Shown: piece after piece, positions 1-64,000 of the stretch | How the letters are laid out: every line of letters begins with the position of its first letter | How positions within the stretch are numbered: position 1 is the stretch's first letter | Source of the DNA: Planctomycetota bacterium | GTDB taxonomy: Bacteria; Planctomycetota; Phycisphaerae; UBA1845; UTPLA1 | Direction: 5' to 3' | Assembly (NCBI GenBank): GCA_016235815.1 | Contig: JACRIM010000058.1 | Span: 160,041-224,040 of the forward strand | DNA: 64,000 nucleotides | Notes under the pieces: generated by a model | Seen by the model: only the letters and a program-made list of their open reading frames with translations | The model's database searches: none | Told to the model about the DNA's origin: nothing | Position numbers and translations under genes: made by a program

Positions 1-1
1 G

Positions 2-1084
2 GATGCTCTCTTCCAGAAGTACGGCATCTATGCGCACAGCGGCCAGAAATACGAGCCGGTCGATAAGAACGTGCTCATGTACTACCGCGAGGAAACCAAC
101 GGCCAGCTCCTGCAGGAAGGCATCACCGAAGCAGGCTCGATGGCCTCCTTCACCGCCGCCGGCACCGCCTACGTCACCCACGGTATCAACACGATCCCGT
201 TCTTCACGTTTTATTCCATGTTCGGCTTCCAGCGCGTCGGTGACAGCATCTGGGCCTGCGCCGATATGCGCGGCAAGGGCTTCCTCATTGGCGCAACCGC
301 GGGCCGTACGACTCTCGCCGGCGAAGGCCTTCAACATCAGGACGGCCAAAGCCACGTCCACGCCACCATCGTCCCCAACCTCCTCGCTTACGATCCGGCC
401 TTCGCGTACGAAATCGGCGCCATCATCAAAGAAGGCATCCGCCGCATGTACGTGCAACAGGATGACATCTTCTATTACGTCACCGTGGCCAATGAGCCGT
501 ACGTCATGCCGGCGATGCCCGAAGGTTGCGAAGAAGGCATTCTGAAGGGCCTCTATCCGTTCCGGCGCAGCGACAAGAAGAAAAACGCGGCGCGCATCCA
601 CCTCTTCGGCAGCGGCTCAATCCTCAACGAAGTGCTCCGTGCGCAGACGATCCTCGCCGAACGATTCCGCGTCTCCGCCGACGTGTGGAGCGCCACGTCC
701 TATCAACAACTCCGCCGTGACGCCCTCATCACCGAACGGTGGAACCGCCTGCACCCCTCGAGCAAGCCGCGCAGAAGCTACTTTGAGACCATCATGGCCG
801 CCGACCCGCGACCCATCGTCGCCGCCACTGATTACATGAAAATCGTCCCCGAGCAGGTCGCACGCTGGGCGCCCATGGGCCTCACCGCGCTCGGCACCGA
901 CGGCTTCGGTCGCAGCGAAGCCCGTGAAGAACTCCGCCGCTTCTTTGAGATCGACGCCGAAAACATCGTGGTCACCGCGTTGCACGTCCTCGCCAATCGT
1001 GGCGAACTGAAGCAGTCCATTGTGGACGAAGCAATCAAGGACTTCGGCATCGACCCCGAACGTCCCGACCCGTCGCGAGCATAG
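2..1084 (+). CDS. aceE: Pyruvate dehydrogenase E1 component (C-terminal part)
   Basis: Homodimeric-type E1 of the pyruvate dehydrogenase complex, which decarboxylates pyruvate with thiamine diphosphate and passes the acetyl group to the E2 lipoyl domain. The frame is open from the window edge to a TAG at 1082-1084, so only about 360 C-terminal residues are visible (E. coli AceE has about 887). Family landmarks are 'YGIYAHSGQKYEPVD' at the left edge, 'LQEGITEAGSMASF', 'TAGRTTLAGEGLQHQDG' and the C-terminal 'TDGFGRSEAREELRRFFEID'. The 5' part lies outside the window. The E3 partner gene lpdA is 38 kb away, so the complex is not encoded as one cluster here. The identification is firm. Confidence 0.94.
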   Translation, partial: DALFQKYGIYAHSGQKYEPVDKNVLMYYREETNGQLLQEGITEAGSMASFTAAGTAYVTHGINTIPFFTFYSMFGFQRVGDSIWACADMRGKGFLIGATAGRTTLAGEGLQHQDGQSHVHATIVPNLLAYDPAFAYEIGAIIKEGIRRMYVQQDDIFYYVTVANEPYVMPAMPEGCEEGILKGLYPFRRSDKKKNAARIHLFGSGSILNEVLRAQTILAERFRVSADVWSATSYQQLRRDALITERWNRLHPSSKPRRSYFETIMAADPRPIVAATDYMKIVPEQVARWAPMGLTALGTDGFGRSEAREELRRFFEIDAENIVVTALHVLANRGELKQSIVDEAIKDFGIDPERPDPSRA

Positions 1085-1297
1085 ACACACACCAAAAACG
1101 CTACTGATGCCGAGGATTCTCACGCTTTCCACACCTTTCTTATGGGGCGAGCTTGAATCCCGTCTGCAGAAACGAGTATCATTTGTTAGAGTCCAAGGCC
1201 TCACATCGGACGTTGGGTGTTAGCGCACCGACCGTCACAAATCTAGATCCGCCATTCCCGAACCGGGAGCGGTGTTGCAGCAAGGCGGGAGAACCTC

Positions 1298-3739
1298 ATG
1301 GCATCAGGCCGTACTTACAGTCATTTCCTCATCATGTCATTCGTCGCAGTCGGCGCGGCCGCGACGCCAATCCATGCGGAAGATTTCGGCGAAGAAGTCA
1401 CGCGAAATGCATGGTCCATGCTGGATGAAATACCCGTCGCTCGACAGGCCGATGCGCCCTGGGTGCGCCCAGAGAAATATCAGGCCTTGCTGCTGGATCG
1501 GGCACAGATCACGGATGTCTTGCGATTGGCGCCCCTGGAATCCAACGTCGGCGACGTGAAGAACTCCGATTTTGTCGTAAGCATTCCCATGCCCGATGGA
1601 TCGTTCGCTCGTTTCCGTGTGGTCGAATCCCCCATCATGGCGCCGGGCCTTGCCGCTGAGTTCCCATCCATCCATACGTATTTGGGCCAGGGCATCGACG
1701 ACCCCACGGCCACCATCCGCTTTGATCTGACGCCACAGGGGTTTCACTCTCAAATCCTCTCGCCAACCCTGGGCGCATCCTATATCGACCCATTCACGCG
1801 CGGCGACGACACGCTGTACACGAGTTATTACAAGCGTGATCTATTGCCGCGGGATGATTTTCACTGCGTCGGGCCGGAAGATGCGGCAGCCGTGGCGACA
1901 GAGCTTAAACAGGCGCTGGACGCCCCGCTGCGATCCACCGGCGCCGTTCGAAAAGAATACAGGTTGGCCTGCGCCGCCACGGGTGAATACACGGCATTTC
2001 ACGGCGGCACTGTCGCCCTCGGCCAGGCTGCGATTGTGACGGCCGTCAATCGCGTAACGGGAGTCTACGAAACAGAAGTGGCCGTCCGAATGATCCTGGT
2101 GGCCAACAACAGCCTGCTGGTCTACACCGACGGAGCCACCGACCCCTACACCAACAGCAGCGGATCGACAATGTTGGGACAAAACGTCACCAATCTCAAT
2201 ACGGTCATTGGTAGTGCAAACTACGACATCGGCCACGTATTCAGCACCGGCGGCGGTGGAATTGCCGGACTCAGTGTCGTTTGCGGAGCCTCAAAGGCAC
2301 GCGGCGTCACCGGGCTTTCCAGCCCCACCGGAGACGGCTTCTGGATCGACTACGTGGCACACGAAATGGGCCACCAATTCGGCGGCAATCACAACTTTAA
2401 CGGTGCCTCCACCAATTGCGGCTCCAATCGCAACGCCTCCACCGCCTACGAACCAGGCAGCGGTTCGACCATCATGGGCTATGCCGGCGTTTGCGGAGCA
2501 CTCGACAACCTCCAGCCTCACAGCGATCCATACTTCGGTTTCATCAGCATTCAGGAGATCAGCAACTTCATCAACGCCGGCGGCAATTCGTGTGCCACCC
2601 CTGTCAATACGGGCAACAACCAACCCACGGTGAACGCCGGACCGGACTATACAATTCCAAGCGGCACTCCATTCATACTCACGGCCGCAAGCGGAAGCGA
2701 TCCTGACGGCGATCCGGTCACCTATTGCTGGGAAGAGCGCGACCTTGGACCGGCGCAGACCGCCGGTGTCATCGGCGGCCTGGGGGCGGCGGACAATGGC
2801 AGCAGCCCGCTCTTTCGAAGTTTCAATCCGGATGCATCCCCAAGCCGAACCTGCCCGCGCCTGAGTGCTGTTCTGGCCAACACGCTTTCTCTAAAGGTTG
2901 AAAGAATTCCTACCACCAATCGGACCATGAACTGGCGGTGCACCATTCGTGATAACCGGGCCGGCACTGGAGGGGCCAATTCCGACGACATGAATGTCGT
3001 CATAACAAATGCAGGAGGCGCCTTCAGCGTCACGTCGCCCAATACGGCGGTTAGCTGGAGCGGCGATCAAACCGTTACGTGGGATGTGGCCGGCACCAAC
3101 GGTGCCCCCGTCAACACCGCCAACGTGAATATCCTTCTCTCGACCGACGGTGGAAACACCTTCCCGACGACGCTTCTGGCAGGGACGCCGAACGACGGCT
3201 CGGAAGTCGTCACGCTTCCCAACATCAACACCACTCAGGCCCGCATCAAAGTTGAAGCCGTCGGAAACATCTACTTCGACATCTCGAACGCCAACTTCAC
3301 CATCACGCCGGCCAACCCGCAGAATCCGTCGAACCCGCAGGTGTCCGCGTCGCCCGTATGCCCCGGCGACCTCGTGAACCTCTCGGCAACCGTCGGTGCC
3401 AATGAGACCATCGACTGGTACAACGGCTCCTGCGGCGGTTCACTGGTTGGATCGGGCAACCCGCTCGGCATCAACCCCCTCGTAACCACCACCTATCACG
3501 GACAAGCCCGCAACACGATCACCGGCCTGCTCAGTGTCGGCTGTACAACAGCCAATGTCATCGTGTACGCCCCGGGCGACGCCGATGGAAACGGCGCGGT
3601 TGACCTCGCGGATATCGACCCCTACGTCAACCTGTTACTCGGCAATCTCGCATTGCCAAACTGTGCAGGCGACTACGACTCGGACGGCGACGTAGATGGC
3701 GACGACCTCGTCATGTTCACCGACGCACTCACTCCATAG
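1298..3739 (+). CDS. Secreted reprolysin-like zinc metalloprotease with dockerin-like C-terminus
   Basis: Predicted exported protease of 813 residues. The start ATG follows a GGGAGAA-type ribosome site and a signal peptide ending near 'PIHAED'. A propeptide-like region leads to the metzincin zinc site HEMGHQFGGNH at about residues 354-364, with a Met-turn-like 'TIMGYAG' near 391, as in M12 (reprolysin-like) peptidases. After it come a 'DPDGD' polycystic-kidney-type region, beta-sandwich segments around 570-690 ('AVSWSGDQTVTWDVAGTN'), and a C-terminal pair of Ca-binding-like loops ('DADGNGAVDLADIDPYV' and 'DYDSDGDVDGDDLVMF') that look like a dockerin. A second protease of the same kind lies at 36612-39269. 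The substrate is unknown. Confidence 0.85.
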   Translation: MASGRTYSHFLIMSFVAVGAAATPIHAEDFGEEVTRNAWSMLDEIPVARQADAPWVRPEKYQALLLDRAQITDVLRLAPLESNVGDVKNSDFVVSIPMPDGSFARFRVVESPIMAPGLAAEFPSIHTYLGQGIDDPTATIRFDLTPQGFHSQILSPTLGASYIDPFTRGDDTLYTSYYKRDLLPRDDFHCVGPEDAAAVATELKQALDAPLRSTGAVRKEYRLACAATGEYTAFHGGTVALGQAAIVTAVNRVTGVYETEVAVRMILVANNSLLVYTDGATDPYTNSSGSTMLGQNVTNLNTVIGSANYDIGHVFSTGGGGIAGLSVVCGASKARGVTGLSSPTGDGFWIDYVAHEMGHQFGGNHNFNGASTNCGSNRNASTAYEPGSGSTIMGYAGVCGALDNLQPHSDPYFGFISIQEISNFINAGGNSCATPVNTGNNQPTVNAGPDYTIPSGTPFILTAASGSDPDGDPVTYCWEERDLGPAQTAGVIGGLGAADNGSSPLFRSFNPDASPSRTCPRLSAVLANTLSLKVERIPTTNRTMNWRCTIRDNRAGTGGANSDDMNVVITNAGGAFSVTSPNTAVSWSGDQTVTWDVAGTNGAPVNTANVNILLSTDGGNTFPTTLLAGTPNDGSEVVTLPNINTTQARIKVEAVGNIYFDISNANFTITPANPQNPSNPQVSASPVCPGDLVNLSATVGANETIDWYNGSCGGSLVGSGNPLGINPLVTTTYHGQARNTITGLLSVGCTTANVIVYAPGDADGNGAVDLADIDPYVNLLLGNLALPNCAGDYDSDGDVDGDDLVMFTDALTP

Positions 3740-3953
3740 CTTGCGCTTGATCCGCCCGTCGGAGCCGCGCCGGTAAGGAAGCGGGCTCTTCCGACTTTGC
3801 TCAAAGCCGCGCCCGAAAGTGATCGCCGAGTAACGCCGCGGTTTCACCGCATTTTCGAATCATTCGCGTGCGTCCACGACTCCTTTCTTCGATCTATCTA
3901 CGCTCTCTGGAACATTCCCCGCCCTTCCCCGACAATCTGCGAAGGAGCCGCCC

Positions 3954-4595
3954 ATGACCCAACGCACGTGGCCAAACGTCACCATCATCCGCCACCCCGT
4001 CGTGCAGGAACGCCTAACGTGGGCGCGCGACAAGCGAACCGGCGTCGAGCAGTTCCGTCGCCTCGTCGGCCAGATCGCCCGCCTCATGGCCTTTGAAATC
4101 ACGCGCGACTATCCCACCAACGCCGTCTGCGTCGAAACACCGCTCGGCCCCTGCGACGGCGTCGCCATGACCCGCGGCCTCACGCTCGTGCCGATCCTTC
4201 GCGCCGGCCTCGGCATGGTCGAGGGCATCCTCCAGTTGCTCCCCTCAGCCCGCGTCGGCCACCTCGGTATCTACCGCGACCACGACACGCTCAAGCCGGT
4301 CACCTACTACAACAAGATGCCGCCCGACATCGCCAGAACCGACGTCATCGTCATCGACCCCATGCTGGCGACGGCCGGCTCACTCACCGCGGCCATCGAC
4401 CTCATCAAGAAAACGGGAGCCAATTCGATCAAAGTGCTCTGCCTTGTCGCCGCCCCCGAAGGCATCGAACGCCTCATCGCCGCCCACCCCGATGTCGCAG
4501 TATTCACCGCCGCAGTGGACGAAAAACTCAACGAAAAAGGCTACATCGTCCCCGGCCTCGGCGACGCCGGCGACCGACTCTTTGGAACCACGTAA
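3954..4595 (+). CDS. upp: Uracil phosphoribosyltransferase
   Basis: Pyrimidine salvage enzyme that converts uracil and PRPP to UMP in the cytoplasm. The 213-residue length is normal. Family signatures are 'TRGLTLVPILRAGLGM' and the PRPP loop, seen as 'VIVIDPMLATAGSLTAAID', followed by the C-terminal uracil-binding region 'GYIVPGLGDAGDRLFGT'. The ATG at 3954 has a good ribosome site (AAGGAG, about 7 bases upstream). It stands alone: the next gene in the same direction has its own ribosome site and no link to pyrimidine metabolism. Confidence 0.96.
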   Translation: MTQRTWPNVTIIRHPVVQERLTWARDKRTGVEQFRRLVGQIARLMAFEITRDYPTNAVCVETPLGPCDGVAMTRGLTLVPILRAGLGMVEGILQLLPSARVGHLGIYRDHDTLKPVTYYNKMPPDIARTDVIVIDPMLATAGSLTAAIDLIKKTGANSIKVLCLVAAPEGIERLIAAHPDVAVFTAAVDEKLNEKGYIVPGLGDAGDRLFGTT

Positions 4596-4735
4596 CCCCC
4601 GTTTCTCGCCACACAAAAAAGGTATTTGCCCCGGAAACGAATAAATCGCATACTTACCTGACCCCCGGCGTCCGCAGGGGGTTGCCTCGCGGAGAGAGAA
4701 TTCACCAGTCTCGCACGTTTTCGAAGGAATCCCCC

Positions 4736-6214
4736 ATGTCCATCCATTTCCGTTCCGCATTCGTTCTCGGTCTATCCCTGCTCATCGGGGCCGCTCCGGT
4801 CCTTGCCGCTCCGGAGAACACCACCGCCGACGCCGTGATTGGTCAGCCAGGTTTCACCACCAATCTGGCCAATCAGGGTCTCGGGGCCTCCAGCGCTGCA
4901 ACGCTAAACGGCAACCGCGGAATCTTCGTGGACACGACCGGCCGCCTCTGGGTCGCTGACACGTCCAACAACCGCGTCCTCATGTACAACGTGGCCGCGA
5001 CCTTCGCCAACGGCGCGTCAGCCGACCTGGTCCTCGGCCAGGCCGATTTCGCCTCCTCTCAGGAAAATCGCGGCGGCGCAAACCCGAATAAGAACACCCT
5101 CTCCGGCCCGCGCGGCGTGACCGTCGATCCATCAGGACGCGTCTACGTCGCCGACACCGGCAACGCCCGCATTCTCCGCTACGACGCGCCGTTCACTAAT
5201 GGCATGGACGCCGTGCAGGTCTTCGGCCAGGGCGGAAGTTTCACGACCGGCACCCAGGGCGTAAACGCCACAAACGCCAACATCGGAAACGCCGAAGGCA
5301 TCACCTGCGACGCCGCGGGAAACGTTTATCTGGCTGATCGTTTCTTCAGCCGCGTCGTCCGCTACAACACGCCCGCCGCCCCGGGCAGTGACACCCTCGG
5401 CGACATCTTCCTCGGCCAGCCCGACGCCAACAGCGGCAGCGGCAATCAGGGCGGGGCCGCCGCGGCCAACACCATCAACCGCGCCAGCGGAGTTTGCGTC
5501 GATGCCGCGGGAAATGTGTACGTCGCCGACGAATTCAACCACCGCGTACTTCTATATCTGGCGCCGATCACCACCAACATGGCCGCCTCGCGCGTCTATG
5601 GACATCCCACATTCAGCGGTGAGGCTGCCAATGACGGCTTGGCCATCCCGTCGGCAACGACCCTGAATACGCCCGTCAGCGTCGCCATCGATCCTCTGAG
5701 TGGAAACCTATTCATTGCCGACTCCATCAACATGCGAATCCTCGAATTCACCAACCCCCAGACCGACAGCACCGCCGACCGTGTCTATGGCCAGGGCGGC
5801 GATTTCACCACCAAAGTGCAGAACAAGGGCGGCATCAGCGCCGACAGCATCAACGATGTCGGCGGCGTCGCGTGCGATGCCCTGGGCAATCTCTACGCCG
5901 GAGACCGACTCAACAGCCGCGTGCTGAGATACAACGTTGCGCCGGTGGTTAATCCTCCCGGCGGCGGTGGCAACAATGATCCCGATGCCGACGGTGACGG
6001 TGTCGTCGACGCCAATGACAATTGCCCGAACAACGCGAACCCCGACCAGGCCGACGCGAATGCCGACGGCGTGGGCGACGCATGTCCCCCCGGCACCCCT
6101 CCCGACCCGACCGTGGCATGTGGAACGTGTGGCGCCGGCATGGCCATGATGACGCCGCTCATGCTTGTTGGAATGTTCACGCTGCGAAATCGCCGACGGC
6201 GAATCAGGCACTGA
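4736..6214 (+). CDS. Secreted NHL-repeat beta-propeller protein with thrombospondin-type-3 repeat and Cys/TM/Arg tail
   Basis: 492-residue surface or envelope protein. I chose ATG 4736 because AAGGA lies 7 bases upstream and the signal peptide 'MSIHFRSAFVLGLSLLIGAAPVLA' follows directly; the longer frame from 4682 would add residues with no export function. The body is a series of NHL blades of the type 'VDTTGRLWVADTSNNRVL' and 'CDAAGNVYLADRFFSRVV'. A Ca-binding thrombospondin-type-3 segment follows ('DADGDGVVDANDNCPNNAN'). The end is unusual: Pro-rich spacer, 'CGTCGAG', a hydrophobic stretch and 'RRRRIR', a layout like tripartite Cys-containing sorting tails such as MYXO-CTERM. It overlaps the end of convergent queG by 11 bases. 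Confidence 0.8.
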   Translation: MSIHFRSAFVLGLSLLIGAAPVLAAPENTTADAVIGQPGFTTNLANQGLGASSAATLNGNRGIFVDTTGRLWVADTSNNRVLMYNVAATFANGASADLVLGQADFASSQENRGGANPNKNTLSGPRGVTVDPSGRVYVADTGNARILRYDAPFTNGMDAVQVFGQGGSFTTGTQGVNATNANIGNAEGITCDAAGNVYLADRFFSRVVRYNTPAAPGSDTLGDIFLGQPDANSGSGNQGGAAAANTINRASGVCVDAAGNVYVADEFNHRVLLYLAPITTNMAASRVYGHPTFSGEAANDGLAIPSATTLNTPVSVAIDPLSGNLFIADSINMRILEFTNPQTDSTADRVYGQGGDFTTKVQNKGGISADSINDVGGVACDALGNLYAGDRLNSRVLRYNVAPVVNPPGGGGNNDPDADGDGVVDANDNCPNNANPDQADANADGVGDACPPGTPPDPTVACGTCGAGMAMMTPLMLVGMFTLRNRRRRIRH

Positions 6215-7154
6215 CATTCGTGATGTTGTGGAGCGCAATGGTCGCATTGCGCTTCCACATCAATCGCTTCGCCCGATCCGTCGCCCGTCCCTCGACATAC
6301 GCGGCATACAGCGCCTCGTCCCAGCCGAGCACATCGTGCAACGCCGGCCGGGCGCTTTCTGCCGACCCAAGAAACCGCGGCTCCTTCATCGTCGGCGCAT
6401 CGCGGTTGTGCGGGCACACCGCCTGACACACATCGCAGCCAAACACCCAGTCGCCTATCTGCGGCGCGAGCGCGGGTTCAATGTCGCCACGATGCTCAAT
6501 CGTGAGATACGAGATGCACCGGCTCGCATCCATCTGATAGGCCGTCGGAAACGCCCCCGTCGGACAGGCGTCCAAACACCGCGTACACGATCCGCAATGG
6601 TCCGGCTCCGGCACGTCCGGCAACAACTCCAGGTCCGCCACCACCACACCCAAAAAGAAATACGACCCCAGCGATTGATGCATCACCAGCGTGTTCTTCC
6701 CGATCCACCCCACCCCCGCCTTCACCGCATACTCGCGCTCGATGATCGCCGAGGTATCCACGCACACCCGCGCCTCAAACGGATCCCCCAACTCCGCGCG
6801 CAACTGTGAAACCATCAGCTCCAGCTTGTCCCGAATGACGACATGGTAATCCTCCCCCCACGCATACATCGCCACCCGCCCGCGGTGCCTCTCATCCGTC
6901 GGCGAAGGTTCCGGCTGTTTGTAATTCAGCGCGACAACAATCACGCTGCGCGCCACGGGGAGCATGTGCCGAATGTCGAGTCGCGAATCACGATGACGAT
7001 GAAGGTACCCCATCGTCCCCGCGCGACCCTGCGCGAGCCATTCGCCAAAATAATCGTCGTGGGAAATAGGTCCGGCCGGCGCGATCCCGCACCGTTCGAA
7101 TCCAAGCCCTTCCGCGATTCGTTTCACCAGTTTGGATCGATCGCTCGGCGCCAT
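6204..7154 (-). CDS. queG: Epoxyqueuosine reductase
   Basis: Last step of queuosine synthesis in tRNA: cobalamin-dependent reduction of epoxyqueuosine to queuosine, using two [4Fe-4S] clusters. Visible motifs are 'VDTSAIIEREYAVKAGVGW' (catalytic Asp region), the cluster ligands 'CGSCTRCLDACPTGAF' and 'CDVCQAVCPHNR', and a final 'KRNATIALHN'. From ATG 7154 ('MAPSDRSK') the protein has 316 residues, the short form without extra C-terminal HEAT repeats; an upstream in-frame ATG at 7187 would add 11 residues. It begins close to the stop of the hydrolase gene upstream (7191), so the two may share a transcript. No other queuosine gene is in the window. Confidence 0.94.
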   Translation of the reverse strand: MAPSDRSKLVKRIAEGLGFERCGIAPAGPISHDDYFGEWLAQGRAGTMGYLHRHRDSRLDIRHMLPVARSVIVVALNYKQPEPSPTDERHRGRVAMYAWGEDYHVVIRDKLELMVSQLRAELGDPFEARVCVDTSAIIEREYAVKAGVGWIGKNTLVMHQSLGSYFFLGVVVADLELLPDVPEPDHCGSCTRCLDACPTGAFPTAYQMDASRCISYLTIEHRGDIEPALAPQIGDWVFGCDVCQAVCPHNRDAPTMKEPRFLGSAESARPALHDVLGWDEALYAAYVEGRATDRAKRLMWKRNATIALHNITNVSA

Positions 7155-7190
7155 GACCCGCGCCAGTCTACACCCGGCCTCTCGCATGGA

Positions 7191-9329
7191 CTAGGGCAAC
7201 GCCTGCCGCATGTAAGGCCCGACATCCCGGGCATCCGCCACGCCGTCGAAGTTCGCATCCGACACCTCAATGTGAATCGGATCCGTATCGATCCCCAGCA
7301 AGACGTTGACGAAGGTGCCCGCATCGGGAAGCGCGTAATTCGGAAACAAATCGTGCGCCGGCCAGTTCGTAATTGAATTGGCCGCGCCGTCAATAACGTC
7401 TCCCATATCCGACATGCTCGGCACCCCCAGCGCGCCGTTCGAGTTGAACATGGCCACCCAATTAATCCCGTCCGGCCGACGCATGAACCAGGTGGCCGTT
7501 CCGTTGGTCTGTCCAGTTCCCGACCCGCGAACAAGGCCCGTCGTCCCCAACGGCTGAATCAGCCACCCGCACGCATACCAGGAATTCGCGTTGGCCGGTA
7601 TTCCCGGCGGACGACTCCACATCAGATCGATCGTCGGCTGCGTAAGCAGCGGCGACGATGCGGGCGTATCAAAGGCCGCGATCACGCGGGCATAGTCGAT
7701 GGCCGACGAAACCTGCCCCGCCGTGCTCATCAACGAGCGAATGTTCCAGCCGCCGTATTGAATCGGCGTGATCGCCGGCGCCGATGGCCCCATGACGCAC
7801 GGACTCGATCGTTGATAGCTGTCCCAGTAAGGTGGTTCCCCCGGATATTGAAACCCCAGCAGCGAATCGGCCGTATGAAAGCTCCGCCCCTGCACCGGTA
7901 GAAAGACATGGTTCCGCATCCATGATTCATAAGGTTCGCCGGTCGCCGCTTCAATCACCAACCCGAGCACGCAGTATCCGAAAATGGAGTAATAAAACTG
8001 CGATCCCGGATCGAAATTGAGCGGCTGTGTCGCCATGAAATTGAAAATGGTCTGTGGCGTCGTCGGCAGCGGCACGCCCAGCGCGGTGCTGATCTCAAAG
8101 TCGTGATACATCGGGTCATAGGCGATGTTGTTCCAACCGCCCCAGTGCTGAAGCAAATGCCGCACCGTCACATTGTTGATCCGCGGATCCACCCACGCCG
8201 ACGTATCCAGAATCGTTCTGATCGGCTGATCGATCCCGATGACGCCGTTCTCCACCAACTTCATCACGCCGATCGCGGTCAACGTCTTCGTCAGGCTCGC
8301 CATTCGAAACGGCGCATTGCAACGCGTAATCGGCCAACCGCTCGGACCGTACGTGTACCCCCGGGCCAGGACCAACCGCCCGTTCTTCGTCACCGCCAGC
8401 ACGCCGTTTGGCACATGCCGCGCCGTCATGAAATTCTGCACCGCCGTATCGAACGCCGCCAATTGCGGAACCGCCTGCCCCGTGATCGTGAACACGCTGG
8501 GCTGCGGAATCTGCTCCCAGGCCGACGTGTACCGCGTCCCCGCCGCCATCTCATAGGCGTTGATAAAGGACGGCCGAAAGCCCTGCGCCAGGTACGCCGA
8601 CGCCGTTGTCTGCAATTCAGAAAGCGTTTGCTCATGGAACGACTCCCACGGCGGATGTTCCCACACCACCCACACGCCGGCGAAAAATGGGCTTGCCGCC
8701 GCCCCGCTTCCGCTGGAACAGAGCAGCCGACACCCGCTAAAGCGATAGTTCGTGATGGTCTGCGCGAACTGGGAACTATTGGAATTGTGTTGTTCGCACT
8801 TGGTGCGGCCATCGCCAATCCAAAGTGCCGCGTATCGCGTATTGGCGCCGGTCCCCGTCGCCGAAACCCAGTACGGCCGAAACCCTCCACCGCTCAGCGT
8901 TGAAAGTTGTGTCGTATAGTCGGCATTGCTCATTTGACGCATCGCCTGCCATTGCGTCACACCGTCGTTCACCCAAACCGCCGCGTACAACTCATTCGGG
9001 AAATTGCCATAGGCCGAAACACACACCGGCCGCCGCCCCAAACCAGCCTGGGCCGTCGAAAAACTTCCATAGTCGGCCGAGTTGACCCCGGAAATCCAGC
9101 CCCAATTCGTCAGACCGTCATTCACCCACGCCGTCTGAAAGCGCGGACCACCCGGCGTCTCATGTGCCGAGATCATCGCCGGACGAAAACCCATCGGGAC
9201 CAGCGTATCGATGTGTTCCTGGAGTTGCGTCGTGGAAAGGTCGAGTTGCACCTGCCACGACTGCGCGTGCACCGTCGACGTGACCAGCAAGGAATAAACG
9301 AACAACTGCCCACGCGTCAGAGAACCCAT
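7191..9329 (-). CDS. Secreted BTRD1-repeat serine hydrolase (class C beta-lactamase fold), probably catalytically degenerate
   Basis: 712 residues. A signal peptide ends near 'STVHAQ'. The N-terminal half has repeats of the bacterial tandem repeat domain 1 type, recognisable by 'GFRPAMISAHE', 'GRRPVCVSAYG', 'GFRPYWVSATG' and 'GFRPSFINAYE'. The second half is a class C beta-lactamase/penicillin-binding fold with the nucleophile motif SLTK near residue 345. The motif expected as Y-S-N reads Y-S-I ('FYYSIFGYCVLG'), and the HTG/KTG position reads 'RGSGTGQ', so two of three catalytic motifs are changed. The C-terminus has a dockerin-like 'DANFDGVADARDVGPYM'. It is a tandem paralogue of the next gene, which keeps all motifs. 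Confidence 0.85.
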   Translation of the reverse strand: MGSLTRGQLFVYSLLVTSTVHAQSWQVQLDLSTTQLQEHIDTLVPMGFRPAMISAHETPGGPRFQTAWVNDGLTNWGWISGVNSADYGSFSTAQAGLGRRPVCVSAYGNFPNELYAAVWVNDGVTQWQAMRQMSNADYTTQLSTLSGGGFRPYWVSATGTGANTRYAALWIGDGRTKCEQHNSNSSQFAQTITNYRFSGCRLLCSSGSGAAASPFFAGVWVVWEHPPWESFHEQTLSELQTTASAYLAQGFRPSFINAYEMAAGTRYTSAWEQIPQPSVFTITGQAVPQLAAFDTAVQNFMTARHVPNGVLAVTKNGRLVLARGYTYGPSGWPITRCNAPFRMASLTKTLTAIGVMKLVENGVIGIDQPIRTILDTSAWVDPRINNVTVRHLLQHWGGWNNIAYDPMYHDFEISTALGVPLPTTPQTIFNFMATQPLNFDPGSQFYYSIFGYCVLGLVIEAATGEPYESWMRNHVFLPVQGRSFHTADSLLGFQYPGEPPYWDSYQRSSPCVMGPSAPAITPIQYGGWNIRSLMSTAGQVSSAIDYARVIAAFDTPASSPLLTQPTIDLMWSRPPGIPANANSWYACGWLIQPLGTTGLVRGSGTGQTNGTATWFMRRPDGINWVAMFNSNGALGVPSMSDMGDVIDGAANSITNWPAHDLFPNYALPDAGTFVNVLLGIDTDPIHIEVSDANFDGVADARDVGPYMRQALP

Positions 9330-9456
9330 CGATCAACCAACCCGTGGGAAACGCGGGTGAAAGAAAAAACGTTACGCCGCTGCGAACCGCCAACGGTTCA
9401 TCACAATCATATCATCGTGATTGGGCGATTACCACCCCGTTGAATCCCGCCGTGCG

Positions 9457-11625
9457 TTACCACCCGGTCATCGTCTGCACGAACCCGGCAATGTCCCGGC
9501 CGTCCACCCAACCATCGGCATTCAAATCGGATGCCATCACGTGCCCTGCATCCGTGTCCGAACCAATCAGCACGTTGATGAACACCGCCGCATCCGGAAC
9601 GCTGTACTGACTGAACAAATCATGCGCGGGCCAATTGGTAATCGAATCGATCTCCGTATCAATGATTCCTGAAAGATCCGACATCGGCGGCAATTCCTCA
9701 ATCCCGTTCACGTTCATCATAACGATCCACTGAACACCATCATCGCGAAGTCGCATCCACGAGGAACTGCCGTTAAAGGACCCGGTGTGGGAAACCTCAT
9801 AATGTCCGAGAGCCTGCAGCGGTTGTACGAGAAACCCCGCCGCGTAGTACGCGGGATTTGTCTCAAGCTCTTCAGGTGGTCGACTCCACATCTGGTCAAT
9901 GGTGCTTCGTGCAAGCAAGGGAGATGCATCAATGTTTCGGAATGTCGCAGCAAACTTTGCGTAATCCACGGCCGAGGTCACCCATCCGCCGCTCGAATCC
10001 AGCAGAGACAAGTTCCACCCGCCATAACTGAGTGGCACCAAAGGCGCCGTGCTCTCGCCCATGACGCTGAGCACCACACGCTGATAAGCATCCACATAGG
10101 GCACTTCGCCAGCCCATTGTCGGCCCTGTTCCGAGCGGCCACGATGAATGCGTTGTATCCCAATCGGCGCCAATACGTTCGCCTTGATCCATGCGTCGTA
10201 GGGTTGCCCCGTCACCGCTTCAATGACTCGCCCCAGCATGCAATAGCCGAAATTCGAATACGCAAATACCAACCCAGGCTGGTTGTCCAGCGGCCTCGAC
10301 TTCATGAAGTCAATCACGTTGCCGGTCGTGACCGGAAGCGGAACATTCAGTTCGGCTGAAATGTTGAAATCTTGGCTCATCGGGTCAATGCCGGACACGC
10401 TCACATCCCACCCGCCGCGATGCTGCAACAAATCGCGTACGGTCACGCTGTTGATGCGCGAGTCCGTCCAGCCACTGGTGTTGAGGATCGTGTTGATCGG
10501 CTGATCGAACTGAATGGCGCCGGATTCAACCAGTTTCATGACGCCCACCGATGTCAGAGGCTTTGTAAGGCTGGCTATACGAAAGAGGCTCGTCGGCGAC
10601 GTCGTGGGCCAGTTGGTCGGGGCATTGGTGTACCCGCGGGCCAAAACAAGCCGTCCATCCTTCACCACCGCAATGCTTGCGTTCGGAACGTGCCGCTCCA
10701 CCATGAACTGGTTCATCGCCGAATCAATATTGGACATACTCGGCACCAGCGGACCTGCCATCCGCCAGATCGCCGTCTGATCGATCGCCTCCCAGGAGGC
10801 CGTGTAACGAATACCCGTCGGCGTGTCATACGACGTAATAAACGTCGGTCGATACCCTTGTGCCTGGTAGTCCTCGAACATCGCCTGAAGTTCGGGTTTG
10901 CTTACGTAATGAGAATAATCCCAGGGGGGCTGTTCCCCTTTGATCCACACGCCGCCAAACAGCGGACTGAAATCCGGTCCATAGGCGGCCGCGCTGATCA
11001 ATCGACAGCCGATCATGCGGTTATCAATAATCGCCTGGTTTAGGTCCTCTTGAAACAATCCCTGGGCGTGGCAAGATTTCCGTTGGTCCTGCACCCAGAT
11101 TGCCGAGAAGCGTACCTGACTGCCGATACCGTTCGCGGAAACCCATGTCGGGCGAAATTCATTTGCTTCCATCGCAAGGACTTCGGCCTCGTACTCCTCT
11201 TGGGTCATTCCGACGCGCTGATTCCACGCGGTGAATTCATCCTTGCCCCACACGGAAACGTACTTTGCGTTGGACGACTGGCCATAAGCGCCAACGCAAA
11301 GCGGACGACGACCCAGCGCCGCCTGACTGGTCGACCAAGACTGGTATTGGCTGAGCGAGAGATTCGAGGTCGCGGCCCAGTCCGTGTCAAAATTCTGGCG
11401 CCAAACCACCTGAAAGAGCACAGGCCCTGTCCCACCGTTTACGCCAACCTGGTGTACCGTCACGCTGACGGGTTGATAGCCCGACAATCGACGCTCACCG
11501 ATCACGGTGGTGAATTCAGACGCATCCAAATCGAGGTCGATCGGAAACTCTTGCCCAAACGCAGCGCGCGGATCAAGCGATGTCGCCAGTAGTACGAAAA
11601 GTGTCGCAAATAGGCGCTTGATCAT
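9457..11625 (-). CDS. Secreted BTRD1-repeat serine hydrolase (class C beta-lactamase fold), motifs intact
   Basis: 722 residues; paralogue of the downstream gene with the same order: signal peptide ('LLATSLDPRAAFGQE'), four BTRD1-type repeats ('GYQPVSVTVHQ', 'GRRPLCVGAYG', 'EFRPTWVSANG', 'GYRPTFITSYD'), a serine hydrolase domain and a dockerin-like end ('DLNADGWVDGRDIAGFV'). Here the catalytic set is complete: SLTK near residue 352, YSN in 'AYSNFGYCMLG', and HTG in 'SHTGSFNG'. Related architectures include fungal polyglycine hydrolases and bacterial esterases, so a peptidase or esterase acting outside the cytoplasm is likelier than antibiotic resistance; this is inference. The gap to its paralogue is 127 bases with no terminator that I can see. 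Confidence 0.87.
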   Translation of the reverse strand: MIKRLFATLFVLLATSLDPRAAFGQEFPIDLDLDASEFTTVIGERRLSGYQPVSVTVHQVGVNGGTGPVLFQVVWRQNFDTDWAATSNLSLSQYQSWSTSQAALGRRPLCVGAYGQSSNAKYVSVWGKDEFTAWNQRVGMTQEEYEAEVLAMEANEFRPTWVSANGIGSQVRFSAIWVQDQRKSCHAQGLFQEDLNQAIIDNRMIGCRLISAAAYGPDFSPLFGGVWIKGEQPPWDYSHYVSKPELQAMFEDYQAQGYRPTFITSYDTPTGIRYTASWEAIDQTAIWRMAGPLVPSMSNIDSAMNQFMVERHVPNASIAVVKDGRLVLARGYTNAPTNWPTTSPTSLFRIASLTKPLTSVGVMKLVESGAIQFDQPINTILNTSGWTDSRINSVTVRDLLQHRGGWDVSVSGIDPMSQDFNISAELNVPLPVTTGNVIDFMKSRPLDNQPGLVFAYSNFGYCMLGRVIEAVTGQPYDAWIKANVLAPIGIQRIHRGRSEQGRQWAGEVPYVDAYQRVVLSVMGESTAPLVPLSYGGWNLSLLDSSGGWVTSAVDYAKFAATFRNIDASPLLARSTIDQMWSRPPEELETNPAYYAAGFLVQPLQALGHYEVSHTGSFNGSSSWMRLRDDGVQWIVMMNVNGIEELPPMSDLSGIIDTEIDSITNWPAHDLFSQYSVPDAAVFINVLIGSDTDAGHVMASDLNADGWVDGRDIAGFVQTMTGW

Positions 11626-11843
11626 TTTTGCTACAGTTGCCGAAAAGGATACGCCGTGACGACCCGTCGATCGCCGTCTTAGCCGTCGTATTAACCTGAT
11701 GGGAGGTTCCCGCTCCGTAGGTTACCCCTATTCTATCGTCGAACCGAACGTCCGCCAAGCCGATGAACATGGTTTTCTGGTTGATTTCTCACGAAAAAGA
11801 CTGTGTGGACAGATACGGAGTGGTGTGTAACGAACCACACACC

Positions 11844-11872
11844 TTGACGCTTTCGGGAGACGCTTCTATCTT
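11844..11872 (+). promoter_or_regulatory. Sigma70-type promoter of gap
   Basis: TTGACG at 11844-11849 and TATCTT at 11867-11872 are separated by exactly 17 bases. This fits a housekeeping promoter with a transcription start near 11879 and a leader of about 27 bases that includes the AAGGAGA ribosome site before the ATG at 11906. Confidence 0.6.
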
Positions 11873-11905
11873 GCCGAGTCCCAGTAAATCCAAGGAGAAA
11901 CCCAC

Positions 11906-12964
11906 ATGGCGGCTGTTAAAATCGGTATCAACGGATTCGGACGAATCGGACGAATGGTCGCGCGGGCGATGGCCATGCGACCCAGTGAATTTGAGATCGT
12001 CGCTATTAACGACGTCGGCCCTCCGGCGAAAATTCATGCCCATCTTTTCAAATATGACTCCGCCCACGGCCAGTTTCCGGGCGAGGTCTCCTGCACCGAT
12101 AACGCCCTGATTATCAACGGCAAGACCATCCGCGTCTGCGGCGAAAAGGACCCGACCAAGCTTCCGTGGAAAGAGCTCGGAGCCACCGTCGCCATCGAAT
12201 CCACCGGCGTTTTCACCGCTAAGCGCGATGCCGCCAAGGGTAAGGCCGGCTACGACGACCACATCACCGCCGGCGCGCGCAAGGTCATCCTCTCTGCCCC
12301 GTCGAAAGACGCGATCGACGCGACAGTTGTCATCGGTGTCAACGACGACACGCTTAAGAAAGAACACACCTTTGTAAGCAACGGCAGTTGCACGACCAAC
12401 TGTCTCGCGCCGCTAGTCAAAGTCATGGCGGATAATCCGCAGGTCTTTGGCGAGAACATCGCCGGCACCATGACCACGATCCACGCCTATACGAACGACC
12501 AGCGCATCCTCGACCAGGTCCACGGCGACGATCTCTATCGCGCCCGCGCCGCCGCGATGAATATCATCCCCAGCAGCACCGGCGCCGCCAAGGCCATCGG
12601 CCTCGTCGTCCCTAAGAAGACCATCCAACTCGACGGCCTCGCACTCCGCGTCCCCGTCATGGACGGCAGCATCGTCGACCTCACCGTCGCATTGGAGAAG
12701 GAAGTCGATGTCGCAACGGTTAACGCCCTCTTCAAAAAAGCCGCCGAGTCCGGGCCGCTCAAGGGCATCCTGCAGTACAGCGAAGAGCCGCTCGTCTCCA
12801 GCGACATCATCAACAACCCGCACAGCTCCATCTTCGCCGCACCTCAGACCATGGTCGTCCCCAAGGGCAAGGGCAAAGTCCTCAAGCTGCTGAGCTGGTA
12901 CGACAACGAGTGGGGCTTCTCCAACCGCGTCTGCGACCTGGCCGTCCGCCTCGCACAAATGTAG
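11906..12964 (+). CDS. gap: Glyceraldehyde-3-phosphate dehydrogenase, type I
   Basis: Glycolytic enzyme that oxidises glyceraldehyde 3-phosphate to 1,3-bisphosphoglycerate with NAD. The N-terminus has the Rossmann motif 'INGFGRIGRMVARA', the active site is 'SNGSCTTNCLAP' with the catalytic Cys, followed by 'TTIHAYTNDQ' and the C-terminal 'SWYDNEWGFSNRV'. At 352 residues it is somewhat longer than the common 330-340. The ribosome site AAGGAGA lies about 10 bases before the ATG, and a clear sigma70-like promoter lies just upstream. It appears monocistronic, since the next gene is convergent. Confidence 0.97.
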   Translation: MAAVKIGINGFGRIGRMVARAMAMRPSEFEIVAINDVGPPAKIHAHLFKYDSAHGQFPGEVSCTDNALIINGKTIRVCGEKDPTKLPWKELGATVAIESTGVFTAKRDAAKGKAGYDDHITAGARKVILSAPSKDAIDATVVIGVNDDTLKKEHTFVSNGSCTTNCLAPLVKVMADNPQVFGENIAGTMTTIHAYTNDQRILDQVHGDDLYRARAAAMNIIPSSTGAAKAIGLVVPKKTIQLDGLALRVPVMDGSIVDLTVALEKEVDVATVNALFKKAAESGPLKGILQYSEEPLVSSDIINNPHSSIFAAPQTMVVPKGKGKVLKLLSWYDNEWGFSNRVCDLAVRLAQM

Positions 12965-13079
12965 TCCCTTAGGGGCGAAAGCCAATAGCCCAGGACGCCA
13001 GTCCAGGTTTGTGGGGCAAGAAAAATCGGAGCACTGACGGGCCGATAGTGCCTTCCGCCACCGCCACGCCCAATCACCA

Positions 13080-14747
13080 TTACCCCCACGCCTCCCGCAA
13101 CCGACCACACCGCAATAACTTCGCAGAGTATTCCGCCTCGCGCACACCACCCTTCGCGCGCACAACCTCGCCTACCTTGCGCCTCTCCTTGTTCGTCCAC
13201 CGCTCTATCCCATCCACCATCGCCACCAATACCGCCAACGACCGAACCCCCTGCGCACTTCCCATGCGCATTCCAGCCATCCGCTCAACCCGCCGCACCG
13301 CCCACGCCTCCGCCGCCTCCCGATCCCCTGCAAACCGCTGACCGATCCACGTCGTCGCCGCAAGACTGATCCGCTTCAAGTCCGGCGTATCCGTAACGCC
13401 CTCTTCCAAATCAATCGCGATGTGCGCCCGCGCCAATCGTCGCAACACCGTCGCCGAACTCCGATACGCCCGATTCGCGCCGATCTTCGCCCACTCGTCC
13501 GCCGCGAGTTTCGCCAGTTTCGCCTCCAACGGCCGAAACCCGAGTCGATAGTAAAACCAGAACGCCCCCGACTTGATCGCCTCCGGGTTCCCTTCGCCGA
13601 ATTGATACGGATCAACTGTAAACCGCCTCGACTTGAACACCTGCCGATACACCCGCATCACCTGCGCAAAACCATACGCCGATTCGCCGCCGCGAAAGCT
13701 GTCGAAGATGTTCACTCCGATCTCACACCGATCAAAAAACACCCACCCGCCGCCATAGCCCAGCGGTATCCCATTCTTCGCCAGCAGGAATCCGTAGAAA
13801 CTCTCAATCGGCAGCCGGCGTTCCGGAGACATTCCATACATCACCACCTCAAACCCGCGCTCCAGCCGCCACCGCCGCACCTCCGCCATCTGCGTGTAGG
13901 TCGCCGCGTCCGTCTCACGCTGCCGCACCGCCAACGCCGTACGCACCACTTCCATCAACCGCTTCGCCTCTGCCGCTGACACGCGATCTTCCCCCGGCAC
14001 CGGCCGCATGACCTCCTCCTGAATTGCTCCCAGCTTTCGAATGCCATCTACATGACAAAACGCCCGCGCCCCCGGCAACCGTCCCAGCGTGCGCGATGCC
14101 TTCGCCCCAACGCGCCACACGACCGGCAGCTCCAGCGAGTCAAACACGCGATCAAGTAGCGGCCCTTTTACTCCTGTCCGCTGAAAGCGCGACACAATCC
14201 ACGCCAAATCCGATCCGCGAAACCGCCCCCGCGCCTTTCGCACCCACTCCCGCGTCGTCAGGTGATCTGCCATCAATCCATCGCCCTCGACGCGCGAGGC
14301 CAGCATCGGCAGCACTTCCTCAAAATCGTCGCCGAGCGATCCATCCTCCCAATCAAACTCCAACTCACGCGGGAATCGTTCCACCATCCACGCCAGCAGA
14401 TCGAGCGAGTAGTGACACGTCACCCGCGACCCGGCGATCCCCGAATTCTCCAGCCGCCGATCCGCGGTCTTGCTCGCCCGTGTCAGTCGCCGTACTTCCG
14501 CCGCAATGCGTCGATGCCCCTTCTGACTCAGCCCCCACACCTCCTGATCATCCGGATACGCCGCCAGGAAAAGCAGCGCCTCGTGATACTCCCTTATCAA
14601 CACGGCATCGCCCAACCCCCGCCTCATCAGTTGCCGCAACACGCGCTTCTTTCGCGCCGTCCCACTGCGCGAATAATCCGTCCGCAGCGACCGCAGCACT
14701 TCCAAGTCACTCCGACTCAATTCCACCGTGCTATTCCGCGTCGCCAT
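13080..14747 (-). CDS. Conserved-looking protein of unknown function with a GNAT-like C-terminal motif
   Basis: 555 residues, cytoplasmic, rich in Arg and Glu, without signal peptide or membrane segment. I do not recognise a named family. The stretch around residues 325-420 ('GFEVVMYGMSPERRLPIESF' ... 'PYQFGEGNPEAIKSGAFWFY' 'YRLGFRPLE') has the strand-then-'F-Y-x-LGF-P' shape of acyltransferases of the GNAT type. The N-terminal 150 residues look helical. It stands alone, convergent with gap and divergent from the ABC transporter genes. A GNAT-fold transferase is a suggestion from a short motif only; a structure prediction would settle it. Confidence 0.65.
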   Translation of the reverse strand: MATRNSTVELSRSDLEVLRSLRTDYSRSGTARKKRVLRQLMRRGLGDAVLIREYHEALLFLAAYPDDQEVWGLSQKGHRRIAAEVRRLTRASKTADRRLENSGIAGSRVTCHYSLDLLAWMVERFPRELEFDWEDGSLGDDFEEVLPMLASRVEGDGLMADHLTTREWVRKARGRFRGSDLAWIVSRFQRTGVKGPLLDRVFDSLELPVVWRVGAKASRTLGRLPGARAFCHVDGIRKLGAIQEEVMRPVPGEDRVSAAEAKRLMEVVRTALAVRQRETDAATYTQMAEVRRWRLERGFEVVMYGMSPERRLPIESFYGFLLAKNGIPLGYGGGWVFFDRCEIGVNIFDSFRGGESAYGFAQVMRVYRQVFKSRRFTVDPYQFGEGNPEAIKSGAFWFYYRLGFRPLEAKLAKLAADEWAKIGANRAYRSSATVLRRLARAHIAIDLEEGVTDTPDLKRISLAATTWIGQRFAGDREAAEAWAVRRVERMAGMRMGSAQGVRSLAVLVAMVDGIERWTNKERRKVGEVVRAKGGVREAEYSAKLLRCGRLREAWG

Positions 14748-14917
14748 GATCCCGCCAGTCTAACCACGCACTCGCCGGATACAACGCGCTCCGACGCCCT
14801 CTCACACAATCTCAATTCGTGACCGACCATGACCAATTAATGTGCCGCAAAAAATATTCCCCGCGCCGGCGTTTTCCCGTTCCACTGCCCGCCAAACATC
14901 GTATTATTTCGCACCTG

Positions 14918-16447
14918 ATGAAACGCCGAGTCCACCATCTCCCCTATTGCCTTGCGCTCGCGATCCTCGCGCCCATCGCGGCCCCGCTTCGCGCCGATAC
15001 CCTCGACACCATCCGCCAGCGAGGCGTCCTCATCTGGGGCGGCGATCAGGAGGGCGGCGGGCCTTACATCTATCCCGACCCCGCCGACCCCAGCCGCGTC
15101 ATCGGCTTTGAAGTCGATCTCGCCGCGCTCTTCGCCGCCGAACTCGGCGTTAGACCCCAGTTCCAACAGGCCGACTGGAACACCCTCCCCGAACTGCTTC
15201 GCTCCGGCACCATCGACGTCATCATGAATGGCTACGAGTGGACACCCGAGCGCGCCGGCCGAATGCTGGCCTCGCGCCCCTACTACCTCTACGAAATGCA
15301 GCTCCTCGCCAAGGCCGACGACAGCACGATCAACGACTGGCCCGACCTTGAGCGCAAGCCGCACGGCCGCACGCCGCAAATTTCCGTCCTGCGCGGCACC
15401 GCCGCCGCCACTTACATCCGCACCCGTTTTGCAGACCGAGTCGAACTCGTCGAATACGACGGCACCACCGACGCCATGGCCCAAGTCCGCAACGGCCTCC
15501 ATGAAGCGACTCTGACCGACTGGGTCGCCGCCATCTACTACCGAGATCACCCATCCGGCCGCGGCCTCAAGTTCGTCGGGCAGCCCGTCGAGCCTGGTTT
15601 CTACGTCCTCTTCGCGCGCCAGGAAGACGCGCGCCTCGTCGCCGCCCTCAACACCACCATTGAAAAATCCTTCCGCGACGGCCGCCTCAAGGCGATTTAC
15701 GACAAGTACCACATCTGGAACGCGACTCAGGAAAAGCTGCTCGACGCGAAACCCGGCGCCGCCTCAACCGTGCGCCCCAGCATCGCCGACATCATCACCA
15801 CCTACGGCCCCGTCATGCTCAAGGCCGCCGGGATGACAGTCCTCCTCTCCGTCTCCTCCATGCCTATCGCCATCATCGTCGGCCTCTTCGTCGCGCTCGG
15901 CCGCTTGTACGGCCCCGGACCCGTTCGCTTCGCCCTCGCGGCATACGTCGAAGTCCTCCGCGGCACGCCCGTCATGCTGCAGCTTTACGTCCTCTACTTC
16001 CTCCTCCCCGAAATCTCCCCCATTGCCCTCAGCCCGCTCGTCGCCGCCATCGCCGGCCTCGCCATCAACTACTCCGCATACGAAGCCGAAATCTACCGCG
16101 CCGGTCTGCAGGCCATCCCGCGCGGACAAATGGAGGCCGCCCTCGCCCTCGGCATGTCCCGCCCCACCGCCCTGCGCCGCATCATCGTGCCGCAGGCCGT
16201 ACGCATCGTCATCCCGCCGGTCACCAATGATTTCATCGCACTCTTCAAAGACACCTCCGTCTGCTCCGTCATCACCATCACCGAGCTGACCAAGCAATAC
16301 AACGTCATGGCCAACAGCACCGGCGCCATCCTGCCCCTCGCCCTCATGACCGCCCTGCTCTACATGGCCATGAGCTACCCGCTCTCCATCGTCACTCGCC
16401 GACTCGAATCGAAGATGAGCGGCGCGGCCCACGGAGGCCACGCATGA
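14918..16447 (+). CDS. Amino-acid ABC transporter: substrate-binding domain fused to permease
   Basis: 509 residues joining two proteins that are usually separate. I chose ATG 14918, which starts a signal peptide ('LPYCLALAILAPIAAPLRAD'); the frame also runs back to a GTG at 14819. Residues ~25-275 are a family 3 binding protein ('TIRQRGVLIWGGDQ', 'RSGTIDVIMNGYEWTPERA', 'VRNGLHEATLTD'). Residues ~285-500 are a His/Glu/Gln-type permease with the ATPase contact loop 'GQMEAALALGMSRPTALRR' and several membrane helices. The fusion resembles GlnP-type transporters, where the receptor is tethered at the membrane. It overlaps the ATPase gene by 4 bases (ATGA). The substrate is a polar amino acid by family. 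Confidence 0.9.
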   Translation: MKRRVHHLPYCLALAILAPIAAPLRADTLDTIRQRGVLIWGGDQEGGGPYIYPDPADPSRVIGFEVDLAALFAAELGVRPQFQQADWNTLPELLRSGTIDVIMNGYEWTPERAGRMLASRPYYLYEMQLLAKADDSTINDWPDLERKPHGRTPQISVLRGTAAATYIRTRFADRVELVEYDGTTDAMAQVRNGLHEATLTDWVAAIYYRDHPSGRGLKFVGQPVEPGFYVLFARQEDARLVAALNTTIEKSFRDGRLKAIYDKYHIWNATQEKLLDAKPGAASTVRPSIADIITTYGPVMLKAAGMTVLLSVSSMPIAIIVGLFVALGRLYGPGPVRFALAAYVEVLRGTPVMLQLYVLYFLLPEISPIALSPLVAAIAGLAINYSAYEAEIYRAGLQAIPRGQMEAALALGMSRPTALRRIIVPQAVRIVIPPVTNDFIALFKDTSVCSVITITELTKQYNVMANSTGAILPLALMTALLYMAMSYPLSIVTRRLESKMSGAAHGGHA

Positions 16448-17187
16448 TCCAGATCGACTCCCTCACCAAGCGCTTCGGCCCGCGCCACATCCTTCGCGGC
16501 GTCTCCATGCAGGTCGCCAAGGGCGAAGTCGCGGTGCTCATCGGCGGTTCCGGCGGCGGCAAGAGCACGCTCCTGCGCTGCATCAACGGCCTCGAAACCT
16601 TCGACGCAGGCACGCTCCGCGTCGACGGCGTCACCATCTCCCCCGGCGCGCATCACCACGCCGCGCACGCGACGCTCCAATCCCTCCGCCTTCGCGTCGG
16701 CATGGTCTTTCAACAATTCAATCTGTTCCCGCACATGTCCGTGCTGCAAAACGTAATGTGCGGCCCGCTCTATGTCCGCCGCGAATCACGCGACACCGCC
16801 GAACCGCGCGCCCGCGCCCTGCTCACGCGCGTCGGCCTCGCCGACAAGATCGACGCCCGCCCCACGACCCTCTCCGGCGGCCAACAACAGCGCGTCGCCA
16901 TCGCCCGCACCCTCGCGAATCAGCCTGACGTCATCCTCTTCGACGAACCCACCAGCGCCCTCGACCCCAAGATGACCGCCGAGGTCCTCGCAGTCATGGC
17001 CGACCTCGCCGCCGACGGCCAGACCATGATCGTCGTCAGCCACGCAATGGGCTTCGTTCGCAAAAGCGCCCACCGCGTCCACGTCCTCGCCGACGGCCAG
17101 ATCGTGGAGTCCGGGCCGCCCGCGCAGATCTTCGACGCCCCCACGCAACCAGTCACGCGGGACTTTCTTCGAGATGCAATGAATTGA
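16444..17187 (+). CDS. Amino-acid ABC transporter ATP-binding protein (GlnQ type)
   Basis: 247-residue nucleotide-binding subunit driving the fused binding-protein/permease encoded just upstream. All motifs are present: Walker A 'GGSGGGKST', Q-loop '[11 protein letters not shown]', signature '[15 protein letters not shown]', Walker B '[12 protein letters not shown]' and the switch His in 'VVSHAMGF'. 'FNLFPHM' is typical of polar amino-acid importers. The ATGA overlap with the permease gene implies translational coupling, so two genes make the whole importer. Convergent with the PEP-CTERM gene downstream. Confidence 0.95.
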
Positions 17188-17218
17188 AGTTCACCAGAAC
17201 GCAGCAATCCGACGCGAA

Positions 17219-18604
17219 TTACCGCGCCGACTTCCGACGCCGGGAAAAACCAAACACCGCCGCACCAATCAACGTCAGTGTCGCAGGCTCGGGCACGTTC
17301 AGTTTCAGGAAGCCGTCGCCGAGATTCGTCCCCGCGCCGTCCTTCAGCGTCACCAGCATGTAGACCTCGCCCGAGTCGGTGAGATGCACGTCATTCGGCT
17401 GAATGGATCGGAGAAACACGTTGTCATCGAACAATCCGTTAGCGTTGAGGTCGATTGGATCGCTCTCGCGCAGCAGAACGGTTGAGCCGTTATAGACAAG
17501 CACTTCGTCCAGGCTCGGATCGGCATTGTTCGTCGAGCCGGCCAGCAGCCAATTACCGGCATGGTCACCGGTGAATGCCAGAAAGCTCACGCCCCACGCC
17601 TCCGCTCCGGCGAACACATCGCCCGTCTTGGCCATCAGCGTCCCGTTTCGAACCGCCCAGTCGTTGTCGGCCGGGTCGTCGCCGCGGGCATACCAGTCGG
17701 CGTTGTCCAGCATTCGGCCAAAGAAGACGTCGGCCATCAGAGGCGTTCCCGCACCCGCGACCTGATTGTTTTCCCGCATGACGACGACATCATCGACGAC
17801 AAAGATCCCGTCTTTGGTCGTGTCCGCGATTTCCGTGTCGCCCTCGGCGAACCAGTGCAAGCCATCCGGGGTGCCGCCCGCCCCTTCGAGAACGAAATTA
17901 TCCCACACTTCGCCGGCGATGGTGGAAACGCCGGACTGCTTGAACGATGTGTTTCCCCGGAACATGGCCGGATAGCGCGAACTGTGCATGTTGGTAATCG
18001 GCGTGTTGACAAACGATGCCACTCCACTGTTCAGCAATTGAACGGAGTTCATCGAATTGCCGAATCGCTCGTCGCCCGACGGCGCGCCAAAATCAATCAA
18101 TCCCAGCGCCGGGTCATCCTGCTGCAGAATGACGGTATGCACGCCACCGACAACGCGGATAATCTTCTCCGCACGCGTCGAGACTCCGCCCTTGGCGCGG
18201 CAACTGAAGCCGATATTCCCCGCGCTATCCCAGGATGCCGGAATCGGCGTATCGAAAAAGTCATACTGCTCGCCCGCGACACCGCCCAAGAGCGGCTGGC
18301 CATCCTGCGCAAACGCCGATCCAACGCCGCCGCCGCCCTTGACCAGAATGGAGTCGAGGGTCGTCGCCTGCGTCGTGCGACCCTTGAGCATCCACTCACC
18401 GCCATCATGTCGCATGGAAAGGTCTTCGAGCGCCAGCCAGTTCGTCACCACCGGGTTCCCGGCTGCATCCTTTGCACCGGGCACAACGCCCGTCGGGCTT
18501 GCCGCGACCTCGGAATAGATCACCTCCGGGCCGACCGCCAGCGCCAGCGACGGTACGACAACAACTCCAAGAATGAAAACACGAGAAATGATTCTTAGTG
18601 ACAT
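17219..18604 (-). CDS. Secreted PEP-CTERM protein of unknown function
   Basis: 461 residues from ATG 18604, preceded by a strong AGGAGGG ribosome site; the frame runs back to 18703 without merit. A signal peptide ends near 'PSLALAVGPE'. The body is beta-rich and repetitive, with phrases such as 'VLVYNGSTVLLRESDPIDLN' and 'DGIFVVDDVVVMRENNQVAG'. It ends in a PEP-CTERM sorting tail: 'NVPEPATLTLIGAAVFGF' followed by 'SRRRKSAR', recognised by an exosortase in bacteria that make extracellular polysaccharide. No exosortase gene is in the window. The function of the body is unknown. Confidence 0.85.
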   Translation of the reverse strand: MSLRIISRVFILGVVVVPSLALAVGPEVIYSEVAASPTGVVPGAKDAAGNPVVTNWLALEDLSMRHDGGEWMLKGRTTQATTLDSILVKGGGGVGSAFAQDGQPLLGGVAGEQYDFFDTPIPASWDSAGNIGFSCRAKGGVSTRAEKIIRVVGGVHTVILQQDDPALGLIDFGAPSGDERFGNSMNSVQLLNSGVASFVNTPITNMHSSRYPAMFRGNTSFKQSGVSTIAGEVWDNFVLEGAGGTPDGLHWFAEGDTEIADTTKDGIFVVDDVVVMRENNQVAGAGTPLMADVFFGRMLDNADWYARGDDPADNDWAVRNGTLMAKTGDVFAGAEAWGVSFLAFTGDHAGNWLLAGSTNNADPSLDEVLVYNGSTVLLRESDPIDLNANGLFDDNVFLRSIQPNDVHLTDSGEVYMLVTLKDGAGTNLGDGFLKLNVPEPATLTLIGAAVFGFSRRRKSAR

Positions 18605-18816
18605 GAAATGCCCTCCTGGTTCACCATGATCCGCGCCACACCGAGACGACTCGCGCCTCGGGTTCCCCGAACCTGCCCGGCTCACCATCCAAACGTAATC
18701 CACAGTCTATCAATAGCCGACCCCGATTACAAGGATTTCACAGGTCGCCGGCCACAGATTCTTGCCCGTTTCAATCCCCCCCGTTTCAATGCCCGCCGAC
18801 GCAGGAGATACCCGCC

Positions 18817-20580
18817 ATGCCCGATTCCAAAGCCGTTTCCTTCGACGCCGCCACTGCCAGGCTCATCGAGCAGGCCCACCGCTGCGATGCGCTGCCCGCG
18901 ATCGAAGACCACCTCCCCTACCAGAACATGGGCGATCTCTGGCATCGCCTCGCCACCGATCGCGCCGACCGACCATGGATGGCCTACTACCCCTGCGCCG
19001 CCGACAACGAAGAACCCACGTGTTTCACCTTCGGCCAATTCTCCGAACTCATCCAGCGCGTCGCCTGTCTCCTCGAACACGAATACGGCATCCGCGCCGG
19101 CGGCAGCGTCGCCACGCTCACCATCAATCAGCCGCTCACCGTCGCCATCTATTTCGCCTGCTGGCGGCTCGGCGCACGAGTCGTGCCGATTAACCCCAGC
19201 GAAGACGACGCCCGCGTTGCCTACATCCTCGAAAACAGCGAGGCCACCCTCTTCGTCGTCCACACCTCCACGCGCGAAGACCTCACGCACATCGAAAAAT
19301 GTCTCGACGCCATGCCGAAGAATCCGGCCGGCGATCTCCAACTCGCCCTCGTCCTTGATGGCGCGAGCCGCTCCGCCGCCCTCGAGGCCGGCTGGGATGA
19401 TTTCCTCGCCGCCCTCGCCGACGTCGCCCCACACCCCACGCCGAAACCGCCGCCGGCCGTCTCGTGGGACAGCGAGGCGCTCGTCGTCTACACCTCCGGC
19501 ACCACCGGCAACCCCAAGGGCGTCGTGCTGACACAGAAGCAAATGTTCGCCGACGCCTATTCGATCAGCCAATGGCACAGCATTGACGAACACACCGTGA
19601 TGATGAACGTGCTGCCCATTCATCACGTCAACGGCACCATCGTCACCCTCGTCACCCCCGCCTTCGTCGGAGCGCAGGTCGTCGTCAACAAACGCTTCCG
19701 CACCGGCGGCTTCTGGGCCAAGCTCCATCGCCACGACGTGGCCATCGTCAGCGTCGTGCCCACGCTGCTGCAATTCCTCATCGAATCCGGCGAAGACTTC
19801 GACGCCGAATCCGTGCCCAATCTTCGCCACTTCATCTGCGGCGCAGGCCCGCTCTCCGTCGAACTGGCCCGCGACTTTCAGGACAAGTTCGGCGTCAAGA
19901 TCATGCACGGCTACGGCCTCTCCGAAACCGTCTGCTACTCCTGCTTCCTCCCGACCGACCTCGAGTGGGAGGATCACTGCGCCTGGATGTACGACCACGG
20001 CTTCCCCAGCATCGGCTGCCCCGTCATCACCAACGAAATGGCCATCCACGACGATCAAGGCCAACCGGTGGAAGATGGCAAGAAGGGCGAGATCGTCATC
20101 CGCGGCCACAACGTCATGGTCGGCTACTACCGAAACCCGGAGGCCAACGCCACGGCCTTCAAGTTCGGCTGGTTCCGAAGCGGCGACGAAGGCTTCAAGC
20201 TTCGCGGCAAGGACGGCCTCGACTACTACTTCATCACCGGCCGCATCAAGGAGCTGATCATCCGCGGCGGCATCAACCTGTCGCCGTTCGAGATTGACGA
20301 AGTGCTCAACTCCATGCCCGGCATCCGCGTCGGCCTGGCCGTCGGCTTCGACAATCGCTACTGGGGCGAGGAAGTCGGCGCGTATGTGCAAGTCCAGCCC
20401 GGCACAACGCTCACGCAGGAGCAGGTGATTGCGTATTGCAAGGAGCGTGTGCCGTGGACGAAATGCCCCAAGGTCGTCCTCTTCGGCAACGACATCCCCG
20501 TCACCAGCACCGGCAAATACCAGCGCGGCAAATTGAAGCACCTCTTCGAGGCGTATAAGGATATGCAGTTTAAGGATTGA
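18817..20580 (+). CDS. Acyl-CoA synthetase / AMP-dependent ligase
   Basis: 587-residue adenylate-forming enzyme that activates a carboxylic acid with ATP and transfers it to CoA or another thiol. Motifs: the AMP-binding P-loop 'VVYTSGTTGNPKGVVLT', 'GYGLSETVCYS', 'FRSGDEGF', hinge 'GRIKELIIRGGINLSPFEID' and the C-terminal catalytic Lys in 'TSTGKYQRGKL'. The ATG at 18817 follows AGGAGA. The substrate cannot be read from sequence; a medium or long fatty acid, or an aromatic acid, is possible. The next gene starts within or just after its stop codon (TTGA at 20577), but is of a different base composition and probably a later arrival. Confidence 0.9.
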   Translation: MPDSKAVSFDAATARLIEQAHRCDALPAIEDHLPYQNMGDLWHRLATDRADRPWMAYYPCAADNEEPTCFTFGQFSELIQRVACLLEHEYGIRAGGSVATLTINQPLTVAIYFACWRLGARVVPINPSEDDARVAYILENSEATLFVVHTSTREDLTHIEKCLDAMPKNPAGDLQLALVLDGASRSAALEAGWDDFLAALADVAPHPTPKPPPAVSWDSEALVVYTSGTTGNPKGVVLTQKQMFADAYSISQWHSIDEHTVMMNVLPIHHVNGTIVTLVTPAFVGAQVVVNKRFRTGGFWAKLHRHDVAIVSVVPTLLQFLIESGEDFDAESVPNLRHFICGAGPLSVELARDFQDKFGVKIMHGYGLSETVCYSCFLPTDLEWEDHCAWMYDHGFPSIGCPVITNEMAIHDDQGQPVEDGKKGEIVIRGHNVMVGYYRNPEANATAFKFGWFRSGDEGFKLRGKDGLDYYFITGRIKELIIRGGINLSPFEIDEVLNSMPGIRVGLAVGFDNRYWGEEVGAYVQVQPGTTLTQEQVIAYCKERVPWTKCPKVVLFGNDIPVTSTGKYQRGKLKHLFEAYKDMQFKD

Positions 20581-20606
20581 CTTTTCGAAACGAGCTACGA
20601 CGTCTA

Positions 20607-21278
20607 ATGCCTAATCTCAGTAAGACACAAATTGATCGGCTCGGAGAGCGATTGAAATTTGAATCGCATACTGATGACGATCTCCGATTACTTGATGAAT
20701 ATCGACGGTATGGTCGTGGCGCGTACGAGTTCGTGATGGCTCGTATCCGAGAACTTGGATACGAGGCAACAGGCCGAGCTGAAAAGTCAACTATTTCGAT
20801 CATCGATAAACTACGTAGAGAGAGTGTTCGACTCAGTCAAATGCAGGACATTGCCGGATGCCGAATTGTAGTATCCACAATTGCCGATCAAGATGAATTG
20901 GCGTCTAAATTGACAAATGTGCTGCCGAACGCGACATTAATCGACCGACGGCAAACGCCCAGTCATGGATACCGGGCGGTCCATATTATTGCCGAGGTTG
21001 AAGGTTTCCACGTTGAAATCCAGATCCGAACGGAGATACAACACCTATGGGCTGAGGTTTCAGAGCGATTGTCCGATTTGGTCAGTACGGACATTAAGTA
21101 TGGCGGTGGACCTGAGGAATGCCGCGATTTATTGAGATCTACTTCCATCAGTGTTGCCTCCTGCGAGTCGCGTACGTCTTTTCAGTATTTAGGTGCTGAC
21201 ATTGAACGTGCAAATCTGATACAATTATTCGAACAGCTACTGAACGAACTAAAAAAGCACAAGACTCAGTCACCATGA
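20607..21278 (+). CDS. Small alarmone synthetase (RelA/SpoT synthetase domain), candidate toxSAS toxin
   Basis: 223 residues from ATG 20607; a TTG at 20577 that overlaps the previous stop would add ten residues. It contains only the (p)ppGpp synthetase domain, with no hydrolase, TGS or ACT domain. Family motifs in order: 'EKSTISIIDKLRRES' (nucleotide binding), 'MQDIAGCRIVVS' with the catalytic Asp, 'PSHGYRAVHII', and 'VEIQIRTEIQHLWAEVSERL' with the catalytic Glu, so it looks active. The gene is AT-richer than its neighbours, which suggests transfer. A small gene overlaps its end by 4 bases. It could be a stress alarmone enzyme, a tRNA-pyrophosphorylating toxin or a phage-defence CapRel-like protein. 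Confidence 0.85.
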   Translation: MPNLSKTQIDRLGERLKFESHTDDDLRLLDEYRRYGRGAYEFVMARIRELGYEATGRAEKSTISIIDKLRRESVRLSQMQDIAGCRIVVSTIADQDELASKLTNVLPNATLIDRRQTPSHGYRAVHIIAEVEGFHVEIQIRTEIQHLWAEVSERLSDLVSTDIKYGGGPEECRDLLRSTSISVASCESRTSFQYLGADIERANLIQLFEQLLNELKKHKTQSP

Positions 21279-21523
21279 TTTTCCTAATAGAATACAATCG
21301 TTCGCAGGGTAAGATCGTCACAGATCGCGAATTCGACGATTTCGACCGCCGCAAGGCGGAAGAAGAGCGGTTGCGAATCGAACTTACTCTCAATCACCAG
21401 GGCCTAAACCACGAAGTTGTCCTCTTGGAAGCTGCAAGTCGAGAGCAGTTGAGAACAACGCATCGTCGCTATTTTGGCGATTTAGAGATGCCGTGTGAAC
21501 CCGGAAACGGAAATCATCCCTAG
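21275..21523 (+). CDS. Small protein coupled to alarmone synthetase; candidate antitoxin
   Basis: 82 residues, starting in the ATGA overlap with the synthetase gene, so translation is probably coupled. The sequence begins 'MIFLIEYNRSQGKIVTDREF', continues with a charged helical middle ('DRRKAEEERLRIEL') and 'HEVVLLEAASREQLRTTHRR'. I do not recognise a named domain. The size, the order (synthetase first) and the overlap match toxSAS toxin-antitoxin pairs, where the small partner neutralises the synthetase; this is inference from context only. It shares the AT-richer composition of the synthetase gene. Confidence 0.65.
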   Translation: MIFLIEYNRSQGKIVTDREFDDFDRRKAEEERLRIELTLNHQGLNHEVVLLEAASREQLRTTHRRYFGDLEMPCEPGNGNHP

Positions 21524-21801
21524 GTCGCTATTTGCCGTTGGCACAAGGATCTCTTCTCGCCCAAACGGCTGTTCCTCGCTCGTGATGCTGGTCGTCATGG
21601 GCCGTCGGATAGTTCTTCTACGCGGATTCCTTTGTGATGGTGCGTGCGGTCGTTTGGTTTTTTCCGACGGTGTTGATCACCTTTGCTGAGAATGTCGTGG
21701 ATTGAGGCGCGCGAGGTTGGGTCGACGTGAGCGGGGCGTGGATTTGATTTGAGATTTCAGAGGGGGCTTGCTCGTGCGTGAATCCTTTCTCGCACGGGCT
21801 T

Positions 21802-22473
21802 TTACGGGGGGAATCCGTTCCCGTGGGATTGGTGTTGGATCGGGTGCAATTCGCGGGAAGGGATTGTCTCCCAGGCGACTCTGCGACTCGCACCAGCGGC
21901 GTCAGCGGCGTTGGCGCGCGGGGCGGGGGCTGAGTCGTTGTCGTTCACAGGTTGGAGGCCTGTGGCGTGGCGGAGGTCGGCGATTTCGCGGGCTTCGCGG
22001 GTGAGGCGGTATTGGCGGAGGGCGGTTTCGAATTTGAACAATGCGCGCTCGTGAGTGACGCGGTAGCGCAGGACGAGGTGGACTCTTTCGTTGGTGCAGG
22101 TGTGGGCGATGGCGCGGTCGTAGCGTTCGTCGTCGTCTTTGGGGGCGTATTTGGATTTTGATTCGATTTGCGAGGCGCTGTGTTCTTCACAATTGGCGAA
22201 GGCGTTGCGCATGGCGGCGGCCTCGGCCTCATCGCAGTGGAGGATGAGCCAGCGTTTGGCGATGATGGCCTCGACGAAGAAGTTTTCGGTGTGATCCTCG
22301 GGGTGAAGTTCGATGATCATGTGGCGGCGGAAGCGTTCGAAGCGTTCGGCGTCTTCGGGGGCGATGAAGAGCCGTCGGCGGCGGAGGCCGTGGGTGGCGG
22401 GGCGGCCGCGGGGGGAGTCCTGAGTCCAGAGTCTTGAGTCTTGAGTCCTGAGGCGCGATGGGGTTGGTGTCAT
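21802..22473 (-). CDS. 'HGL'-type planctomycete protein; conserved body now out of frame with its ribosome site
   Basis: The body around 'THGLRRRRLFIAPEDAERF' and 'FETALRQYRLTREAREIADL' resembles a multi-copy family of short proteins in Planctomycetota and Acidobacteriota (HGL, acidic 'E-D', then a helical region); function unknown. The only well-placed start on this strand is ATG 22621, 5 bases after GAAAGGAG, and it opens frame 'MSTNSRPQNDLPDIQTKN'. That frame is +1 relative to the body (148 bases to the ATG at 22473) and leaves the body after the heptamer tract at 22415-22449. Losing one 7-base unit, or gaining two, would join start and body. As it stands, the gene is off, broken, or begins at the weak ATG 22473 or a TTG at 22524. 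Confidence 0.55.
   Translation of the reverse strand: MTPTPSRLRTQDSRLWTQDSPRGRPATHGLRRRRLFIAPEDAERFERFRRHMIIELHPEDHTENFFVEAIIAKRWLILHCDEAEAAAMRNAFANCEEHSASQIESKSKYAPKDDDERYDRAIAHTCTNERVHLVLRYRVTHERALFKFETALRQYRLTREAREIADLRHATGLQPVNDNDSAPAPRANAADAAGASRRVAWETIPSRELHPIQHQSHGNGFPP
22415..22449. repeat. Heptanucleotide tract, five GAGTCYT units
   Basis: Five contiguous 7-base units (GAGTCCT, GAGTCCA, GAGTCTT, GAGTCTT, GAGTCCT). The tract separates the Shine-Dalgarno start at 22621 from the conserved body of the gene on the minus strand. The same unit recurs in three tracts inside mutL. Confidence 0.9.
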
Positions 22474-22621
22474 TGGACGGGTTGGCGGGCGAGGCGGTTC
22501 GCTCGCGTTCCTGTGGTCTGCCAATCGGCAAGCCGGGGTCGGGGGGTTGCGCGCTGGGGGGATTTGGGTTTTTTGTCTGAATATCGGGTAAGTCGTTTTG
22601 GGGTCGTGAGTTGGTGGACAT

Positions 22622-23195
22622 CTGCACTCCTTTCGGGTTGAAGGTTTAGGGGTTCAAGGGTTCAAGGGGCCGAGGGTTTGAGGGGCCGAGGGGAGGATGG
22701 GGGTTGCTTTGCGGCATGGGAGATTCAAACGTCGAAAAGTCGAAATAGTGGCCATGTTCATGGCGGTATCTTCTTTCGAGGCGGCGCCGGCGCATCACGT
22801 TGAACCCGCTCCCTCACGGTCGCGGCTCTGTGAAGGCCGCGATGCGCGCGGAGTGGGCGCGGCTCGGGCGAGGGCGGGTCGCGCGAGGGGGTTCTCGGTA
22901 TCTTTCTCTACCTATCAATCTTGATCAGTGTTTCACATTCGCTGTGAAATGATTGGAAGTGGTTGTGGGGAAAGGGGTTATCAGAGAAGGAGGCGATCGG
23001 AAATGGAGCTTGGGAACAGCGTGCGAGAATTGATCCCAATACTCCTTGCGCAATGCGGGGGAATCGCGACTGACATACGGGAACCGGGACTCGCTTGTCG
23101 CATTGAGTGGACTGCGCTCATTTCAACCGGTTCGTGGTCGCGGTATGGAACCCGAATAGTCGGTTATAGTACATTAACACAATTGGAGAACTGAC
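22622..23195. other. Repeat-bearing gene-poor stretch
   Basis: No convincing gene on either strand. It holds a GGGGTTCAAGG/GGGGCCGAGGG tandem region (about 22646-22692) and two octamer units CGTCGAAA/AGTCGAAA (22730-22745). The last 70 bases before 23196 contain AT-rich promoter-like sequence (GTTATAGTACATT near 23163). Confidence 0.6.
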
Positions 23196-23807
23196 ATGAA
23201 AAGGCATCCCAACAGATTTTTCATCGGCACTCTTATTGTTCTGGCACTTGGGTGGTCGTACTTTCTTGTGTCGGCACCGATCAGTTCGGCGGGACCGAAG
23301 AATGAATGGTCTATAACGCAGGCGGCGGGCGGTCCGTCGACCTCTGATCTCTGCAAGTTCTTGGGTGTGGATTCAGCGACCTTCGATTTGCAGTTGCCAC
23401 CTTCGGTGAAAACACAAATTAGGGTGGAAACCTGGCAAAACGGAAAGTCGGTCGATACTTGGTCCCAAAGTCACATGGGGATTGAGAGCACAAAGAGTCT
23501 GTCGTTGTTTTACAAACCAGAAAACGACAATCTGTCGGTTATGATTGTCACCCCGTGGGGCTCATCGAGCAAGATCATCCCCAGGCCGGCAGGTTCCGGC
23601 CAATTGAATGCGAAAAGCACATGGAGTGTGCCTCAATTGAAACTCCAAGAAAAGGAAATTCCGTTTCACGCTGTTTTCTATAACAAAGATTCTATTACCA
23701 GTCCCACGATTGACGGGGGGAAGCCAGAGAGCGTGCTCGATTCGGTAAAGGATTATGAGGGGGCCGTTGTGTTCTTCGTCAAAGTCACGAAGGCCGAGAA
23801 AGATTAA
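23196..23807 (+). CDS. Exported or membrane-anchored protein of unknown function
   Basis: 203 residues, starting at an ATG with GGAGA 7 bases upstream. The N-terminus is basic and then hydrophobic ('RFFIGTLIVLALGWSYFLVS'), a signal peptide or membrane anchor, without a lipobox. The rest looks like a small beta-rich extracytoplasmic domain ('TQIRVETWQNGKSVDTWSQS', 'DYEGAVVFFVKVTKAEKD') with no cysteine pattern or catalytic motif that I recognise. It is convergent with mutL and AT-richer than the housekeeping genes here, like the two secreted cargo genes at 59.8-60.7 kb, though I see no clear homology to them. Confidence 0.7.
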   Translation: MKRHPNRFFIGTLIVLALGWSYFLVSAPISSAGPKNEWSITQAAGGPSTSDLCKFLGVDSATFDLQLPPSVKTQIRVETWQNGKSVDTWSQSHMGIESTKSLSLFYKPENDNLSVMIVTPWGSSSKIIPRPAGSGQLNAKSTWSVPQLKLQEKEIPFHAVFYNKDSITSPTIDGGKPESVLDSVKDYEGAVVFFVKVTKAEKD

Positions 23808-23862
23808 GGATTGCGGGACAGGATTGCGCGGGTGGACGGTGCGAATACACATGCGGCGCGGA

Positions 23863-26016
23863 TTAGATGCGCTTGAACTGTTTCTCTAAATCCCGCGTTG
23901 AAAGCTCCAGCGTCGTCGGCCGGCCGTGCGGGCAGTTGGAGCTGCGGGCCGTGACATGCCGCTGCGAAAGCAGCGCCTGCATCTCATCGGTGGTCAGCGG
24001 GTCGCCCGCCTTCACCGCGGCCTTGCAGGCCATCATGTCGAGGCATTTGTGGAGGAGCGTTTCGTCGGGGAGGGAGAGTCCTGAGTCTTGAGACCTGAGT
24101 TCCGCCAAGGCGGATGTTCCACTTGAGTCGCCGAAGGAATCGGCTTCACTCGACCCCCCGTCCAACCGGTCCCCCGTTTCGACATTTCGACTTTTCGACG
24201 TTTCGACGTTTCCCTCCCCCATCGTCTCCAACAAATCGGAAACGAACGCCGCCACGTCCAGATTCGGAAGAAGCGTTGGAAAGCTCTGCACCGCCAGCGT
24301 CGTCGGGCCGAAGGCGGTCACTTCGATGCCGAGGCGCGCCAGCAACTCCGCGTGCTCGGTGGCGGCGATGGCCTGCGTCGGTGAGACCTCGATGGTGGCC
24401 GGCACGAGCATGCGCTGCGATTCGAGCGGGCCCGCGAGAATCCGGTCGCGGAATCGCTCGTAGAGGATACGTTCATGAAGGGCGTGCTGATCGATGATCA
24501 TGATCCCGTCGCCGGTCTCCGCGACGATGTAGGTGTTGTGGATCTGGATGAGGCTTGAGGCTTGGGGCGGAAGTCCTGAGTCCTGAGCCTTGAGTCCTGA
24601 GTCTTGAGTCTTGAGACCTGAGTCTTGAGTCTTGAGACCTGAGGCGCTAAAGGAATCCGCTTCACTGGGCCCCTCGGTCCCCCGCCATGGCGGATCTTCG
24701 ACTCGGTCCCTCGGTGCCTCATTCGTTTCGACGTTTCGATTTGTCGGTGTTTCGACGTTTTCGTCGCGATAGACCGACCGGATCGACGGGCGGAGGGAGT
24801 CCGAAGGAAATCGCGGCGGGGCAAAGTTGAGGCGTGACTGCGTGGGATCGACTGATTTTAGATAATCGGCGAGGGCTTGGCGCGTCTCGAACGACCGTTC
24901 ATCGGCGGTGCGTTCGCCCGTAGGCGGCGCGCCGGTGAAGGTGCGGGCGTTGAAGCCGAGGCGCGGCGTCAGGTCGTGAGAAAGAAGCGTCTCGCGCAGC
25001 ACGGCCAGCACTTGCGACTGCACGAGGCCGGCATCGCGCCAGCGGACCTCGATCTTGGTCGGGTGGACGTTGACGTCAAACGAGTCGGCCGGCGCGGTGA
25101 GGAAGAGGAAGACGACGGGGTAGCGGTCGTGCTCGACCAGCCCGCGAAAGGCCTCGCGCACGGCGTAGGCGATGCGTCGGTCGCTGATGAAGCGGCCGTT
25201 GAGGAAGACGTACTGCCACTTCGACGACGGGCGCGACTGGGCCGGCGGCGCGATGAGTGCTTCGATGCGCAGCCCGCGTTCGTCGCGGTGGATGGGCAGA
25301 AGGCAGGCGGCGAGTTCGGGTCCGTAGAAGTCGGCGATGCGCGTGCGGCGATCGGTGGTGGTCGGCAGGTTGCGAAGTTGGCGGCCGTTGTGGGAGAGGG
25401 TGAAGGCGACGCCGGGGTGTGAAAGTGCGACGCGTGCGACCTGTTCGGTGACGTTGGCAAGTTCGGTGGAGGCGTGGCGGAGGAACTTGCGGCGGGCCGG
25501 GACGTTGTAGAAGAGATTGCGGATTTCGACGGTGGTGCCGGGCGGGGCGGAGCAGAGGGAAGTCTTGAGTCCTGAGTCCTGAGTCTTGAGTCCTGAGTCG
25601 TGAGTCCTGAGATTTCCGGTTGGAGCGGTCTCGGTCGAATTCAAAAGCTCATAGGCCTCCAGGCGGTCGGGGGTGCGGCTGACGATTCGGAAGTGGCTGA
25701 CCGAGGCGATGGAGGCGAGGGCCTCGCCGCGGAAGCCGAGGGTGGTGACGCGGAACAGATCGTCAGAGGTGGCGATCTTGCTGGTGGCGTGCGAGGCGAC
25801 GGCGAGGGGCAATTCGTCGGGCGGGATGCCGCCGCCGTTGTCGGTGACGCGGATGAGCGTCGAGCCGCCCTCCTCCAGGGCGACGTCGATGCGCGTGGCA
25901 CCGGCGTCGAGTGCGTTCTCCACCAGTTCTTTGACGACGGAGGCCGGACGTTCGATCACCTCGCCCGCGGCGATCTTGTTAATCAGCGCGGGATCGAGTT
26001 GGCGAATCTGTGGCAT
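23863..26016 (-). CDS. mutL: DNA mismatch repair protein MutL with repeat-encoded insertions
   Basis: 717 residues; couples mismatch recognition by MutS to strand incision. The N-terminal GHL ATPase is canonical: 'ELVENALDAGATRID', 'DNGGGIPPDEL', 'GFRGEALASI', 'FYNVPARRKFLRH'. The C-terminal domain keeps the endonuclease motif DQHALHERILYE, 'ACKAAVKAGD' and 'CPHGRPT', so this is the nicking type. Five short-repeat tracts are translated in frame: 'LRTHDSGLKTQDSGLKT' in the ATPase domain just before 'GTTVEIRNLFYN', a long stretch of 'LKTQDSG' and 'RNVET' units in the linker, and 'LRSQDSGL' in the C-terminal domain. Unit lengths of 7 and 8 bases mean any single-unit slip would shift the frame. 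No mutS is nearby. Confidence 0.96.
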   Translation of the reverse strand: MPQIRQLDPALINKIAAGEVIERPASVVKELVENALDAGATRIDVALEEGGSTLIRVTDNGGGIPPDELPLAVASHATSKIATSDDLFRVTTLGFRGEALASIASVSHFRIVSRTPDRLEAYELLNSTETAPTGNLRTHDSGLKTQDSGLKTSLCSAPPGTTVEIRNLFYNVPARRKFLRHASTELANVTEQVARVALSHPGVAFTLSHNGRQLRNLPTTTDRRTRIADFYGPELAACLLPIHRDERGLRIEALIAPPAQSRPSSKWQYVFLNGRFISDRRIAYAVREAFRGLVEHDRYPVVFLFLTAPADSFDVNVHPTKIEVRWRDAGLVQSQVLAVLRETLLSHDLTPRLGFNARTFTGAPPTGERTADERSFETRQALADYLKSVDPTQSRLNFAPPRFPSDSLRPSIRSVYRDENVETPTNRNVETNEAPRDRVEDPPWRGTEGPSEADSFSASGLKTQDSGLKTQDSGLKAQDSGLPPQASSLIQIHNTYIVAETGDGIMIIDQHALHERILYERFRDRILAGPLESQRMLVPATIEVSPTQAIAATEHAELLARLGIEVTAFGPTTLAVQSFPTLLPNLDVAAFVSDLLETMGEGNVETSKSRNVETGDRLDGGSSEADSFGDSSGTSALAELRSQDSGLSLPDETLLHKCLDMMACKAAVKAGDPLTTDEMQALLSQRHVTARSSNCPHGRPTTLELSTRDLEKQFKRI
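24077..24104. repeat. Heptamer tract in mutL (C-terminal domain region)
   Basis: Four units: GAGTCCT, GAGTCTT, GAGACCT, GAGTTCC. On the coding strand it encodes 'LRSQDSGLS' ahead of the conserved 'DETLLHKCLDMMACKAAV'. Confidence 0.85.
24177..24208. repeat. Octamer tract in mutL (linker)
   Basis: Four TTTCGACR/T units in a row (TTTCGACA, TTTCGACT, TTTCGACG, TTTCGACG). Read on the coding strand it gives 'NVETSKSRNVETG'. Confidence 0.85.
24550..24640. repeat. Long heptamer tract in mutL (linker), 13 units
   Basis: Ninety-one bases in strict 7-base register, from GAGGCTT GAGGCTT through GAGTCCT/GAGTCTT to GAGACCT. A 21-base higher-order unit (GAGTCTT GAGTCTT GAGACCT) occurs twice at the end. 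It encodes the 'LKTQDSG' heptad repeats of the linker. Confidence 0.9.
24726..24757. repeat. Octamer tract in mutL (linker), imperfect
   Basis: Four 8-base units: TTTCGACG, TTTCGATT, TGTCGGTG, TTTCGACG. It is the same family as the tract at 24177 and the one at the start of the nif3-like gene, and encodes 'ENVETPTNRNVETNE'. Confidence 0.8.
25560..25608. repeat. Heptamer tract in mutL (ATPase domain loop), seven units
   Basis: AAGTCTT, then GAGTCCT twice, GAGTCTT, GAGTCCT, GAGTCGT, GAGTCCT, in unbroken register. It encodes 'LRTHDSGLKTQDSGLKT' in a loop of the N-terminal ATPase domain, a place where MutL proteins normally carry a short variable segment. Confidence 0.9.
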
Positions 26017-26174
26017 GTGAGAATTCAGACGCTGACGGGTCCAACGCGCACGACGGAGTAGCTCGTGATGAATCGAACGACAGACGGGAGTATAGATGCG
26101 ACGGGAAGCGCGAACAAATCACAGGCGCGCTGCCGCGCGTGGTTCGTTTCGCAGTGAACAGAATTGTGTCCGCG

Positions 26175-27407
26175 TTATTTGCGGCCGGCGAGGATGCCGA
26201 GCACACCGACGAGGATTGCGACGAAGGCCAGTCCGCCGAAGACGGAGTAGTGGATGACATCCTTGGCGATGAGCGTCAGGAAACCCGGCCATGCGCCCTG
26301 CAGGTGTCCTGCGGTGGCGAGGCCGACCAGCGCCATGGCCAAGACGCCGAACAGGCAGGTGACATTCATCAAGGAACTGCCGGGCATTTCGACGGCGACG
26401 GAGGCGGCCATGCGCGGGGCCATGGTTGACGAGGCGGGGGTGGCCATCATCGGCACGGCCATGGGTTCTTCGCCGACGGGTTCGGCGACGATCGCACCTT
26501 CATCTTCGACGGTTTCGGCGGCCTCGACGACGACTTCCGTTTCGGTTTCGGCGGCCTCGGTCGGCGAGATGACGTCGAGCAGTTCAGCGCCGAGGCTGGT
26601 GTCGTCGCTGACCTGGGTGAGATCGAGCAGGCCGCTGCCGCTGCCGACGGCCTCGAGTTCATCGACGCCGGCGGAGATTCGCGTCTCGCCCATCGGATCG
26701 GCGGCGATTTCGACTTCATCATCTTCGAAGACGCTGATGCCCTTGGCGGCAGGCTTGGGAGCGGCGGGCGCGGGCCGCGGGGCTTCTTCTTCGCCGGAGG
26801 GTTCGAGGCTGATGATGCTCGAACCGGAGAGGCCGAGATCGGGAATCGACGCCGCCGGGCGGGCAGCGGGTTTTGCGGGTTGCTGCTCTTCGTCGCTGTC
26901 GGGCAACAGGTCGATTTCTGATGTGAACTCGCGCTTGGCCGGCGCGCCCTTGGCGGGCGCGGCGGGGAGTTCCTGCGGGAAATCTTCGGCGGACATTTCG
27001 AGCGGCGAGATTCCCATGGCGCTGCCGGAATCACTGGGAGACGCGGCAGCCGGTTCATCGTCGAGTAAGTTCAGTTCGGAGGGCTGGTCGGCGGGGATAT
27101 CGGCGAGCGGGCTGATCTCACCGAGGCCGAGGCTGGAGGAGGAATCGGCCAGGCTGCCAAGGGCCGAGGCGAAGGAGGTGTTCTCATCGGCGACGGGCTC
27201 GGCGGTCATCTCGTCGGTGGCGGCGAGATCCATGATGCTGCTGCCTTCTTTGGCGGCCATGCGTTCGACTTCGCCGCGTTTGAAGAAGACCTTCCCGGCG
27301 TCGCGGAATTCATGCAGCCGTCCGTCGGCCACCATGGCCTTGATGTCGGCGGCGGTCACACCGAGGGCTTCACACACCTGATCCAGCGTCAAATAGTCGG
27401 TCGCCAT
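26175..27407 (-). CDS. Helix-turn-helix protein with acidic linker and C-terminal membrane segments
   Basis: 410 residues. Residues ~5-55 form an excisionase/MerR-type winged HTH ('LTLDQVCEALGVTAADIKAM' and 'FRDAGKVFFKRGEVERMA'). A long low-complexity linker rich in Ala, Glu, Pro and Ser follows to about 330. The C-terminus has two hydrophobic segments ('CLFGVLAMALVGLATAG' and 'YSVFGGLAFVAILVGVLGIL'). Such HTH-linker-membrane proteins look planctomycete-specific; the HTH may act as a DNA or protein-binding anchor at the membrane rather than as a classical excisionase. The next gene on this strand is a membrane-anchored protein 124 bases upstream. Confidence 0.8.
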   Translation of the reverse strand: MATDYLTLDQVCEALGVTAADIKAMVADGRLHEFRDAGKVFFKRGEVERMAAKEGSSIMDLAATDEMTAEPVADENTSFASALGSLADSSSSLGLGEISPLADIPADQPSELNLLDDEPAAASPSDSGSAMGISPLEMSAEDFPQELPAAPAKGAPAKREFTSEIDLLPDSDEEQQPAKPAARPAASIPDLGLSGSSIISLEPSGEEEAPRPAPAAPKPAAKGISVFEDDEVEIAADPMGETRISAGVDELEAVGSGSGLLDLTQVSDDTSLGAELLDVISPTEAAETETEVVVEAAETVEDEGAIVAEPVGEEPMAVPMMATPASSTMAPRMAASVAVEMPGSSLMNVTCLFGVLAMALVGLATAGHLQGAWPGFLTLIAKDVIHYSVFGGLAFVAILVGVLGILAGRK

Positions 27408-27531
27408 GCAAGCACCGTGGTCGGAGACCCGTGGAGGCTCCGTCGTTTCGTGTTTCGTTGTCTCGCATCGAGCCTGCGAACGTTCGCGGGACTCGTGCCA
27501 ACCGATTGTCTCATCCCCCCGTGCCGGTAGG

Positions 27532-28068
27532 TTACGGCGTCGGGCTTGGTTTGGTGGAAGTCGGTTCTGCTTCCTCGGGCGTGTTCAAACCGGGGATGCT
27601 CGTCCCCAGCACTTCGTCCGCGTCGTCGGGCCGTGCCCCGTTGTTGCGGATTCGGTCTTTGTTCTTTCGCTGCTCTTCGAGCAGTTTCTTGATCATCTCC
27701 GGCGTCGTTTCCTTGTCGAGGTTGAAGCCCTCCAGGTAACGATCGAAGTCGAACGATCGGGCAAACACCAGCCGCATCTTTCGCGTGCCGGGCATGTATT
27801 CGTAGCACCAGACGTTTCGCGTATCGACGTCCATCATGAACAGGCCGTACCGGTTGGTATCGATCTGCCCGGTGAAGGCGAAGATGCCGCGGGCACCGGC
27901 CATCGGGGAATCGGCAAAGGCGGTCGGGATGCCGATGGGCCCGCGGTCGGTTCGAACGATCAGCGTCGTTGCAATCACCGCGAGCAAGAGCGCGATGATC
28001 CAAAGCACGGTCTGTCGTTGCGGCGCGGGCGTTGCCGCGACCTGGTCGCTGTGATGTACGGGCTGCAT
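27532..28068 (-). CDS. Membrane-anchored protein of unknown function
   Basis: 178 residues with one N-terminal membrane segment ('TVLWIIALLLAVIATTLIV') after a short cytoplasmic head. The outer part has a small domain ('GIFAFTGQIDTNRYGLFMMD' ... 'MRLVFARSFDFDRYLEGFN') and a charged tail rich in Lys, Asp and Pro ('EEQRKNKDRIRNNGARPDDA'). No enzyme motif. It lies upstream of, and in the same direction as, the HTH-membrane protein gene, and divergent from pabB. Homologues seem to belong to planctomycetes, judged by style only. Confidence 0.75.
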   Translation of the reverse strand: MQPVHHSDQVAATPAPQRQTVLWIIALLLAVIATTLIVRTDRGPIGIPTAFADSPMAGARGIFAFTGQIDTNRYGLFMMDVDTRNVWCYEYMPGTRKMRLVFARSFDFDRYLEGFNLDKETTPEMIKKLLEEQRKNKDRIRNNGARPDDADEVLGTSIPGLNTPEEAEPTSTKPSPTP

Positions 28069-28224
28069 CGTGGCTCCCGAATGCTTAATGATCCCCCAGG
28101 CTGGTACCCTTTCAATTATACGGGGCCGACCCGTCGCCTCAAGCCGCGGAGTGCAGGAATTACGCGCGATTTCGCGTTGGTCGGCGTTTTTCAGGGCCTT
28201 TGGGCAAAGCTATACTGCCCGACG

Positions 28225-29649
28225 ATGGCCGTGAACGCCCTTCCCCCTGTTCGACGATGCTTTTCACGGACCGTTGCGCGGCCCGGTAACCTTTCCGGGC
28301 TTCGGGCGTGGGTTGCCGGGCAGGCCGGCGGTGTGATGCTTGAATCCGTCGCCCATGACGAGCGTTGGGGGCGATACTCGGTCTTTGCCGTTCGGCCGTC
28401 ACGGGTTATCGAGATCGCGGATGCGGACCCGTGCGATCCGTTTGTCGCGCTGGCTGATGCGTGCCGCCCGTGGTCGATCGACTCGGGCCGTCGACTTCCA
28501 TTTCATGCGGGATGGATCGGTTATGTGGCATACGAGGCCGGCCGGTTCGTTGAGCCGCGCTCGATGAATGCACTTCGCGCAAGTGGAATGCCGCTTTCAT
28601 GGTGGGGTTACTACGGTTGCGCACTCGTTGTCGATCATTGTCGCGACGAGTGGTATGTCGCGGGTGAAGTTGACCCTAGTCATGATGATTCGGCCGACAA
28701 GGTGCGCTTTTGGCAGACGGCCATTGCCGAGGCGGACGGTTTTGTAAGCAGCGACTCGTCGCTCGCACTGGCCCAGGGTCAATGGCACGATTCGCGCGAG
28801 GACTACCTTGAGAATGTTCGGCGGATCGTGGACTACATACGCGCGGGGGATGTTTTTCAGGTCAACCTCGCCCGGCGGTACCGCGTGCGGTGTGCTGCCT
28901 CGCCGGCGGCGATCTATCAGCGGCTTTGTGAGACTAATCCGGCCGTGTACAGCGCGTACCTGAGCGGGGTGTCGGGCGATTGGTCCCTGTTGTCGTCTTC
29001 GCCGGAGCTGTTTCTGGCCGTCAACGGCCGAGAGGTTGTGACGCGGCCCATCAAGGGTACGCGGCCGCGTGGGGCGACGCCTGATGCGGACCTTGCAAAT
29101 CGCCGGATGCTCCTGACGAGCGACAAGGATCGGGCCGAGCTGAACATGATTATCGATTTGCTTCGCAATGATATTGGTCGGGTGTGCGAGGCGGGCACGG
29201 TGCGTGTGCAATCCGACGGCGATATCGAGGCGTTGCCCACGGTTTTTCATCGCACTGCGACGATTGCGGGCCGGCTGCGCGAGGATGCGGATTCGCTCGA
29301 TCTGCTTCGGGCGTGCTTTCCCGGCGGCTCGATCAGTGGCGCGCCGAAGGTACGGGCCATGCAGATCATTCACGAATTGGAGCCTTTTGCGCGTGGGCCC
29401 TACTGCGGCGCGATCGGCTATATCGGCGTTGATGGCGCGATGCAGCTCAACATTCCGATTCGCACGATGACTCGGCGGGGTGATACGCTCGACCTTTTTG
29501 TCGGCAGCGGAATCGTGGCGGATTCGGACCCGGAGGCGGAGTACGACGAACTCACGGCAAAGGCGGCCGGGATGATGGCGGCGCTGCACGGTACCATTCC
29601 AACAATGAACGGCAGACCCGCAGAACTCCATGGAGCCGCAGCGCGATGA
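28225..29649 (+). CDS. pabB: Aminodeoxychorismate synthase component I
   Basis: Converts chorismate, with ammonia from a glutaminase partner, to 4-amino-4-deoxychorismate for folate. From ATG 28225 the protein has 474 residues; the frame is open far upstream but carries no homology there. Motifs: 'IRAGDVFQVNLARRYRV', the 'RPIKGTRPRG' Lys motif typical of PabB, 'SDKDRAELNMIIDLLRNDIG', 'FPGGSISGAPKVRAM' and 'GAIGYIG'. A TATACT box at 28211-28216 lies only 8 bases before the ATG, so a very short leader is possible, and there is no clear ribosome site. It overlaps pabC by 4 bases (ATGA). Confidence 0.93.
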   Translation: MAVNALPPVRRCFSRTVARPGNLSGLRAWVAGQAGGVMLESVAHDERWGRYSVFAVRPSRVIEIADADPCDPFVALADACRPWSIDSGRRLPFHAGWIGYVAYEAGRFVEPRSMNALRASGMPLSWWGYYGCALVVDHCRDEWYVAGEVDPSHDDSADKVRFWQTAIAEADGFVSSDSSLALAQGQWHDSREDYLENVRRIVDYIRAGDVFQVNLARRYRVRCAASPAAIYQRLCETNPAVYSAYLSGVSGDWSLLSSSPELFLAVNGREVVTRPIKGTRPRGATPDADLANRRMLLTSDKDRAELNMIIDLLRNDIGRVCEAGTVRVQSDGDIEALPTVFHRTATIAGRLREDADSLDLLRACFPGGSISGAPKVRAMQIIHELEPFARGPYCGAIGYIGVDGAMQLNIPIRTMTRRGDTLDLFVGSGIVADSDPEAEYDELTAKAAGMMAALHGTIPTMNGRPAELHGAAAR

Positions 29650-30515
29650 GTGAATTCGTCTATCTCAACGACCGGGTACTACCCGCCGGGGAGGCCACTG
29701 TGTCTGTCTTCGACGCAGGCCTGACCCATGCGGCGGGCCTGTTCGAAACCATGCGGGCTTATCACGGTCGGGTGATGCGGATAAACGACCATCTTGAGCG
29801 ATTGCTTGGCTCGGCAGCGACGCTGGATCTACTGATTCCGGTGACGGCGGCGCAGTTGCAACATGCGGTGTATGAGGTGCTTGATGCGAACGGCCTCAAG
29901 GACGCGCGTATTCGATTGGTGGTGACGCCGGGCAATGTGCCGCGGCCGGATCAGGTGGAGGTTGTTGAGCCGCATCCGACGATCCTGGCGACGGCAACGA
30001 AGGTGCAGCCGCACCCGCCGGAGCAATACAAGACGGGATGGCGCGTGTGTATCAGCCCGTACAAGACGAATCGACTCGACCCGCTTGCGGGGCACAAGAC
30101 GCTGGCGTATCTGCCGAGGCTCATGGCGATGAAAGACGCGGCCAGCCGGCGGTGCAATGAGTCGCTGTGGTTCACGACGGAGAATAATCTTGCGGAGGGA
30201 TCGGTTTGCAATGTATTTGTCGTGAAGGACGGCGTCATTCGTACGCCGCCGGTGAATACGCCGATCCTGCCGGGGACGGTTCGCAAGGCGGTGATCGATG
30301 AGGCGCGCGACGCGGACATTCCCGTGGAGGAGACGGCGATTGATATTACGATGCTGCTTGAGGCACAAGAGGTGTTTCTGACGGGCAGTGTGCTGGAGGT
30401 GATGCCGGTGACGAGCATTGAGAAGCATGTGGTCGGGGATGGGCAGCCGGGGGTGGTGACGAGGCGGGTGATGGAGTTGTACGCGGCTCTTGTGCAGAGT
30501 GAGTGTGGCGAGTGA
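29646..30515 (+). CDS. pabC: Aminodeoxychorismate lyase / class IV aminotransferase
   Basis: PLP enzyme of 289 residues that splits 4-amino-4-deoxychorismate to p-aminobenzoate and pyruvate; branched-chain aminotransferase is the main alternative, as both share the fold. The PLP Lys is in 'GHKTLAYLPRLMA', with 'ESLWFTTENNLAEGSVCNVF' and 'TPILPGTVRKAV' as further class IV motifs. The position directly after pabB, with an ATGA overlap, favours the lyase. Its stop overlaps the GTG start of the nif3-like gene. Confidence 0.88.
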   Translation: MSEFVYLNDRVLPAGEATVSVFDAGLTHAAGLFETMRAYHGRVMRINDHLERLLGSAATLDLLIPVTAAQLQHAVYEVLDANGLKDARIRLVVTPGNVPRPDQVEVVEPHPTILATATKVQPHPPEQYKTGWRVCISPYKTNRLDPLAGHKTLAYLPRLMAMKDAASRRCNESLWFTTENNLAEGSVCNVFVVKDGVIRTPPVNTPILPGTVRKAVIDEARDADIPVEETAIDITMLLEAQEVFLTGSVLEVMPVTSIEKHVVGDGQPGVVTRRVMELYAALVQSECGE

Positions 30516-31684
30516 GGAAACGTCGAAACGTCGAAAAGTCGAAAAGTCGAAACAGGAACGCCGCTACTGTTTACGACCTTTTTCGTGCTGTCCATGAGAT
30601 TGCTCCCAGTTGGGCGGCTGCGGAATGGGACAATGTCGGCCTGATTGTCGGAGATCTTTCGTGGCGGCTACGTCGTTCATTGCTCACCATTGATCTGACA
30701 TCCGATGTGCTCGACGAAGCTGTTAAGCTCCGTTGCGATTCCGTCATCGCGTACCACCCGCCGATTTTCAAGCCGACGAAGCGAATGGTCTTGGGTTGGG
30801 GGTCGCAAGACTCCATCGCTGCTGAGGCGCTCAGTCGCCACATTGCCATTTATTCGCCGCACACCGCACTCGACACGGTGCCCGGAGGCACGAACGACGT
30901 CCTCGCTGACCTGTGCGGCATGGCCGACACTCGGCCGTTTAGACCGCTCGACCTACCTAAGTCCTTCGGCCAATGCAAACTGGTCGTCTTTGTCCCTGAG
31001 AATGCCGTCGACAAGGTCGCCGACGCGCTCTTCAAAGCCGGTTGTGGGCACATCGGCGACTACGAAAGATGCAGCTTCCGCTCCGGCGGGCACGGCACAT
31101 TTTTCGGTACTGACTCTACCAACCCACGGGTTGGCACGCGCGACCGTCTTGAGCGCGTCGCTGAAGTACGCGTCGAAGTTGTTTGCTACGAAGACGAACT
31201 GGCCGAGGCTATCGCTGCGATGAAGCAGGCTCACCCTTACGAGACCCCCGCGTACGACATTTACAAACTACAGCCGATCCCCATTGAAGGGGTCGGGCAG
31301 GGTCGCATCGGACGATTTGCCAAACCGACTACGCTTGCCAACCTGGCGCGATCGCTCAAACGCAAGACCGGCGCCGCAAATGTCTCTATCGTCGGCAATC
31401 CCAAGTCGCGACTCACGCGAGGACTTGTCTGTGTCGGCGCGGCGGGTGAACTGCCGTTGGAGTTTCCCGGACTTGGCAATGAGAAGGATGTCGTGATTAC
31501 TGGTGAATTTCGACACCATGATGCGCTGGAGTATCAGCGCCGCGGGGTTTGTGCGATTGCGCTGGGGCATTGGGCCAGCGAACGGCCGGTTTTGAAGCCG
31601 TTGGCGGCGCGGTTGAGGAAGGCACTGCCGAGTGTTGAGTTTATTGTGAGTCGGGCGGATCGTGATCCTTATGTTGCGATTTGA
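30512..31684 (+). CDS. Nif3-like dinuclear metal center protein (YqfO type) with octamer repeats at its start
   Basis: 390 residues from GTG 30512, which overlaps the pabC stop as GTGA; a second GTG lies at 30503. Nif3/DUF34 proteins bind two metal ions and were long labelled GTP cyclohydrolase 1 type 2. Motifs: 'AEWDNVGLIVGD', 'AYHPPIFKP' with the metal-binding His, 'IYSPHTALD' and the C-terminal 'GEFRHHDALEYQ' and 'LGHWASERPVL'. Residues ~150-265 are the PII/CutA-like insertion of the YqfO subgroup ('KLVVFVPENAVDKVADALF', 'HPYETPAYDIYKL'). Codons 4-14 are made of four 8-base repeats, so slippage would change the frame before the conserved domain. Confidence 0.9.
   Translation: MRKRRNVEKSKSRNRNAATVYDLFRAVHEIAPSWAAAEWDNVGLIVGDLSWRLRRSLLTIDLTSDVLDEAVKLRCDSVIAYHPPIFKPTKRMVLGWGSQDSIAAEALSRHIAIYSPHTALDTVPGGTNDVLADLCGMADTRPFRPLDLPKSFGQCKLVVFVPENAVDKVADALFKAGCGHIGDYERCSFRSGGHGTFFGTDSTNPRVGTRDRLERVAEVRVEVVCYEDELAEAIAAMKQAHPYETPAYDIYKLQPIPIEGVGQGRIGRFAKPTTLANLARSLKRKTGAANVSIVGNPKSRLTRGLVCVGAAGELPLEFPGLGNEKDVVITGEFRHHDALEYQRRGVCAIALGHWASERPVLKPLAARLRKALPSVEFIVSRADRDPYVAI
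30521..30552. repeat. Octamer tract at the start of the nif3-like gene
   Basis: CGTCGAAA twice, then AGTCGAAA twice, in perfect 8-base register immediately after the GTG start codon. It encodes 'RRNVEKSKSR'. It is the same family as the octamer tracts in mutL. Confidence 0.9.
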
Positions 31685-31796
31685 GCGGCGAGAACGTGAG
31701 ATCGAACACGCCGTCGACATGCAGTGGATCCTGCCGGCCGATTGCGTTTGGTGACGTGGTGCCGTGTAAATTCGGCTCCGTGGGAAATGCTCCTTC

Positions 31797-31879
31797 GCCC
31801 CTATCGGGGCTGCATACTACGCGCACATTCCTTCCACGGGCTTTCGCCCGTGGCTACGGTCCATCGCCCCTGTCGGGGC
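31797..31879. repeat. Three-hairpin REP-like array
   Basis: GCCCC-TATC-GGGGC (31797-31810), CCACGGG-CTTTCG-CCCGTGG (31834-31853) and GCCCC-TGTC-GGGGC (31866-31879). The outer hairpins are near-identical and share flanks, as in bacterial REP/BIME elements mobilised by RAYT transposases. It lies in the 294-base gap between the nif3-like gene and the parvulin lipoprotein gene; nothing else is recognised in that gap. Confidence 0.75.
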
Positions 31880-31978
31880 TGTTATTGCGAACGCCGCTTG
31901 AAGTTGAACAATGCCCAGACGCAAACTGTTGTTTCGCCGTGGTGCTCGGATTGCGGGAGCGATGGTATGATTCCGCGC

Positions 31979-33034
31979 ATGACTATCGCACGTTTCACGA
32001 TTATCGCTTCGCCAGTTTTCCTGATTTTCTTGTTCGCGGTTGCCTGTGATCGTGGATCGCGTTCGGGGGCCTCCGTTCACGATCAACTCGTGGCCAGTCA
32101 GGGGAAACCTGAGACTCCCCCACCGCAGCCTGCCCGGCCGGCACCGTCGCGTACGGTTGCGTCGGTCAACGGTGTTGGAATTGAGCGCCGGGAACTCGTG
32201 GACCTTTTGATACGGGCCCGCGGGCTTTCGCTTTTACAACAGATGATCCTGCGTGAGACGGCGATGCAGGAGGCGCGGCGCAAGGGCATCACCATCGCTG
32301 AGGCCGATGTCGAGCAGGAGTATGAGTACACGCTTCAGGCGGAGCAGTTCAACGGAAAAGACCCCGACAAGCTGACCCCAGCGCGTCGAGAGCAATTGAT
32401 CGAGGACTGGGTTCGCTCGCGGGGTGTCAGTCGGGATGAGTTGCAATTGGCGATGGAGCGGCAGGCGTGCCTTCGGAAGCTCGTGCAGGACCGCATCGAC
32501 GTTGATGAGACCCAGTTGCGCAAGGAATACGACCGCACCTATGGCGAGAAGGTCGAAGTACGGCACATCCAGCTTGAGGCGGCTCGGTACTACCCGCAGA
32601 TCAAACAGCGGCTGGAACGCGGTGAGAAATTTGAGGACCTTGCCCGCCAGTTCAGCATCAACGGATTATCGAAGCCGCGCGGCGGGCTGCTTCCGCCGTT
32701 TAGCGCGGCGGATGACACGGTGCCGGGCATTTTCGTCAAGTCGGCGTTTGCATTGCAGCCGGGCCAGTACACGAACCCGATCGAGGCGGAAGGCGGCGTT
32801 CATGTGCTCATGCTGGAGCGGCGGATTCCTGCACAGACGGTCAACTTCGAGGACGCGCGTCCCACGCTGACGCGGCATTTGAAGGCGCGACTTACCACGG
32901 CGGCCATGCAGGACCTTGGGACGCGATTGCTGATGGCAGCGGAGCTGCGAATCGAAGACCCGGGACTTCGCGATCAATACAAAAAGCTGCACGCCGCGAA
33001 GGAGATCGAGGGACCGCCGTTGCTCGGTCAGTGA
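31979..33034 (+). CDS. Parvulin-type peptidyl-prolyl isomerase lipoprotein (SurA/PrsA-like)
   Basis: 351 residues from ATG 31979; ATG 31967 is four codons earlier and the frame is open back to 31724. The N-terminus is hydrophobic and ends in a lipobox-like 'LFAVAC', so the protein is probably lipid-anchored outside the inner membrane. Residues ~55-180 are a SurA_N-like helical chaperone domain ('VNGVGIERRELVDLLIRARG'). Residues ~185-295 are the PPIC domain ('EVRHIQLEAARYYPQIKQRL', 'GEKFEDLARQFS', 'GGLLPPF', 'GQYTNPIEAEGGVHVLMLE'). Likely role: folding of exported proteins. Its stop overlaps the next start by up to 4 bases. Confidence 0.87.
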   Translation: MTIARFTIIASPVFLIFLFAVACDRGSRSGASVHDQLVASQGKPETPPPQPARPAPSRTVASVNGVGIERRELVDLLIRARGLSLLQQMILRETAMQEARRKGITIAEADVEQEYEYTLQAEQFNGKDPDKLTPARREQLIEDWVRSRGVSRDELQLAMERQACLRKLVQDRIDVDETQLRKEYDRTYGEKVEVRHIQLEAARYYPQIKQRLERGEKFEDLARQFSINGLSKPRGGLLPPFSAADDTVPGIFVKSAFALQPGQYTNPIEAEGGVHVLMLERRIPAQTVNFEDARPTLTRHLKARLTTAAMQDLGTRLLMAAELRIEDPGLRDQYKKLHAAKEIEGPPLLGQ

Positions 33035-33792
33035 TGTGTGTCATGTCGATCATCGAGGAATACAAACGACAATTTGCGTGGCGACCATGGGGCGAGATCT
33101 TTGCGGCGTTACCGGATATTCGGAATCAGATTGTGGTCGACCTCGGCTGCGCCGTCGGCGATCAATCGGCGGAACTGATTCGGCGCGGGGCGTTTGTGAT
33201 CGGCCTCGACGCGAATGAGGAGATGCTGGCTGAGGCCCGCCGGGCGAATCCAACGAATGCCGAGTTTCGTACGACGAACTTGCTTCAACCCCTGACGCTC
33301 AAGCGCCCTGTTGACGGCATCTGGTGCAGTTTTGCGGCGGCGTTTTTTGTCGACCTTTCCGCGACGCTGGGCAGCTGGCTCCGGTGTCTCCGGCCGGGCG
33401 GGTGGATTGCGCTGACCGAGATCGACGACCTTTTCGGCCATAAGCCCGTTTCGGCGCGGACGCGTGAATTGCTTGATGCTTACGCGGCGGATGGATTGGC
33501 GGCGCGACGATACGACTTTCACATGGGGAGCAAGCTGCGCGGAGCCATGGAGGGTGCGGGGCTGTCTGTTCGCGATGAATTGCGGCTATCGGATCGGGAG
33601 CTTGCGTTCGACGGGCCGGCAGAGCCGGCGGTTTTGGAAGCGTGGCGGCTGCGACTGGACCGGATGAAGCTGCTGCATGATTTCTGTGGGCGTGAGTACG
33701 AGGGCGTTCGCGACGATTTCCTGAGTTGCCTTGGACGACCTGATCATCAGGCAAGGGCGCGGGTTGTCTTCTGTTTGGGGTTCTTGGAATGA
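33034..33792 (+). CDS. SAM-dependent class I methyltransferase
   Basis: About 250 residues. Motif I is 'VVDLGCAVGDQSAEL' and the acidic end of strand 2 is 'FVIGLDANEEMLAEARRANP'. Later 'GIWCSFAAAFFVDL' and 'RCLRPGGWIALTEIDD' match the usual post-motif strands of ubiE-like enzymes. GTG 33031, ATG 33034 and ATG 33043 are all possible starts; all give a close or overlapping junction with the lipoprotein gene, so the two are co-transcribed. The substrate is unknown. Confidence 0.85.
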   Translation: MCVMSIIEEYKRQFAWRPWGEIFAALPDIRNQIVVDLGCAVGDQSAELIRRGAFVIGLDANEEMLAEARRANPTNAEFRTTNLLQPLTLKRPVDGIWCSFAAAFFVDLSATLGSWLRCLRPGGWIALTEIDDLFGHKPVSARTRELLDAYAADGLAARRYDFHMGSKLRGAMEGAGLSVRDELRLSDRELAFDGPAEPAVLEAWRLRLDRMKLLHDFCGREYEGVRDDFLSCLGRPDHQARARVVFCLGFLE

Positions 33793-33817
33793 TGGGGTTG
33801 AGTCGAAGGATGTGAAA

Positions 33818-33908
33818 CGGAGAGGGGGGGATTCGAACCCCCGGTACGGGTATTAATCCGTACAACGGTTTAGCAAACCGCCGCTTTAAACCACTCAGCC
33901 ACCTCTCC
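33818..33908 (-). tRNA. tRNA-Ser (GCU anticodon)
   Basis: On the minus strand the sequence starts GGAGAGG and ends CCTCTCC plus G, giving a 7-bp acceptor stem. The anticodon arm is CGGTT-TGCTAA-AACCG with anticodon GCT. A long variable arm (TTGTACGGATTAATACCCGTAC) and the T arm CGGGGGTTCGAATCCCCC follow, as expected for a class II serine tRNA. CCA is not encoded. Confidence 0.95.
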
Positions 33909-34245
33909 ACGTATGGTCGCTCAGGGCGCAGATAAGGATATCTCGGGGGTTCGTGGTTGACAAGGAAAATGGCGAGGGTGTGGAAAACGCCCATGATGGC
34001 GTGAGTTTCGGGGTTGGGCGCGGTGAGATCTGCGCTGAAGATCTGGGGGCTGGCGACGAGTACACGAAACGGCATTGACCATATAAGGAATGGCCGGCAG
34101 GGACGCCTGCCCCACTTACTTGATACCAGCACAAAAATTCCACAAGCACTTGACCGGAGCGGCAGAATTCCTTGCAATAGGGTCGATTGCCTTCTGAGGG
34201 AAACCGCGACGCCGCCGTCGCGACGATTAATCAGGGATGACTCAC
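33909..34245. other. Intergenic region with two hairpins upstream of the TPR lipoprotein gene
   Basis: No gene seen. GGCAGG-GACG-CCTGCC lies at 34092-34107. A tight hairpin CGCGACG-CCGC-CGTCGCG lies at 34205-34222, just ahead of the ribosome site of the next gene, so it could affect its translation or end upstream transcription, although no run of T follows. Confidence 0.5.
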
Positions 34246-35211
34246 ATGCGAAACAGAATTCTCGGCAGCGTATTGACCCCGTTCGCGGTTGCGGCCTTCG
34301 TCTCGATGATGGCCGGTTGCGAGGGATGGGATCGCAAGCATGACTATGCCGTCGTGGACGTGAAGCCGCCGGCCGAAGACGACTACGACCGGCCGCGCTC
34401 GCCACGGGTGAACGTGAACATCCCCGATCTTGTCGAGAATATGATGGCGGCTCGTCAGGCGTATTTGAACAGTATCGCCGATCTGGAGAAGTCGTTCCTG
34501 ATGGCGGGCGACTCGAACCGGGCGGACTGGGCGCGACGACAACGCGCGACTACTGAGCGGGTGGAAGTGTTCCCTTATATCAGCGACAAGGCTCCGGAGC
34601 AGCGTGTTGAGGTTGTTCCGGAACAGCCGATCCCCGAGGCGGATGCTTTGTTTGCCAAGGCCGAGGCGATCTACAAGGACGTCGCGGGAATTCCACTGGC
34701 GGGCGCACTTCCGCACAATAAGAAAAAGGCTCGCGACGCGCTGGACATGTTCAAACAGATTCTCGCGAAGTATCCGCGGTCGGACAAGGTGGATGACGCG
34801 GCGTTTTACATCGGCGAGATTTACAAAGAGTATCTTCGCGAGGACGACCCGAATGATGAGCTCGCGATTCGATATTACAAGTGGGCAGTGCAGTTGAATC
34901 CTAATACGCCGCATCCGGCGCGGTTTCAGTGCGCGGTGGTGTACGACTTCCGCCGACACAATCGTGACGCCGCGATGGAGCTTTATCACAAGGTGATGGA
35001 GTTGGAGGAGAACGGCAACCAATCCAACGTGCGCTTCTCGGCGACGCGAATTGAGCAGCTCAGCGATGAGGATTTCAGCCATGTGCGCCCGGAACAGCCG
35101 CGTGATCGGCCGGGGCCTTCGGAGCCGAAGCCGGGTAACTCGGGCGACATGGATGAGGGGCCATCCAACGTGAAACCCGCATCGGCGACGGATCGGCCGG
35201 TTGCACCCTGA
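34246..35211 (+). CDS. TPR-containing outer-membrane-type lipoprotein
   Basis: 321 residues from ATG 34246, about 9 bases after a CAGGGA ribosome site; ATG 34237 is three codons earlier. The signal peptide ends in the lipobox 'MMAGC'. After a disordered Asp/Pro/Arg-rich stretch there is a coiled region ('DLVENMMAARQAYLNSIADL') and a TPR part ('KKARDALDMFKQILAKYPRS', 'KVDDAAFYIGEIYKEYL', 'RFQCAVVYDFRRHNRDAAME'), as in YbgF/BamD-like proteins. The tail is Pro-rich and disordered. Probably an envelope scaffold; its partners are not visible here. Confidence 0.8.
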   Translation: MRNRILGSVLTPFAVAAFVSMMAGCEGWDRKHDYAVVDVKPPAEDDYDRPRSPRVNVNIPDLVENMMAARQAYLNSIADLEKSFLMAGDSNRADWARRQRATTERVEVFPYISDKAPEQRVEVVPEQPIPEADALFAKAEAIYKDVAGIPLAGALPHNKKKARDALDMFKQILAKYPRSDKVDDAAFYIGEIYKEYLREDDPNDELAIRYYKWAVQLNPNTPHPARFQCAVVYDFRRHNRDAAMELYHKVMELEENGNQSNVRFSATRIEQLSDEDFSHVRPEQPRDRPGPSEPKPGNSGDMDEGPSNVKPASATDRPVAP

Positions 35212-35301
35212 GATCTGCGGCGACTTCTCCTATCATTTCGAATGATGCCGACGCCGGGCAACCGATGGCGGTGCCGCGCCCCGCGTACGCACGCATCCTG
35301 A

Positions 35302-36315
35302 ATGACCATGCCAAACACGCCTGATATTGTTGAACAATACTCGGCTGCACATGCTGCGGGCGGTGTTTTCACGCGCACTGATCGGGCAACGATTGAAGTG
35401 ACGGGCAAGGATCGGGCGACGTGGTTGCACAATCTGGTGACGAATACGGTTAAGACGCTTTCGCCGGGCGAGGGGAATTATGCGTTTGCAACGAATGTGA
35501 AGGGGCGGACGGTTTTTGATCTGTATTTCTACGTGCTGGAGGATCGGATTTGGCTGGATGTCGATGCCCGAGAGCGAGAGAAGGCGCTGGCCCATCTGAA
35601 TCGGTATGTGATCACCGAGGATGTGGCGTTGGTCGATCGAACGGGAGAGATCGGACGGATCGCGCTCATCGGCCCGCGAGTTGTTGACGTTTGCGCCACG
35701 GTTGGGATTGCCAATTTCTCGGCGATGGCTTCGTTGCAGCATGTGGGCGTGACCGTCGGGGGTGCGATGTGTCGCGCCGTTCGCGATGACCTTGGCGGAC
35801 TTCCGGTGGCGGAGTTTTTTGTGGAGCGCGCCCATGCAGGAGCGATTGACGCTTTGCGGGCGTCAGTTGGTTCGGCCGGGCTTCGTGAAATTGGTCGCAA
35901 TGCGCTGGAGATACTTCGAATCGAGGCGGGACGACCGGCATCGGTGGATGATATTGACGAGGATGTGGTGCCGCCGGAGACGGGACAGATCGAGCGCGGG
36001 ATCAGCTATCACAAGGGATGCTATCTGGGGCAGGAAGTGATTGAACGAATGCGGTCGCATGGGGTGTTGGCCCGTACGCTGGTGGGGATTTGTGTTGAAG
36101 GCGAGGAGCGGCCGGTGCGGAATGCGAAGGTATCGATTAACGAACAAGAGGCCGGGCGGGTGACGAGTTGTTGCTGGAGCGAGGCGGCGGGGTCGCTGCT
36201 GGCGCTTGGGTATTTGAAGACCGCGTCCGCGAAGGCGGGGACGAGTGGTTTCGTGGCGGTTGGCGAAACGAAAGTGCCTGCGAAGGTGGTTGGGTTGCCG
36301 ATTCGGGGCGGGTGA
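35302..36315 (+). CDS. YgfZ/GcvT-domain folate-binding protein
   Basis: 337 residues. The family signature 'KGCYLGQEVIERMRSHG' near residue 235 is diagnostic for YgfZ (IBA57) proteins, which bind tetrahydrofolate and help assemble or repair Fe-S clusters; the Cys is present. N-terminal 'TDRATIEVTGKDRATWLHNL' and 'ATNVKGRTVFDLYFYVLED' are the GcvT-like part. Starts at 35302 and 35308 are both possible. An Fe-S role would suit QueG elsewhere in the window, but the two are not linked in an operon. Confidence 0.9.
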   Translation: MTMPNTPDIVEQYSAAHAAGGVFTRTDRATIEVTGKDRATWLHNLVTNTVKTLSPGEGNYAFATNVKGRTVFDLYFYVLEDRIWLDVDAREREKALAHLNRYVITEDVALVDRTGEIGRIALIGPRVVDVCATVGIANFSAMASLQHVGVTVGGAMCRAVRDDLGGLPVAEFFVERAHAGAIDALRASVGSAGLREIGRNALEILRIEAGRPASVDDIDEDVVPPETGQIERGISYHKGCYLGQEVIERMRSHGVLARTLVGICVEGEERPVRNAKVSINEQEAGRVTSCCWSEAAGSLLALGYLKTASAKAGTSGFVAVGETKVPAKVVGLPIRGG

Positions 36316-36365
36316 CGCGGGCTTGGTTTACGATGACGCGGTGGAATGGTAGTATTTGGTTTTCC

Positions 36366-36438
36366 GAGAGCGTAGCTCAGTTGGTAGAGCATCGGCCTTT
36401 TAAGCCGTGGGTCCTGGGTTCGAGTCCCAGCGCTCTCA
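36366..36438 (+). tRNA. tRNA-Lys (UUU anticodon)
   Basis: 73 bases. Acceptor GAGAGCG pairs with CGCTCTC. The D arm is GCTC-AGTTGGTA-GAGC, the anticodon loop CTTTTAA carries TTT, and the T arm is CTGGG-TTCGAGT-CCCAG. The first anticodon-stem pair is T-T. Discriminator A; no encoded CCA. Confidence 0.96.
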
Positions 36439-36611
36439 GTCATTTCCTTCAATGAGTGTGTTTGTACACGGGCTGATCATTTGCTGGATGCGATGTGGCA
36501 CGCCATTTTCGGGCTGCGCGGAGGCGTTGGCGCTGACGGAACACCTGCGAATCTGATAGAATTGGTGTATCGCGCTTGTTATTCCAGCAGGTGCTGTCCG
36601 GAGGGAACCCG

Positions 36612-39269
36612 ATGAGAAGCCGATCCTTACGCCTGTTAATCGTCGCTGTTGCGCTCGGCGTTCATGCCAGTGTCGATGCGGAACCGATTGCATTATTTCA
36701 GTCTGTGGTAGTCGATCGCCCCGGCGAGGTGATTCGGGCGACCATGGATCCGGCGGCGATGGCCGATTGGCAGGCAACCGCGACCGCGCGGGAGGTGTTT
36801 ATTCCCCTTCCGGATGGACGAATGGCAAAGGCGATACTCGCGCCCTTCGAGGTGATCGGGCCCAATGCCCGGTTTGTGATGATGACGCCCGTCGGCGAAG
36901 TTGAAATGCCTCGTCCCCGTGTGACGCTTTATCGAGGGACGATCGCTGATGTGCATCCGTCGAGCGTCTTTCTCGCGTTAACCAGCGATGGCACAAGCAA
37001 GGGCATGATCGATCTCGCGGGCGAGCGGTTTTATGTCTCGTCGGAGTCGGTGTCCGGGCAACGCTCCACCACGGAACTTACGATTCACAAACCGGCGGAA
37101 CTCGGGGATGGTTCGGAGGCTCCGGCGTTTTGCGGCGTCGATTCGACTCCTATCAAGCATGTTGAAATCGGCGCGTTGCGGGGCAGCCCGCCAAACAACC
37201 AAGGCCCGCGACTTGCACACGTCGCGATCGAGGCCGATCAGTTTTTCGTCAATCTCTTTTCGAGCGCGGGCGACTGCAACACCTACGTCGTGCAGCTCCT
37301 CGCGGCGATTGCTGACATTTACATGCGCGATTTGAACGTGCGACTCAGTCTCGATTTTGTGCGCCTCTGGCCAGCGGGCGGGGAGCCATTTAGCGCGGAT
37401 AGCCTTTCGGGGTTCGCGACGTATTGGATCAATAACGAAGACCCGACGCCGTACAACTTCATTCACATGCTTAGCGGGACTCGCGCCACCAGCTACGCCG
37501 GAATTGCTTACCTCGGCGGCACCTGCGACCTTGAGCGAACGTACGGTATCAGTGGTTTTTTGAATGGCAGTTTCGCGTCGCCCGTGGGTGCGCCGACTTT
37601 TATGAACTGGGACATCATCGTTCCCGCGCATGAGATGGGCCACAATGCCGGCACGGGGCACACTCACGACAGTTACACGCCACCGATCGACACCTGCGGC
37701 ACTACGCCGACGACGCCTCTACGCGGCTCCATCATGAGTTATTGTCACACGACCAGCGGCGGCACGTGGAACACCGACATGTGGATGCACCGCCGGGTTG
37801 AGGATGTGATCGACGCAAACTTCGCATCGGGTGGGTGTTATCTGCACGACTGCAATGGGAACCAGCTTGCAGACGAGGATGAAATCCTCGCGAATCCCGC
37901 GTTGGACGCCAACGGTGACGGCGTTCCGGATTCGTGTCAGGATTGCAACAACAACAGCATTCTTGATCCGATTGATCTGCTCAACGGCGCGCCCGACGTG
38001 AACGGCAACGGCGTGATTGACACATGTGAGCCGGATTGCAACGGCAACGGCACACCCGACCCTTACGAGTGCGGCCTGAATCCTGCGATTGACGCCAACG
38101 GCAACAACGTGCCGGATTCCTGCGAGCCCGATTGCAATAACAACGGCACGGCCGACTGGGTTGATACGAATTCATTGGCGACGCCGGACGTGGATCGCAA
38201 CACGATTCCCGACAGTTGCCAGGATTGCAATGCCAACGGCGTTTCGGACTGGCTCGACATGGGCCGGGGGGAGAATATCTACATCGGTGACCGCGCCGAC
38301 TTCGTGCGCGAATACTTCCGCACCAGTGGCTGGCCGATCCAGTCTCTCGGCTCGGGCACGGTTCTTGATCCTTACGACTGTGTTTTCGGCAGCGATCGGT
38401 TGCTGTACGTTGCCAGTTACGGCGATGATCGGATCGTGCGGATTAATCCGGATACAGGCGTCGCCTCAACCTTTGTGACGGCCGCCAGCGGAAGCCTTGA
38501 CGGTCCTTCCAGTCTTGTCTTTGGACCGAACGGCAATCTGTTTGTCGCCAGCCGATTGAACAGCCGTGTGCTGCAATACAACGGCACGACGGGTGCGTTT
38601 GTGAATACGTTTGTCGCGGCGGGATTGGGTGGACTGAGCCAGCCCTATGGTCTGACGTTCGGCCCTGACGGTCACCTATATGTCGCCAGCGGAAACAACA
38701 CGATCATTCGCTACAACGGAGCGACCGGCGCCCTGATCGGCACGTTTGTTGCGGCCGGCAGCGGCGGACTCAACAGCCCGCGCGGCATGGCGTTCATGAC
38801 GAGTGGCAACCTGCTGGTGGCCAGCTTCAGCAGCAACAACATTCTCGAATACGACGGAGCGACCGGTGCGTTTGTGCGTGTGTTCAACGGCCCGTATGTC
38901 ATGAACGGCGTTTGGGGGCTGCGGCTCGCGCCGAACGGCAACATCTGGGCGATGCGCACGTCCAGCAGCATTCGCTTGATTGAATTCCGGCAAAGCGACG
39001 GCATTCTGATTCGGTCGATCGTGCGATCTGATGCGCTGCTTGCTACTCCGACCGGATTTGCGATTCGGCCCGGGTTTGTTGGTGACTGCAACGGGAACAA
39101 GATTCTCGATGGGTGTGAGCCGGAATCTTCGGACCTTGACCTTTTCGTTTCGGAATTGCTCGCTTCGCCGCAGAATCCGGCGTATCTGTGCCTGCTCGAT
39201 CAGAACGCCGACGGATCGCTCGATGGCGACGATATCGCCGGGTTTGTCACGAAGCTGCTGGGGCTGTAA
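36612..39269 (+). CDS. Secreted reprolysin-like metalloprotease with Ca-binding repeats, propeller and dockerin-like tail
   Basis: 885 residues from ATG 36612, with GGAGGG about 8 bases upstream; the signal peptide ends near 'ASVDAEP'. The zinc site HEMGHNAGTGH lies near residue 338 with 'GSIMSYCH' as the Met-turn region. Residues ~415-550 carry Asp/Asn-rich repeats of the type 'DCNGNGTPDPYECGLNP' and 'DANGNNVPDSCEPDCNNN', likely Ca-binding. Residues ~570-840 are NHL-like blades ('VFGPNGNLFVASRLNSRVLQ'). The C-terminus 'DQNADGSLDGDDIAGFVTK' is dockerin-like. Overall a larger relative of the protease at 1298-3739. Confidence 0.86.
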   Translation: MRSRSLRLLIVAVALGVHASVDAEPIALFQSVVVDRPGEVIRATMDPAAMADWQATATAREVFIPLPDGRMAKAILAPFEVIGPNARFVMMTPVGEVEMPRPRVTLYRGTIADVHPSSVFLALTSDGTSKGMIDLAGERFYVSSESVSGQRSTTELTIHKPAELGDGSEAPAFCGVDSTPIKHVEIGALRGSPPNNQGPRLAHVAIEADQFFVNLFSSAGDCNTYVVQLLAAIADIYMRDLNVRLSLDFVRLWPAGGEPFSADSLSGFATYWINNEDPTPYNFIHMLSGTRATSYAGIAYLGGTCDLERTYGISGFLNGSFASPVGAPTFMNWDIIVPAHEMGHNAGTGHTHDSYTPPIDTCGTTPTTPLRGSIMSYCHTTSGGTWNTDMWMHRRVEDVIDANFASGGCYLHDCNGNQLADEDEILANPALDANGDGVPDSCQDCNNNSILDPIDLLNGAPDVNGNGVIDTCEPDCNGNGTPDPYECGLNPAIDANGNNVPDSCEPDCNNNGTADWVDTNSLATPDVDRNTIPDSCQDCNANGVSDWLDMGRGENIYIGDRADFVREYFRTSGWPIQSLGSGTVLDPYDCVFGSDRLLYVASYGDDRIVRINPDTGVASTFVTAASGSLDGPSSLVFGPNGNLFVASRLNSRVLQYNGTTGAFVNTFVAAGLGGLSQPYGLTFGPDGHLYVASGNNTIIRYNGATGALIGTFVAAGSGGLNSPRGMAFMTSGNLLVASFSSNNILEYDGATGAFVRVFNGPYVMNGVWGLRLAPNGNIWAMRTSSSIRLIEFRQSDGILIRSIVRSDALLATPTGFAIRPGFVGDCNGNKILDGCEPESSDLDLFVSELLASPQNPAYLCLLDQNADGSLDGDDIAGFVTKLLGL

Positions 39270-39390
39270 CCGCAAGGGATCAGCGAATCGGTTGCGATTG
39301 CCTCTGCTGGCTTGATCGGGGGCCGGACCCTAGAATCGCGTTTTTCCGCCGAGGAAGGCGGGACTACACACACGCGAGCAGGGGTTTGGC

Positions 39391-40797
39391 ATGGTTGTCG
39401 GCGAGTTCACGCAAGATACGGATCTACTCATCATCGGCGGCGGACCGGGCGGTTATGTGGCGGCCTGTGCGGCGGCTGACCACGGCATTCGGGCGACGGT
39501 TATTGAAAAGGCCGACGTGCCGGGCGGCGTTTGCCTGCGCGAAGGGTGCATCCCGAGCAAGACGCTTCTCAACATTGCAAAAATTATGGATGAGGCGGAG
39601 GAGGCGACGCAGTTCGGCATCACATTCGGCAAACCCAAGGCGGACATCGACAAGATTCGCGAATGGAAGAACAGCGTCGTGAAGAAGCTGGCCGGTGGCG
39701 TGAAGCAACTGCTCGCCGGTCGCAAGGTCGAGTATATCAACGGCAGCGCCCGGTTTGAAAGTTCGACCAGCGTGCGCGTCGAAGGCAGCGACGTGGCCCA
39801 CGTGAAGTTCAAGCATTGCATTATCGCGACGGGATCATCGGCGAAGCTGCTGCCTGAGTCGCTCATGCCGCGGGAGCTTTGCTGGGACGCGGCCGATGCG
39901 CTGAAGGTGAGCGAGATTCCCAAGCGGATGATGGTGATCGGCGGCGGGTACATCGGCCTCGAGCTGGGGCAGGTGTATGCGAAGTTTGGCAGCGAGGTGA
40001 CGGTGTTGGAGGCGCTCGACGGACTTCTGCTCGGGGCCGACCCGGACATGTCGCGGCCGCTGATCAACAAGCTCAAGAAGCAGATGAAGACGATTCACAC
40101 GTCGGCCGTGCTAAAGGGGGCGAAGAAGAGCGGCTCGGCGGTGGCGGTGACCTATTCCATCGGCGGCACGGATCGGACGGAGGAGTACGACCGCGTGCTG
40201 GTGTCGGTGGGACGACGGCCGAACACGGACCAGATCGGCCTTGAGAAGACGAAGGTCTCTGTGAATGATCGCGGTTTTATTGAGGTTGATGCGCAGCGGC
40301 GAACTACGGATAAGCGCATCTTTGCGATTGGCGACGTCGCAGGCGAGCCGATGCTGGCCCACAAAGCCATGCGCGAGGGCAAAGTGGCCGTGGCGACGAT
40401 CGCGGGCAAGGCGGCGGCGTTTGACCCGGCGTGCATTCCGGCGGTGGTTTATACCGACCCGGAAGTCGCGTGGTGCGGCGTGACCGAGGCTGAGGCGAAG
40501 AAGAAGGGGCTGAACGTCAAGGTGACGAAGTTCCCGTGGTCGGCATCGGGGCGGGCCGTGGCGATGGGCCGGACGGATGGGCTCACGAAGATGATTTTTG
40601 ATCAGGCGACGCAGCGGCTACTCGGCGTGGGGATCGTCGGAGCGCACGCGGGCGATTTGATCTCTGAGGCGGTACTGGCGATGGAGATGGCAGCTGTTGC
40701 GGAGGATATTGCGGTGAGCATTCACCCGCACCCGGCAACGAGCGAGACGCTGGCTGAGGCGGCGGAGGCGATGCTGGGGTTTGCGTCGCACGTGTAA
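39391..40797 (+). CDS. lpdA: Dihydrolipoyl dehydrogenase (E3)
   Basis: 468-residue flavoprotein disulphide reductase that reoxidises the lipoyl groups of 2-oxoacid dehydrogenase complexes. FAD site 'LIIGGGPGGYVAACAAADHG', redox-active pair CLREGC in 'GGVCLREGCIPSKTLL' (the common form is CLNxGC), NAD site 'VIGGGYIGLELGQVYAKFG', second FAD motif 'RIFAIGDVAGEPMLAHKA' and the C-terminal His-Glu pair in 'SIHPHPATSETLAEAAEA'. It is a single gene, not next to aceE/aceF or sucAB, and presumably serves several complexes. No clear ribosome site is visible. Confidence 0.96.
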   Translation: MVVGEFTQDTDLLIIGGGPGGYVAACAAADHGIRATVIEKADVPGGVCLREGCIPSKTLLNIAKIMDEAEEATQFGITFGKPKADIDKIREWKNSVVKKLAGGVKQLLAGRKVEYINGSARFESSTSVRVEGSDVAHVKFKHCIIATGSSAKLLPESLMPRELCWDAADALKVSEIPKRMMVIGGGYIGLELGQVYAKFGSEVTVLEALDGLLLGADPDMSRPLINKLKKQMKTIHTSAVLKGAKKSGSAVAVTYSIGGTDRTEEYDRVLVSVGRRPNTDQIGLEKTKVSVNDRGFIEVDAQRRTTDKRIFAIGDVAGEPMLAHKAMREGKVAVATIAGKAAAFDPACIPAVVYTDPEVAWCGVTEAEAKKKGLNVKVTKFPWSASGRAVAMGRTDGLTKMIFDQATQRLLGVGIVGAHAGDLISEAVLAMEMAAVAEDIAVSIHPHPATSETLAEAAEAMLGFASHV

Positions 40798-40837
40798 GTG
40801 TTCTCAATAGTCGAATTCTAAACGTACTGATCTTTGG

Positions 40838-43561
40838 TCATTCAGCGTAATGGCCCGCATGGGCGTTGCCGGTCCCCTTCACCGGTTCGACAATCACCAG
40901 CACGGCGTGACTGGTGGTTCTTCCAATCTGATCAATCGCCACTAAGTCGTACACGCCGGCGTCGGATTCCGTCATGCTCTTGATTTGGAGTGTCGCGCTG
41001 GTAGCCCCGGTGACACGCTTGGAGTTCTGCAACGGAATGGCATATCGCCGCCACTGATATTCACCAGGGCCACAGACCTCGACGTCTGCGTGAATATGAA
41101 GGTCCGCCCCAATCGCGAGCCGCCGATTCAAGGACTCTACGTCAATTCTCGGCGGCTGACGCGTCCATGCGGAAACATACGGCGACGAGATACCGCCCGC
41201 GGCAGCAAACCTCCCGCCGACAAACAGTTGCTTGCCACACAATTCACCTGTCGCTAGAAGGGGCGTTCTGATATTGACGGCACCCGTGGCGGTTTCAAAG
41301 CTAAGTCCCACCCCAAGCGATTGCCACTGCGTGCCTGTCCACTTTGCGATGTTGTTTGTGACATTCGATGCATCGATTCGGGCACGAAAGCTACCTGCGA
41401 CGTATAGCGCGGGACCCGAACCGTCGTCAAACATGGTGATGCCGTCGATCTTGGAAATCGACGGAGAGGGTTCAAGATTGGGATACCCATGCCATTCGGC
41501 TCCGTCCCAACGAGCCAAATAAAGTGCGGGGTTGCTTCCGGCACTGGTGAACCCGCCGCCGACGAAGAGCATTGGAATTCCAGATTCCTCCGCCGTATAG
41601 AGAACATATCCCCAACCGCTTGATGATCCAGTACGCCCCAACCCCTTTCCAATCGGCGCCCAGTGTTTACCGTTCCATTGAGCAATGCCGAGCGCTTCAA
41701 CGGTCCCCGCTTTCTCAAACGCGCCCGTGGCTACCAGAACTGCTCGACCTCCCGGGCCATTGGGATATACACAGATGTCGCGTACCCACGACCATGATTC
41801 TTGTATTCCCTGGCCAACCTTCTCCCAATGCCCCTTGGACTTGTTCCACTTGGCAACGGACTGAGCAACGCCATTTACCGTTACAAAGCGATATCCGCCA
41901 GCATAGAGTACCGGTCCGTTTCCATCATCATAAAATGCCAATCCATACACCTGATCGTGGATGTCATTTCCGTAACCACTCCAATTGCGTGTCACCGGGT
42001 TCCACTTGGCAACTCCCTTTGTCGCAACACCGCCAACCGAACTGAAGTCGCCGCCTATGTAGAGGCACTCTGGTTCCGGGCCAGCACCGTCTTCGTCAAA
42101 CTTTGTCATACAGAAAACCGTCGTTGGACCGAATACGAATCCCGAAACGCCACCTTGAAAATCACTCCATTGTCCACTCGAATATTTGGCCAGGCGATGA
42201 AGTACGGTCGTACCGGATTGCGTGAAGAACCCACCCGCAATGACCGCGGACGGCATGGGACCGGGGCCATCATCGTCCCATTCAAGCATGGCGTTGACCG
42301 AGTTGTTTAGCGGCGCGCCGACTTGACCCAGATTCATCCAATCCTGCCCATTCCAATTAAGGGCACCCGAGCGGGCCGTGCTGTTTGGATCACGAAAGCT
42401 ACCCGCTGCAAACGGCATCGCGGCTTTCCCCTGATCGCGAACACAAACGGCGCTGACGTCTCCATCCGGGTAACTGGCGATGCCATTGCCAAATCCAGTC
42501 CACAAGGTGCCGCCCCACCGGGCAATGCGGCTTGTATTCAACCCTCCGGCCGTCGTAAACAACCCGCCCACGCAAAGCAATGCATGTTCACCTTCCTGTA
42601 TCAGTCCAAGTGCACGCACCGTGTTATCCGTACCGGTTGAGAGACCCGTCCACTCAATACCATTCCATTTCGCGATGTTCGTCGGGGATGCATCTCCGGC
42701 GATGTTGAAGACCCCGCCTGCGTAAAGGGCTGATTCACGTCCGTCGTCAAATACCGAGAGAGCGAGCACGGAGGCATTGCCATCAGAAGTGGTCAATCCG
42801 ATTCCAAGGCTGCCCCAACTTACACCATTCCAAGTCGCAATATTCTGAACGGGTATTCCCCCGGCCTCATCGAACTCTCCACCGGCAACGAGGACCGGCC
42901 CGTCAGGTGCTTGCATTACGGTCAATGCTCGCACAATGGCTATTCGGCCCGTCGCAGCGACGCCGGCCCCAAGCGGCTGCCACGCCGTGCCGTTCCATTT
43001 TGCAAGGTTGTTTGCCGTGGCCCCACCGGCAAGCGAGAACGAACCGCCCGCAAAGATGGCAGGCCCTGAACCATCATCGAACACGCAAAGCGAATGGACA
43101 ATTCCGCGGATTCCTTCTCCAAGCGCAGCAAACGTGCTCCCATCCCACACTACAACGCCACGCACATTGGGGTAACCCCACAATAGCAACTCATCGCCCC
43201 CGATGACAAGAGCCGGGCGCAAGGGAGTTTGATTCGACGGTTCATAAATCGCCATCGCACGGGGGCGGCCTCTGAATACTGGCGTACGCGCTGGGAGAGG
43301 CTCCCATGTTCCGCTATTCCACCGGACCACTCCGTCGTAGTTACTAGGTGTTCCATAGCCCAACAGGCCTGCTACGTAGAGTTTGCTGCCGCTTCCATCG
43401 TCAAAATTGACGGCGGCATGCACTTCAGAGGGTGCCAACCAGCCCGAGACTCGATTGGCGAATGCGTTCGACCATTGATACAGAGGCTGGGCGTCTGAAA
43501 CGGACACCGAACCGAATAGGAGAATGTAACCGGACAGATGAAAAGAAAAATGAGAACGCAT
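40838..43561 (-). CDS. Large secreted kelch-like repeat protein with Ig-like C-terminal domain
   Basis: 907 residues from ATG 43561, which has AAGGAGG upstream; the frame runs on to 43735 without support. A signal peptide ends near 'VSVSDAQP'. Most of the protein is a repeat of about 50 residues with consensus 'LAKWNGTAWQPLGAGV' then 'V-x-AL-x-V...DDG-P-LYAGG-F..AGG', i.e. beta-propeller blades. Residues ~810-900 form an Ig-like domain with a Cys, 'YQWRRYAIPL' and 'ESDAGVYDLVA'. There is no dockerin or PEP-CTERM tail. AT-richer than the metabolic genes nearby. Confidence 0.8.
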   Translation of the reverse strand: MRSHFSFHLSGYILLFGSVSVSDAQPLYQWSNAFANRVSGWLAPSEVHAAVNFDDGSGSKLYVAGLLGYGTPSNYDGVVRWNSGTWEPLPARTPVFRGRPRAMAIYEPSNQTPLRPALVIGGDELLLWGYPNVRGVVVWDGSTFAALGEGIRGIVHSLCVFDDGSGPAIFAGGSFSLAGGATANNLAKWNGTAWQPLGAGVAATGRIAIVRALTVMQAPDGPVLVAGGEFDEAGGIPVQNIATWNGVSWGSLGIGLTTSDGNASVLALSVFDDGRESALYAGGVFNIAGDASPTNIAKWNGIEWTGLSTGTDNTVRALGLIQEGEHALLCVGGLFTTAGGLNTSRIARWGGTLWTGFGNGIASYPDGDVSAVCVRDQGKAAMPFAAGSFRDPNSTARSGALNWNGQDWMNLGQVGAPLNNSVNAMLEWDDDGPGPMPSAVIAGGFFTQSGTTVLHRLAKYSSGQWSDFQGGVSGFVFGPTTVFCMTKFDEDGAGPEPECLYIGGDFSSVGGVATKGVAKWNPVTRNWSGYGNDIHDQVYGLAFYDDGNGPVLYAGGYRFVTVNGVAQSVAKWNKSKGHWEKVGQGIQESWSWVRDICVYPNGPGGRAVLVATGAFEKAGTVEALGIAQWNGKHWAPIGKGLGRTGSSSGWGYVLYTAEESGIPMLFVGGGFTSAGSNPALYLARWDGAEWHGYPNLEPSPSISKIDGITMFDDGSGPALYVAGSFRARIDASNVTNNIAKWTGTQWQSLGVGLSFETATGAVNIRTPLLATGELCGKQLFVGGRFAAAGGISSPYVSAWTRQPPRIDVESLNRRLAIGADLHIHADVEVCGPGEYQWRRYAIPLQNSKRVTGATSATLQIKSMTESDAGVYDLVAIDQIGRTTSHAVLVIVEPVKGTGNAHAGHYAE

Positions 43562-43712
43562 GTCGGGCCTCCTTGTACCCGGTATTCGCGTAGGAACTTG
43601 CGAATGACCGTGGGCACAGACTGCAGGCGAGCTACGTTCTGATCGCGGTCGGCGTGACAAAGTTAGTATAGACCAGTAAATGGCGCGGTCAAGTGGGCCA
43701 TACTTATTCTGG

Positions 43713-43922
43713 CTATTCACTCGCCATAAGCACATTGACTGCCTTAACGACGGCCTTGGCGTGGGAGCCTTTCTTGAGCTTCAGCTCCTTGAGGGAATCG
43801 AGGGTCATGACGGAGCTGATGGTGACGGGGCCTTTGACCTTGATGGTGACCTGGCACATGAGGGTGCCTTTTTTGATGTTGACGACTTTGCCGTCGAGTT
43901 GGTTGCGTGCGCCGTATTTCAT
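43713..43922 (-). CDS. Molbindin-like TOBE/Mop domain protein
   Basis: 69 residues from ATG 43922, with AAAGGA 8 bases upstream. It is a single Mop domain: 'RNQLDGKVVNIKKGTLMCQV' and 'GPVTISSVMTLDSLKEL' then 'GSHAKAVVKAVNVLMA'. Molbindins store molybdate or tungstate in the cytoplasm as ring-shaped oligomers; the same domain also occurs in ModE and ModC. No molybdate transporter or molybdoenzyme gene is near. The frame runs back to 43973, but those residues do not fit the family start. Confidence 0.9.
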   Translation of the reverse strand: MKYGARNQLDGKVVNIKKGTLMCQVTIKVKGPVTISSVMTLDSLKELKLKKGSHAKAVVKAVNVLMASE

Positions 43923-44035
43923 TTTGCTAATCCTTTCAGAAATGTATGGGTCTTCGACCCCCGGTAGACTCATGTTCTGGACCTACTATCATGCCTGCCG
44001 TTGTGATTCTCAAGAGGTCCGAAAAGGGCTGATTT

Positions 44036-44329
44036 GTGGCCGGATACGACATTGAAGCCGTATTGGATCGGATTCGGCAAGCCGTGGTGGATCAGACCTA
44101 CGTCATGTCGGTCCATGCGTTGCTGGAGATGCGCGAGGATCGACTTGACTTGATCGACGTGGAATCCGCGATTCTTACGGGTACAATTGAGAGGGTCTTC
44201 GAGGACGACCCTCGGGGATCCCGGTATGAGATTGTCGGAAAGGCATGTGACTTGACGGCCGATGTCGGCGTTGTGGTACGGTTCGCCGGGCCGGTGTTGA
44301 TTATCACGGTTTACGAGATTATCGAATGA
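44036..44329 (+). CDS. DUF4258-type putative toxin
   Basis: 97 residues from GTG 44036. The pattern 'MSVHALLEMREDRLDLIDVE', 'ILTGTIERVFEDDPRG' and a final 'PVLIITVYEI' fits DUF4258, a RelE-superfamily-like fold often encoded before a YgiT-type zinc finger antitoxin. It overlaps that partner by 4 bases (ATGA). Likely an mRNA-cleaving toxin; activity is inferred from family and pairing. Confidence 0.8.
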   Translation: MAGYDIEAVLDRIRQAVVDQTYVMSVHALLEMREDRLDLIDVESAILTGTIERVFEDDPRGSRYEIVGKACDLTADVGVVVRFAGPVLIITVYEIIE

Positions 44330-44565
44330 GTCTGTACGATTTTCATTGCGAATACTGCGATGGGACTGTTCGCGAGCAGATCGTGGACCGCGAGCCGATT
44401 ACCCATCATCGCGGGATTGTCGTATTGGAGAATGCACCGATTGGCGTCTGCGACAAGTGCGCAGCGCACTACTACGCGGCTCCGGTATTGAAGCGGGTCG
44501 AGCAGATTCTGACCTCGGCAACTCCACCCGCGACGATGATTCAAGTGCCACTCGTGGCGTATTGA
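44326..44565 (+). CDS. YgiT-type zinc finger putative antitoxin
   Basis: 79 residues, starting inside the ATGA overlap with the toxin gene. Two Cys pairs form a zinc knuckle (CEYC and CDKC), with 'VLENAPIGVCDKCAAHYYAA' and the C-terminal 'VLKRVEQILTS' matching the MqsA N-terminal/YgiT type. It lacks a C-terminal HTH domain, so autoregulation through DNA binding may be absent or indirect. Forms a toxin-antitoxin module with 44036-44329. Confidence 0.82.
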   Translation: MSLYDFHCEYCDGTVREQIVDREPITHHRGIVVLENAPIGVCDKCAAHYYAAPVLKRVEQILTSATPPATMIQVPLVAY

Positions 44566-44621
44566 GGCTCAGACGCACAATTTTTCATGTGGATTTCGTC
44601 GCGCTGTTTTTTTTGCAGGGT

Positions 44622-45173
44622 TTAAGGCGACCGGCTTTTCTTACTACTCTGCGTATTTGATGATCGCTTGATAAGAATCGTCTCTTCAATCCTGATTTGG
44701 CGCTCTGCCTCATTTGCCAATGCTCGCAAATGCGGCGCCATTGAACCACCGCGGCGACTGGCTGTTGAAATTGCATACTTCTTAAGCACGAAACGACGAT
44801 TCGAGTTGGTCAACGTGCCGATGCGTATTGCCACACTATCGCTTACGCGCAGGTTGAAGTCGCCATATTTCCCCCAAGAATCTAAGTGATCGTGATCGTC
44901 CGGATCCGGACCTTGGGACAATCTGCGAAACCGAGACTGGTCTTTTGCTTTTCGTGCCCGTTCCGAAAAATACTTCGACAGGAATTCGAATCCAGAGGCA
45001 TCAGCGAGCAGTAGAAGTTCGAGAACTGGGACGGATTTGCGTTTTGTCCCGTCAATGCAGTAACCGAGCTTGACGACGATTTCTTTGGACTTCTTGCGCC
45101 AAGAAGGAATTGGTCCAAAATCTGCGAGCTTTCGCACCTTCTTGGCCGTCTTGCTTTTTCGATTGGGCATCAT
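44622..45173 (-). CDS. Basic protein of unknown function translationally coupled to sucC
   Basis: 183 residues. The start ATG 45173 overlaps the sucC stop as ATGA, so translation is probably coupled. The ends are very basic ('MMPNRKSKTAKKVRKLADFG' and 'KRSSNTQSSKKSRSP'), while the middle has 'IPSWRKKSKEIVVKLGYCID' and 'VPVLELLLLADASGFEFL', a compact alpha/beta look. I recognise no family. It is AT-richer than sucC, which suggests a later arrival just behind this TCA-cycle gene, where sucD is often found. An immunity-type or small toxin-related protein is possible but unsupported. Confidence 0.65.
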   Translation of the reverse strand: MMPNRKSKTAKKVRKLADFGPIPSWRKKSKEIVVKLGYCIDGTKRKSVPVLELLLLADASGFEFLSKYFSERARKAKDQSRFRRLSQGPDPDDHDHLDSWGKYGDFNLRVSDSVAIRIGTLTNSNRRFVLKKYAISTASRRGGSMAPHLRALANEAERQIRIEETILIKRSSNTQSSKKSRSP

Positions 45174-46345
45174 ACCGCCGCGCAGACCTTCTTCGCCGCG
45201 TCGGTCAGGTCCGTCGCTGTCGTGATCTGCGGAATCTTCGCCTCGGCCAATAGCTGCCGGGCGCGGTCGACGTTGGTGCCTTCGAGGCGGACTACGACGG
45301 GGACTTTGAAGCCTACTTCCTTGGCGGCGTGGATCAACGCCTCGGCGATCACGTCGCATTTGGCGATGCCGCCGAAGATGTTCACGAGGATGCCCTTCAC
45401 TTTCGGGTCGCTCAGGATGATGCGGAAGGCCTCGACGGCGCCCTCCGGCGTCACGCTGCCGCCGACGTCGAGGAAGTTGGCCGGTTCGCCGCCGTGGAGC
45501 TTGATGATGTCCATGGTGCTCATGGCGAGGCCGGCGCCGTTGACGAGGCAGCCGATGTTGCCGTCGAGGGCGATGTAGGAGAGGTTGAACTTCTGGGCGC
45601 GGATTTCGTGCGGATTCTCCTCGGTCGGGTCGAACATGGCCTGGATGTCGGCGTGACGGAAGAGGGCGTTGTCGTCGAAGTTGAATTTGGCATCGATGGC
45701 GAGGATCTCGCCGGGCTTGCCGTTAGCGGCTTTGGTCAGCACGAGCGGGTTGATCTCGGCGAGGCTGCAATCCTTTTCAATGAAAATCTTGGCGAGGGCG
45801 CTCATGATCTTTGCGGCGGCCTTGGCATGGTCGCCTTCGAGGCCGAGGGCGTTGGTGAGTTTGCGCAATTGGAAGTCCTGCAGGCCGAGGTGCGGGTGCA
45901 TCCACTCCTTGATGATGGCATCGGGGTTCTTCGCGGCGACCTCTTCGATCTCGACGCCGCCTTCTTTGGAGACCATCACGACCGGAGCGCTCCTGGCGCG
46001 GTCGAGGACCATGCCGACGTAATACTCCTTGTCGATCTCAACGGCCGGGGCGATCAGGATCTTGCGAACCTGCACGCCCTGCGAGCCGGTTTGCTTGCTG
46101 ACCATCGGGTTGGCCAGCATTCGGCGGCTGTTTTCCTCGACGTCCTTGGGGTTGTTGCAGAGGACGACATAGCCAGCCTTTCCGCGGCCGCCGGCATGGA
46201 CCTGGGCCTTTACGACGACCTGTCCGCCGCCGATTTTCTGGTAGGCGGAGGCGGCTTGGTCGGCGGAATCGATCACTTCGAACCTGGGAACAGCAGCCCC
46301 CGCGGCCTGGAGGAGTTGTCGAGCCTGATATTCATGGACTTTCAT
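45170..46345 (-). CDS. sucC: Succinyl-CoA synthetase beta subunit
   Basis: 391 residues; with the alpha subunit it makes succinate, ATP or GTP, and CoA from succinyl-CoA. The ATP-grasp N-terminus is normal ('MKVHEYQARQLLQAAGAAVP', 'VVVKAQVHAGGRGKAGYV'), as are 'CSLAEINPLVLT', 'FNFDDNALFRH', 'GNIGCLVNGAGLAMSTMDI' and 'GILVNIFGGIAKCDVIAE'. The ATG has GGAG upstream. The alpha subunit gene sucD, normally next downstream, is not in the window; an unrelated gene occupies that place. Divergent from gltA, which is also a TCA-cycle gene. Confidence 0.96.
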   Translation of the reverse strand: MKVHEYQARQLLQAAGAAVPRFEVIDSADQAASAYQKIGGGQVVVKAQVHAGGRGKAGYVVLCNNPKDVEENSRRMLANPMVSKQTGSQGVQVRKILIAPAVEIDKEYYVGMVLDRARSAPVVMVSKEGGVEIEEVAAKNPDAIIKEWMHPHLGLQDFQLRKLTNALGLEGDHAKAAAKIMSALAKIFIEKDCSLAEINPLVLTKAANGKPGEILAIDAKFNFDDNALFRHADIQAMFDPTEENPHEIRAQKFNLSYIALDGNIGCLVNGAGLAMSTMDIIKLHGGEPANFLDVGGSVTPEGAVEAFRIILSDPKVKGILVNIFGGIAKCDVIAEALIHAAKEVGFKVPVVVRLEGTNVDRARQLLAEAKIPQITTATDLTDAAKKVCAAV

Positions 46346-46567
46346 TGCGTTCTCCGCAGGGGCAATGGCCGGGGTTGATGAAAACCGGGGTAAATGCCTA
46401 ACCGTTACTTATCGCGCGACCCCCGTCTGGCGATATCTTATCCGGGCCGCGTGGAGCGTCCAATCGCCGTAAGTCGCCGTGGGCCGGACACTTCCACTTT
46501 GGCGCAGTTGCACTATAATTTGTCAAATCCGAAGCAGTGGGAACCTTTTTTCGGAAGAAGTGGCATC

Positions 46568-47767
46568 ATGGCGAATTACCTCGGACGTATCGAATTCCCC
46601 TGTACGATCGAACTCGGCCGCGGGCTTGAGGGGGCGATCACCAATATCACCAAGATCGGGTTTGTGGACGGTCAAGGGGGTCGGCTCATCTATCGCGGCT
46701 TCCCGATCGAGGAGCTTTGCGAGAACAGCTGGTTCGAGGAGGTGGCGTACCTTCTGATGAACGGTCGCCTGCCAAAGAAGGCCGAGATCGAACAATTCAC
46801 GGATCAACTTCGCCGTTCATCGGAACTACCCGAGCCGATCATGCGGTTGATCGAGTCGATGCCGCGCGACGCACACCCGATGAACATGCTGCAGACGGCG
46901 GTCGCGGCGTTGGGGTGTTATGAGAAATCGGCGGCGGCGGTGACTCATGCCGTTTCCAATCCTGCCTCTGCGCTTGCGGGCGAGATCGAGGTCGGCATCA
47001 AGATTCTCGCACAAGTTCGCACCATTGGGGCTGCGGTGGCGAGGGCGCGACTGGGCAAGCCGTTGATCAAGCCCGATCCGAAGCTGTCCTTCACCGGTAA
47101 TTACCTTTACATGATGAGCGGCGAGCGGCCGGACGAAGTCACCGAGCGCGTTATCGACGTTTGCATGATTCTGCAGGCCGATCATGGCATGAACGCGTCG
47201 ACCTTCACGGCCATGGTCGTGCATAGCTGCCTTGCGGATATGTACAGCACGATTGCGGCGGCGATCGGCGCGCTTCGCGGCCCGCTGCATGGCGGCGCGA
47301 ATGAAGCGGCACTGGATGATCTTCAGAGCATCGGCGGCCCGGAGAACGCGAAGGCGTGGGTGGCCGAGCGAATGGCCAAGGGCGAGAAGATCATCGGGTT
47401 CGGCCATCGCGTCTATAAGGCCTATGATCCGCGTGCGACGGTGCTAAAGCGGTACGCCGAAAAGTTGTGCCATCAAAAGGGCATGGGCAAGATTTTCGAA
47501 ACGGCGGCGGCGGTAGAGACGGCCGTGGTGGAATCGATGAAGGCGGCCGGTAAGCCGATCTATCCGAACGTCGACTTTTATTCGGGACTTGTGTATCAGG
47601 CGATCGGCTTCCCGCCGCCGCTGTTCCCGGTGATTTTCGCGGTTTCGCGTACGTCGGGCTGGGTTTCGCGAGTGCTCGAGTATTTGCCGGAGAATCGGAT
47701 TTTCCGCCCGCGCGCGGTGTACGACGGACCCACGGATATGAAATACACGCCGATGGCGCAGCGGTAA
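46568..47767 (+). CDS. gltA: Citrate synthase
   Basis: 399 residues from ATG 46568 ('MANYLGRIEFPCTIELGRGL'); the upstream part of the frame has no family match. Condenses acetyl-CoA and oxaloacetate. Catalytic motifs: 'GPLHGGANEAALDDL', 'GFGHRVYKAYDPRA' and the C-terminal 'FYSGLVYQAIGFPPPLFPV' with the Asp replaced by the usual 'DFYSG'. A 2-methylcitrate synthase role cannot be excluded by sequence alone, but the divergent pairing with sucC favours the TCA cycle. The 222 bases between the two starts must hold both promoters. Confidence 0.93.
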   Translation: MANYLGRIEFPCTIELGRGLEGAITNITKIGFVDGQGGRLIYRGFPIEELCENSWFEEVAYLLMNGRLPKKAEIEQFTDQLRRSSELPEPIMRLIESMPRDAHPMNMLQTAVAALGCYEKSAAAVTHAVSNPASALAGEIEVGIKILAQVRTIGAAVARARLGKPLIKPDPKLSFTGNYLYMMSGERPDEVTERVIDVCMILQADHGMNASTFTAMVVHSCLADMYSTIAAAIGALRGPLHGGANEAALDDLQSIGGPENAKAWVAERMAKGEKIIGFGHRVYKAYDPRATVLKRYAEKLCHQKGMGKIFETAAAVETAVVESMKAAGKPIYPNVDFYSGLVYQAIGFPPPLFPVIFAVSRTSGWVSRVLEYLPENRIFRPRAVYDGPTDMKYTPMAQR

Positions 47768-47807
47768 TCGAACCGCCCTTCGCGACGCCACTCCCCCGCC
47801 GACCTAA

Positions 47808-49538
47808 CTATGGCGCGGTGAGCAAGGCGTTAACCATGCCGGATACGTCGCCGATGCCGAGCGTACCGCTGGCGTCGAAATCCCCTTTGCATATCTCCAG
47901 GCTCGTCGGCGTGCCAAGCATGGCGCTGCAGAATTGCTGAATGTCGAGGGCGTTAAAGATGGTGTCCGCGTTCATATCGCCCATGGGCGGCGGGCAGCAG
48001 CTCACGGCGCACACGCTGTTCGGGCCTTTCCATACGCTGCCACCGATGAGGGCGCATTGGCCAGGTTGCAGGTTATTGATGCAGCTCGCGCCGTTGTTAA
48101 AGCAGCAGGCGCCGATGGGGATCGGGCAGTTTGCCTGGGCACAAGTCATCGCATTGTGATAGACGCCGCCCTGCGTTGCGCAGCCAGCGGGCGTGGTGGC
48201 TTCGAAGCAGTTGCCCAGCGGCATGCAGCATGCGCCGGTCGGACAGGTCGCGCCGTTGCATTGGAAGAAAGGCCCCTGCCAGACGCTGCCGCCGATCTGG
48301 TTGCAGTCGGTCTTGGTCAGGTTCAGGCAGGTTGACCCGGCAAAACAACAGCCGCCGGTGCAGGGGTTCGCGGCGCAGTTTGTGTTATCGCCTTTGTAGA
48401 AGCCGCCGAGTGCGGTGCATTCGGTTTGAAGCTTGTTATTCAGGCACGAGCCATCCGGCAGGCAGCAGGCCCCGCGAACCGGGCATGTGAAGGTGCCGCA
48501 CGACGTACTCGGGCCGTTCCATAGGCCGCCGGCACCTTCGCAGGCGGATTTGGTCTGTTGCTGGCAGGTACCGTTTGCGTAGCAGCAGGCTCCGGTGCAA
48601 GACACCGTGCCGCACGTCGTGCCGTCGCCTTTGTAAGTGCCGCCGGCGGCGGAGCAGTCGTTTCGACTCTGCAAGTTTGCACACGTGCCATCCGGCAGGC
48701 AGCAGGCCCCCTTGCAGAGATCGACGGTGCAGACTGTCGCGACGCCCTTGAAGAATCCACTGGCGGCCTGACAGGCACCGGCGTTTGTCGAGTTGCAGGT
48801 GCCGTCATTCATGCAGCACGCGCCGTTGCAGGTGCCGGCGTTGCAGGTGGTGTTGTTGCCGCGATAGGAGCCGCCGAGGCTGCCGCATTGCGTTTGAGTC
48901 TTGATCTCGCAGGTGCCGTTGGGCAGGCAACAGGCTCCCTGCGACTCGGCGCAATCGATGACGGCGCGGATGACGAAGTCGCCGGAAACTCCGAGCAGAC
49001 AAGAATTAACCCAGCCGAATCCGAGGGCATCAATGGCATTCTTGCCGTTTTGACAACCGGTATCGGTCACGACGCTGGGGCCGTTGTTGGGATCGGGGTT
49101 ACTTAGGAACCGGAATGACACGATGAATACCTGATTGGCTGTAACGGGAACACTGAGGGGAATGGTCTGGTTCTCGTCGAGGTATCGAAACTCGTTAAGG
49201 AAACCGTCGTTCATCACCGGGCCCTGCAGGAACGCTCGCTGCGCACCCGGCGTGGGAAAAGTGCCCGCGTTGTAAATCGTGATGCTGTCTTCAATGGACT
49301 GGCCGGTGTTGCCGTTGGCCGATCGCCACAGCACTTGCACGGCCACGATATTTCCATTGCATGGTGACGTAAGCCATGCGGCGGCGCTTTCGTTTTCCGC
49401 GAAGCCCGCCTGAATGGTGCCGGTGCCACCGCCTGAAAGCGTATCGTTTTGGACGGTGACCTCATTGGCGCGGGCGGATAGACATAACGCAAGGGTGAAC
49501 GCGGCCATGGACCGCGCGAGAAAGCAGACTCGATGCAT
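47808..49538 (-). CDS. Secreted Cys-rich 'GACC' repeat protein with dockerin-like tail
   Basis: 576 residues; signal peptide ending near 'LCLSARANE', start preceded by GGGAGG. Residues ~25-195 form a beta-rich N-terminal domain. About eight repeats of 36-40 residues follow, each with six Cys: 'GACCLPDGTC', a variable part, 'C...GG.YKGDGTTC' and a closing 'C'. One copy begins GGCC. All Cys positions are kept, consistent with disulphide-rich modules outside the cell. The C-terminus has 'GDMNADTIFNALDIQQF' and 'DFDASGTLGIGDVSGMV', dockerin-like loops. Function unknown; adhesion or a structural wall role is inference. Confidence 0.82.
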   Translation of the reverse strand: MHRVCFLARSMAAFTLALCLSARANEVTVQNDTLSGGGTGTIQAGFAENESAAAWLTSPCNGNIVAVQVLWRSANGNTGQSIEDSITIYNAGTFPTPGAQRAFLQGPVMNDGFLNEFRYLDENQTIPLSVPVTANQVFIVSFRFLSNPDPNNGPSVVTDTGCQNGKNAIDALGFGWVNSCLLGVSGDFVIRAVIDCAESQGACCLPNGTCEIKTQTQCGSLGGSYRGNNTTCNAGTCNGACCMNDGTCNSTNAGACQAASGFFKGVATVCTVDLCKGACCLPDGTCANLQSRNDCSAAGGTYKGDGTTCGTVSCTGACCYANGTCQQQTKSACEGAGGLWNGPSTSCGTFTCPVRGACCLPDGSCLNNKLQTECTALGGFYKGDNTNCAANPCTGGCCFAGSTCLNLTKTDCNQIGGSVWQGPFFQCNGATCPTGACCMPLGNCFEATTPAGCATQGGVYHNAMTCAQANCPIPIGACCFNNGASCINNLQPGQCALIGGSVWKGPNSVCAVSCCPPPMGDMNADTIFNALDIQQFCSAMLGTPTSLEICKGDFDASGTLGIGDVSGMVNALLTAP

Positions 49539-49657
49539 CTTCCCAAACCTCCCAGTTGGCGCGGCGGCCCACGCGCGGATTCCCCAACTCTATTATTCCA
49601 CTTTCGGCGGCGCGAATCAAACCGCTGTACGCAAATCGACGATTCCGCGGCTGATTC

Positions 49658-50521
49658 CTAGTTCAGGGTGGGTACCACAACGACCCGGTACCCCGGTCCG
49701 ATGATGGGACTTGCGGCGCCGGACCATGCTTCGGCCTCGGTTGGGGAATCGAAAATGGAGAACAGACAACTTCCACTGCCGGTCATTCGAACGGAGCGGG
49801 ATAGCTGATTCGAGAGGTCGTCGCGGATTTTGCCGAGGCGCGGCTCGATGGCGAAGGCGGCGGACTCCAGGTCGTTGAAGAGTTGGTGGCTGAGCGTCGA
49901 GGCATCTTGCGACGCGGCGATCCATGGTTGGTTCCGATGAACCGAGGCTGGTACGGTTTCGGCGTGGCGGCGGTAAACGTCCGCCGTCGCGAGACCAAAC
50001 GACGGAATCACGATCGCGACCCAGCCGCGCCACGACTTGGAAAGTTTTTCCATGACTTCGCCGCGTCCGCGCACGATGACGGGGCAAGGATCGAGGAAGA
50101 GCGGCACGTCGGAACCGAGCGAGGCGGCGATTGGCAAGAGTCGCTCAATCGGCCAGTGCAGATTCCAGAGTTGGTTTAGACCGAGGAGTGTGGCGGCGGC
50201 ATCGCTGCTGCCGCCGCCGAGGCCTGCGCCGACGGGGATTTGTTTTTGCAGCGTTACTCGTGCTCGGCAAGGCACGCCGGAAACACCGGCCAGTGCACGG
50301 GCTGCGCGGGCGACGAGATTGGATTCATCAACGGCGACCGTGGGAGTCGGCGGAATCACTTCCAACATCCAGGCATCCGACGGCGCGAACGACAGCGTGT
50401 CATACAATGCAATGGGAACGATCCACGATTCGATTTCGTGAAAGCCGTCCGGCCGACGTTCGCGCACGGCGAGCGTCAGATTGATCTTGGCCGGTGCCTT
50501 AGACTGAATCACGCTGTTCAT
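49658..50521 (-). CDS. ispE: 4-diphosphocytidyl-2-C-methyl-D-erythritol kinase
   Basis: 287 residues from ATG 50521, with a GTG two codons earlier as the alternative. GHMP kinase of the non-mevalonate (MEP) isoprenoid pathway. Motifs: 'SKAPAKINLTLAVRERRPDG', 'PVGAGLGGGSSDAAATLLGL' (ATP loop), 'SDVPLFLDPCPVIVRGRGE' and the C-terminal 'VRMTGSGSCLFSIF'. Family lengths are 280-300, so it is complete. Its start is only 22 bases from the stop of the Gly-rich lipoprotein gene upstream, so a shared transcript is possible. Confidence 0.94.
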   Translation of the reverse strand: MNSVIQSKAPAKINLTLAVRERRPDGFHEIESWIVPIALYDTLSFAPSDAWMLEVIPPTPTVAVDESNLVARAARALAGVSGVPCRARVTLQKQIPVGAGLGGGSSDAAATLLGLNQLWNLHWPIERLLPIAASLGSDVPLFLDPCPVIVRGRGEVMEKLSKSWRGWVAIVIPSFGLATADVYRRHAETVPASVHRNQPWIAASQDASTLSHQLFNDLESAAFAIEPRLGKIRDDLSNQLSRSVRMTGSGSCLFSIFDSPTEAEAWSGAASPIIGPGYRVVVVPTLN

Positions 50522-50542
50522 TGCCACGAAGAGGATAGTGGA

Positions 50543-51592
50543 TCAGAACAGCGATGTGGGGTCGGCGGGTGTGGTGAGGATGTGTCCGGCAAAGCCAGCG
50601 AATGCGGCCGATGGTGTTCCTGGTGTGCCCGTATCGACGGGGCCGCCGCTGCCCCCTGTGCCGCCACAGGCTCCGCCGCCGCCGCCGCCGACTCGAAGGA
50701 CCGTGAGGATAGACGCCGCCCCGCCAAGCGCGCCGGCGTCGCCGCCCGTGATGTCGACTGTTCCGATGGCCCCGGTAGGCGTGAGCATGTGAATAATACC
50801 GCCGCCCCCGCCGCCGCCTGGACCATGTGACGAATCGCTCGCACCGCCCGCGCCGCCTTTGACGGTGATTGTTCCGGCATTCGTAACGGTACCGGGGGAT
50901 GCGAGGATGATGACACCGCCTGCGCCTCCGCCCTTGCCGGCCGTGCCTGCCGAACCCAAGGCTGACATGGTGGCGCCAGTCGAGTTCACAATGGCGTTGC
51001 TCGCCAGAATGGTGACGGTTCCACCGCCCGCCCCGCCTGCGCCGGAATTCGAACCGGCACCGCCGCCGCCGCCGATGACGCCGGGCTTCAGAACGTTTCT
51101 TGCTTCTGCGGCTGACAAACCCGTGCCAGATCGACCACCGGCGCGAAGGATGGAATCGTCGCCGATCTCACCGCTGGAAGCGGCGCTGCCGCTGACGCCG
51201 CCGGACGGGGCATTGTTCGAGCCATCGGCTCCATCGCCAAAGTGGCCTTGACCGGCGGTGGACGCGACGGCGAGCACGGACAATGTGCCGTTATTGGTAA
51301 ATGTGCCGGCGCAACGAATGACCGAGCCGCTGGGAACAAAGACGGTGGCGCCGACTGGAATCGTGAAATCCGTAAATTGCAGATTGCCGTTCGCAGCAAT
51401 CGTGGTGTAGAGCGCGGACAGGCCGGCAGGCGCGGTGAGGGCACCGGCGGAACCGTCGCCATAAATTCGCAGTGAGCCATCGGCGCCTGCGGGGCCGGGG
51501 ATGCCCGGAGCCATGGGGCAGCCGCCCATAAGAATCGGCACGAGAAGCAGGGCAAGGAATGTCGAGCGGCATGCAGGGTGCTTGAATGACAT
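50543..51592 (-). CDS. Gly-rich collagen-like lipoprotein
   Basis: 349 residues from ATG 51592 with AAGGAAG upstream. The signal peptide ends in the lipobox 'LMGGC', so it is lipid-anchored. Directly after comes a short collagen-like run ('GIPGPAGADGS'), then a repetitive beta-strand region with Gly-rich turns ('GGGGGAGSNSGAGGAGGGTV', 'VTILASNAIVNSTGATMSAL'), which resembles a right-handed beta-helix. No catalytic motif. Probably a surface structural protein. Confidence 0.78.
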   Translation of the reverse strand: MSFKHPACRSTFLALLLVPILMGGCPMAPGIPGPAGADGSLRIYGDGSAGALTAPAGLSALYTTIAANGNLQFTDFTIPVGATVFVPSGSVIRCAGTFTNNGTLSVLAVASTAGQGHFGDGADGSNNAPSGGVSGSAASSGEIGDDSILRAGGRSGTGLSAAEARNVLKPGVIGGGGGAGSNSGAGGAGGGTVTILASNAIVNSTGATMSALGSAGTAGKGGGAGGVIILASPGTVTNAGTITVKGGAGGASDSSHGPGGGGGGGIIHMLTPTGAIGTVDITGGDAGALGGAASILTVLRVGGGGGGACGGTGGSGGPVDTGTPGTPSAAFAGFAGHILTTPADPTSLF

Positions 51593-51712
51593 GCGACTTC
51601 CTTTCGACGAGTGATATTTCCGAACGAGCAATCAGGTAAGTCGGGGGAGATTATGCCACAAGCCGGTGTCGGCTGGAAGCACTTGTCATTTGTGTATAGG
51701 CTAATGCAAGTT

Positions 51713-51795
51713 GGGCGTGTGGCGGAATGGCAGACGCTGGGGATTTAAAATCCCTTGTCCGAAAGGACGTGCGGGTTCGAGTCCCGCCTCGCCCA
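51713..51795 (+). tRNA. tRNA-Leu (UAA anticodon), integration target
   Basis: 83 bases. Acceptor GGGCGTG pairs with CTCGCCC except one T-T at pair 6. The anticodon loop TTTAAAA carries TAA; a variable arm (TGTCCGAAAGGACGT) and the T arm GCGGG-TTCGAGT-CCCGC follow, discriminator A. The last 25 bases (51771-51795) are the attachment core and are repeated at 58872-58896. The gene is intact at this end, so leucine decoding is not harmed by the insertion. The integrase frame on the other strand ends within the anticodon arm. Confidence 0.95.
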
Positions 51796-53076
51796 ATCTC
51801 CATTGTGGACACCCTTTTCCCTGAATTGTCCACACGGGACATTCTCAATGTTTTCGGGGGTTTCACCATTCGCCCCCGGTTGACCGGTCCCGACCCGTCC
51901 ACCGCCTACCGCCGGTGACTGGTGTACATTTTGCTGCGCCCCGTCCTGCCCCGTCGCCCGGCGGAAGTCGCTATTGAGGTCCACGGACGTTGCATAGTGC
52001 TCGGCCGCAATCGTCGGGCTGTTGCCGATCCACTTGCATACGGTCGCTAGGTCATACTCCCGCATTAGCTCCGTCTCCCGGCTTGCCCGCAGATTGTGGA
52101 ACAGCTTCGGCCACGGAGTCAGCCCGGCCCGTTTGATGATCCGCTCGAATTGCTGGCGAAGATTCAGCGAGCCTTGTCGGTAGCGGGCGATTACATACTC
52201 CGACCCTTCCGCCGCCTCGGCAAACAGGGCGAGCAACGGACCGCGCAATTCAGGAAACATCGGGATCGTTCGTTGGGCGCAGGATTCAACGTGCGCCAGC
52301 TTCGGGCATGTAATGCGTATCGTGCCCCGCTCGAAGTCACAATCGCCCCAGCGGAGCGCAAACGTCTCGGATGGGGTTCGGATACCCCCGTATCGTGCCA
52401 ACGCAATTATGGCCTTCCATTCGAGGTCCGGCGTATCGGTGATGATCCGGTCAATCACTTCGCGGGGAATGAACAGCTTGCGCGTATCGTTGCGTTGGTG
52501 CCCGGCTTTGATGCCTGCGAATATGTTTTCGCTCGCCAGCTTCCAGCGAATCGCCAGTCGCCACATAGACCGCGCCGCCACGATCCGCCTTGCCACGGTT
52601 GCCGGTGAAAGGTCCGGCGAAGTCTTTTCGTCGGCCCCAGCCAGCCATGCCCGAAAGCCGTCGGCATCCGCCGGGGTGATACTCCGCATCGGCCGCGTCG
52701 CCGTGAAGTATGCTTCGAGGTTTCGGCGGGTGTGCCCGTAAAACGTCCGGGTTGCGGGCTTTGCCGTCATCGTCTCGAAGTACCGGGCAAGGAAATCGCC
52801 CAGTGTCGCATCCGCGATACCAACGCCCTCGGCCAGCCCGGCAGCTCGAAGGCGGGATAGCATGGCCTCGGGCAGTTCGCCCAGCCACTTCGAGGTTTCC
52901 GAATCGTGCGACCGTCGCCCCAGCTTGTCAGCGATGATCGACTCGATTCTCGCCTTCCACGTCTCGGCAACCTTGCGACTGACGCGCCCGAGCCGCACGG
53001 ACTTTCGATCCCCGTTGGGGTCGATGTTGAAATCAATTCGCCGCAAGCCGTCGGCGTATGTCACAATAGATGCCAT
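51745..53076 (-). CDS. Tyrosine recombinase (element integrase)
   Basis: 443 residues in the integrated state. Catalytic set: Arg in 'ARYGGIRTPSETFALRWGD', 'FHNLRASRETEL' (H-x-x-R), the 'WIGNSP' Trp and the nucleophile Tyr in 'AAEHYATSVD'. An N-terminal arm-binding region and SAM-like core-binding domain precede ('TLGDFLARYFETMTAKPATR'). The gene runs into attL: 'WARRDSNP' is encoded by the core, and the last eight residues (HVLSDKGF) come from antisense tRNA-Leu. In the excised circle the frame would instead continue into 58871-58687, adding a 61-residue tail. The upstream gap to the winged-HTH gene is about 200 bases, leaving room for its own promoter. Confidence 0.94.
   Translation of the reverse strand: MASIVTYADGLRRIDFNIDPNGDRKSVRLGRVSRKVAETWKARIESIIADKLGRRSHDSETSKWLGELPEAMLSRLRAAGLAEGVGIADATLGDFLARYFETMTAKPATRTFYGHTRRNLEAYFTATRPMRSITPADADGFRAWLAGADEKTSPDLSPATVARRIVAARSMWRLAIRWKLASENIFAGIKAGHQRNDTRKLFIPREVIDRIITDTPDLEWKAIIALARYGGIRTPSETFALRWGDCDFERGTIRITCPKLAHVESCAQRTIPMFPELRGPLLALFAEAAEGSEYVIARYRQGSLNLRQQFERIIKRAGLTPWPKLFHNLRASRETELMREYDLATVCKWIGNSPTIAAEHYATSVDLNSDFRRATGQDGAQQNVHQSPAVGGGRVGTGQPGANGETPENIENVPCGQFREKGVHNGDWARRDSNPHVLSDKGF
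51771..51795. other. attL core
   Basis: 25 bases at the 3' end of tRNA-Leu, including the T arm and the 3' acceptor strand. Identical to attR; the base before (T versus A) and after (A versus G) differ, which defines the ends exactly. Confidence 0.92.
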
Positions 53077-53275
53077 AGGTCAATCCCTTTCGTTCGCGTT
53101 CTACTCCCGACAATCCTAATCCCTGCGATGCCGCGCCAGCGATTACAAACCGGGCCGATGATTCCAGTCGGCACCGCTCGCAATATCGCCGTTGCAATTG
53201 TGGACCGCGTTCCGTTATCGCCGTTATTAACGGCAAGTTCCGTCGCGTCCGTTTGTGCCGTTTGCTTTCGGTTCG

Positions 53276-53818
53276 CTATTCATGTTCGCTTGCTCCGCTC
53301 GTTTCTGTGTCCGGGCAGCCCCGCTCTTGCGCGGGCTGCCTTATGGTCCCATTCTGGGATACCGGCAATCCATTGCCGTAGCTTTTGCAACGGATTGCCG
53401 ACTGTGATTGCAGCGGATTGCCGACTGTGGCCGCGTCCCGTACCAACGGCCGGACACGATAAACCGACACGCCAGCATTCAATCGGCCCCGCCGCACTAC
53501 GATCAAAAGGCCCGCCGCTTCGAGCTGCCGGACCGCGCTATAAACGGTCCGCACGCCTCGGCCGATCCGCTCGGCAATGCTATTGTGCGACGCCCGCGCC
53601 AGCCCGTCCGGCTTTGTGTCTCGAAACAAAACAAACCACACCGCCGCCGCCGTCGGGTCGATCATCCGCATAGACCGATCCACAAACGTATTCAGCACGT
53701 CGAACCGCGAACCGGCCCCCGGCTTCGGCTTGCGTGTCGCCCTTGCGGACGATCCACCGCCAGCCGTCGCCGGAATGCCGACACGCTTTCCGATGTAGTC
53801 GGAACCGTCCCCGATCAT
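53276..53818 (-). CDS. Winged helix-turn-helix protein of the element (replication or regulation)
   Basis: 180 residues; start overlaps the helicase stop by 4 bases. Residues ~40-125 form a winged helix ('MRMIDPTAAAVWFVLFRDTK', 'ASHNSIAERIGRGVRTVYSA', 'VRQLEAAGLLIVVRRGRLNA'), like the HTH domains of plasmid and phage replication initiators or regulators. The tail is disordered. Its place at the end of the replication operon suggests an initiator or a regulator of integrase, whose gene follows. Confidence 0.75.
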   Translation of the reverse strand: MIGDGSDYIGKRVGIPATAGGGSSARATRKPKPGAGSRFDVLNTFVDRSMRMIDPTAAAVWFVLFRDTKPDGLARASHNSIAERIGRGVRTVYSAVRQLEAAGLLIVVRRGRLNAGVSVYRVRPLVRDAATVGNPLQSQSAIRCKSYGNGLPVSQNGTIRQPAQERGCPDTETSGASEHE

Positions 53819-54795
53819 GCCGCGTCATCCTTCGCCTTGCGTGGTTTCCGAGTCACGGGCGCGGGTGCCCCAACGGTCGGCTCGAAATAGACGTAGGACA
53901 TCCCGCCGTACAGGATTGCTCCTTGCTGGACGCCCGCCCGGCCGTGCCGATTCTTGGCGAGCTGCAACAGTAGGCGCGGATCGTCGCCTTCGTGTGCGTC
54001 ATCGCGGACGATGCCGATCATCATTCCCGCAAGCGAAGCAAACCGGGCCGAGCCGCGCACCGCCGACAAGTCCGCAGACTTCGCCGCCAGTGCGAGCTTA
54101 TTCACTTCGCTAATCAGGATGCCCGCCGCGTTCACCGTGCGGATTGCATCGGCGATAGCGTGCAAGGCAGAGTCGAACCGATCCACGGCCGAGCCGTTCG
54201 GCATCGCGTCAAACGTCACAAGCCCCAGATGATCGACAAGTACCACGGTCGGGCGCGTTTCGCGGATCAGCTCGCCGATTGCCTCGGCGTCGTGCAAGTC
54301 ATCTACAAAGCGGAGTCGCCCGCCGATTTCCTCGGATAACGCCTCGGCCACGTTGCGTGCGTGAACCTGGCCCGCGTCCCGAAGTTGACCGCGAAGCATT
54401 GCACCGATGGGCGCGCAGAGCGTGATACAGTTCTGTGCGTTGGTGCGAACCGATTGACCGGCGACAAGCCGAGCTGCCCGTACCGCCGTCGATGTTTCGA
54501 GATTGCATATCAGAGCCGTCGCCTCGGGGTGATTGCGCAAAACGCCTAGCACGATCAGGTCCGCAATCGTGGACTTGCCCGCGCCGGGGTGTGCGATGAT
54601 TCCCGCATACTCGCCGCGCACAAGTCCGCCGGTTGTCGAGTCAAACAACGCGACGCCGGTTTGCAACGTTTCGATGATCGGCTCGCCTCTGTCGATACGC
54701 CCGATCAGCTCGCCTAGTGCCTCGGCCAGCGTGCGACCCTTCGGCGCGGGGTCCGGTTGCAGCATTGCATTCGCAAGGTCGGTAGTGCTACTCAT
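53815..54795 (-). CDS. DnaB-like RecA-fold helicase ATPase of the element
   Basis: 326 residues, coupled at both ends by 4-base overlaps. Walker A is 'AHPGAGKST' near residue 70, Walker B 'TVVLVDHLGLVTF' (compare DnaB 'hhhDYLQLM'), and 'ISEVNKLALAAKSADLSAVR' followed by 'GSARFASLAGMMIGIVRDD' matches the DnaB C-terminal L2/sensor region. It lacks the DnaB N-terminal domain. It probably unwinds the element's own origin together with the primase encoded immediately upstream. Confidence 0.87.
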   Translation of the reverse strand: MSSTTDLANAMLQPDPAPKGRTLAEALGELIGRIDRGEPIIETLQTGVALFDSTTGGLVRGEYAGIIAHPGAGKSTIADLIVLGVLRNHPEATALICNLETSTAVRAARLVAGQSVRTNAQNCITLCAPIGAMLRGQLRDAGQVHARNVAEALSEEIGGRLRFVDDLHDAEAIGELIRETRPTVVLVDHLGLVTFDAMPNGSAVDRFDSALHAIADAIRTVNAAGILISEVNKLALAAKSADLSAVRGSARFASLAGMMIGIVRDDAHEGDDPRLLLQLAKNRHGRAGVQQGAILYGGMSYVYFEPTVGAPAPVTRKPRKAKDDAA

Positions 54796-55910
54796 TTTCG
54801 CACCGCCTTTCGCCTTGCGCTTCGGATCGTTGCTTCGGCTTCACGTTGCGACACGCCGCAACGCACGGCCCCAGACACAATCATTCGCTCGGCCTCGGCC
54901 TCGGGGATGCCGGACCGGATCAAGTCGCCGACGCCGTAGTAAATCGCTTTGTTGCGTTCGCCTTCGCGCATCGTGCCGTCGATCAGCGATTGCGTGCGCG
55001 GGTCCAGTTTGCGTATCCGATCAGGATGAAACGCCGGACGCCGCTTCGCCGGTTGCCGACGCGATTCGATTCGCGCCAGCTCCCGACGCACGTCGGCCAT
55101 GAAGATTTCCCACGTCGCCGGGGTCCACGATGGAACCGTTTCCGGTTCGATGATCGGCGCGGGATGCGAAGCGAACGGGTCCACGGCCACGCCGCCGCCG
55201 TTGCGAGCTGCAACCGCTCCGAACGGCAACGCCAGCGAATAGCCCCGATCCGGCCGGGTCGTGCTTTTGGGGATCAGCTCTATCGCTCCGCTCTTACCCA
55301 TCGTCGCCAACACGCCGGATGCCGTCGTGAACGCATTCGGGAGCATTGCGTCGGAGTCCGAGTAATCGCGGGCAGCGACCATGTTCGCCGCCGCCGCAAG
55401 AAACGCCACGGCCGCGCACGCATCGGCCAGCGATATCGGCTTCGGCGGAAACGCCCAGATATGTCGCCCAGAGCCGGACCGGCTTCGCACGACAATCGAA
55501 CCGCGCCAACCGCCGAATGAATCTATCCGCTCCCATAGAGTCGCCGCCGCCCGGTCCACGTCGGCAAGTCCGCCCGCGCCGTGCGATGCGCCGTCAAGGT
55601 CGAACGCGAACCAACGGCAAAGCCCGTCCGCCGCCGGGCAATAGCTCCCGAGCTGCAGCGCATCGATGCGGACGCGCTTCGGTTGCTTGTCGAAAGGCGC
55701 GAACGTCACAACGGCCGGACCGCCGCGCAGGTGTGCGTCGATCAGGGCTTCACATTCGGACCCATCGGCGAAACGGATCGGGCCGAACGATCCCCACGGC
55801 ATCATGCACGGCGCAAAGTCCGAGCCGTCTAGAATCTTCGCCAGTATGCCCCGGCAGATTGCGCCGTGGGATGCTGGACTTGTTTGTTGGGGGATGTATG
55901 ATCGTGTCAT
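54792..55910 (-). CDS. Archaeo-eukaryotic-type primase of the element
   Basis: 372 residues. The two catalytic Asp of the AEP fold appear in 'RWFAFDLDGASH', the Gly/His motif in 'SRSGSGRHIWAFP', and the third motif region in 'AIELIPKSTTRPDRGYSLAL', closest by eye to primases of the TOTE group. The C-terminal part ('MREGERNKAIYYGVGDLI' ... 'GVSQREAEATIRSARRKA') is a helical PriCT-like module. It starts at TAATG, one base into the stop of the upstream gene, after a GAGGGGGG ribosome site, and ends in an ATGA overlap with the helicase. Together they form a primase-helicase pair for autonomous replication. Confidence 0.85.
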   Translation of the reverse strand: MTRSYIPQQTSPASHGAICRGILAKILDGSDFAPCMMPWGSFGPIRFADGSECEALIDAHLRGGPAVVTFAPFDKQPKRVRIDALQLGSYCPAADGLCRWFAFDLDGASHGAGGLADVDRAAATLWERIDSFGGWRGSIVVRSRSGSGRHIWAFPPKPISLADACAAVAFLAAAANMVAARDYSDSDAMLPNAFTTASGVLATMGKSGAIELIPKSTTRPDRGYSLALPFGAVAARNGGGVAVDPFASHPAPIIEPETVPSWTPATWEIFMADVRRELARIESRRQPAKRRPAFHPDRIRKLDPRTQSLIDGTMREGERNKAIYYGVGDLIRSGIPEAEAERMIVSGAVRCGVSQREAEATIRSARRKAVRK

Positions 55911-56350
55911 TAGTAGTTACCCCCCTCATTCGCAAGCCCGACGGTTGCCGCCGTTGGGCTTGTTTTTTCTGGCGACAACGCCGCGATGAATTGCCTCAGC
56001 CGGGCAATCTCGGCATCGGCTCGGGCATCGTCGATGATGCGCCACACAGTCAATAGGCCGCGATGCCGATGCGCCCTAGCAGACTTCGCGCTGCCGACAG
56101 CCTCAATCACTTTGCGGAGTGAAAGCAACTTTGAGACGGTCCCGCGCCACTTTCCACCATCCGCGTACTTGCGCCCAAGTTCTGCCGCATCGTCGGTTGT
56201 GCCCGTCCGATCCGGCCTCGCTCGCATCGCTTCGAGCATCGCTAATTGACACTGTGCAATCAGCTCGGCCTTGCCGTCGGCGGATGCTGCGAACAGCATC
56301 CCCCGATCTCGCCATGCTTCGCCGCGTTCAATGGATCGTTTCCGAGTCAT
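55910..56350 (-). CDS. Element protein of unknown function
   Basis: 146 residues from ATG 56350, which overlaps the Xis stop as ATGA; the frame also extends back to 56386. The sequence is helical and charged ('ERGEAWRDRGMLFAASADGK', 'DDAAELGRKYADGGKWRGTV', 'DDARADAEIARLRQFIAAL'). No family recognised. Its fixed position between Xis and primase in a coupled operon suggests a helper in replication or maintenance. Confidence 0.75.
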   Translation of the reverse strand: MTRKRSIERGEAWRDRGMLFAASADGKAELIAQCQLAMLEAMRARPDRTGTTDDAAELGRKYADGGKWRGTVSKLLSLRKVIEAVGSAKSARAHRHRGLLTVWRIIDDARADAEIARLRQFIAALSPEKTSPTAATVGLANEGGNY

Positions 56351-56601
56351 CGCGCACCGCCTTTCGATGCGCGAACCGATGGGCATCCCGCTTCCAGCCA
56401 GTTTTGCAGTTCCCTACGTCGCCAACGCACCAACGATCCGAGCCGCGTAGGCGTCGGCATCCGGCCGCCGTCGGCAAGCCGGCGAACGTGCCGACAACTG
56501 CATTGCAGCATCGACGCCACGGCTCGCACGTCGAGTAACTCAGCCGGTACTCGCTCCGGCCCGGCGAATCGCTCGCCGGTTGCGTTTGTGTTAGTCGCCA
56601 T
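56347..56601 (-). CDS. Xis/AlpA-type helix-turn-helix protein
   Basis: 84 residues with GGAG 8 bases before the ATG. Excisionase-family winged helix: 'LLDVRAVASMLQCSCRHVRR', 'ADGGRMPTPTRLGSLVRWRR', 'RELQNWLEAGCPS'. First gene of the coupled operon. Palindromes in the 167 bases upstream are candidate control sites. AlpA/Xis proteins of satellites both promote excision and activate transcription; which applies here is open. Confidence 0.87.
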   Translation of the reverse strand: MATNTNATGERFAGPERVPAELLDVRAVASMLQCSCRHVRRLADGGRMPTPTRLGSLVRWRRRELQNWLEAGCPSVRASKGGAR

Positions 56602-56667
56602 TTTTCTTACTCCGGTATGGCAGACATGCCGTGCCCTTCACAATGAAGGGCGTACAGGAGTAGTCAG

Positions 56668-56683
56668 GTGGTCATATGACCAC
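56668..56683. promoter_or_regulatory. 16-bp perfect palindrome, candidate operator
   Basis: GTGGTCATATGACCAC lies 66 bases upstream of the Xis start. A shorter relative, GGTCATGACC, is at 56727-56736. The shared GGTCAT half-sites suggest binding of one dimeric regulator at both places in the only intergenic gap between the two gene blocks of the element. Confidence 0.6.
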
Positions 56684-56726
56684 TTTGAGAATTGATGGTT
56701 TTGCTAGGGAATTGCGCTGATTAGCC

Positions 56727-56736
56727 GGTCATGACC
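56727..56736. promoter_or_regulatory. Second GGTCAT palindrome, candidate operator
   Basis: GGTCATGACC, the same half-site as at 56668 with two fewer central bases; a TTGACC on the minus strand (around 56752) could be a -35 box next to it. Confidence 0.45.
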
Positions 56737-56768
56737 ACTTGCCGAAAGCGGTCAAACACCAAACAATA

Positions 56769-58220
56769 TCAGTCCCGTTGGCTACGGCCGTACGGCATCC
56801 GTTTTTCGGATTCCATTTCGGCTTGATGTTCATGCAAGAGTTGCCTGTATTCAGCGTCGGATTTTTCTTCGGCTGCGATGTCCAAGCCCATTCGCTCCCC
56901 GCGTCCTGTTCCCGGTTTGTTGCCATTGATACCCAGCTTCGCTGCGATGGCCTTCCACGGACGGGAGCTAGATACCATCGCGCCGGGACACTTAAAGTGC
57001 CTCGCAAGGGTGTTTCTGCCTATGAGTCGCCGGGCTTTCTTAATTCCGTCCTTAGCATTACTTTTTATGGCTTGTTCGGCGTTGGCCACTTGTCGTTTGT
57101 TTTCGATCAAGTATTGCGATATTTCTGCGTCTAGGTTTGCTTGGGTCCACCGTCGGTTTCGCGGTTTGTCGGCGTTGGTCAATTTCGCACCAACCTTCGA
57201 CGGAGTCTCAATCACGCCGTATGGTTTCTCGCCCGGAATGATCGTCGCAGTGTGCGTGTTTGCTTGTCGAATCGATGGAAGTCGGTCGAGATATCGCAGT
57301 TCGCGCAACTTGTCGAAAAGGATTCTAAATTGGCCATGCTTTTCGCTGCCAGCATTGTGCCCGAGCTTTTCAATCTCCCAGAGGGACGCAAGGGCTTTGT
57401 ACGCATCGACGATAAGGGGAATGACAATCTCTGCCTTTCCTACCAATTCAGCGTGCGCCATTGCGAGCTGTTTTTTCTGTTCCAATTCGTCCCACGTCGG
57501 TATCCCCGGCTCGCTACCCGGTCGTTTTGTGGACGCCTGATAGGCGCAGTCGAGTGCGTCATATAACGCCGCAATCGGCCCCGTCGGTATATCGCTCGTT
57601 ACTATCGTCGCGTCGTGCGTATTCACTTGTCCGCCCAACTTCAGCGTGATTGACTTTTGCCGCACAGCGAATTGCATTCTTACGTCGAGGACGGTGAGCC
57701 GTGCGATTTCTTCGGCAGACAAACCAAGTTCCTGCAACACGGGACGCACGGCCGACCAATTGCAACCGTCCCAGCCGGGCAAGTGCTTTTGCACCGCTTG
57801 TACCGTCTCGGGATCGGCATTGCCGCGAAACGGGTTGCCAAGTGCAAACGGTCGCGGTTGCCCGTCGTCATCGACCTTGTTCGGCGCAACGAATGTCCGG
57901 TTTATTCGGTACAGCCACGTCTTAAACGCCACGTCTTCCACGACGCGCAAGGATGCTTTGAGTTCGCCGATTGCAACTCGAAACGCATCGTCGGAAATCC
58001 CCACCGCGCTCGCCAGCTTCCGAAGTTCCTCATATGTCAACTTGGGGTCGAGCTGTTTCAATCTCGCTTTGAGGTTGTCAGCCTTGTTCGGGAGATTCGC
58101 CCAAAGCAATTCCGGCAGCTTGGAACGGTATTCCGCGTCCGTGTCTAGGCGTTGCAGAATGCCGATGATCGACTCTTGTGCGTGCTGTTCGCTGTCCTTC
58201 TGTGCGACGGGTTCAGACAT
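56769..58220 (-). CDS. Large element protein of unknown function
   Basis: 483 residues from ATG 58220, which has AAGGGA about 8 bases upstream; the frame runs back to 58436 without support. Mostly helical. The N-terminal part has 'SIIGILQRLDTDAEYRSKLP' and 'LTYEELRKLASAVGISDDAF', the middle 'ALYDALDCAYQASTKRPGSE', and the C-terminal part has an HTH-like 'GRNTLARHFKCPGAMVSSS' preceded by a basic helix. I recognise no family. It is first in the element's gene order behind the conserved right-end region, so it may be an early regulator or an anti-phage or helper-interaction protein; both are speculation. Confidence 0.7.
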   Translation of the reverse strand: MSEPVAQKDSEQHAQESIIGILQRLDTDAEYRSKLPELLWANLPNKADNLKARLKQLDPKLTYEELRKLASAVGISDDAFRVAIGELKASLRVVEDVAFKTWLYRINRTFVAPNKVDDDGQPRPFALGNPFRGNADPETVQAVQKHLPGWDGCNWSAVRPVLQELGLSAEEIARLTVLDVRMQFAVRQKSITLKLGGQVNTHDATIVTSDIPTGPIAALYDALDCAYQASTKRPGSEPGIPTWDELEQKKQLAMAHAELVGKAEIVIPLIVDAYKALASLWEIEKLGHNAGSEKHGQFRILFDKLRELRYLDRLPSIRQANTHTATIIPGEKPYGVIETPSKVGAKLTNADKPRNRRWTQANLDAEISQYLIENKRQVANAEQAIKSNAKDGIKKARRLIGRNTLARHFKCPGAMVSSSRPWKAIAAKLGINGNKPGTGRGERMGLDIAAEEKSDAEYRQLLHEHQAEMESEKRMPYGRSQRD

Positions 58221-58403
58221 GATGCAATCCCTTGCACGGGCCGGTCCCGGCGAGCTGTTCGGGATTGCGAAACAGCTCGGCCGGGTCCGCTTGCGGATGT
58301 ACGGTCCGCGTCCCGTTATCGGGGATTGTAACTCCCGAATCGGTCTCGGCGACGCATCGCCCCTTGCCTGTGAATTGTCTGTCAGCCGGGGGGTGCCAAT
58401 TCT

Positions 58404-58661
58404 CAGCCGCGATAGCGGAGCGGCCGCACGGTCCACGGGCCGGGGGTTGCAGCTTTTCCGCCCCCCTATGCCAGCGTTGGACTAAATAGCCCAAAGGCCC
58501 AGCCATAACCTACGAAAATGTGCGTGCACGGTCGGCCGCGTTGGACTACCGACGATCCGCAGAGATTCGATAGCCCCTGCCCCCGGCCGGGAAATAAAGT
58601 GTGTCTATCTCGCCGATTGTTCCCAATGGGGTCGTTTTCGTTTCATGCCGGGAAGGACCCG
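58404..58661. repeat. Conserved right-end non-coding segment, copy 1
   Basis: About 255 bases that recur with many scattered differences at 59289-59542. It contains two direct repeats GCGTTGGACTA (58474-58484 and 58538-58548, 64 bases apart) and 'CCCGGCCGGGAAATAAAGTGTGT'-type shared blocks. It sits upstream of the first element gene, so an origin, integrase arm sites or the early promoter are the likely contents. Confidence 0.75.
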
Positions 58662-58686
58662 CAACCGGGGTCTGCCCGTTGCTCCG

Positions 58687-58896
58687 TTATTCCCCCGGCG
58701 TGCGGGCCTTTGCATCCGCAAGCAATCGCCGCACGGCCTCGGCCTTATCGGTGTCAGACAACGGCAATCGCATGATCCCGGCGACAGCCTCGGCGAAGGA
58801 ATCGGCCCCGGATGATGCGCCTTTTGCTGCGCCTATATCCTGAATCGGGCCTTTTTGTTGGGGTATTGGTAGCGGGTTCGAGTCCCGCCTCGCCCA
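58687..58896 (-). other. Severed 3' segment of the integrase reading frame
   Basis: From the att core ('WARRDSNP') the minus-strand frame continues 'LPIPQQKGPIQDIGAAKGAS' and onward to a TAA at 58687, 61 residues after the core. In the circle this follows the integrase in frame. A copy in the decayed neighbour element (60752-60947) keeps a 33-residue block (from SGADSF to RRLLA) with one amino-acid change, although about 12 of 13 base changes are silent. It is therefore coding sequence under selection. In the integrated state it is cut off from the integrase gene; an open frame continues outward to 59022 but has no family support. Confidence 0.8.
58872..58896. other. attR core
   Basis: Exact copy of the tRNA-Leu 3' 25 bases, 7,101 bases from attL. 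Outside a tRNA context here, since the 5' tRNA part is absent. Confidence 0.92.
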
Positions 58897-59288
58897 GTGG
58901 AAGCGTGGAACCGCAGATTTGTCGGATTGAGCAGATTGGGTTGGGGGGTGAATGCTTGGCTCGGTGGAATTGCGGCAGATTGTCTGAAGAGCGCGATGGG
59001 ATTGGATTGGGGGGCGTCCCATGCGAAAAGGACCTGGGAAAAGGTGGGATTACCTGGGACGAAGTGGGACGGGGTGCCATGGAGAGGGTCTGAGGGGTCA
59101 AGGGGCCGAGGGGCCGAGTGAAGGAAGGTGTTGCTTCGCAACGGTAAGCACATGCATGGGCGCGGAACATCCGGGGCCTCCTTTCGCTGGCGTGGGCGGC
59201 TTGCCTAACTTTTGCCTAACATAGTATAGTCTGCGAAATGGCGGGGCAAGGGAAACGCCGAAACATTCGAAACGCCCAAACAGTTATT
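58897..59288. other. Gene-free junction with short repeats
   Basis: No convincing gene. It holds GGGGTCAAGGGGCCGAGG-type repeats (59091-59120), a TTGCCTAAC direct repeat near 59198-59220 ahead of TAGTATAGT, and three degenerate octamer units (59256-59280) related to those in mutL and the nif3-like gene. Confidence 0.55.
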
Positions 59289-59542
59289 CAGCCGCAAGCG
59301 CGGCCTTGCCGCACGGTCCCTTTTGCGAGCGTTGCAGTTTTTCGCCCCCCCGATGCCAGCGTTGGACTAAGTAGCCCAAAGGCCCAACCATAACTCCCGA
59401 AAATGTGCGCGCACGGTCGGCCGCGTTGGACTTCGGCGGATTCGCAGGGGGTCGATAGCCCCTCCCCCCGGCCGGGAAATAAAGTGTGTGCCCCCGACTG
59501 TTCCCATAGGTGTCCGCGTCGTTTCGAGCCGGGAAGGACCCA
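59289..59542. repeat. Conserved right-end non-coding segment, copy 2
   Basis: Homologue of 58404-58661, with the direct repeats at 59359-59369 and 59423-59432. The intact element has about 25 bases between this block and the integrase tail; here there are about 1.2 kb with two genes. Confidence 0.75.
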
Positions 59543-59783
59543 CAAAAATCACCCCCCCAAGAAAATCCACGGGCGCGCACGGTGAGGGCCGGGCCGGTCT
59601 TTTGAGTTCCAACGAAACATTTTGCCCCCCCATGCCACGCCTGATTCGAGAAACCGAGCTGCCACATATGGTATGATTGTCATTTACGGTCCGCCGTCGG
59701 CAAGGCCGGACCGTTACGGGCAATCACACTAAACAAGGGCTTAGACCGTCCGAGCTGCCGAGTCGGATGGGAAAGGGCATTCC

Positions 59784-60302
59784 ATGAATCAGCGAAGTAG
59801 TTTGATCGTATTCTGTTTCGCCTCGGCGTTGGTGGGCGGGATCGTCGCCACGCAATCAGCGGGCCGGGATCGTGCGACGGCGCAGGTCGCCAACGTTGCG
59901 GCGGGAGTCGAGACTGTAGCACTCCCATCGCGCTGCAATCAATGTGCGTGGGACGGAAAGCGAATTGAGTATATTGCCACCACGGAGCGATTGCGGATTC
60001 AGGTTTTTCCGGTCGGAACGTCGGGCGTGGTACACAGTATTATTCGTTCGCCAAGTCCATACACTTGTATTCTTGATGTAATGGGCGAAGGCGACGCGGC
60101 CGATCCCAATGCGATTACATACGGACGTCCGGACGAATTCTGGAATACATATGTGAACCAAGAGAATGACATTCGGTTCACTTCGGGGCTTTGGATCGAG
60201 ACAAGAAACGTCAATGAATGTGGGCAGCCGTCGAACGCAACCAATGCTTTTGTGGTTCTCTATCGGCTAGACACTCCGCTTAGCACCGCCCCCGAGAAAT
60301 AG
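59784..60302 (+). CDS. Secreted protein of unknown function (cargo of remnant element)
   Basis: 172 residues; AAAGGG about 9 bases before the ATG. The signal peptide ends around 'VATQSAGRDRATAQ'. The mature part is beta-rich with four Cys (CNQC, a central Cys in 'YTCILDVMGEGDAADPN', and 'NVNECGQPSN'), so disulphides are likely. No family recognised. It lies in the slot between the right-end block and the integrase tail, oriented opposite to the element's core genes. Confidence 0.72.
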   Translation: MNQRSSLIVFCFASALVGGIVATQSAGRDRATAQVANVAAGVETVALPSRCNQCAWDGKRIEYIATTERLRIQVFPVGTSGVVHSIIRSPSPYTCILDVMGEGDAADPNAITYGRPDEFWNTYVNQENDIRFTSGLWIETRNVNECGQPSNATNAFVVLYRLDTPLSTAPEK

Positions 60303-60437
60303 CGTTTTCCTTGCAACAGTGAAGCCAAGTGAAGGTGGGCACCGTGATTTTCAAGGGCGCAATATGCTTATCCGTCTTGGGCCAATTGAAACTCTGAAAC
60401 TAAGTATATTAACGTGTCAATGAAACGGAGATTCGCA

Positions 60438-60737
60438 ATGAATAGACAAACCGCATTGGTGGCCGGGGTTGTCGTAGCAAGTTTTTGTGCCTTTCTATTT
60501 GGGCAATCCCGCCAAGAGTCGCCTGAGAGTTCAATGCTCCCGGCCGGTAGATTTCAGCTATTTGAGGGTAAATTTAGCGCAATAGTGGTAGCGAAGGATG
60601 TAAAACCCGGTAACGTTCAAGAAACTGGCCTATTTCGCATCGATACAATTACTGGTCGCACATGCAGATTGAATGTATTCGCGAATACGGAAGATCACAA
60701 ATACAGTGAACAGTGGATTGAGATTAGTGAGAAGTGA
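60438..60737 (+). CDS. Small membrane-anchored or secreted protein (cargo of remnant element)
   Basis: 99 residues from ATG 60438, preceded by CGGAG; the frame also starts at 60414. N-terminal hydrophobic segment 'TALVAGVVVASFCAFLFG', then a short domain ('RFQLFEGKFSAIVVAKDVKP', 'LFRIDTITGRTCRLNVF'). The 'LF-x-ID-x-x-TG' turn recalls small planctomycete membrane proteins such as the one at 27532-28068. Function unknown. Same orientation as the preceding gene, 135 bases on. Confidence 0.68.
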   Translation: MNRQTALVAGVVVASFCAFLFGQSRQESPESSMLPAGRFQLFEGKFSAIVVAKDVKPGNVQETGLFRIDTITGRTCRLNVFANTEDHKYSEQWIEISEK

Positions 60738-60751
60738 ATTGCAAGTTTCTA

Positions 60752-60947
60752 TTAGGTGTCGATCCGACTTACATAACTGGCTCGTTGCCCGGCCAGCAAC
60801 CGCCGCACGGCCTCGGCCTTGTCGGCATCGCTAAGCGGCAATCGCATGATCCCGGCGACGGCTTCGGCGAAGGAATCGGCCCCGGATGCTGCGCTTTTTG
60901 CTGCGACTGTGCCCTGAGTGGGCGTGGTCTGTTGGGGATTTTGTTGA
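60752..60947 (-). pseudogene. Orphan integrase C-terminal tail (remnant)
   Basis: Minus-strand frame matching the tail beyond attR: the block from SGADSF through 'AEAVAGIMRLPLSD' to 'KAEAVRRLLA' is nearly identical in protein but differs at many silent positions. It ends 'GQRASYVSRIDT' at TAA 60752-60754. No integrase body is joined to it. Confidence 0.75.
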
Positions 60948-61092
60948 CCGGTTAAGTTCCACGTCGTCCATTTCAGTTCTTTTGAAAATCGGAGTTACGC
61001 TGCTGTTCAGGCGTAGCGACGCCGGGTTGTATTGCCGGCTTGCCTCGTGCATTCACGTGACTATCATCCAGCCCTGAATCACGAGGAGTACT

Positions 61093-62121
61093 ATGAGCGA
61101 GACTGCCATCGATTCCGCATCGGCTGCACAAACCAAAGAAGAGAAATTTCTCGCTCGCGTCGTCGTGACCGGGGCGACCGGCTTTGTTGGGCGTTACGTC
61201 GTACGCGAGTTAGTCGCCCGCGGACACCAACCGGTTTGCATTGTTCGCGATGTGAATCGGCTCGCGGCGCAGACTCGCGATCTCGGCGTGGGGCGCGTGC
61301 AGTCGGTTGTTGGAGGCCTCTCCGATGAGCGCGCGGTGACAACCGCCATGGAGGGCGCGGATGCCGTCATTCATATCGTTGGCATCATTTTCGAGAAGCC
61401 GCTGGCCGGACAGACATTTCACCGCGTTCACGTGGAGGGCACGCGGCGCATCGTCGAGGCGGCCAAGAGCGCGGGCGTGAAGCGGATCGTTCACATGTCG
61501 GCCCTTGGCGCTCGTCCGAATGCGCCGAGCGAGTATCACCGCACCAAGGCCTTGGCGGAGGGAATCGTTCGAGAGAGCGGGCTGGACTGGACGATTTTCC
61601 GGCCGAGCATCATTCACGGGCACGACGGCGAGTTCATGCGGATGATGCGTGTTTTTGTCTGCGACGCGATGGTGTCATCGCTCGGGTTTATTCCCACGCC
61701 GTTTCCGGTCATTCCCTACTTTGGTGACGGGATGAATCGGTTGCAGCCGGTATCGGTGAAGGACGTGGCGCACTGCTTTGTGGCGGCGCTGTCGAAGCCG
61801 GAGACGATCGGCCGGGCGTTTGATCTCGGCGGCCCGGAGGCCGTGACATGGAAAGAGCTGTATCGCATTTGTCGCGAGACGATTCCGGGGGCGAAGAAGT
61901 GGAAGCCGATGGTCAGTCAGCCGGTGTGGGCGGCGAGGCTGCTCGCGTCGACGGTGATGAAGCTGCCGATCCTTCCGGCGATGCTGCGATTTAATTCGGG
62001 GCAGGTGGACATGTCGCAGGAGGATTCGGTGTGTGACCCGGCGCCGGTGGAGAAGGTCTTTGGGATTCGACTGCGCGATTTTCGGCGCGAGTTGGCAGAC
62101 TATGCGGCGCTGATCGAGTAG
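61093..62121 (+). CDS. NAD(P)-binding oxidoreductase, complex I NDUFA9-like
   Basis: 342 residues. Atypical short-chain dehydrogenase: 'VVVTGATGFVGRYVVREL' is the Rossmann dinucleotide motif, 'ADAVIHIVGIIFE' follows, and 'IVHMSALGARPNAPSEYHRT' with the YxxxK variant reading Y-H-R-T-K. 'WTIFRPSIIHGHDGEF' is typical of NDUFA9-like proteins, which bind NADPH and may act in quinone or respiratory functions. A small membrane protein gene follows 46 bases downstream. The substrate is unknown. Confidence 0.85.
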   Translation: MSETAIDSASAAQTKEEKFLARVVVTGATGFVGRYVVRELVARGHQPVCIVRDVNRLAAQTRDLGVGRVQSVVGGLSDERAVTTAMEGADAVIHIVGIIFEKPLAGQTFHRVHVEGTRRIVEAAKSAGVKRIVHMSALGARPNAPSEYHRTKALAEGIVRESGLDWTIFRPSIIHGHDGEFMRMMRVFVCDAMVSSLGFIPTPFPVIPYFGDGMNRLQPVSVKDVAHCFVAALSKPETIGRAFDLGGPEAVTWKELYRICRETIPGAKKWKPMVSQPVWAARLLASTVMKLPILPAMLRFNSGQVDMSQEDSVCDPAPVEKVFGIRLRDFRRELADYAALIE

Positions 62122-62167
62122 GATCGTGGTGTTGGGGGCGCGGTCAAGGGAAGCTCAAAGGGCACAT

Positions 62168-62614
62168 ATGCCGGACATCAGTTACTTCAGCGTCATCTTG
62201 CGTTTTCTGCACATCCTTGCAGCCATAACGGCGGTCGGCGGGACGATCTTCGCCGCGTTTGTTGTGCTGCCGGCGACGGAAACGATCCCCGACGCGGCGC
62301 GGCCGCACTTTCATGAAGGCGTGCGTCGGCGAGCCTCGAAACTGGTCATGATGGCGATCGCGTTTCTGCTGCTCAGCGGGTTTTACAATTATGTTGTGAA
62401 TGAGATTCCGGCACACAAGGGGCAGCAGGCCTATCACATGCTCATGGGCGTGAAGATTCTGCTGGCGTTTGTGGTGTTCTTCCTGGCCAGTGCGCTGACC
62501 GGTAGGTCGTCCGCCTTTGCGAAGCTGAGAGAGAAACGGAAGCGCTGGATGCGATTGCAGATTCTGGCGTCACTGGGCGTGGTGCTGGTTGGGTCGTTTC
62601 TGCGGGCGATGTAG
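62168..62614 (+). CDS. Small four-helix membrane protein (CopD/DUF2269-like)
   Basis: 148 residues from ATG 62168; the frame opens at 62126. Four hydrophobic segments: 'VILRFLHILAAITAVGGTIF', 'LVMMAIAFLLLSGFYNYVV', 'MLMGVKILLAFVVFFLASAL' and 'LQILASLGVVLVGSFL'. The 'LHILAAITAVGG' start with a His in helix 1, and another in 'AYHMLMGVK', fit the CopD-like/DUF2269 superfamily of possible haem or copper membrane proteins. It likely shares a transcript with the NDUFA9-like gene. Confidence 0.8.
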   Translation: MPDISYFSVILRFLHILAAITAVGGTIFAAFVVLPATETIPDAARPHFHEGVRRRASKLVMMAIAFLLLSGFYNYVVNEIPAHKGQQAYHMLMGVKILLAFVVFFLASALTGRSSAFAKLREKRKRWMRLQILASLGVVLVGSFLRAM

Positions 62615-62641
62615 ACACTCTTGATTCGATTACGAGTGAGG

Positions 62642-62851
62642 CTATTTCGCACCGTTCGAACGGTGACGTCGACGTTTCAACTCTGAAAAAACGTGAGCCA
62701 TTTGAGCCATTGCAGCCGAATCAAAGACTCGCTCGCCGCACGCATCACACACATCGGCCGACACCCTTCGAACCGTGGCGCCTCCGGGGAATCGCTTCGT
62801 AATCAGGCGACGATGCACTCGGCGGGAACCACAGGTCGGACAGATGGTAAT
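62642..62851 (-). CDS. YgiT-type zinc finger putative antitoxin with no standard start codon
   Basis: The zinc-knuckle pattern is clear: 'ITICPTCGSRRVHRRLITKR' and 'VCDACGERVFDSAAMAQM', as in MqsA/YgiT antitoxins. It follows the toxin gene on the same strand. In this frame no ATG, GTG or TTG lies between the toxin stop (62859-62861) and the first Cys pair. An ATT at 62851 would give 69 residues, the usual size; the next ATG upstream (62986) would overlap the toxin gene by 128 bases and give 114 residues. Either initiation is unusual, or the gene is damaged. Confidence 0.7.
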   Translation of the reverse strand: MTICPTCGSRRVHRRLITKRFPGGATVRRVSADVCDACGERVFDSAAMAQMAHVFSELKRRRHRSNGAK

Positions 62852-62858
62852 AGGCCGG

Positions 62859-63167
62859 CTACGACCGTGACCGCCTTGATCGTTTCGACGAGATGAGGAA
62901 GTAATAGAACTCCGTACCGCCCTCGTGCGCGATTTTGCCTTTGGAGTAGATGAGCGTCCCCGAATAGTTAGCGCTTTCGATGACATAGAGTTTCTCGCCA
63001 GATCGTATCGTCGAGATGATCGTCTTGCGGATGCGATCCGCCATCAGTATTGACTCGAGAATATCTGCCTCATCAAGACCGTCCAGGGCCAGTTCATCGG
63101 TCGCTTTTTCGCTGAATCGATATTGGCGTCGGACGATCAGCCGCTTGATCTGGGTAAGTATATCCAC
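62859..63167 (-). CDS. Putative toxin paired with YgiT-type antitoxin
   Basis: 102 residues from GTG 63167 (ribosome site GGCGGACGG), or 108 from ATG 63185. 'RQYRFSEKATDELALDGLDE', 'DILESILMADRIRKTIIS', 'GEKLYVIESANYSGTLIYSK' and 'FYYFLISSKRS' match a common small family encoded directly before YgiT zinc finger genes. Probably an RNase of the RelE/MqsR superfamily; activity inferred. It is convergent with the NDUFA9/membrane pair. Confidence 0.75.
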   Translation of the reverse strand: MDILTQIKRLIVRRQYRFSEKATDELALDGLDEADILESILMADRIRKTIISTIRSGEKLYVIESANYSGTLIYSKGKIAHEGGTEFYYFLISSKRSRRSRS

Positions 63168-63283
63168 GTTCCGTCCGCCTTTCATCCGGCTTCGGCAGCG
63201 CGAATGCCCGGCCAGTATAATCCGTTAGCTTAATGGACCGCCTACGCGGCATCCGGACCCCGGCACCATCGGACGATCACGAA

Positions 63284-64000
63284 ATGCTCCACATTCCCAT
63301 TCTTCGTCACGGCAAGCCTTACACCAGTGTTGAGACGGTGGAGATTCTCCACCACGCCACGGGAGAGCCGGTGGCTCGCGTCAGCCAGGCCAACAGCGGG
63401 ATGATTACGCGCGACGTGGGCCGGTGGGACCATCGCGCTCTCGAACGATTCACTGTCGCTCAGCTTGTCGAGGCCTGCAGCAAGGCGGCGACGATTTTCA
63501 TGACGGCGACACTACCGCTTGGCGAGGTCACCCAGTCGTTTGACGATTACATCGGGCAGCTCTCGGCGACGACCGGGATGCCGGTGACGCTGTGCCGCAA
63601 CAACGCCGACAAGATACGGCGCATGTTTGCGGAGATGCAGCTTATCCTTGCGGGACTGACGCGCGGATTCGATCTGAGCATTCTCGACCGCGGCTATGGT
63701 GATGATGATCGCCGGACGCTGAGCTGGTTTCGCGAGGCCCGGACATTTGGGGCGGTTTTGCCGAGCAATTCGCCGGGTGTGCATTCGCTGTGGATGCCGG
63801 CGATACCGCTGAAGACGCCGGTGGTTTTGAAGCCCGGCCGTGAAGAGCCGTGGTCGCCGTGGCGAATTATTCAGTCGTTTATCGCCGCGGGGCTGCCGGC
63901 GGAGGCGTTCGGCTTCTATCCAACGGATCACGGTGGCGCGGCCGCGCTCTTGCGAGCCGTGGATCGGGCGATGCTGTTTGGCGATACGTCCACCACGAAG
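63284..64000 (+). CDS. Aldehyde dehydrogenase family protein (N-terminal part, runs off the window)
   Basis: 239 residues visible from ATG 63284; ATG 63233 is in frame and would add 17. 'ILRHGKPYTSVETVEILHHA' opens the protein. The Rossmann part is recognisable in 'VLPSNSPGVHSLWMPAIPLK', 'TPVVLKPGREEPWSPWRII' and 'AALLRAVDRAMLFGD', matching the NAD-binding region of aldehyde dehydrogenases ('NSPGVHSLW' and the 'KPG' Lys). The catalytic Cys would lie beyond the window. Planctomycetes use divergent members in bacterial microcompartments and elsewhere; the substrate cannot be judged. Confidence 0.8.
   Translation, partial: MLHIPILRHGKPYTSVETVEILHHATGEPVARVSQANSGMITRDVGRWDHRALERFTVAQLVEACSKAATIFMTATLPLGEVTQSFDDYIGQLSATTGMPVTLCRNNADKIRRMFAEMQLILAGLTRGFDLSILDRGYGDDDRRTLSWFREARTFGAVLPSNSPGVHSLWMPAIPLKTPVVLKPGREEPWSPWRIIQSFIAAGLPAEAFGFYPTDHGGAAALLRAVDRAMLFGDTSTTK

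Follow-up and report, generated by a model that had tools for sequence, protein, structure and literature searches.

A planctomycete integrase gene that spans its attachment site, with a conserved C-terminal tail predicted to be encoded only in the circular form

The window (the whole 64,000-nucleotide stretch of Planctomycetota DNA that was analysed) contains a 7,101-bp integrative element, which sits in a tRNA-Leu(taa) gene between exact core repeats and carries an integrase gene running into one of them in such a way that, as read from the sequence, integration cuts a conserved C-terminal tail off the enzyme and excision puts it back. The integrase probably behaves differently in the circular and the integrated state; the function of the tail and the direction of the bias are what we infer below. 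The element and its ends comprise the following features.

51712-51796, forward strand: tRNA-Leu(taa), the integration target, restored by the element (ARAGORN)
51745-53076, reverse strand: tyrosine integrase, integrated form, 443 aa (PF00589, E 1.3e-9; PHROG integrase, E 1.1e-25)
51771-51795, reverse strand: att core, integrase-proximal copy, WARRDSNP in the integrase frame (exact 25-bp repeat)
53276-53818, reverse strand: replication-initiation O-like protein (PHROG, E 1.9e-5)
53815-54795, reverse strand: DnaB-like helicase (Pfam and PHROG)
54792-55910, reverse strand: archaeo-eukaryotic-type primase (Pfam AEP-TOTE, E 2.7e-7)
56347-56601, reverse strand: small HTH_17 protein, excisionase-like (Pfam PF12728; PHROG excisionase/regulator, E 1e-8)
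58687-58871, reverse strand: C-terminal tail of 61 residues, circle-only, with a predicted helical hairpin at its end (SFAEAVAGIMRLPLSDTDKAEAVRRLLA)
58872-58896, reverse strand: att core, distal copy (exact 25-bp repeat)

With three replication genes (O-like initiator, DnaB-like helicase and AEP-type primase) and a gene for an excisionase-like HTH protein, the element therefore looks like a small integrating replicon, one that may persist for long periods as a circle. Inside the O-like replication gene (53385-53429), a 22-bp sequence (TTGCARCGGATTGCCGACTGTG) occurs twice in direct orientation, 23 bp apart; the arrangement is iteron-like and marks a possible origin. The relatives of the element are Planctomycetota, the closest mostly Phycisphaerae.

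In the integrated state, the last eight residues of the integrase come from the antisense tRNA (GDWARRDSNP followed by HVLSDKGF and a stop). When the cores are joined, the frame passes into 58871-58687 and reads WARRDSNP followed by LPIPQQ, ending in TPGE and a stop, which gives a protein of 496 aa with 61 residues past the core; the claim of the initial annotation that the frame crosses the core in phase on both sides, with forms of 443 and 496 aa and a 61-residue tail, was confirmed. The PF00589 Phage_integrase domain scored above its cut-off, and the catalytic Arg, HxxR box and Tyr (GGIRTPSE, HNLRASR and HYATS, residues 230-364 of 443; the alignments have Q in place of H in a few relatives) all precede the att core, the integrated form retaining a complete catalytic domain and losing the tail alone. 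The tail is then found in a free-standing ORF of 111 aa. The circle of the window element is modelled, its attP junction being absent from its own assembly (one match, at attR with 1 mismatch) and from IMG/VR, and the sequenced circular junctions come from relatives. No close relative of the window integrase was found in the plasmid and phage collections.

The predicted structure of a relative with a contiguous gene (L184) matched lambda Int, Tn1549 Int and XerA in Foldseek, the best match being lambda integrase (1z1b, E 9.7e-11), with which it shares an N-terminal beta-sheet domain before the core-binding and catalytic domains. The lambda attP lies outside int. In the AlphaFold model of the L184 protein, the N-terminal and catalytic domains are confident, the linker (residues 373-458) is disordered with pLDDT below 50, and the C-terminus forms a two-helix hairpin (462-473 and 476-490, pLDDT 86-95); a similar hairpin was predicted for the window-type tail (29-41 and 47-64, pLDDT 86-93).

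Sequence repeats common to the two sides of the core were found within the linkers. The best repeat had a score of 16-28, above all 200 shuffles, in 22 of the 23 elements tested, and for short integrases it lies mostly about 60-65 nt after and 143-156 nt before the core start. The repeat in the window is a 12-mer whose score of 12 equals the maximum of 200 shuffles and whose position matches that of the strong repeats in relatives.

51929-51940, reverse strand: candidate P-arm site GGCGCAGCAAAA, 145 nt ahead of the core, within the coding sequence of the integrase C-terminal linker
58822-58833, reverse strand: candidate P'-arm site GGCGCAGCAAAA, within the coding sequence of the tail linker, 63 nt from the start of the core

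The repeats are candidate arm-type sites flanking the core inside the ORF, and therefore the whole attP would lie inside the integrase gene. On the simplest reading, the embedded DNA sites constrain the linker sequence, and the hairpin does the work.

Integrase, core and tail form one ORF in six distinct IMG/VR elements (L171/L204, L174/L175, L180, L182, L183 and L184/L185), as the initial annotation had predicted for the attP junction, and ARAGORN found no tRNA gene at the core in any of the six. The predicted circular gene thus exists in relatives: four of these contigs, those of L175, L180, L182 and L183, carry the same sequence at both termini (exact repeats of 44, 119, 80 and 123 bp), and in L183 the integrase-core-tail ORF itself spans the contig ends. 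Two elements of one lineage illustrate both states: L184 and L186 share 82% identity across 1,300 nt of their integrase genes and diverge at the core. There L186, inserted in tRNA-Ser(gct), runs out in antisense tRNA without a tail, whereas L184 lacks a tRNA and continues to the end of the tail. No in-frame contiguous form was seen among the 80 genome loci; long frames in L245, L248, L253 and L237 were rejected as contiguous forms, being chance frames that run through host DNA into the tail. On one genome contig (L249:1694-2866), a third integrase type and a type-2 tail (see below) share one ORF through a long tRNA-like core, the DNA being a circle, a tandem or an unsplit form.

We consider it probable that a lambda-type integrase, with its whole attP in its gene, carries a tail that favours integration and whose loss stabilises the integrated state. 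The enzyme would be an arm- and core-binding tyrosine recombinase, its gene holding an arm repeat, the core, a second arm repeat and the terminal domain. In the excised circle, the ribosome would read through attP and produce the long integrase, whose flexible linker ends in the two-helix hairpin. As the sequences show, the integrase gene is cut at the core when the element recombines with the tRNA gene: the enzyme then stops shortly after entering antisense tRNA, and the tail stays behind at the far end, deprived of its start codon. Integration thus edits the enzyme performing it, and excision restores that enzyme. The tail would most likely be a protein-protein contact making the complex on the circular attP efficient at integration; it would matter only in the circle, when integration is useful, and therefore a positive role in integration seems most likely. 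Loss of the tail would lower activity and leave the integrated state stable, as reported for Int and IntX of the Myxococcus phage Mx8, IntX having been described as a less active form. This precedent makes it plausible that the switch biases the enzyme between the two reactions. Where elements lie in tandem, the neighbouring copy would supply the distal integrase with a tail again, and arrays might be removed more readily as a result.

Phages Mx8 and Mx9 carry attP inside the coding sequence of int, and a recombinant gene with a new 3' end arises on integration; the recombinant form of Mx8 is not inactive, its specificity being altered (PMC6070905). The layout of Mx8 is that of the window integrase, with the att core inside the int ORF and the C-terminus replaced on integration, and the window integrase would work like Mx8 Int; membership in the Mx8 Int family is not supported by sequence, the two having no detectable similarity (BLASTP E 0.15 at best). 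In Mx8 int (L227:5208-6809), the protein reads the antisense-tRNA-like STGLEPV and then about 110 more residues. The Mx8 Int end has no evident hairpin motif of the planctomycete tail types, and the pattern described here, unlike that of Mx8, is conserved across a phylum and occurs in small plasmid-like elements. Integration of the SSV type splits the catalytic enzyme, unlike that of the window element, whose integrase has all catalytic residues before the core and loses the tail only. The SSV-type archaeal integrases likewise extend across attP and have their gene cut by integration, and island finders already allow for integrases crossing attP, citing Mx8 and SSV (PMC4383910). In mycobacteriophage integration-dependent immunity, attP lies in the repressor gene and an ssrA-like tag is lost on integration (PMC9934374). 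There too the 3' end of a gene is removed, but the gene cut here is the integrase, the part lost is a conserved hairpin, and the ends are not ssrA-like.

The tail could instead be a negative element in the circle, acting by autoinhibition or instability, such that integration would free a more active or more stable short integrase for excision; the integrated Mx8 form, described as less active, speaks against this. The gene-cutting logic would be the same as in the repressor systems that lose an ssrA-like tag (PMC9934374), and the complete catalytic domain of the integrated form agrees with it; however, the tail ends vary (GE, AE, GKP, VVG, RED) without a conserved ssrA-like end, the conserved part is the internal hairpin, and the integrated form of Mx8 keeps activity with altered specificity (PMC6070905). 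A negative tail is on balance unlikely, and an ssrA-like tag was rejected as its identity given the varying ends.

The fusion of the tail with the integrase was examined in split elements with both ends in hand by locating the core repeat and comparing phases. In relatives, the strong tail matches that were examined lie at the far end of an element, immediately past the 3' end of an antisense tRNA. Tail and integrase are in phase, with an open frame from core to tail, in 37 of 37 Planctomycetota split elements, where chance agreement is 1/3 per element and the relatedness of the elements makes the count overstate independence. The prediction of an in-frame junction thus held here as well. The 37 comprise sets of 15, 14 (L094, L096, L116, L118, L119, L130, L135, L142, L143, L144, L149, L150, L154 and L155) and 8 (L228, L229, L230, L231, L233, L242, L243 and L252). 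In L233 the automatic pick was a longer repeat further upstream that contains an indel, and visual inspection gave the phase (VGQAGLE on both sides); in L144 the in-phase core scored 15 and a different tRNA-like repeat 17; L266, a 213-aa integrase fragment, is in phase and was left out of the count. The test spans many targets and two integrase subfamilies that differ clearly (about 440 and 600 aa). In almost every split element ARAGORN called a complete antisense tRNA where the integrase ends, the 11 target isotypes being Leu, Ile, Thr, Gly, Val, Met, Ala, Tyr, Lys, Arg and Glu. One element of the same kind is integrated in a tmRNA gene (L243:14578-14956, ARAGORN). All three T-loop reading frames are used (RDSN, GLEP and RT), and therefore the tRNA sequence does not fix the phase.

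These data bear on the possibility that the tail works as a small protein in its own right, such as a directionality factor, with its own translation and an incidental fusion to the integrase. The free-standing ORF of the integrated state (111 aa in the window) and the two relatives (L127 and L157) in which the tail lies outside the integrase frame would fit such a protein, but 37 of 37 in-phase fusions with no stop from core to tail, in all three T-loop frames, would not; moreover, 14 of 29 tails have no ATG, GTG or TTG between core and tail, and the host-side open frames before the tail vary widely in length. We regard a separate protein as very improbable.

The frame is kept across the relatives as the initial annotation implied, and is broken in these two (L127:1340-1720 and L157:3480-3830), in which integrase, core and tail are contiguous with the tail in the +1 frame. 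In both, the core runs through the antisense anticodon loop, where a TGA stops the integrase, and a TACCCCC stretch lies just before it; a +1 slip at this stretch is speculation. ARAGORN calls a tRNA-Gln in the L127 region, which we consider doubtful. The two elements show that the fusion can be lost or differently organised.

The window contains a second copy of the tail, 60792-60970 being 78% identical to 58718-58896 without gaps. Within a conserved block of 32 residues (SGADSFAEAVAGIMRLPLSD(T/A)DKAEAVRRLLA), the copies differ at 13 bases, of which 3, 1 and 9 are at first, second and third codon positions, and at a single amino acid (pS 0.35, pN 0.06). The initial annotation had called the tail coding by this comparison, which holds, as does the single amino-acid change; the block, given there as 33 residues, was counted as 32. 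Among 48 distinct tails of the same type (type 1) from relatives, the 29 closest pairs gave pS 0.342 and pN 0.059; their differences number 76, 28 and 213 at first, second and third codon positions, and when read in the two shifted frames these pairs gave pN > pS. Such a pattern indicates that the tail is under purifying selection at the protein level. It is hardly credible that conservation of the tail reflects demands on the DNA (integrase arm sites, attP packing) and not on the protein. In its favour, arm-site-like repeats lie in the tail linker and account for the GAAKSAA / NACTNACT-like conservation there; against it, the hairpin block beyond them changes mostly at third codon positions and the shifted frames have pN > pS. 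A chance open frame is ruled out by the phase agreement in all 37 elements and the codon-position pattern.

Related genomes bear out the view of the tail as a conserved segment: the type-1 tail was detected in 34 of 397 genomes of the class and a second tail type in 111 of 392 genomes of the phylum. The tail matched no Pfam family and no PHROG domain in the respective searches. The homology of the two types is not established (hhalign probability 12%), and their common hairpin design could be convergent. In L037, L042, L043 and L094, a type-2 tail lies shortly after a type-1 tail and in a different frame, as though tails had been stacked or swapped. It is conceivable, and we put it forward tentatively, that at least three Planctomycetota integrase subfamilies have circle-only hairpin tails without a Pfam match, acting as a topology sensor that licenses integration and is then removed, in a one-way, self-limiting strategy general to the phages and plasmid-like elements of the phylum.

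The principle is already known from Mx8; its phylum-wide use, the conserved tail types, the tails common to different integrases and the sequenced circles appear new, and no earlier report of such integrases in planctomycetes was found among open-licence papers. Within the literature searched, an enzyme rewriting the end of its own gene is described in detail only for Mx8-like phages, and the same logic is now seen in dozens of elements of one phylum, at 11 kinds of tRNA gene and a tmRNA gene, with a selected domain predicted to be circle-only. This raises the testable question of whether the DNA state sets the direction of recombination via the integrase tail. For annotation, integrases from integrated genomes of this group carry wrong C-termini made of antisense tRNA, and the system is a possible source of one-way integration tools.

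The window itself bears the trace of such a tandem history: beyond the distal core, the region 58897-60970 is what remains of the right end of an older, related element that has lost its integrase. Its two recognisable parts are as follows.

59288-59545, no strand assigned: relic copy of 58403-58664, a non-coding stretch beside the tail (83% and 79% repeats)
60792-60970, reverse strand: relic right end of the older related element, second tail copy and decayed core (78% identity; codon analysis)

The decayed core beside the second copy (about 60948-60970) retains the same register. Between the two halves of the relic right end lie two small ORFs with signal-like N-termini, 59784-60302 (without a Pfam match) and 60414-60737, which are apparently cargo of, or an insertion in, the older element.
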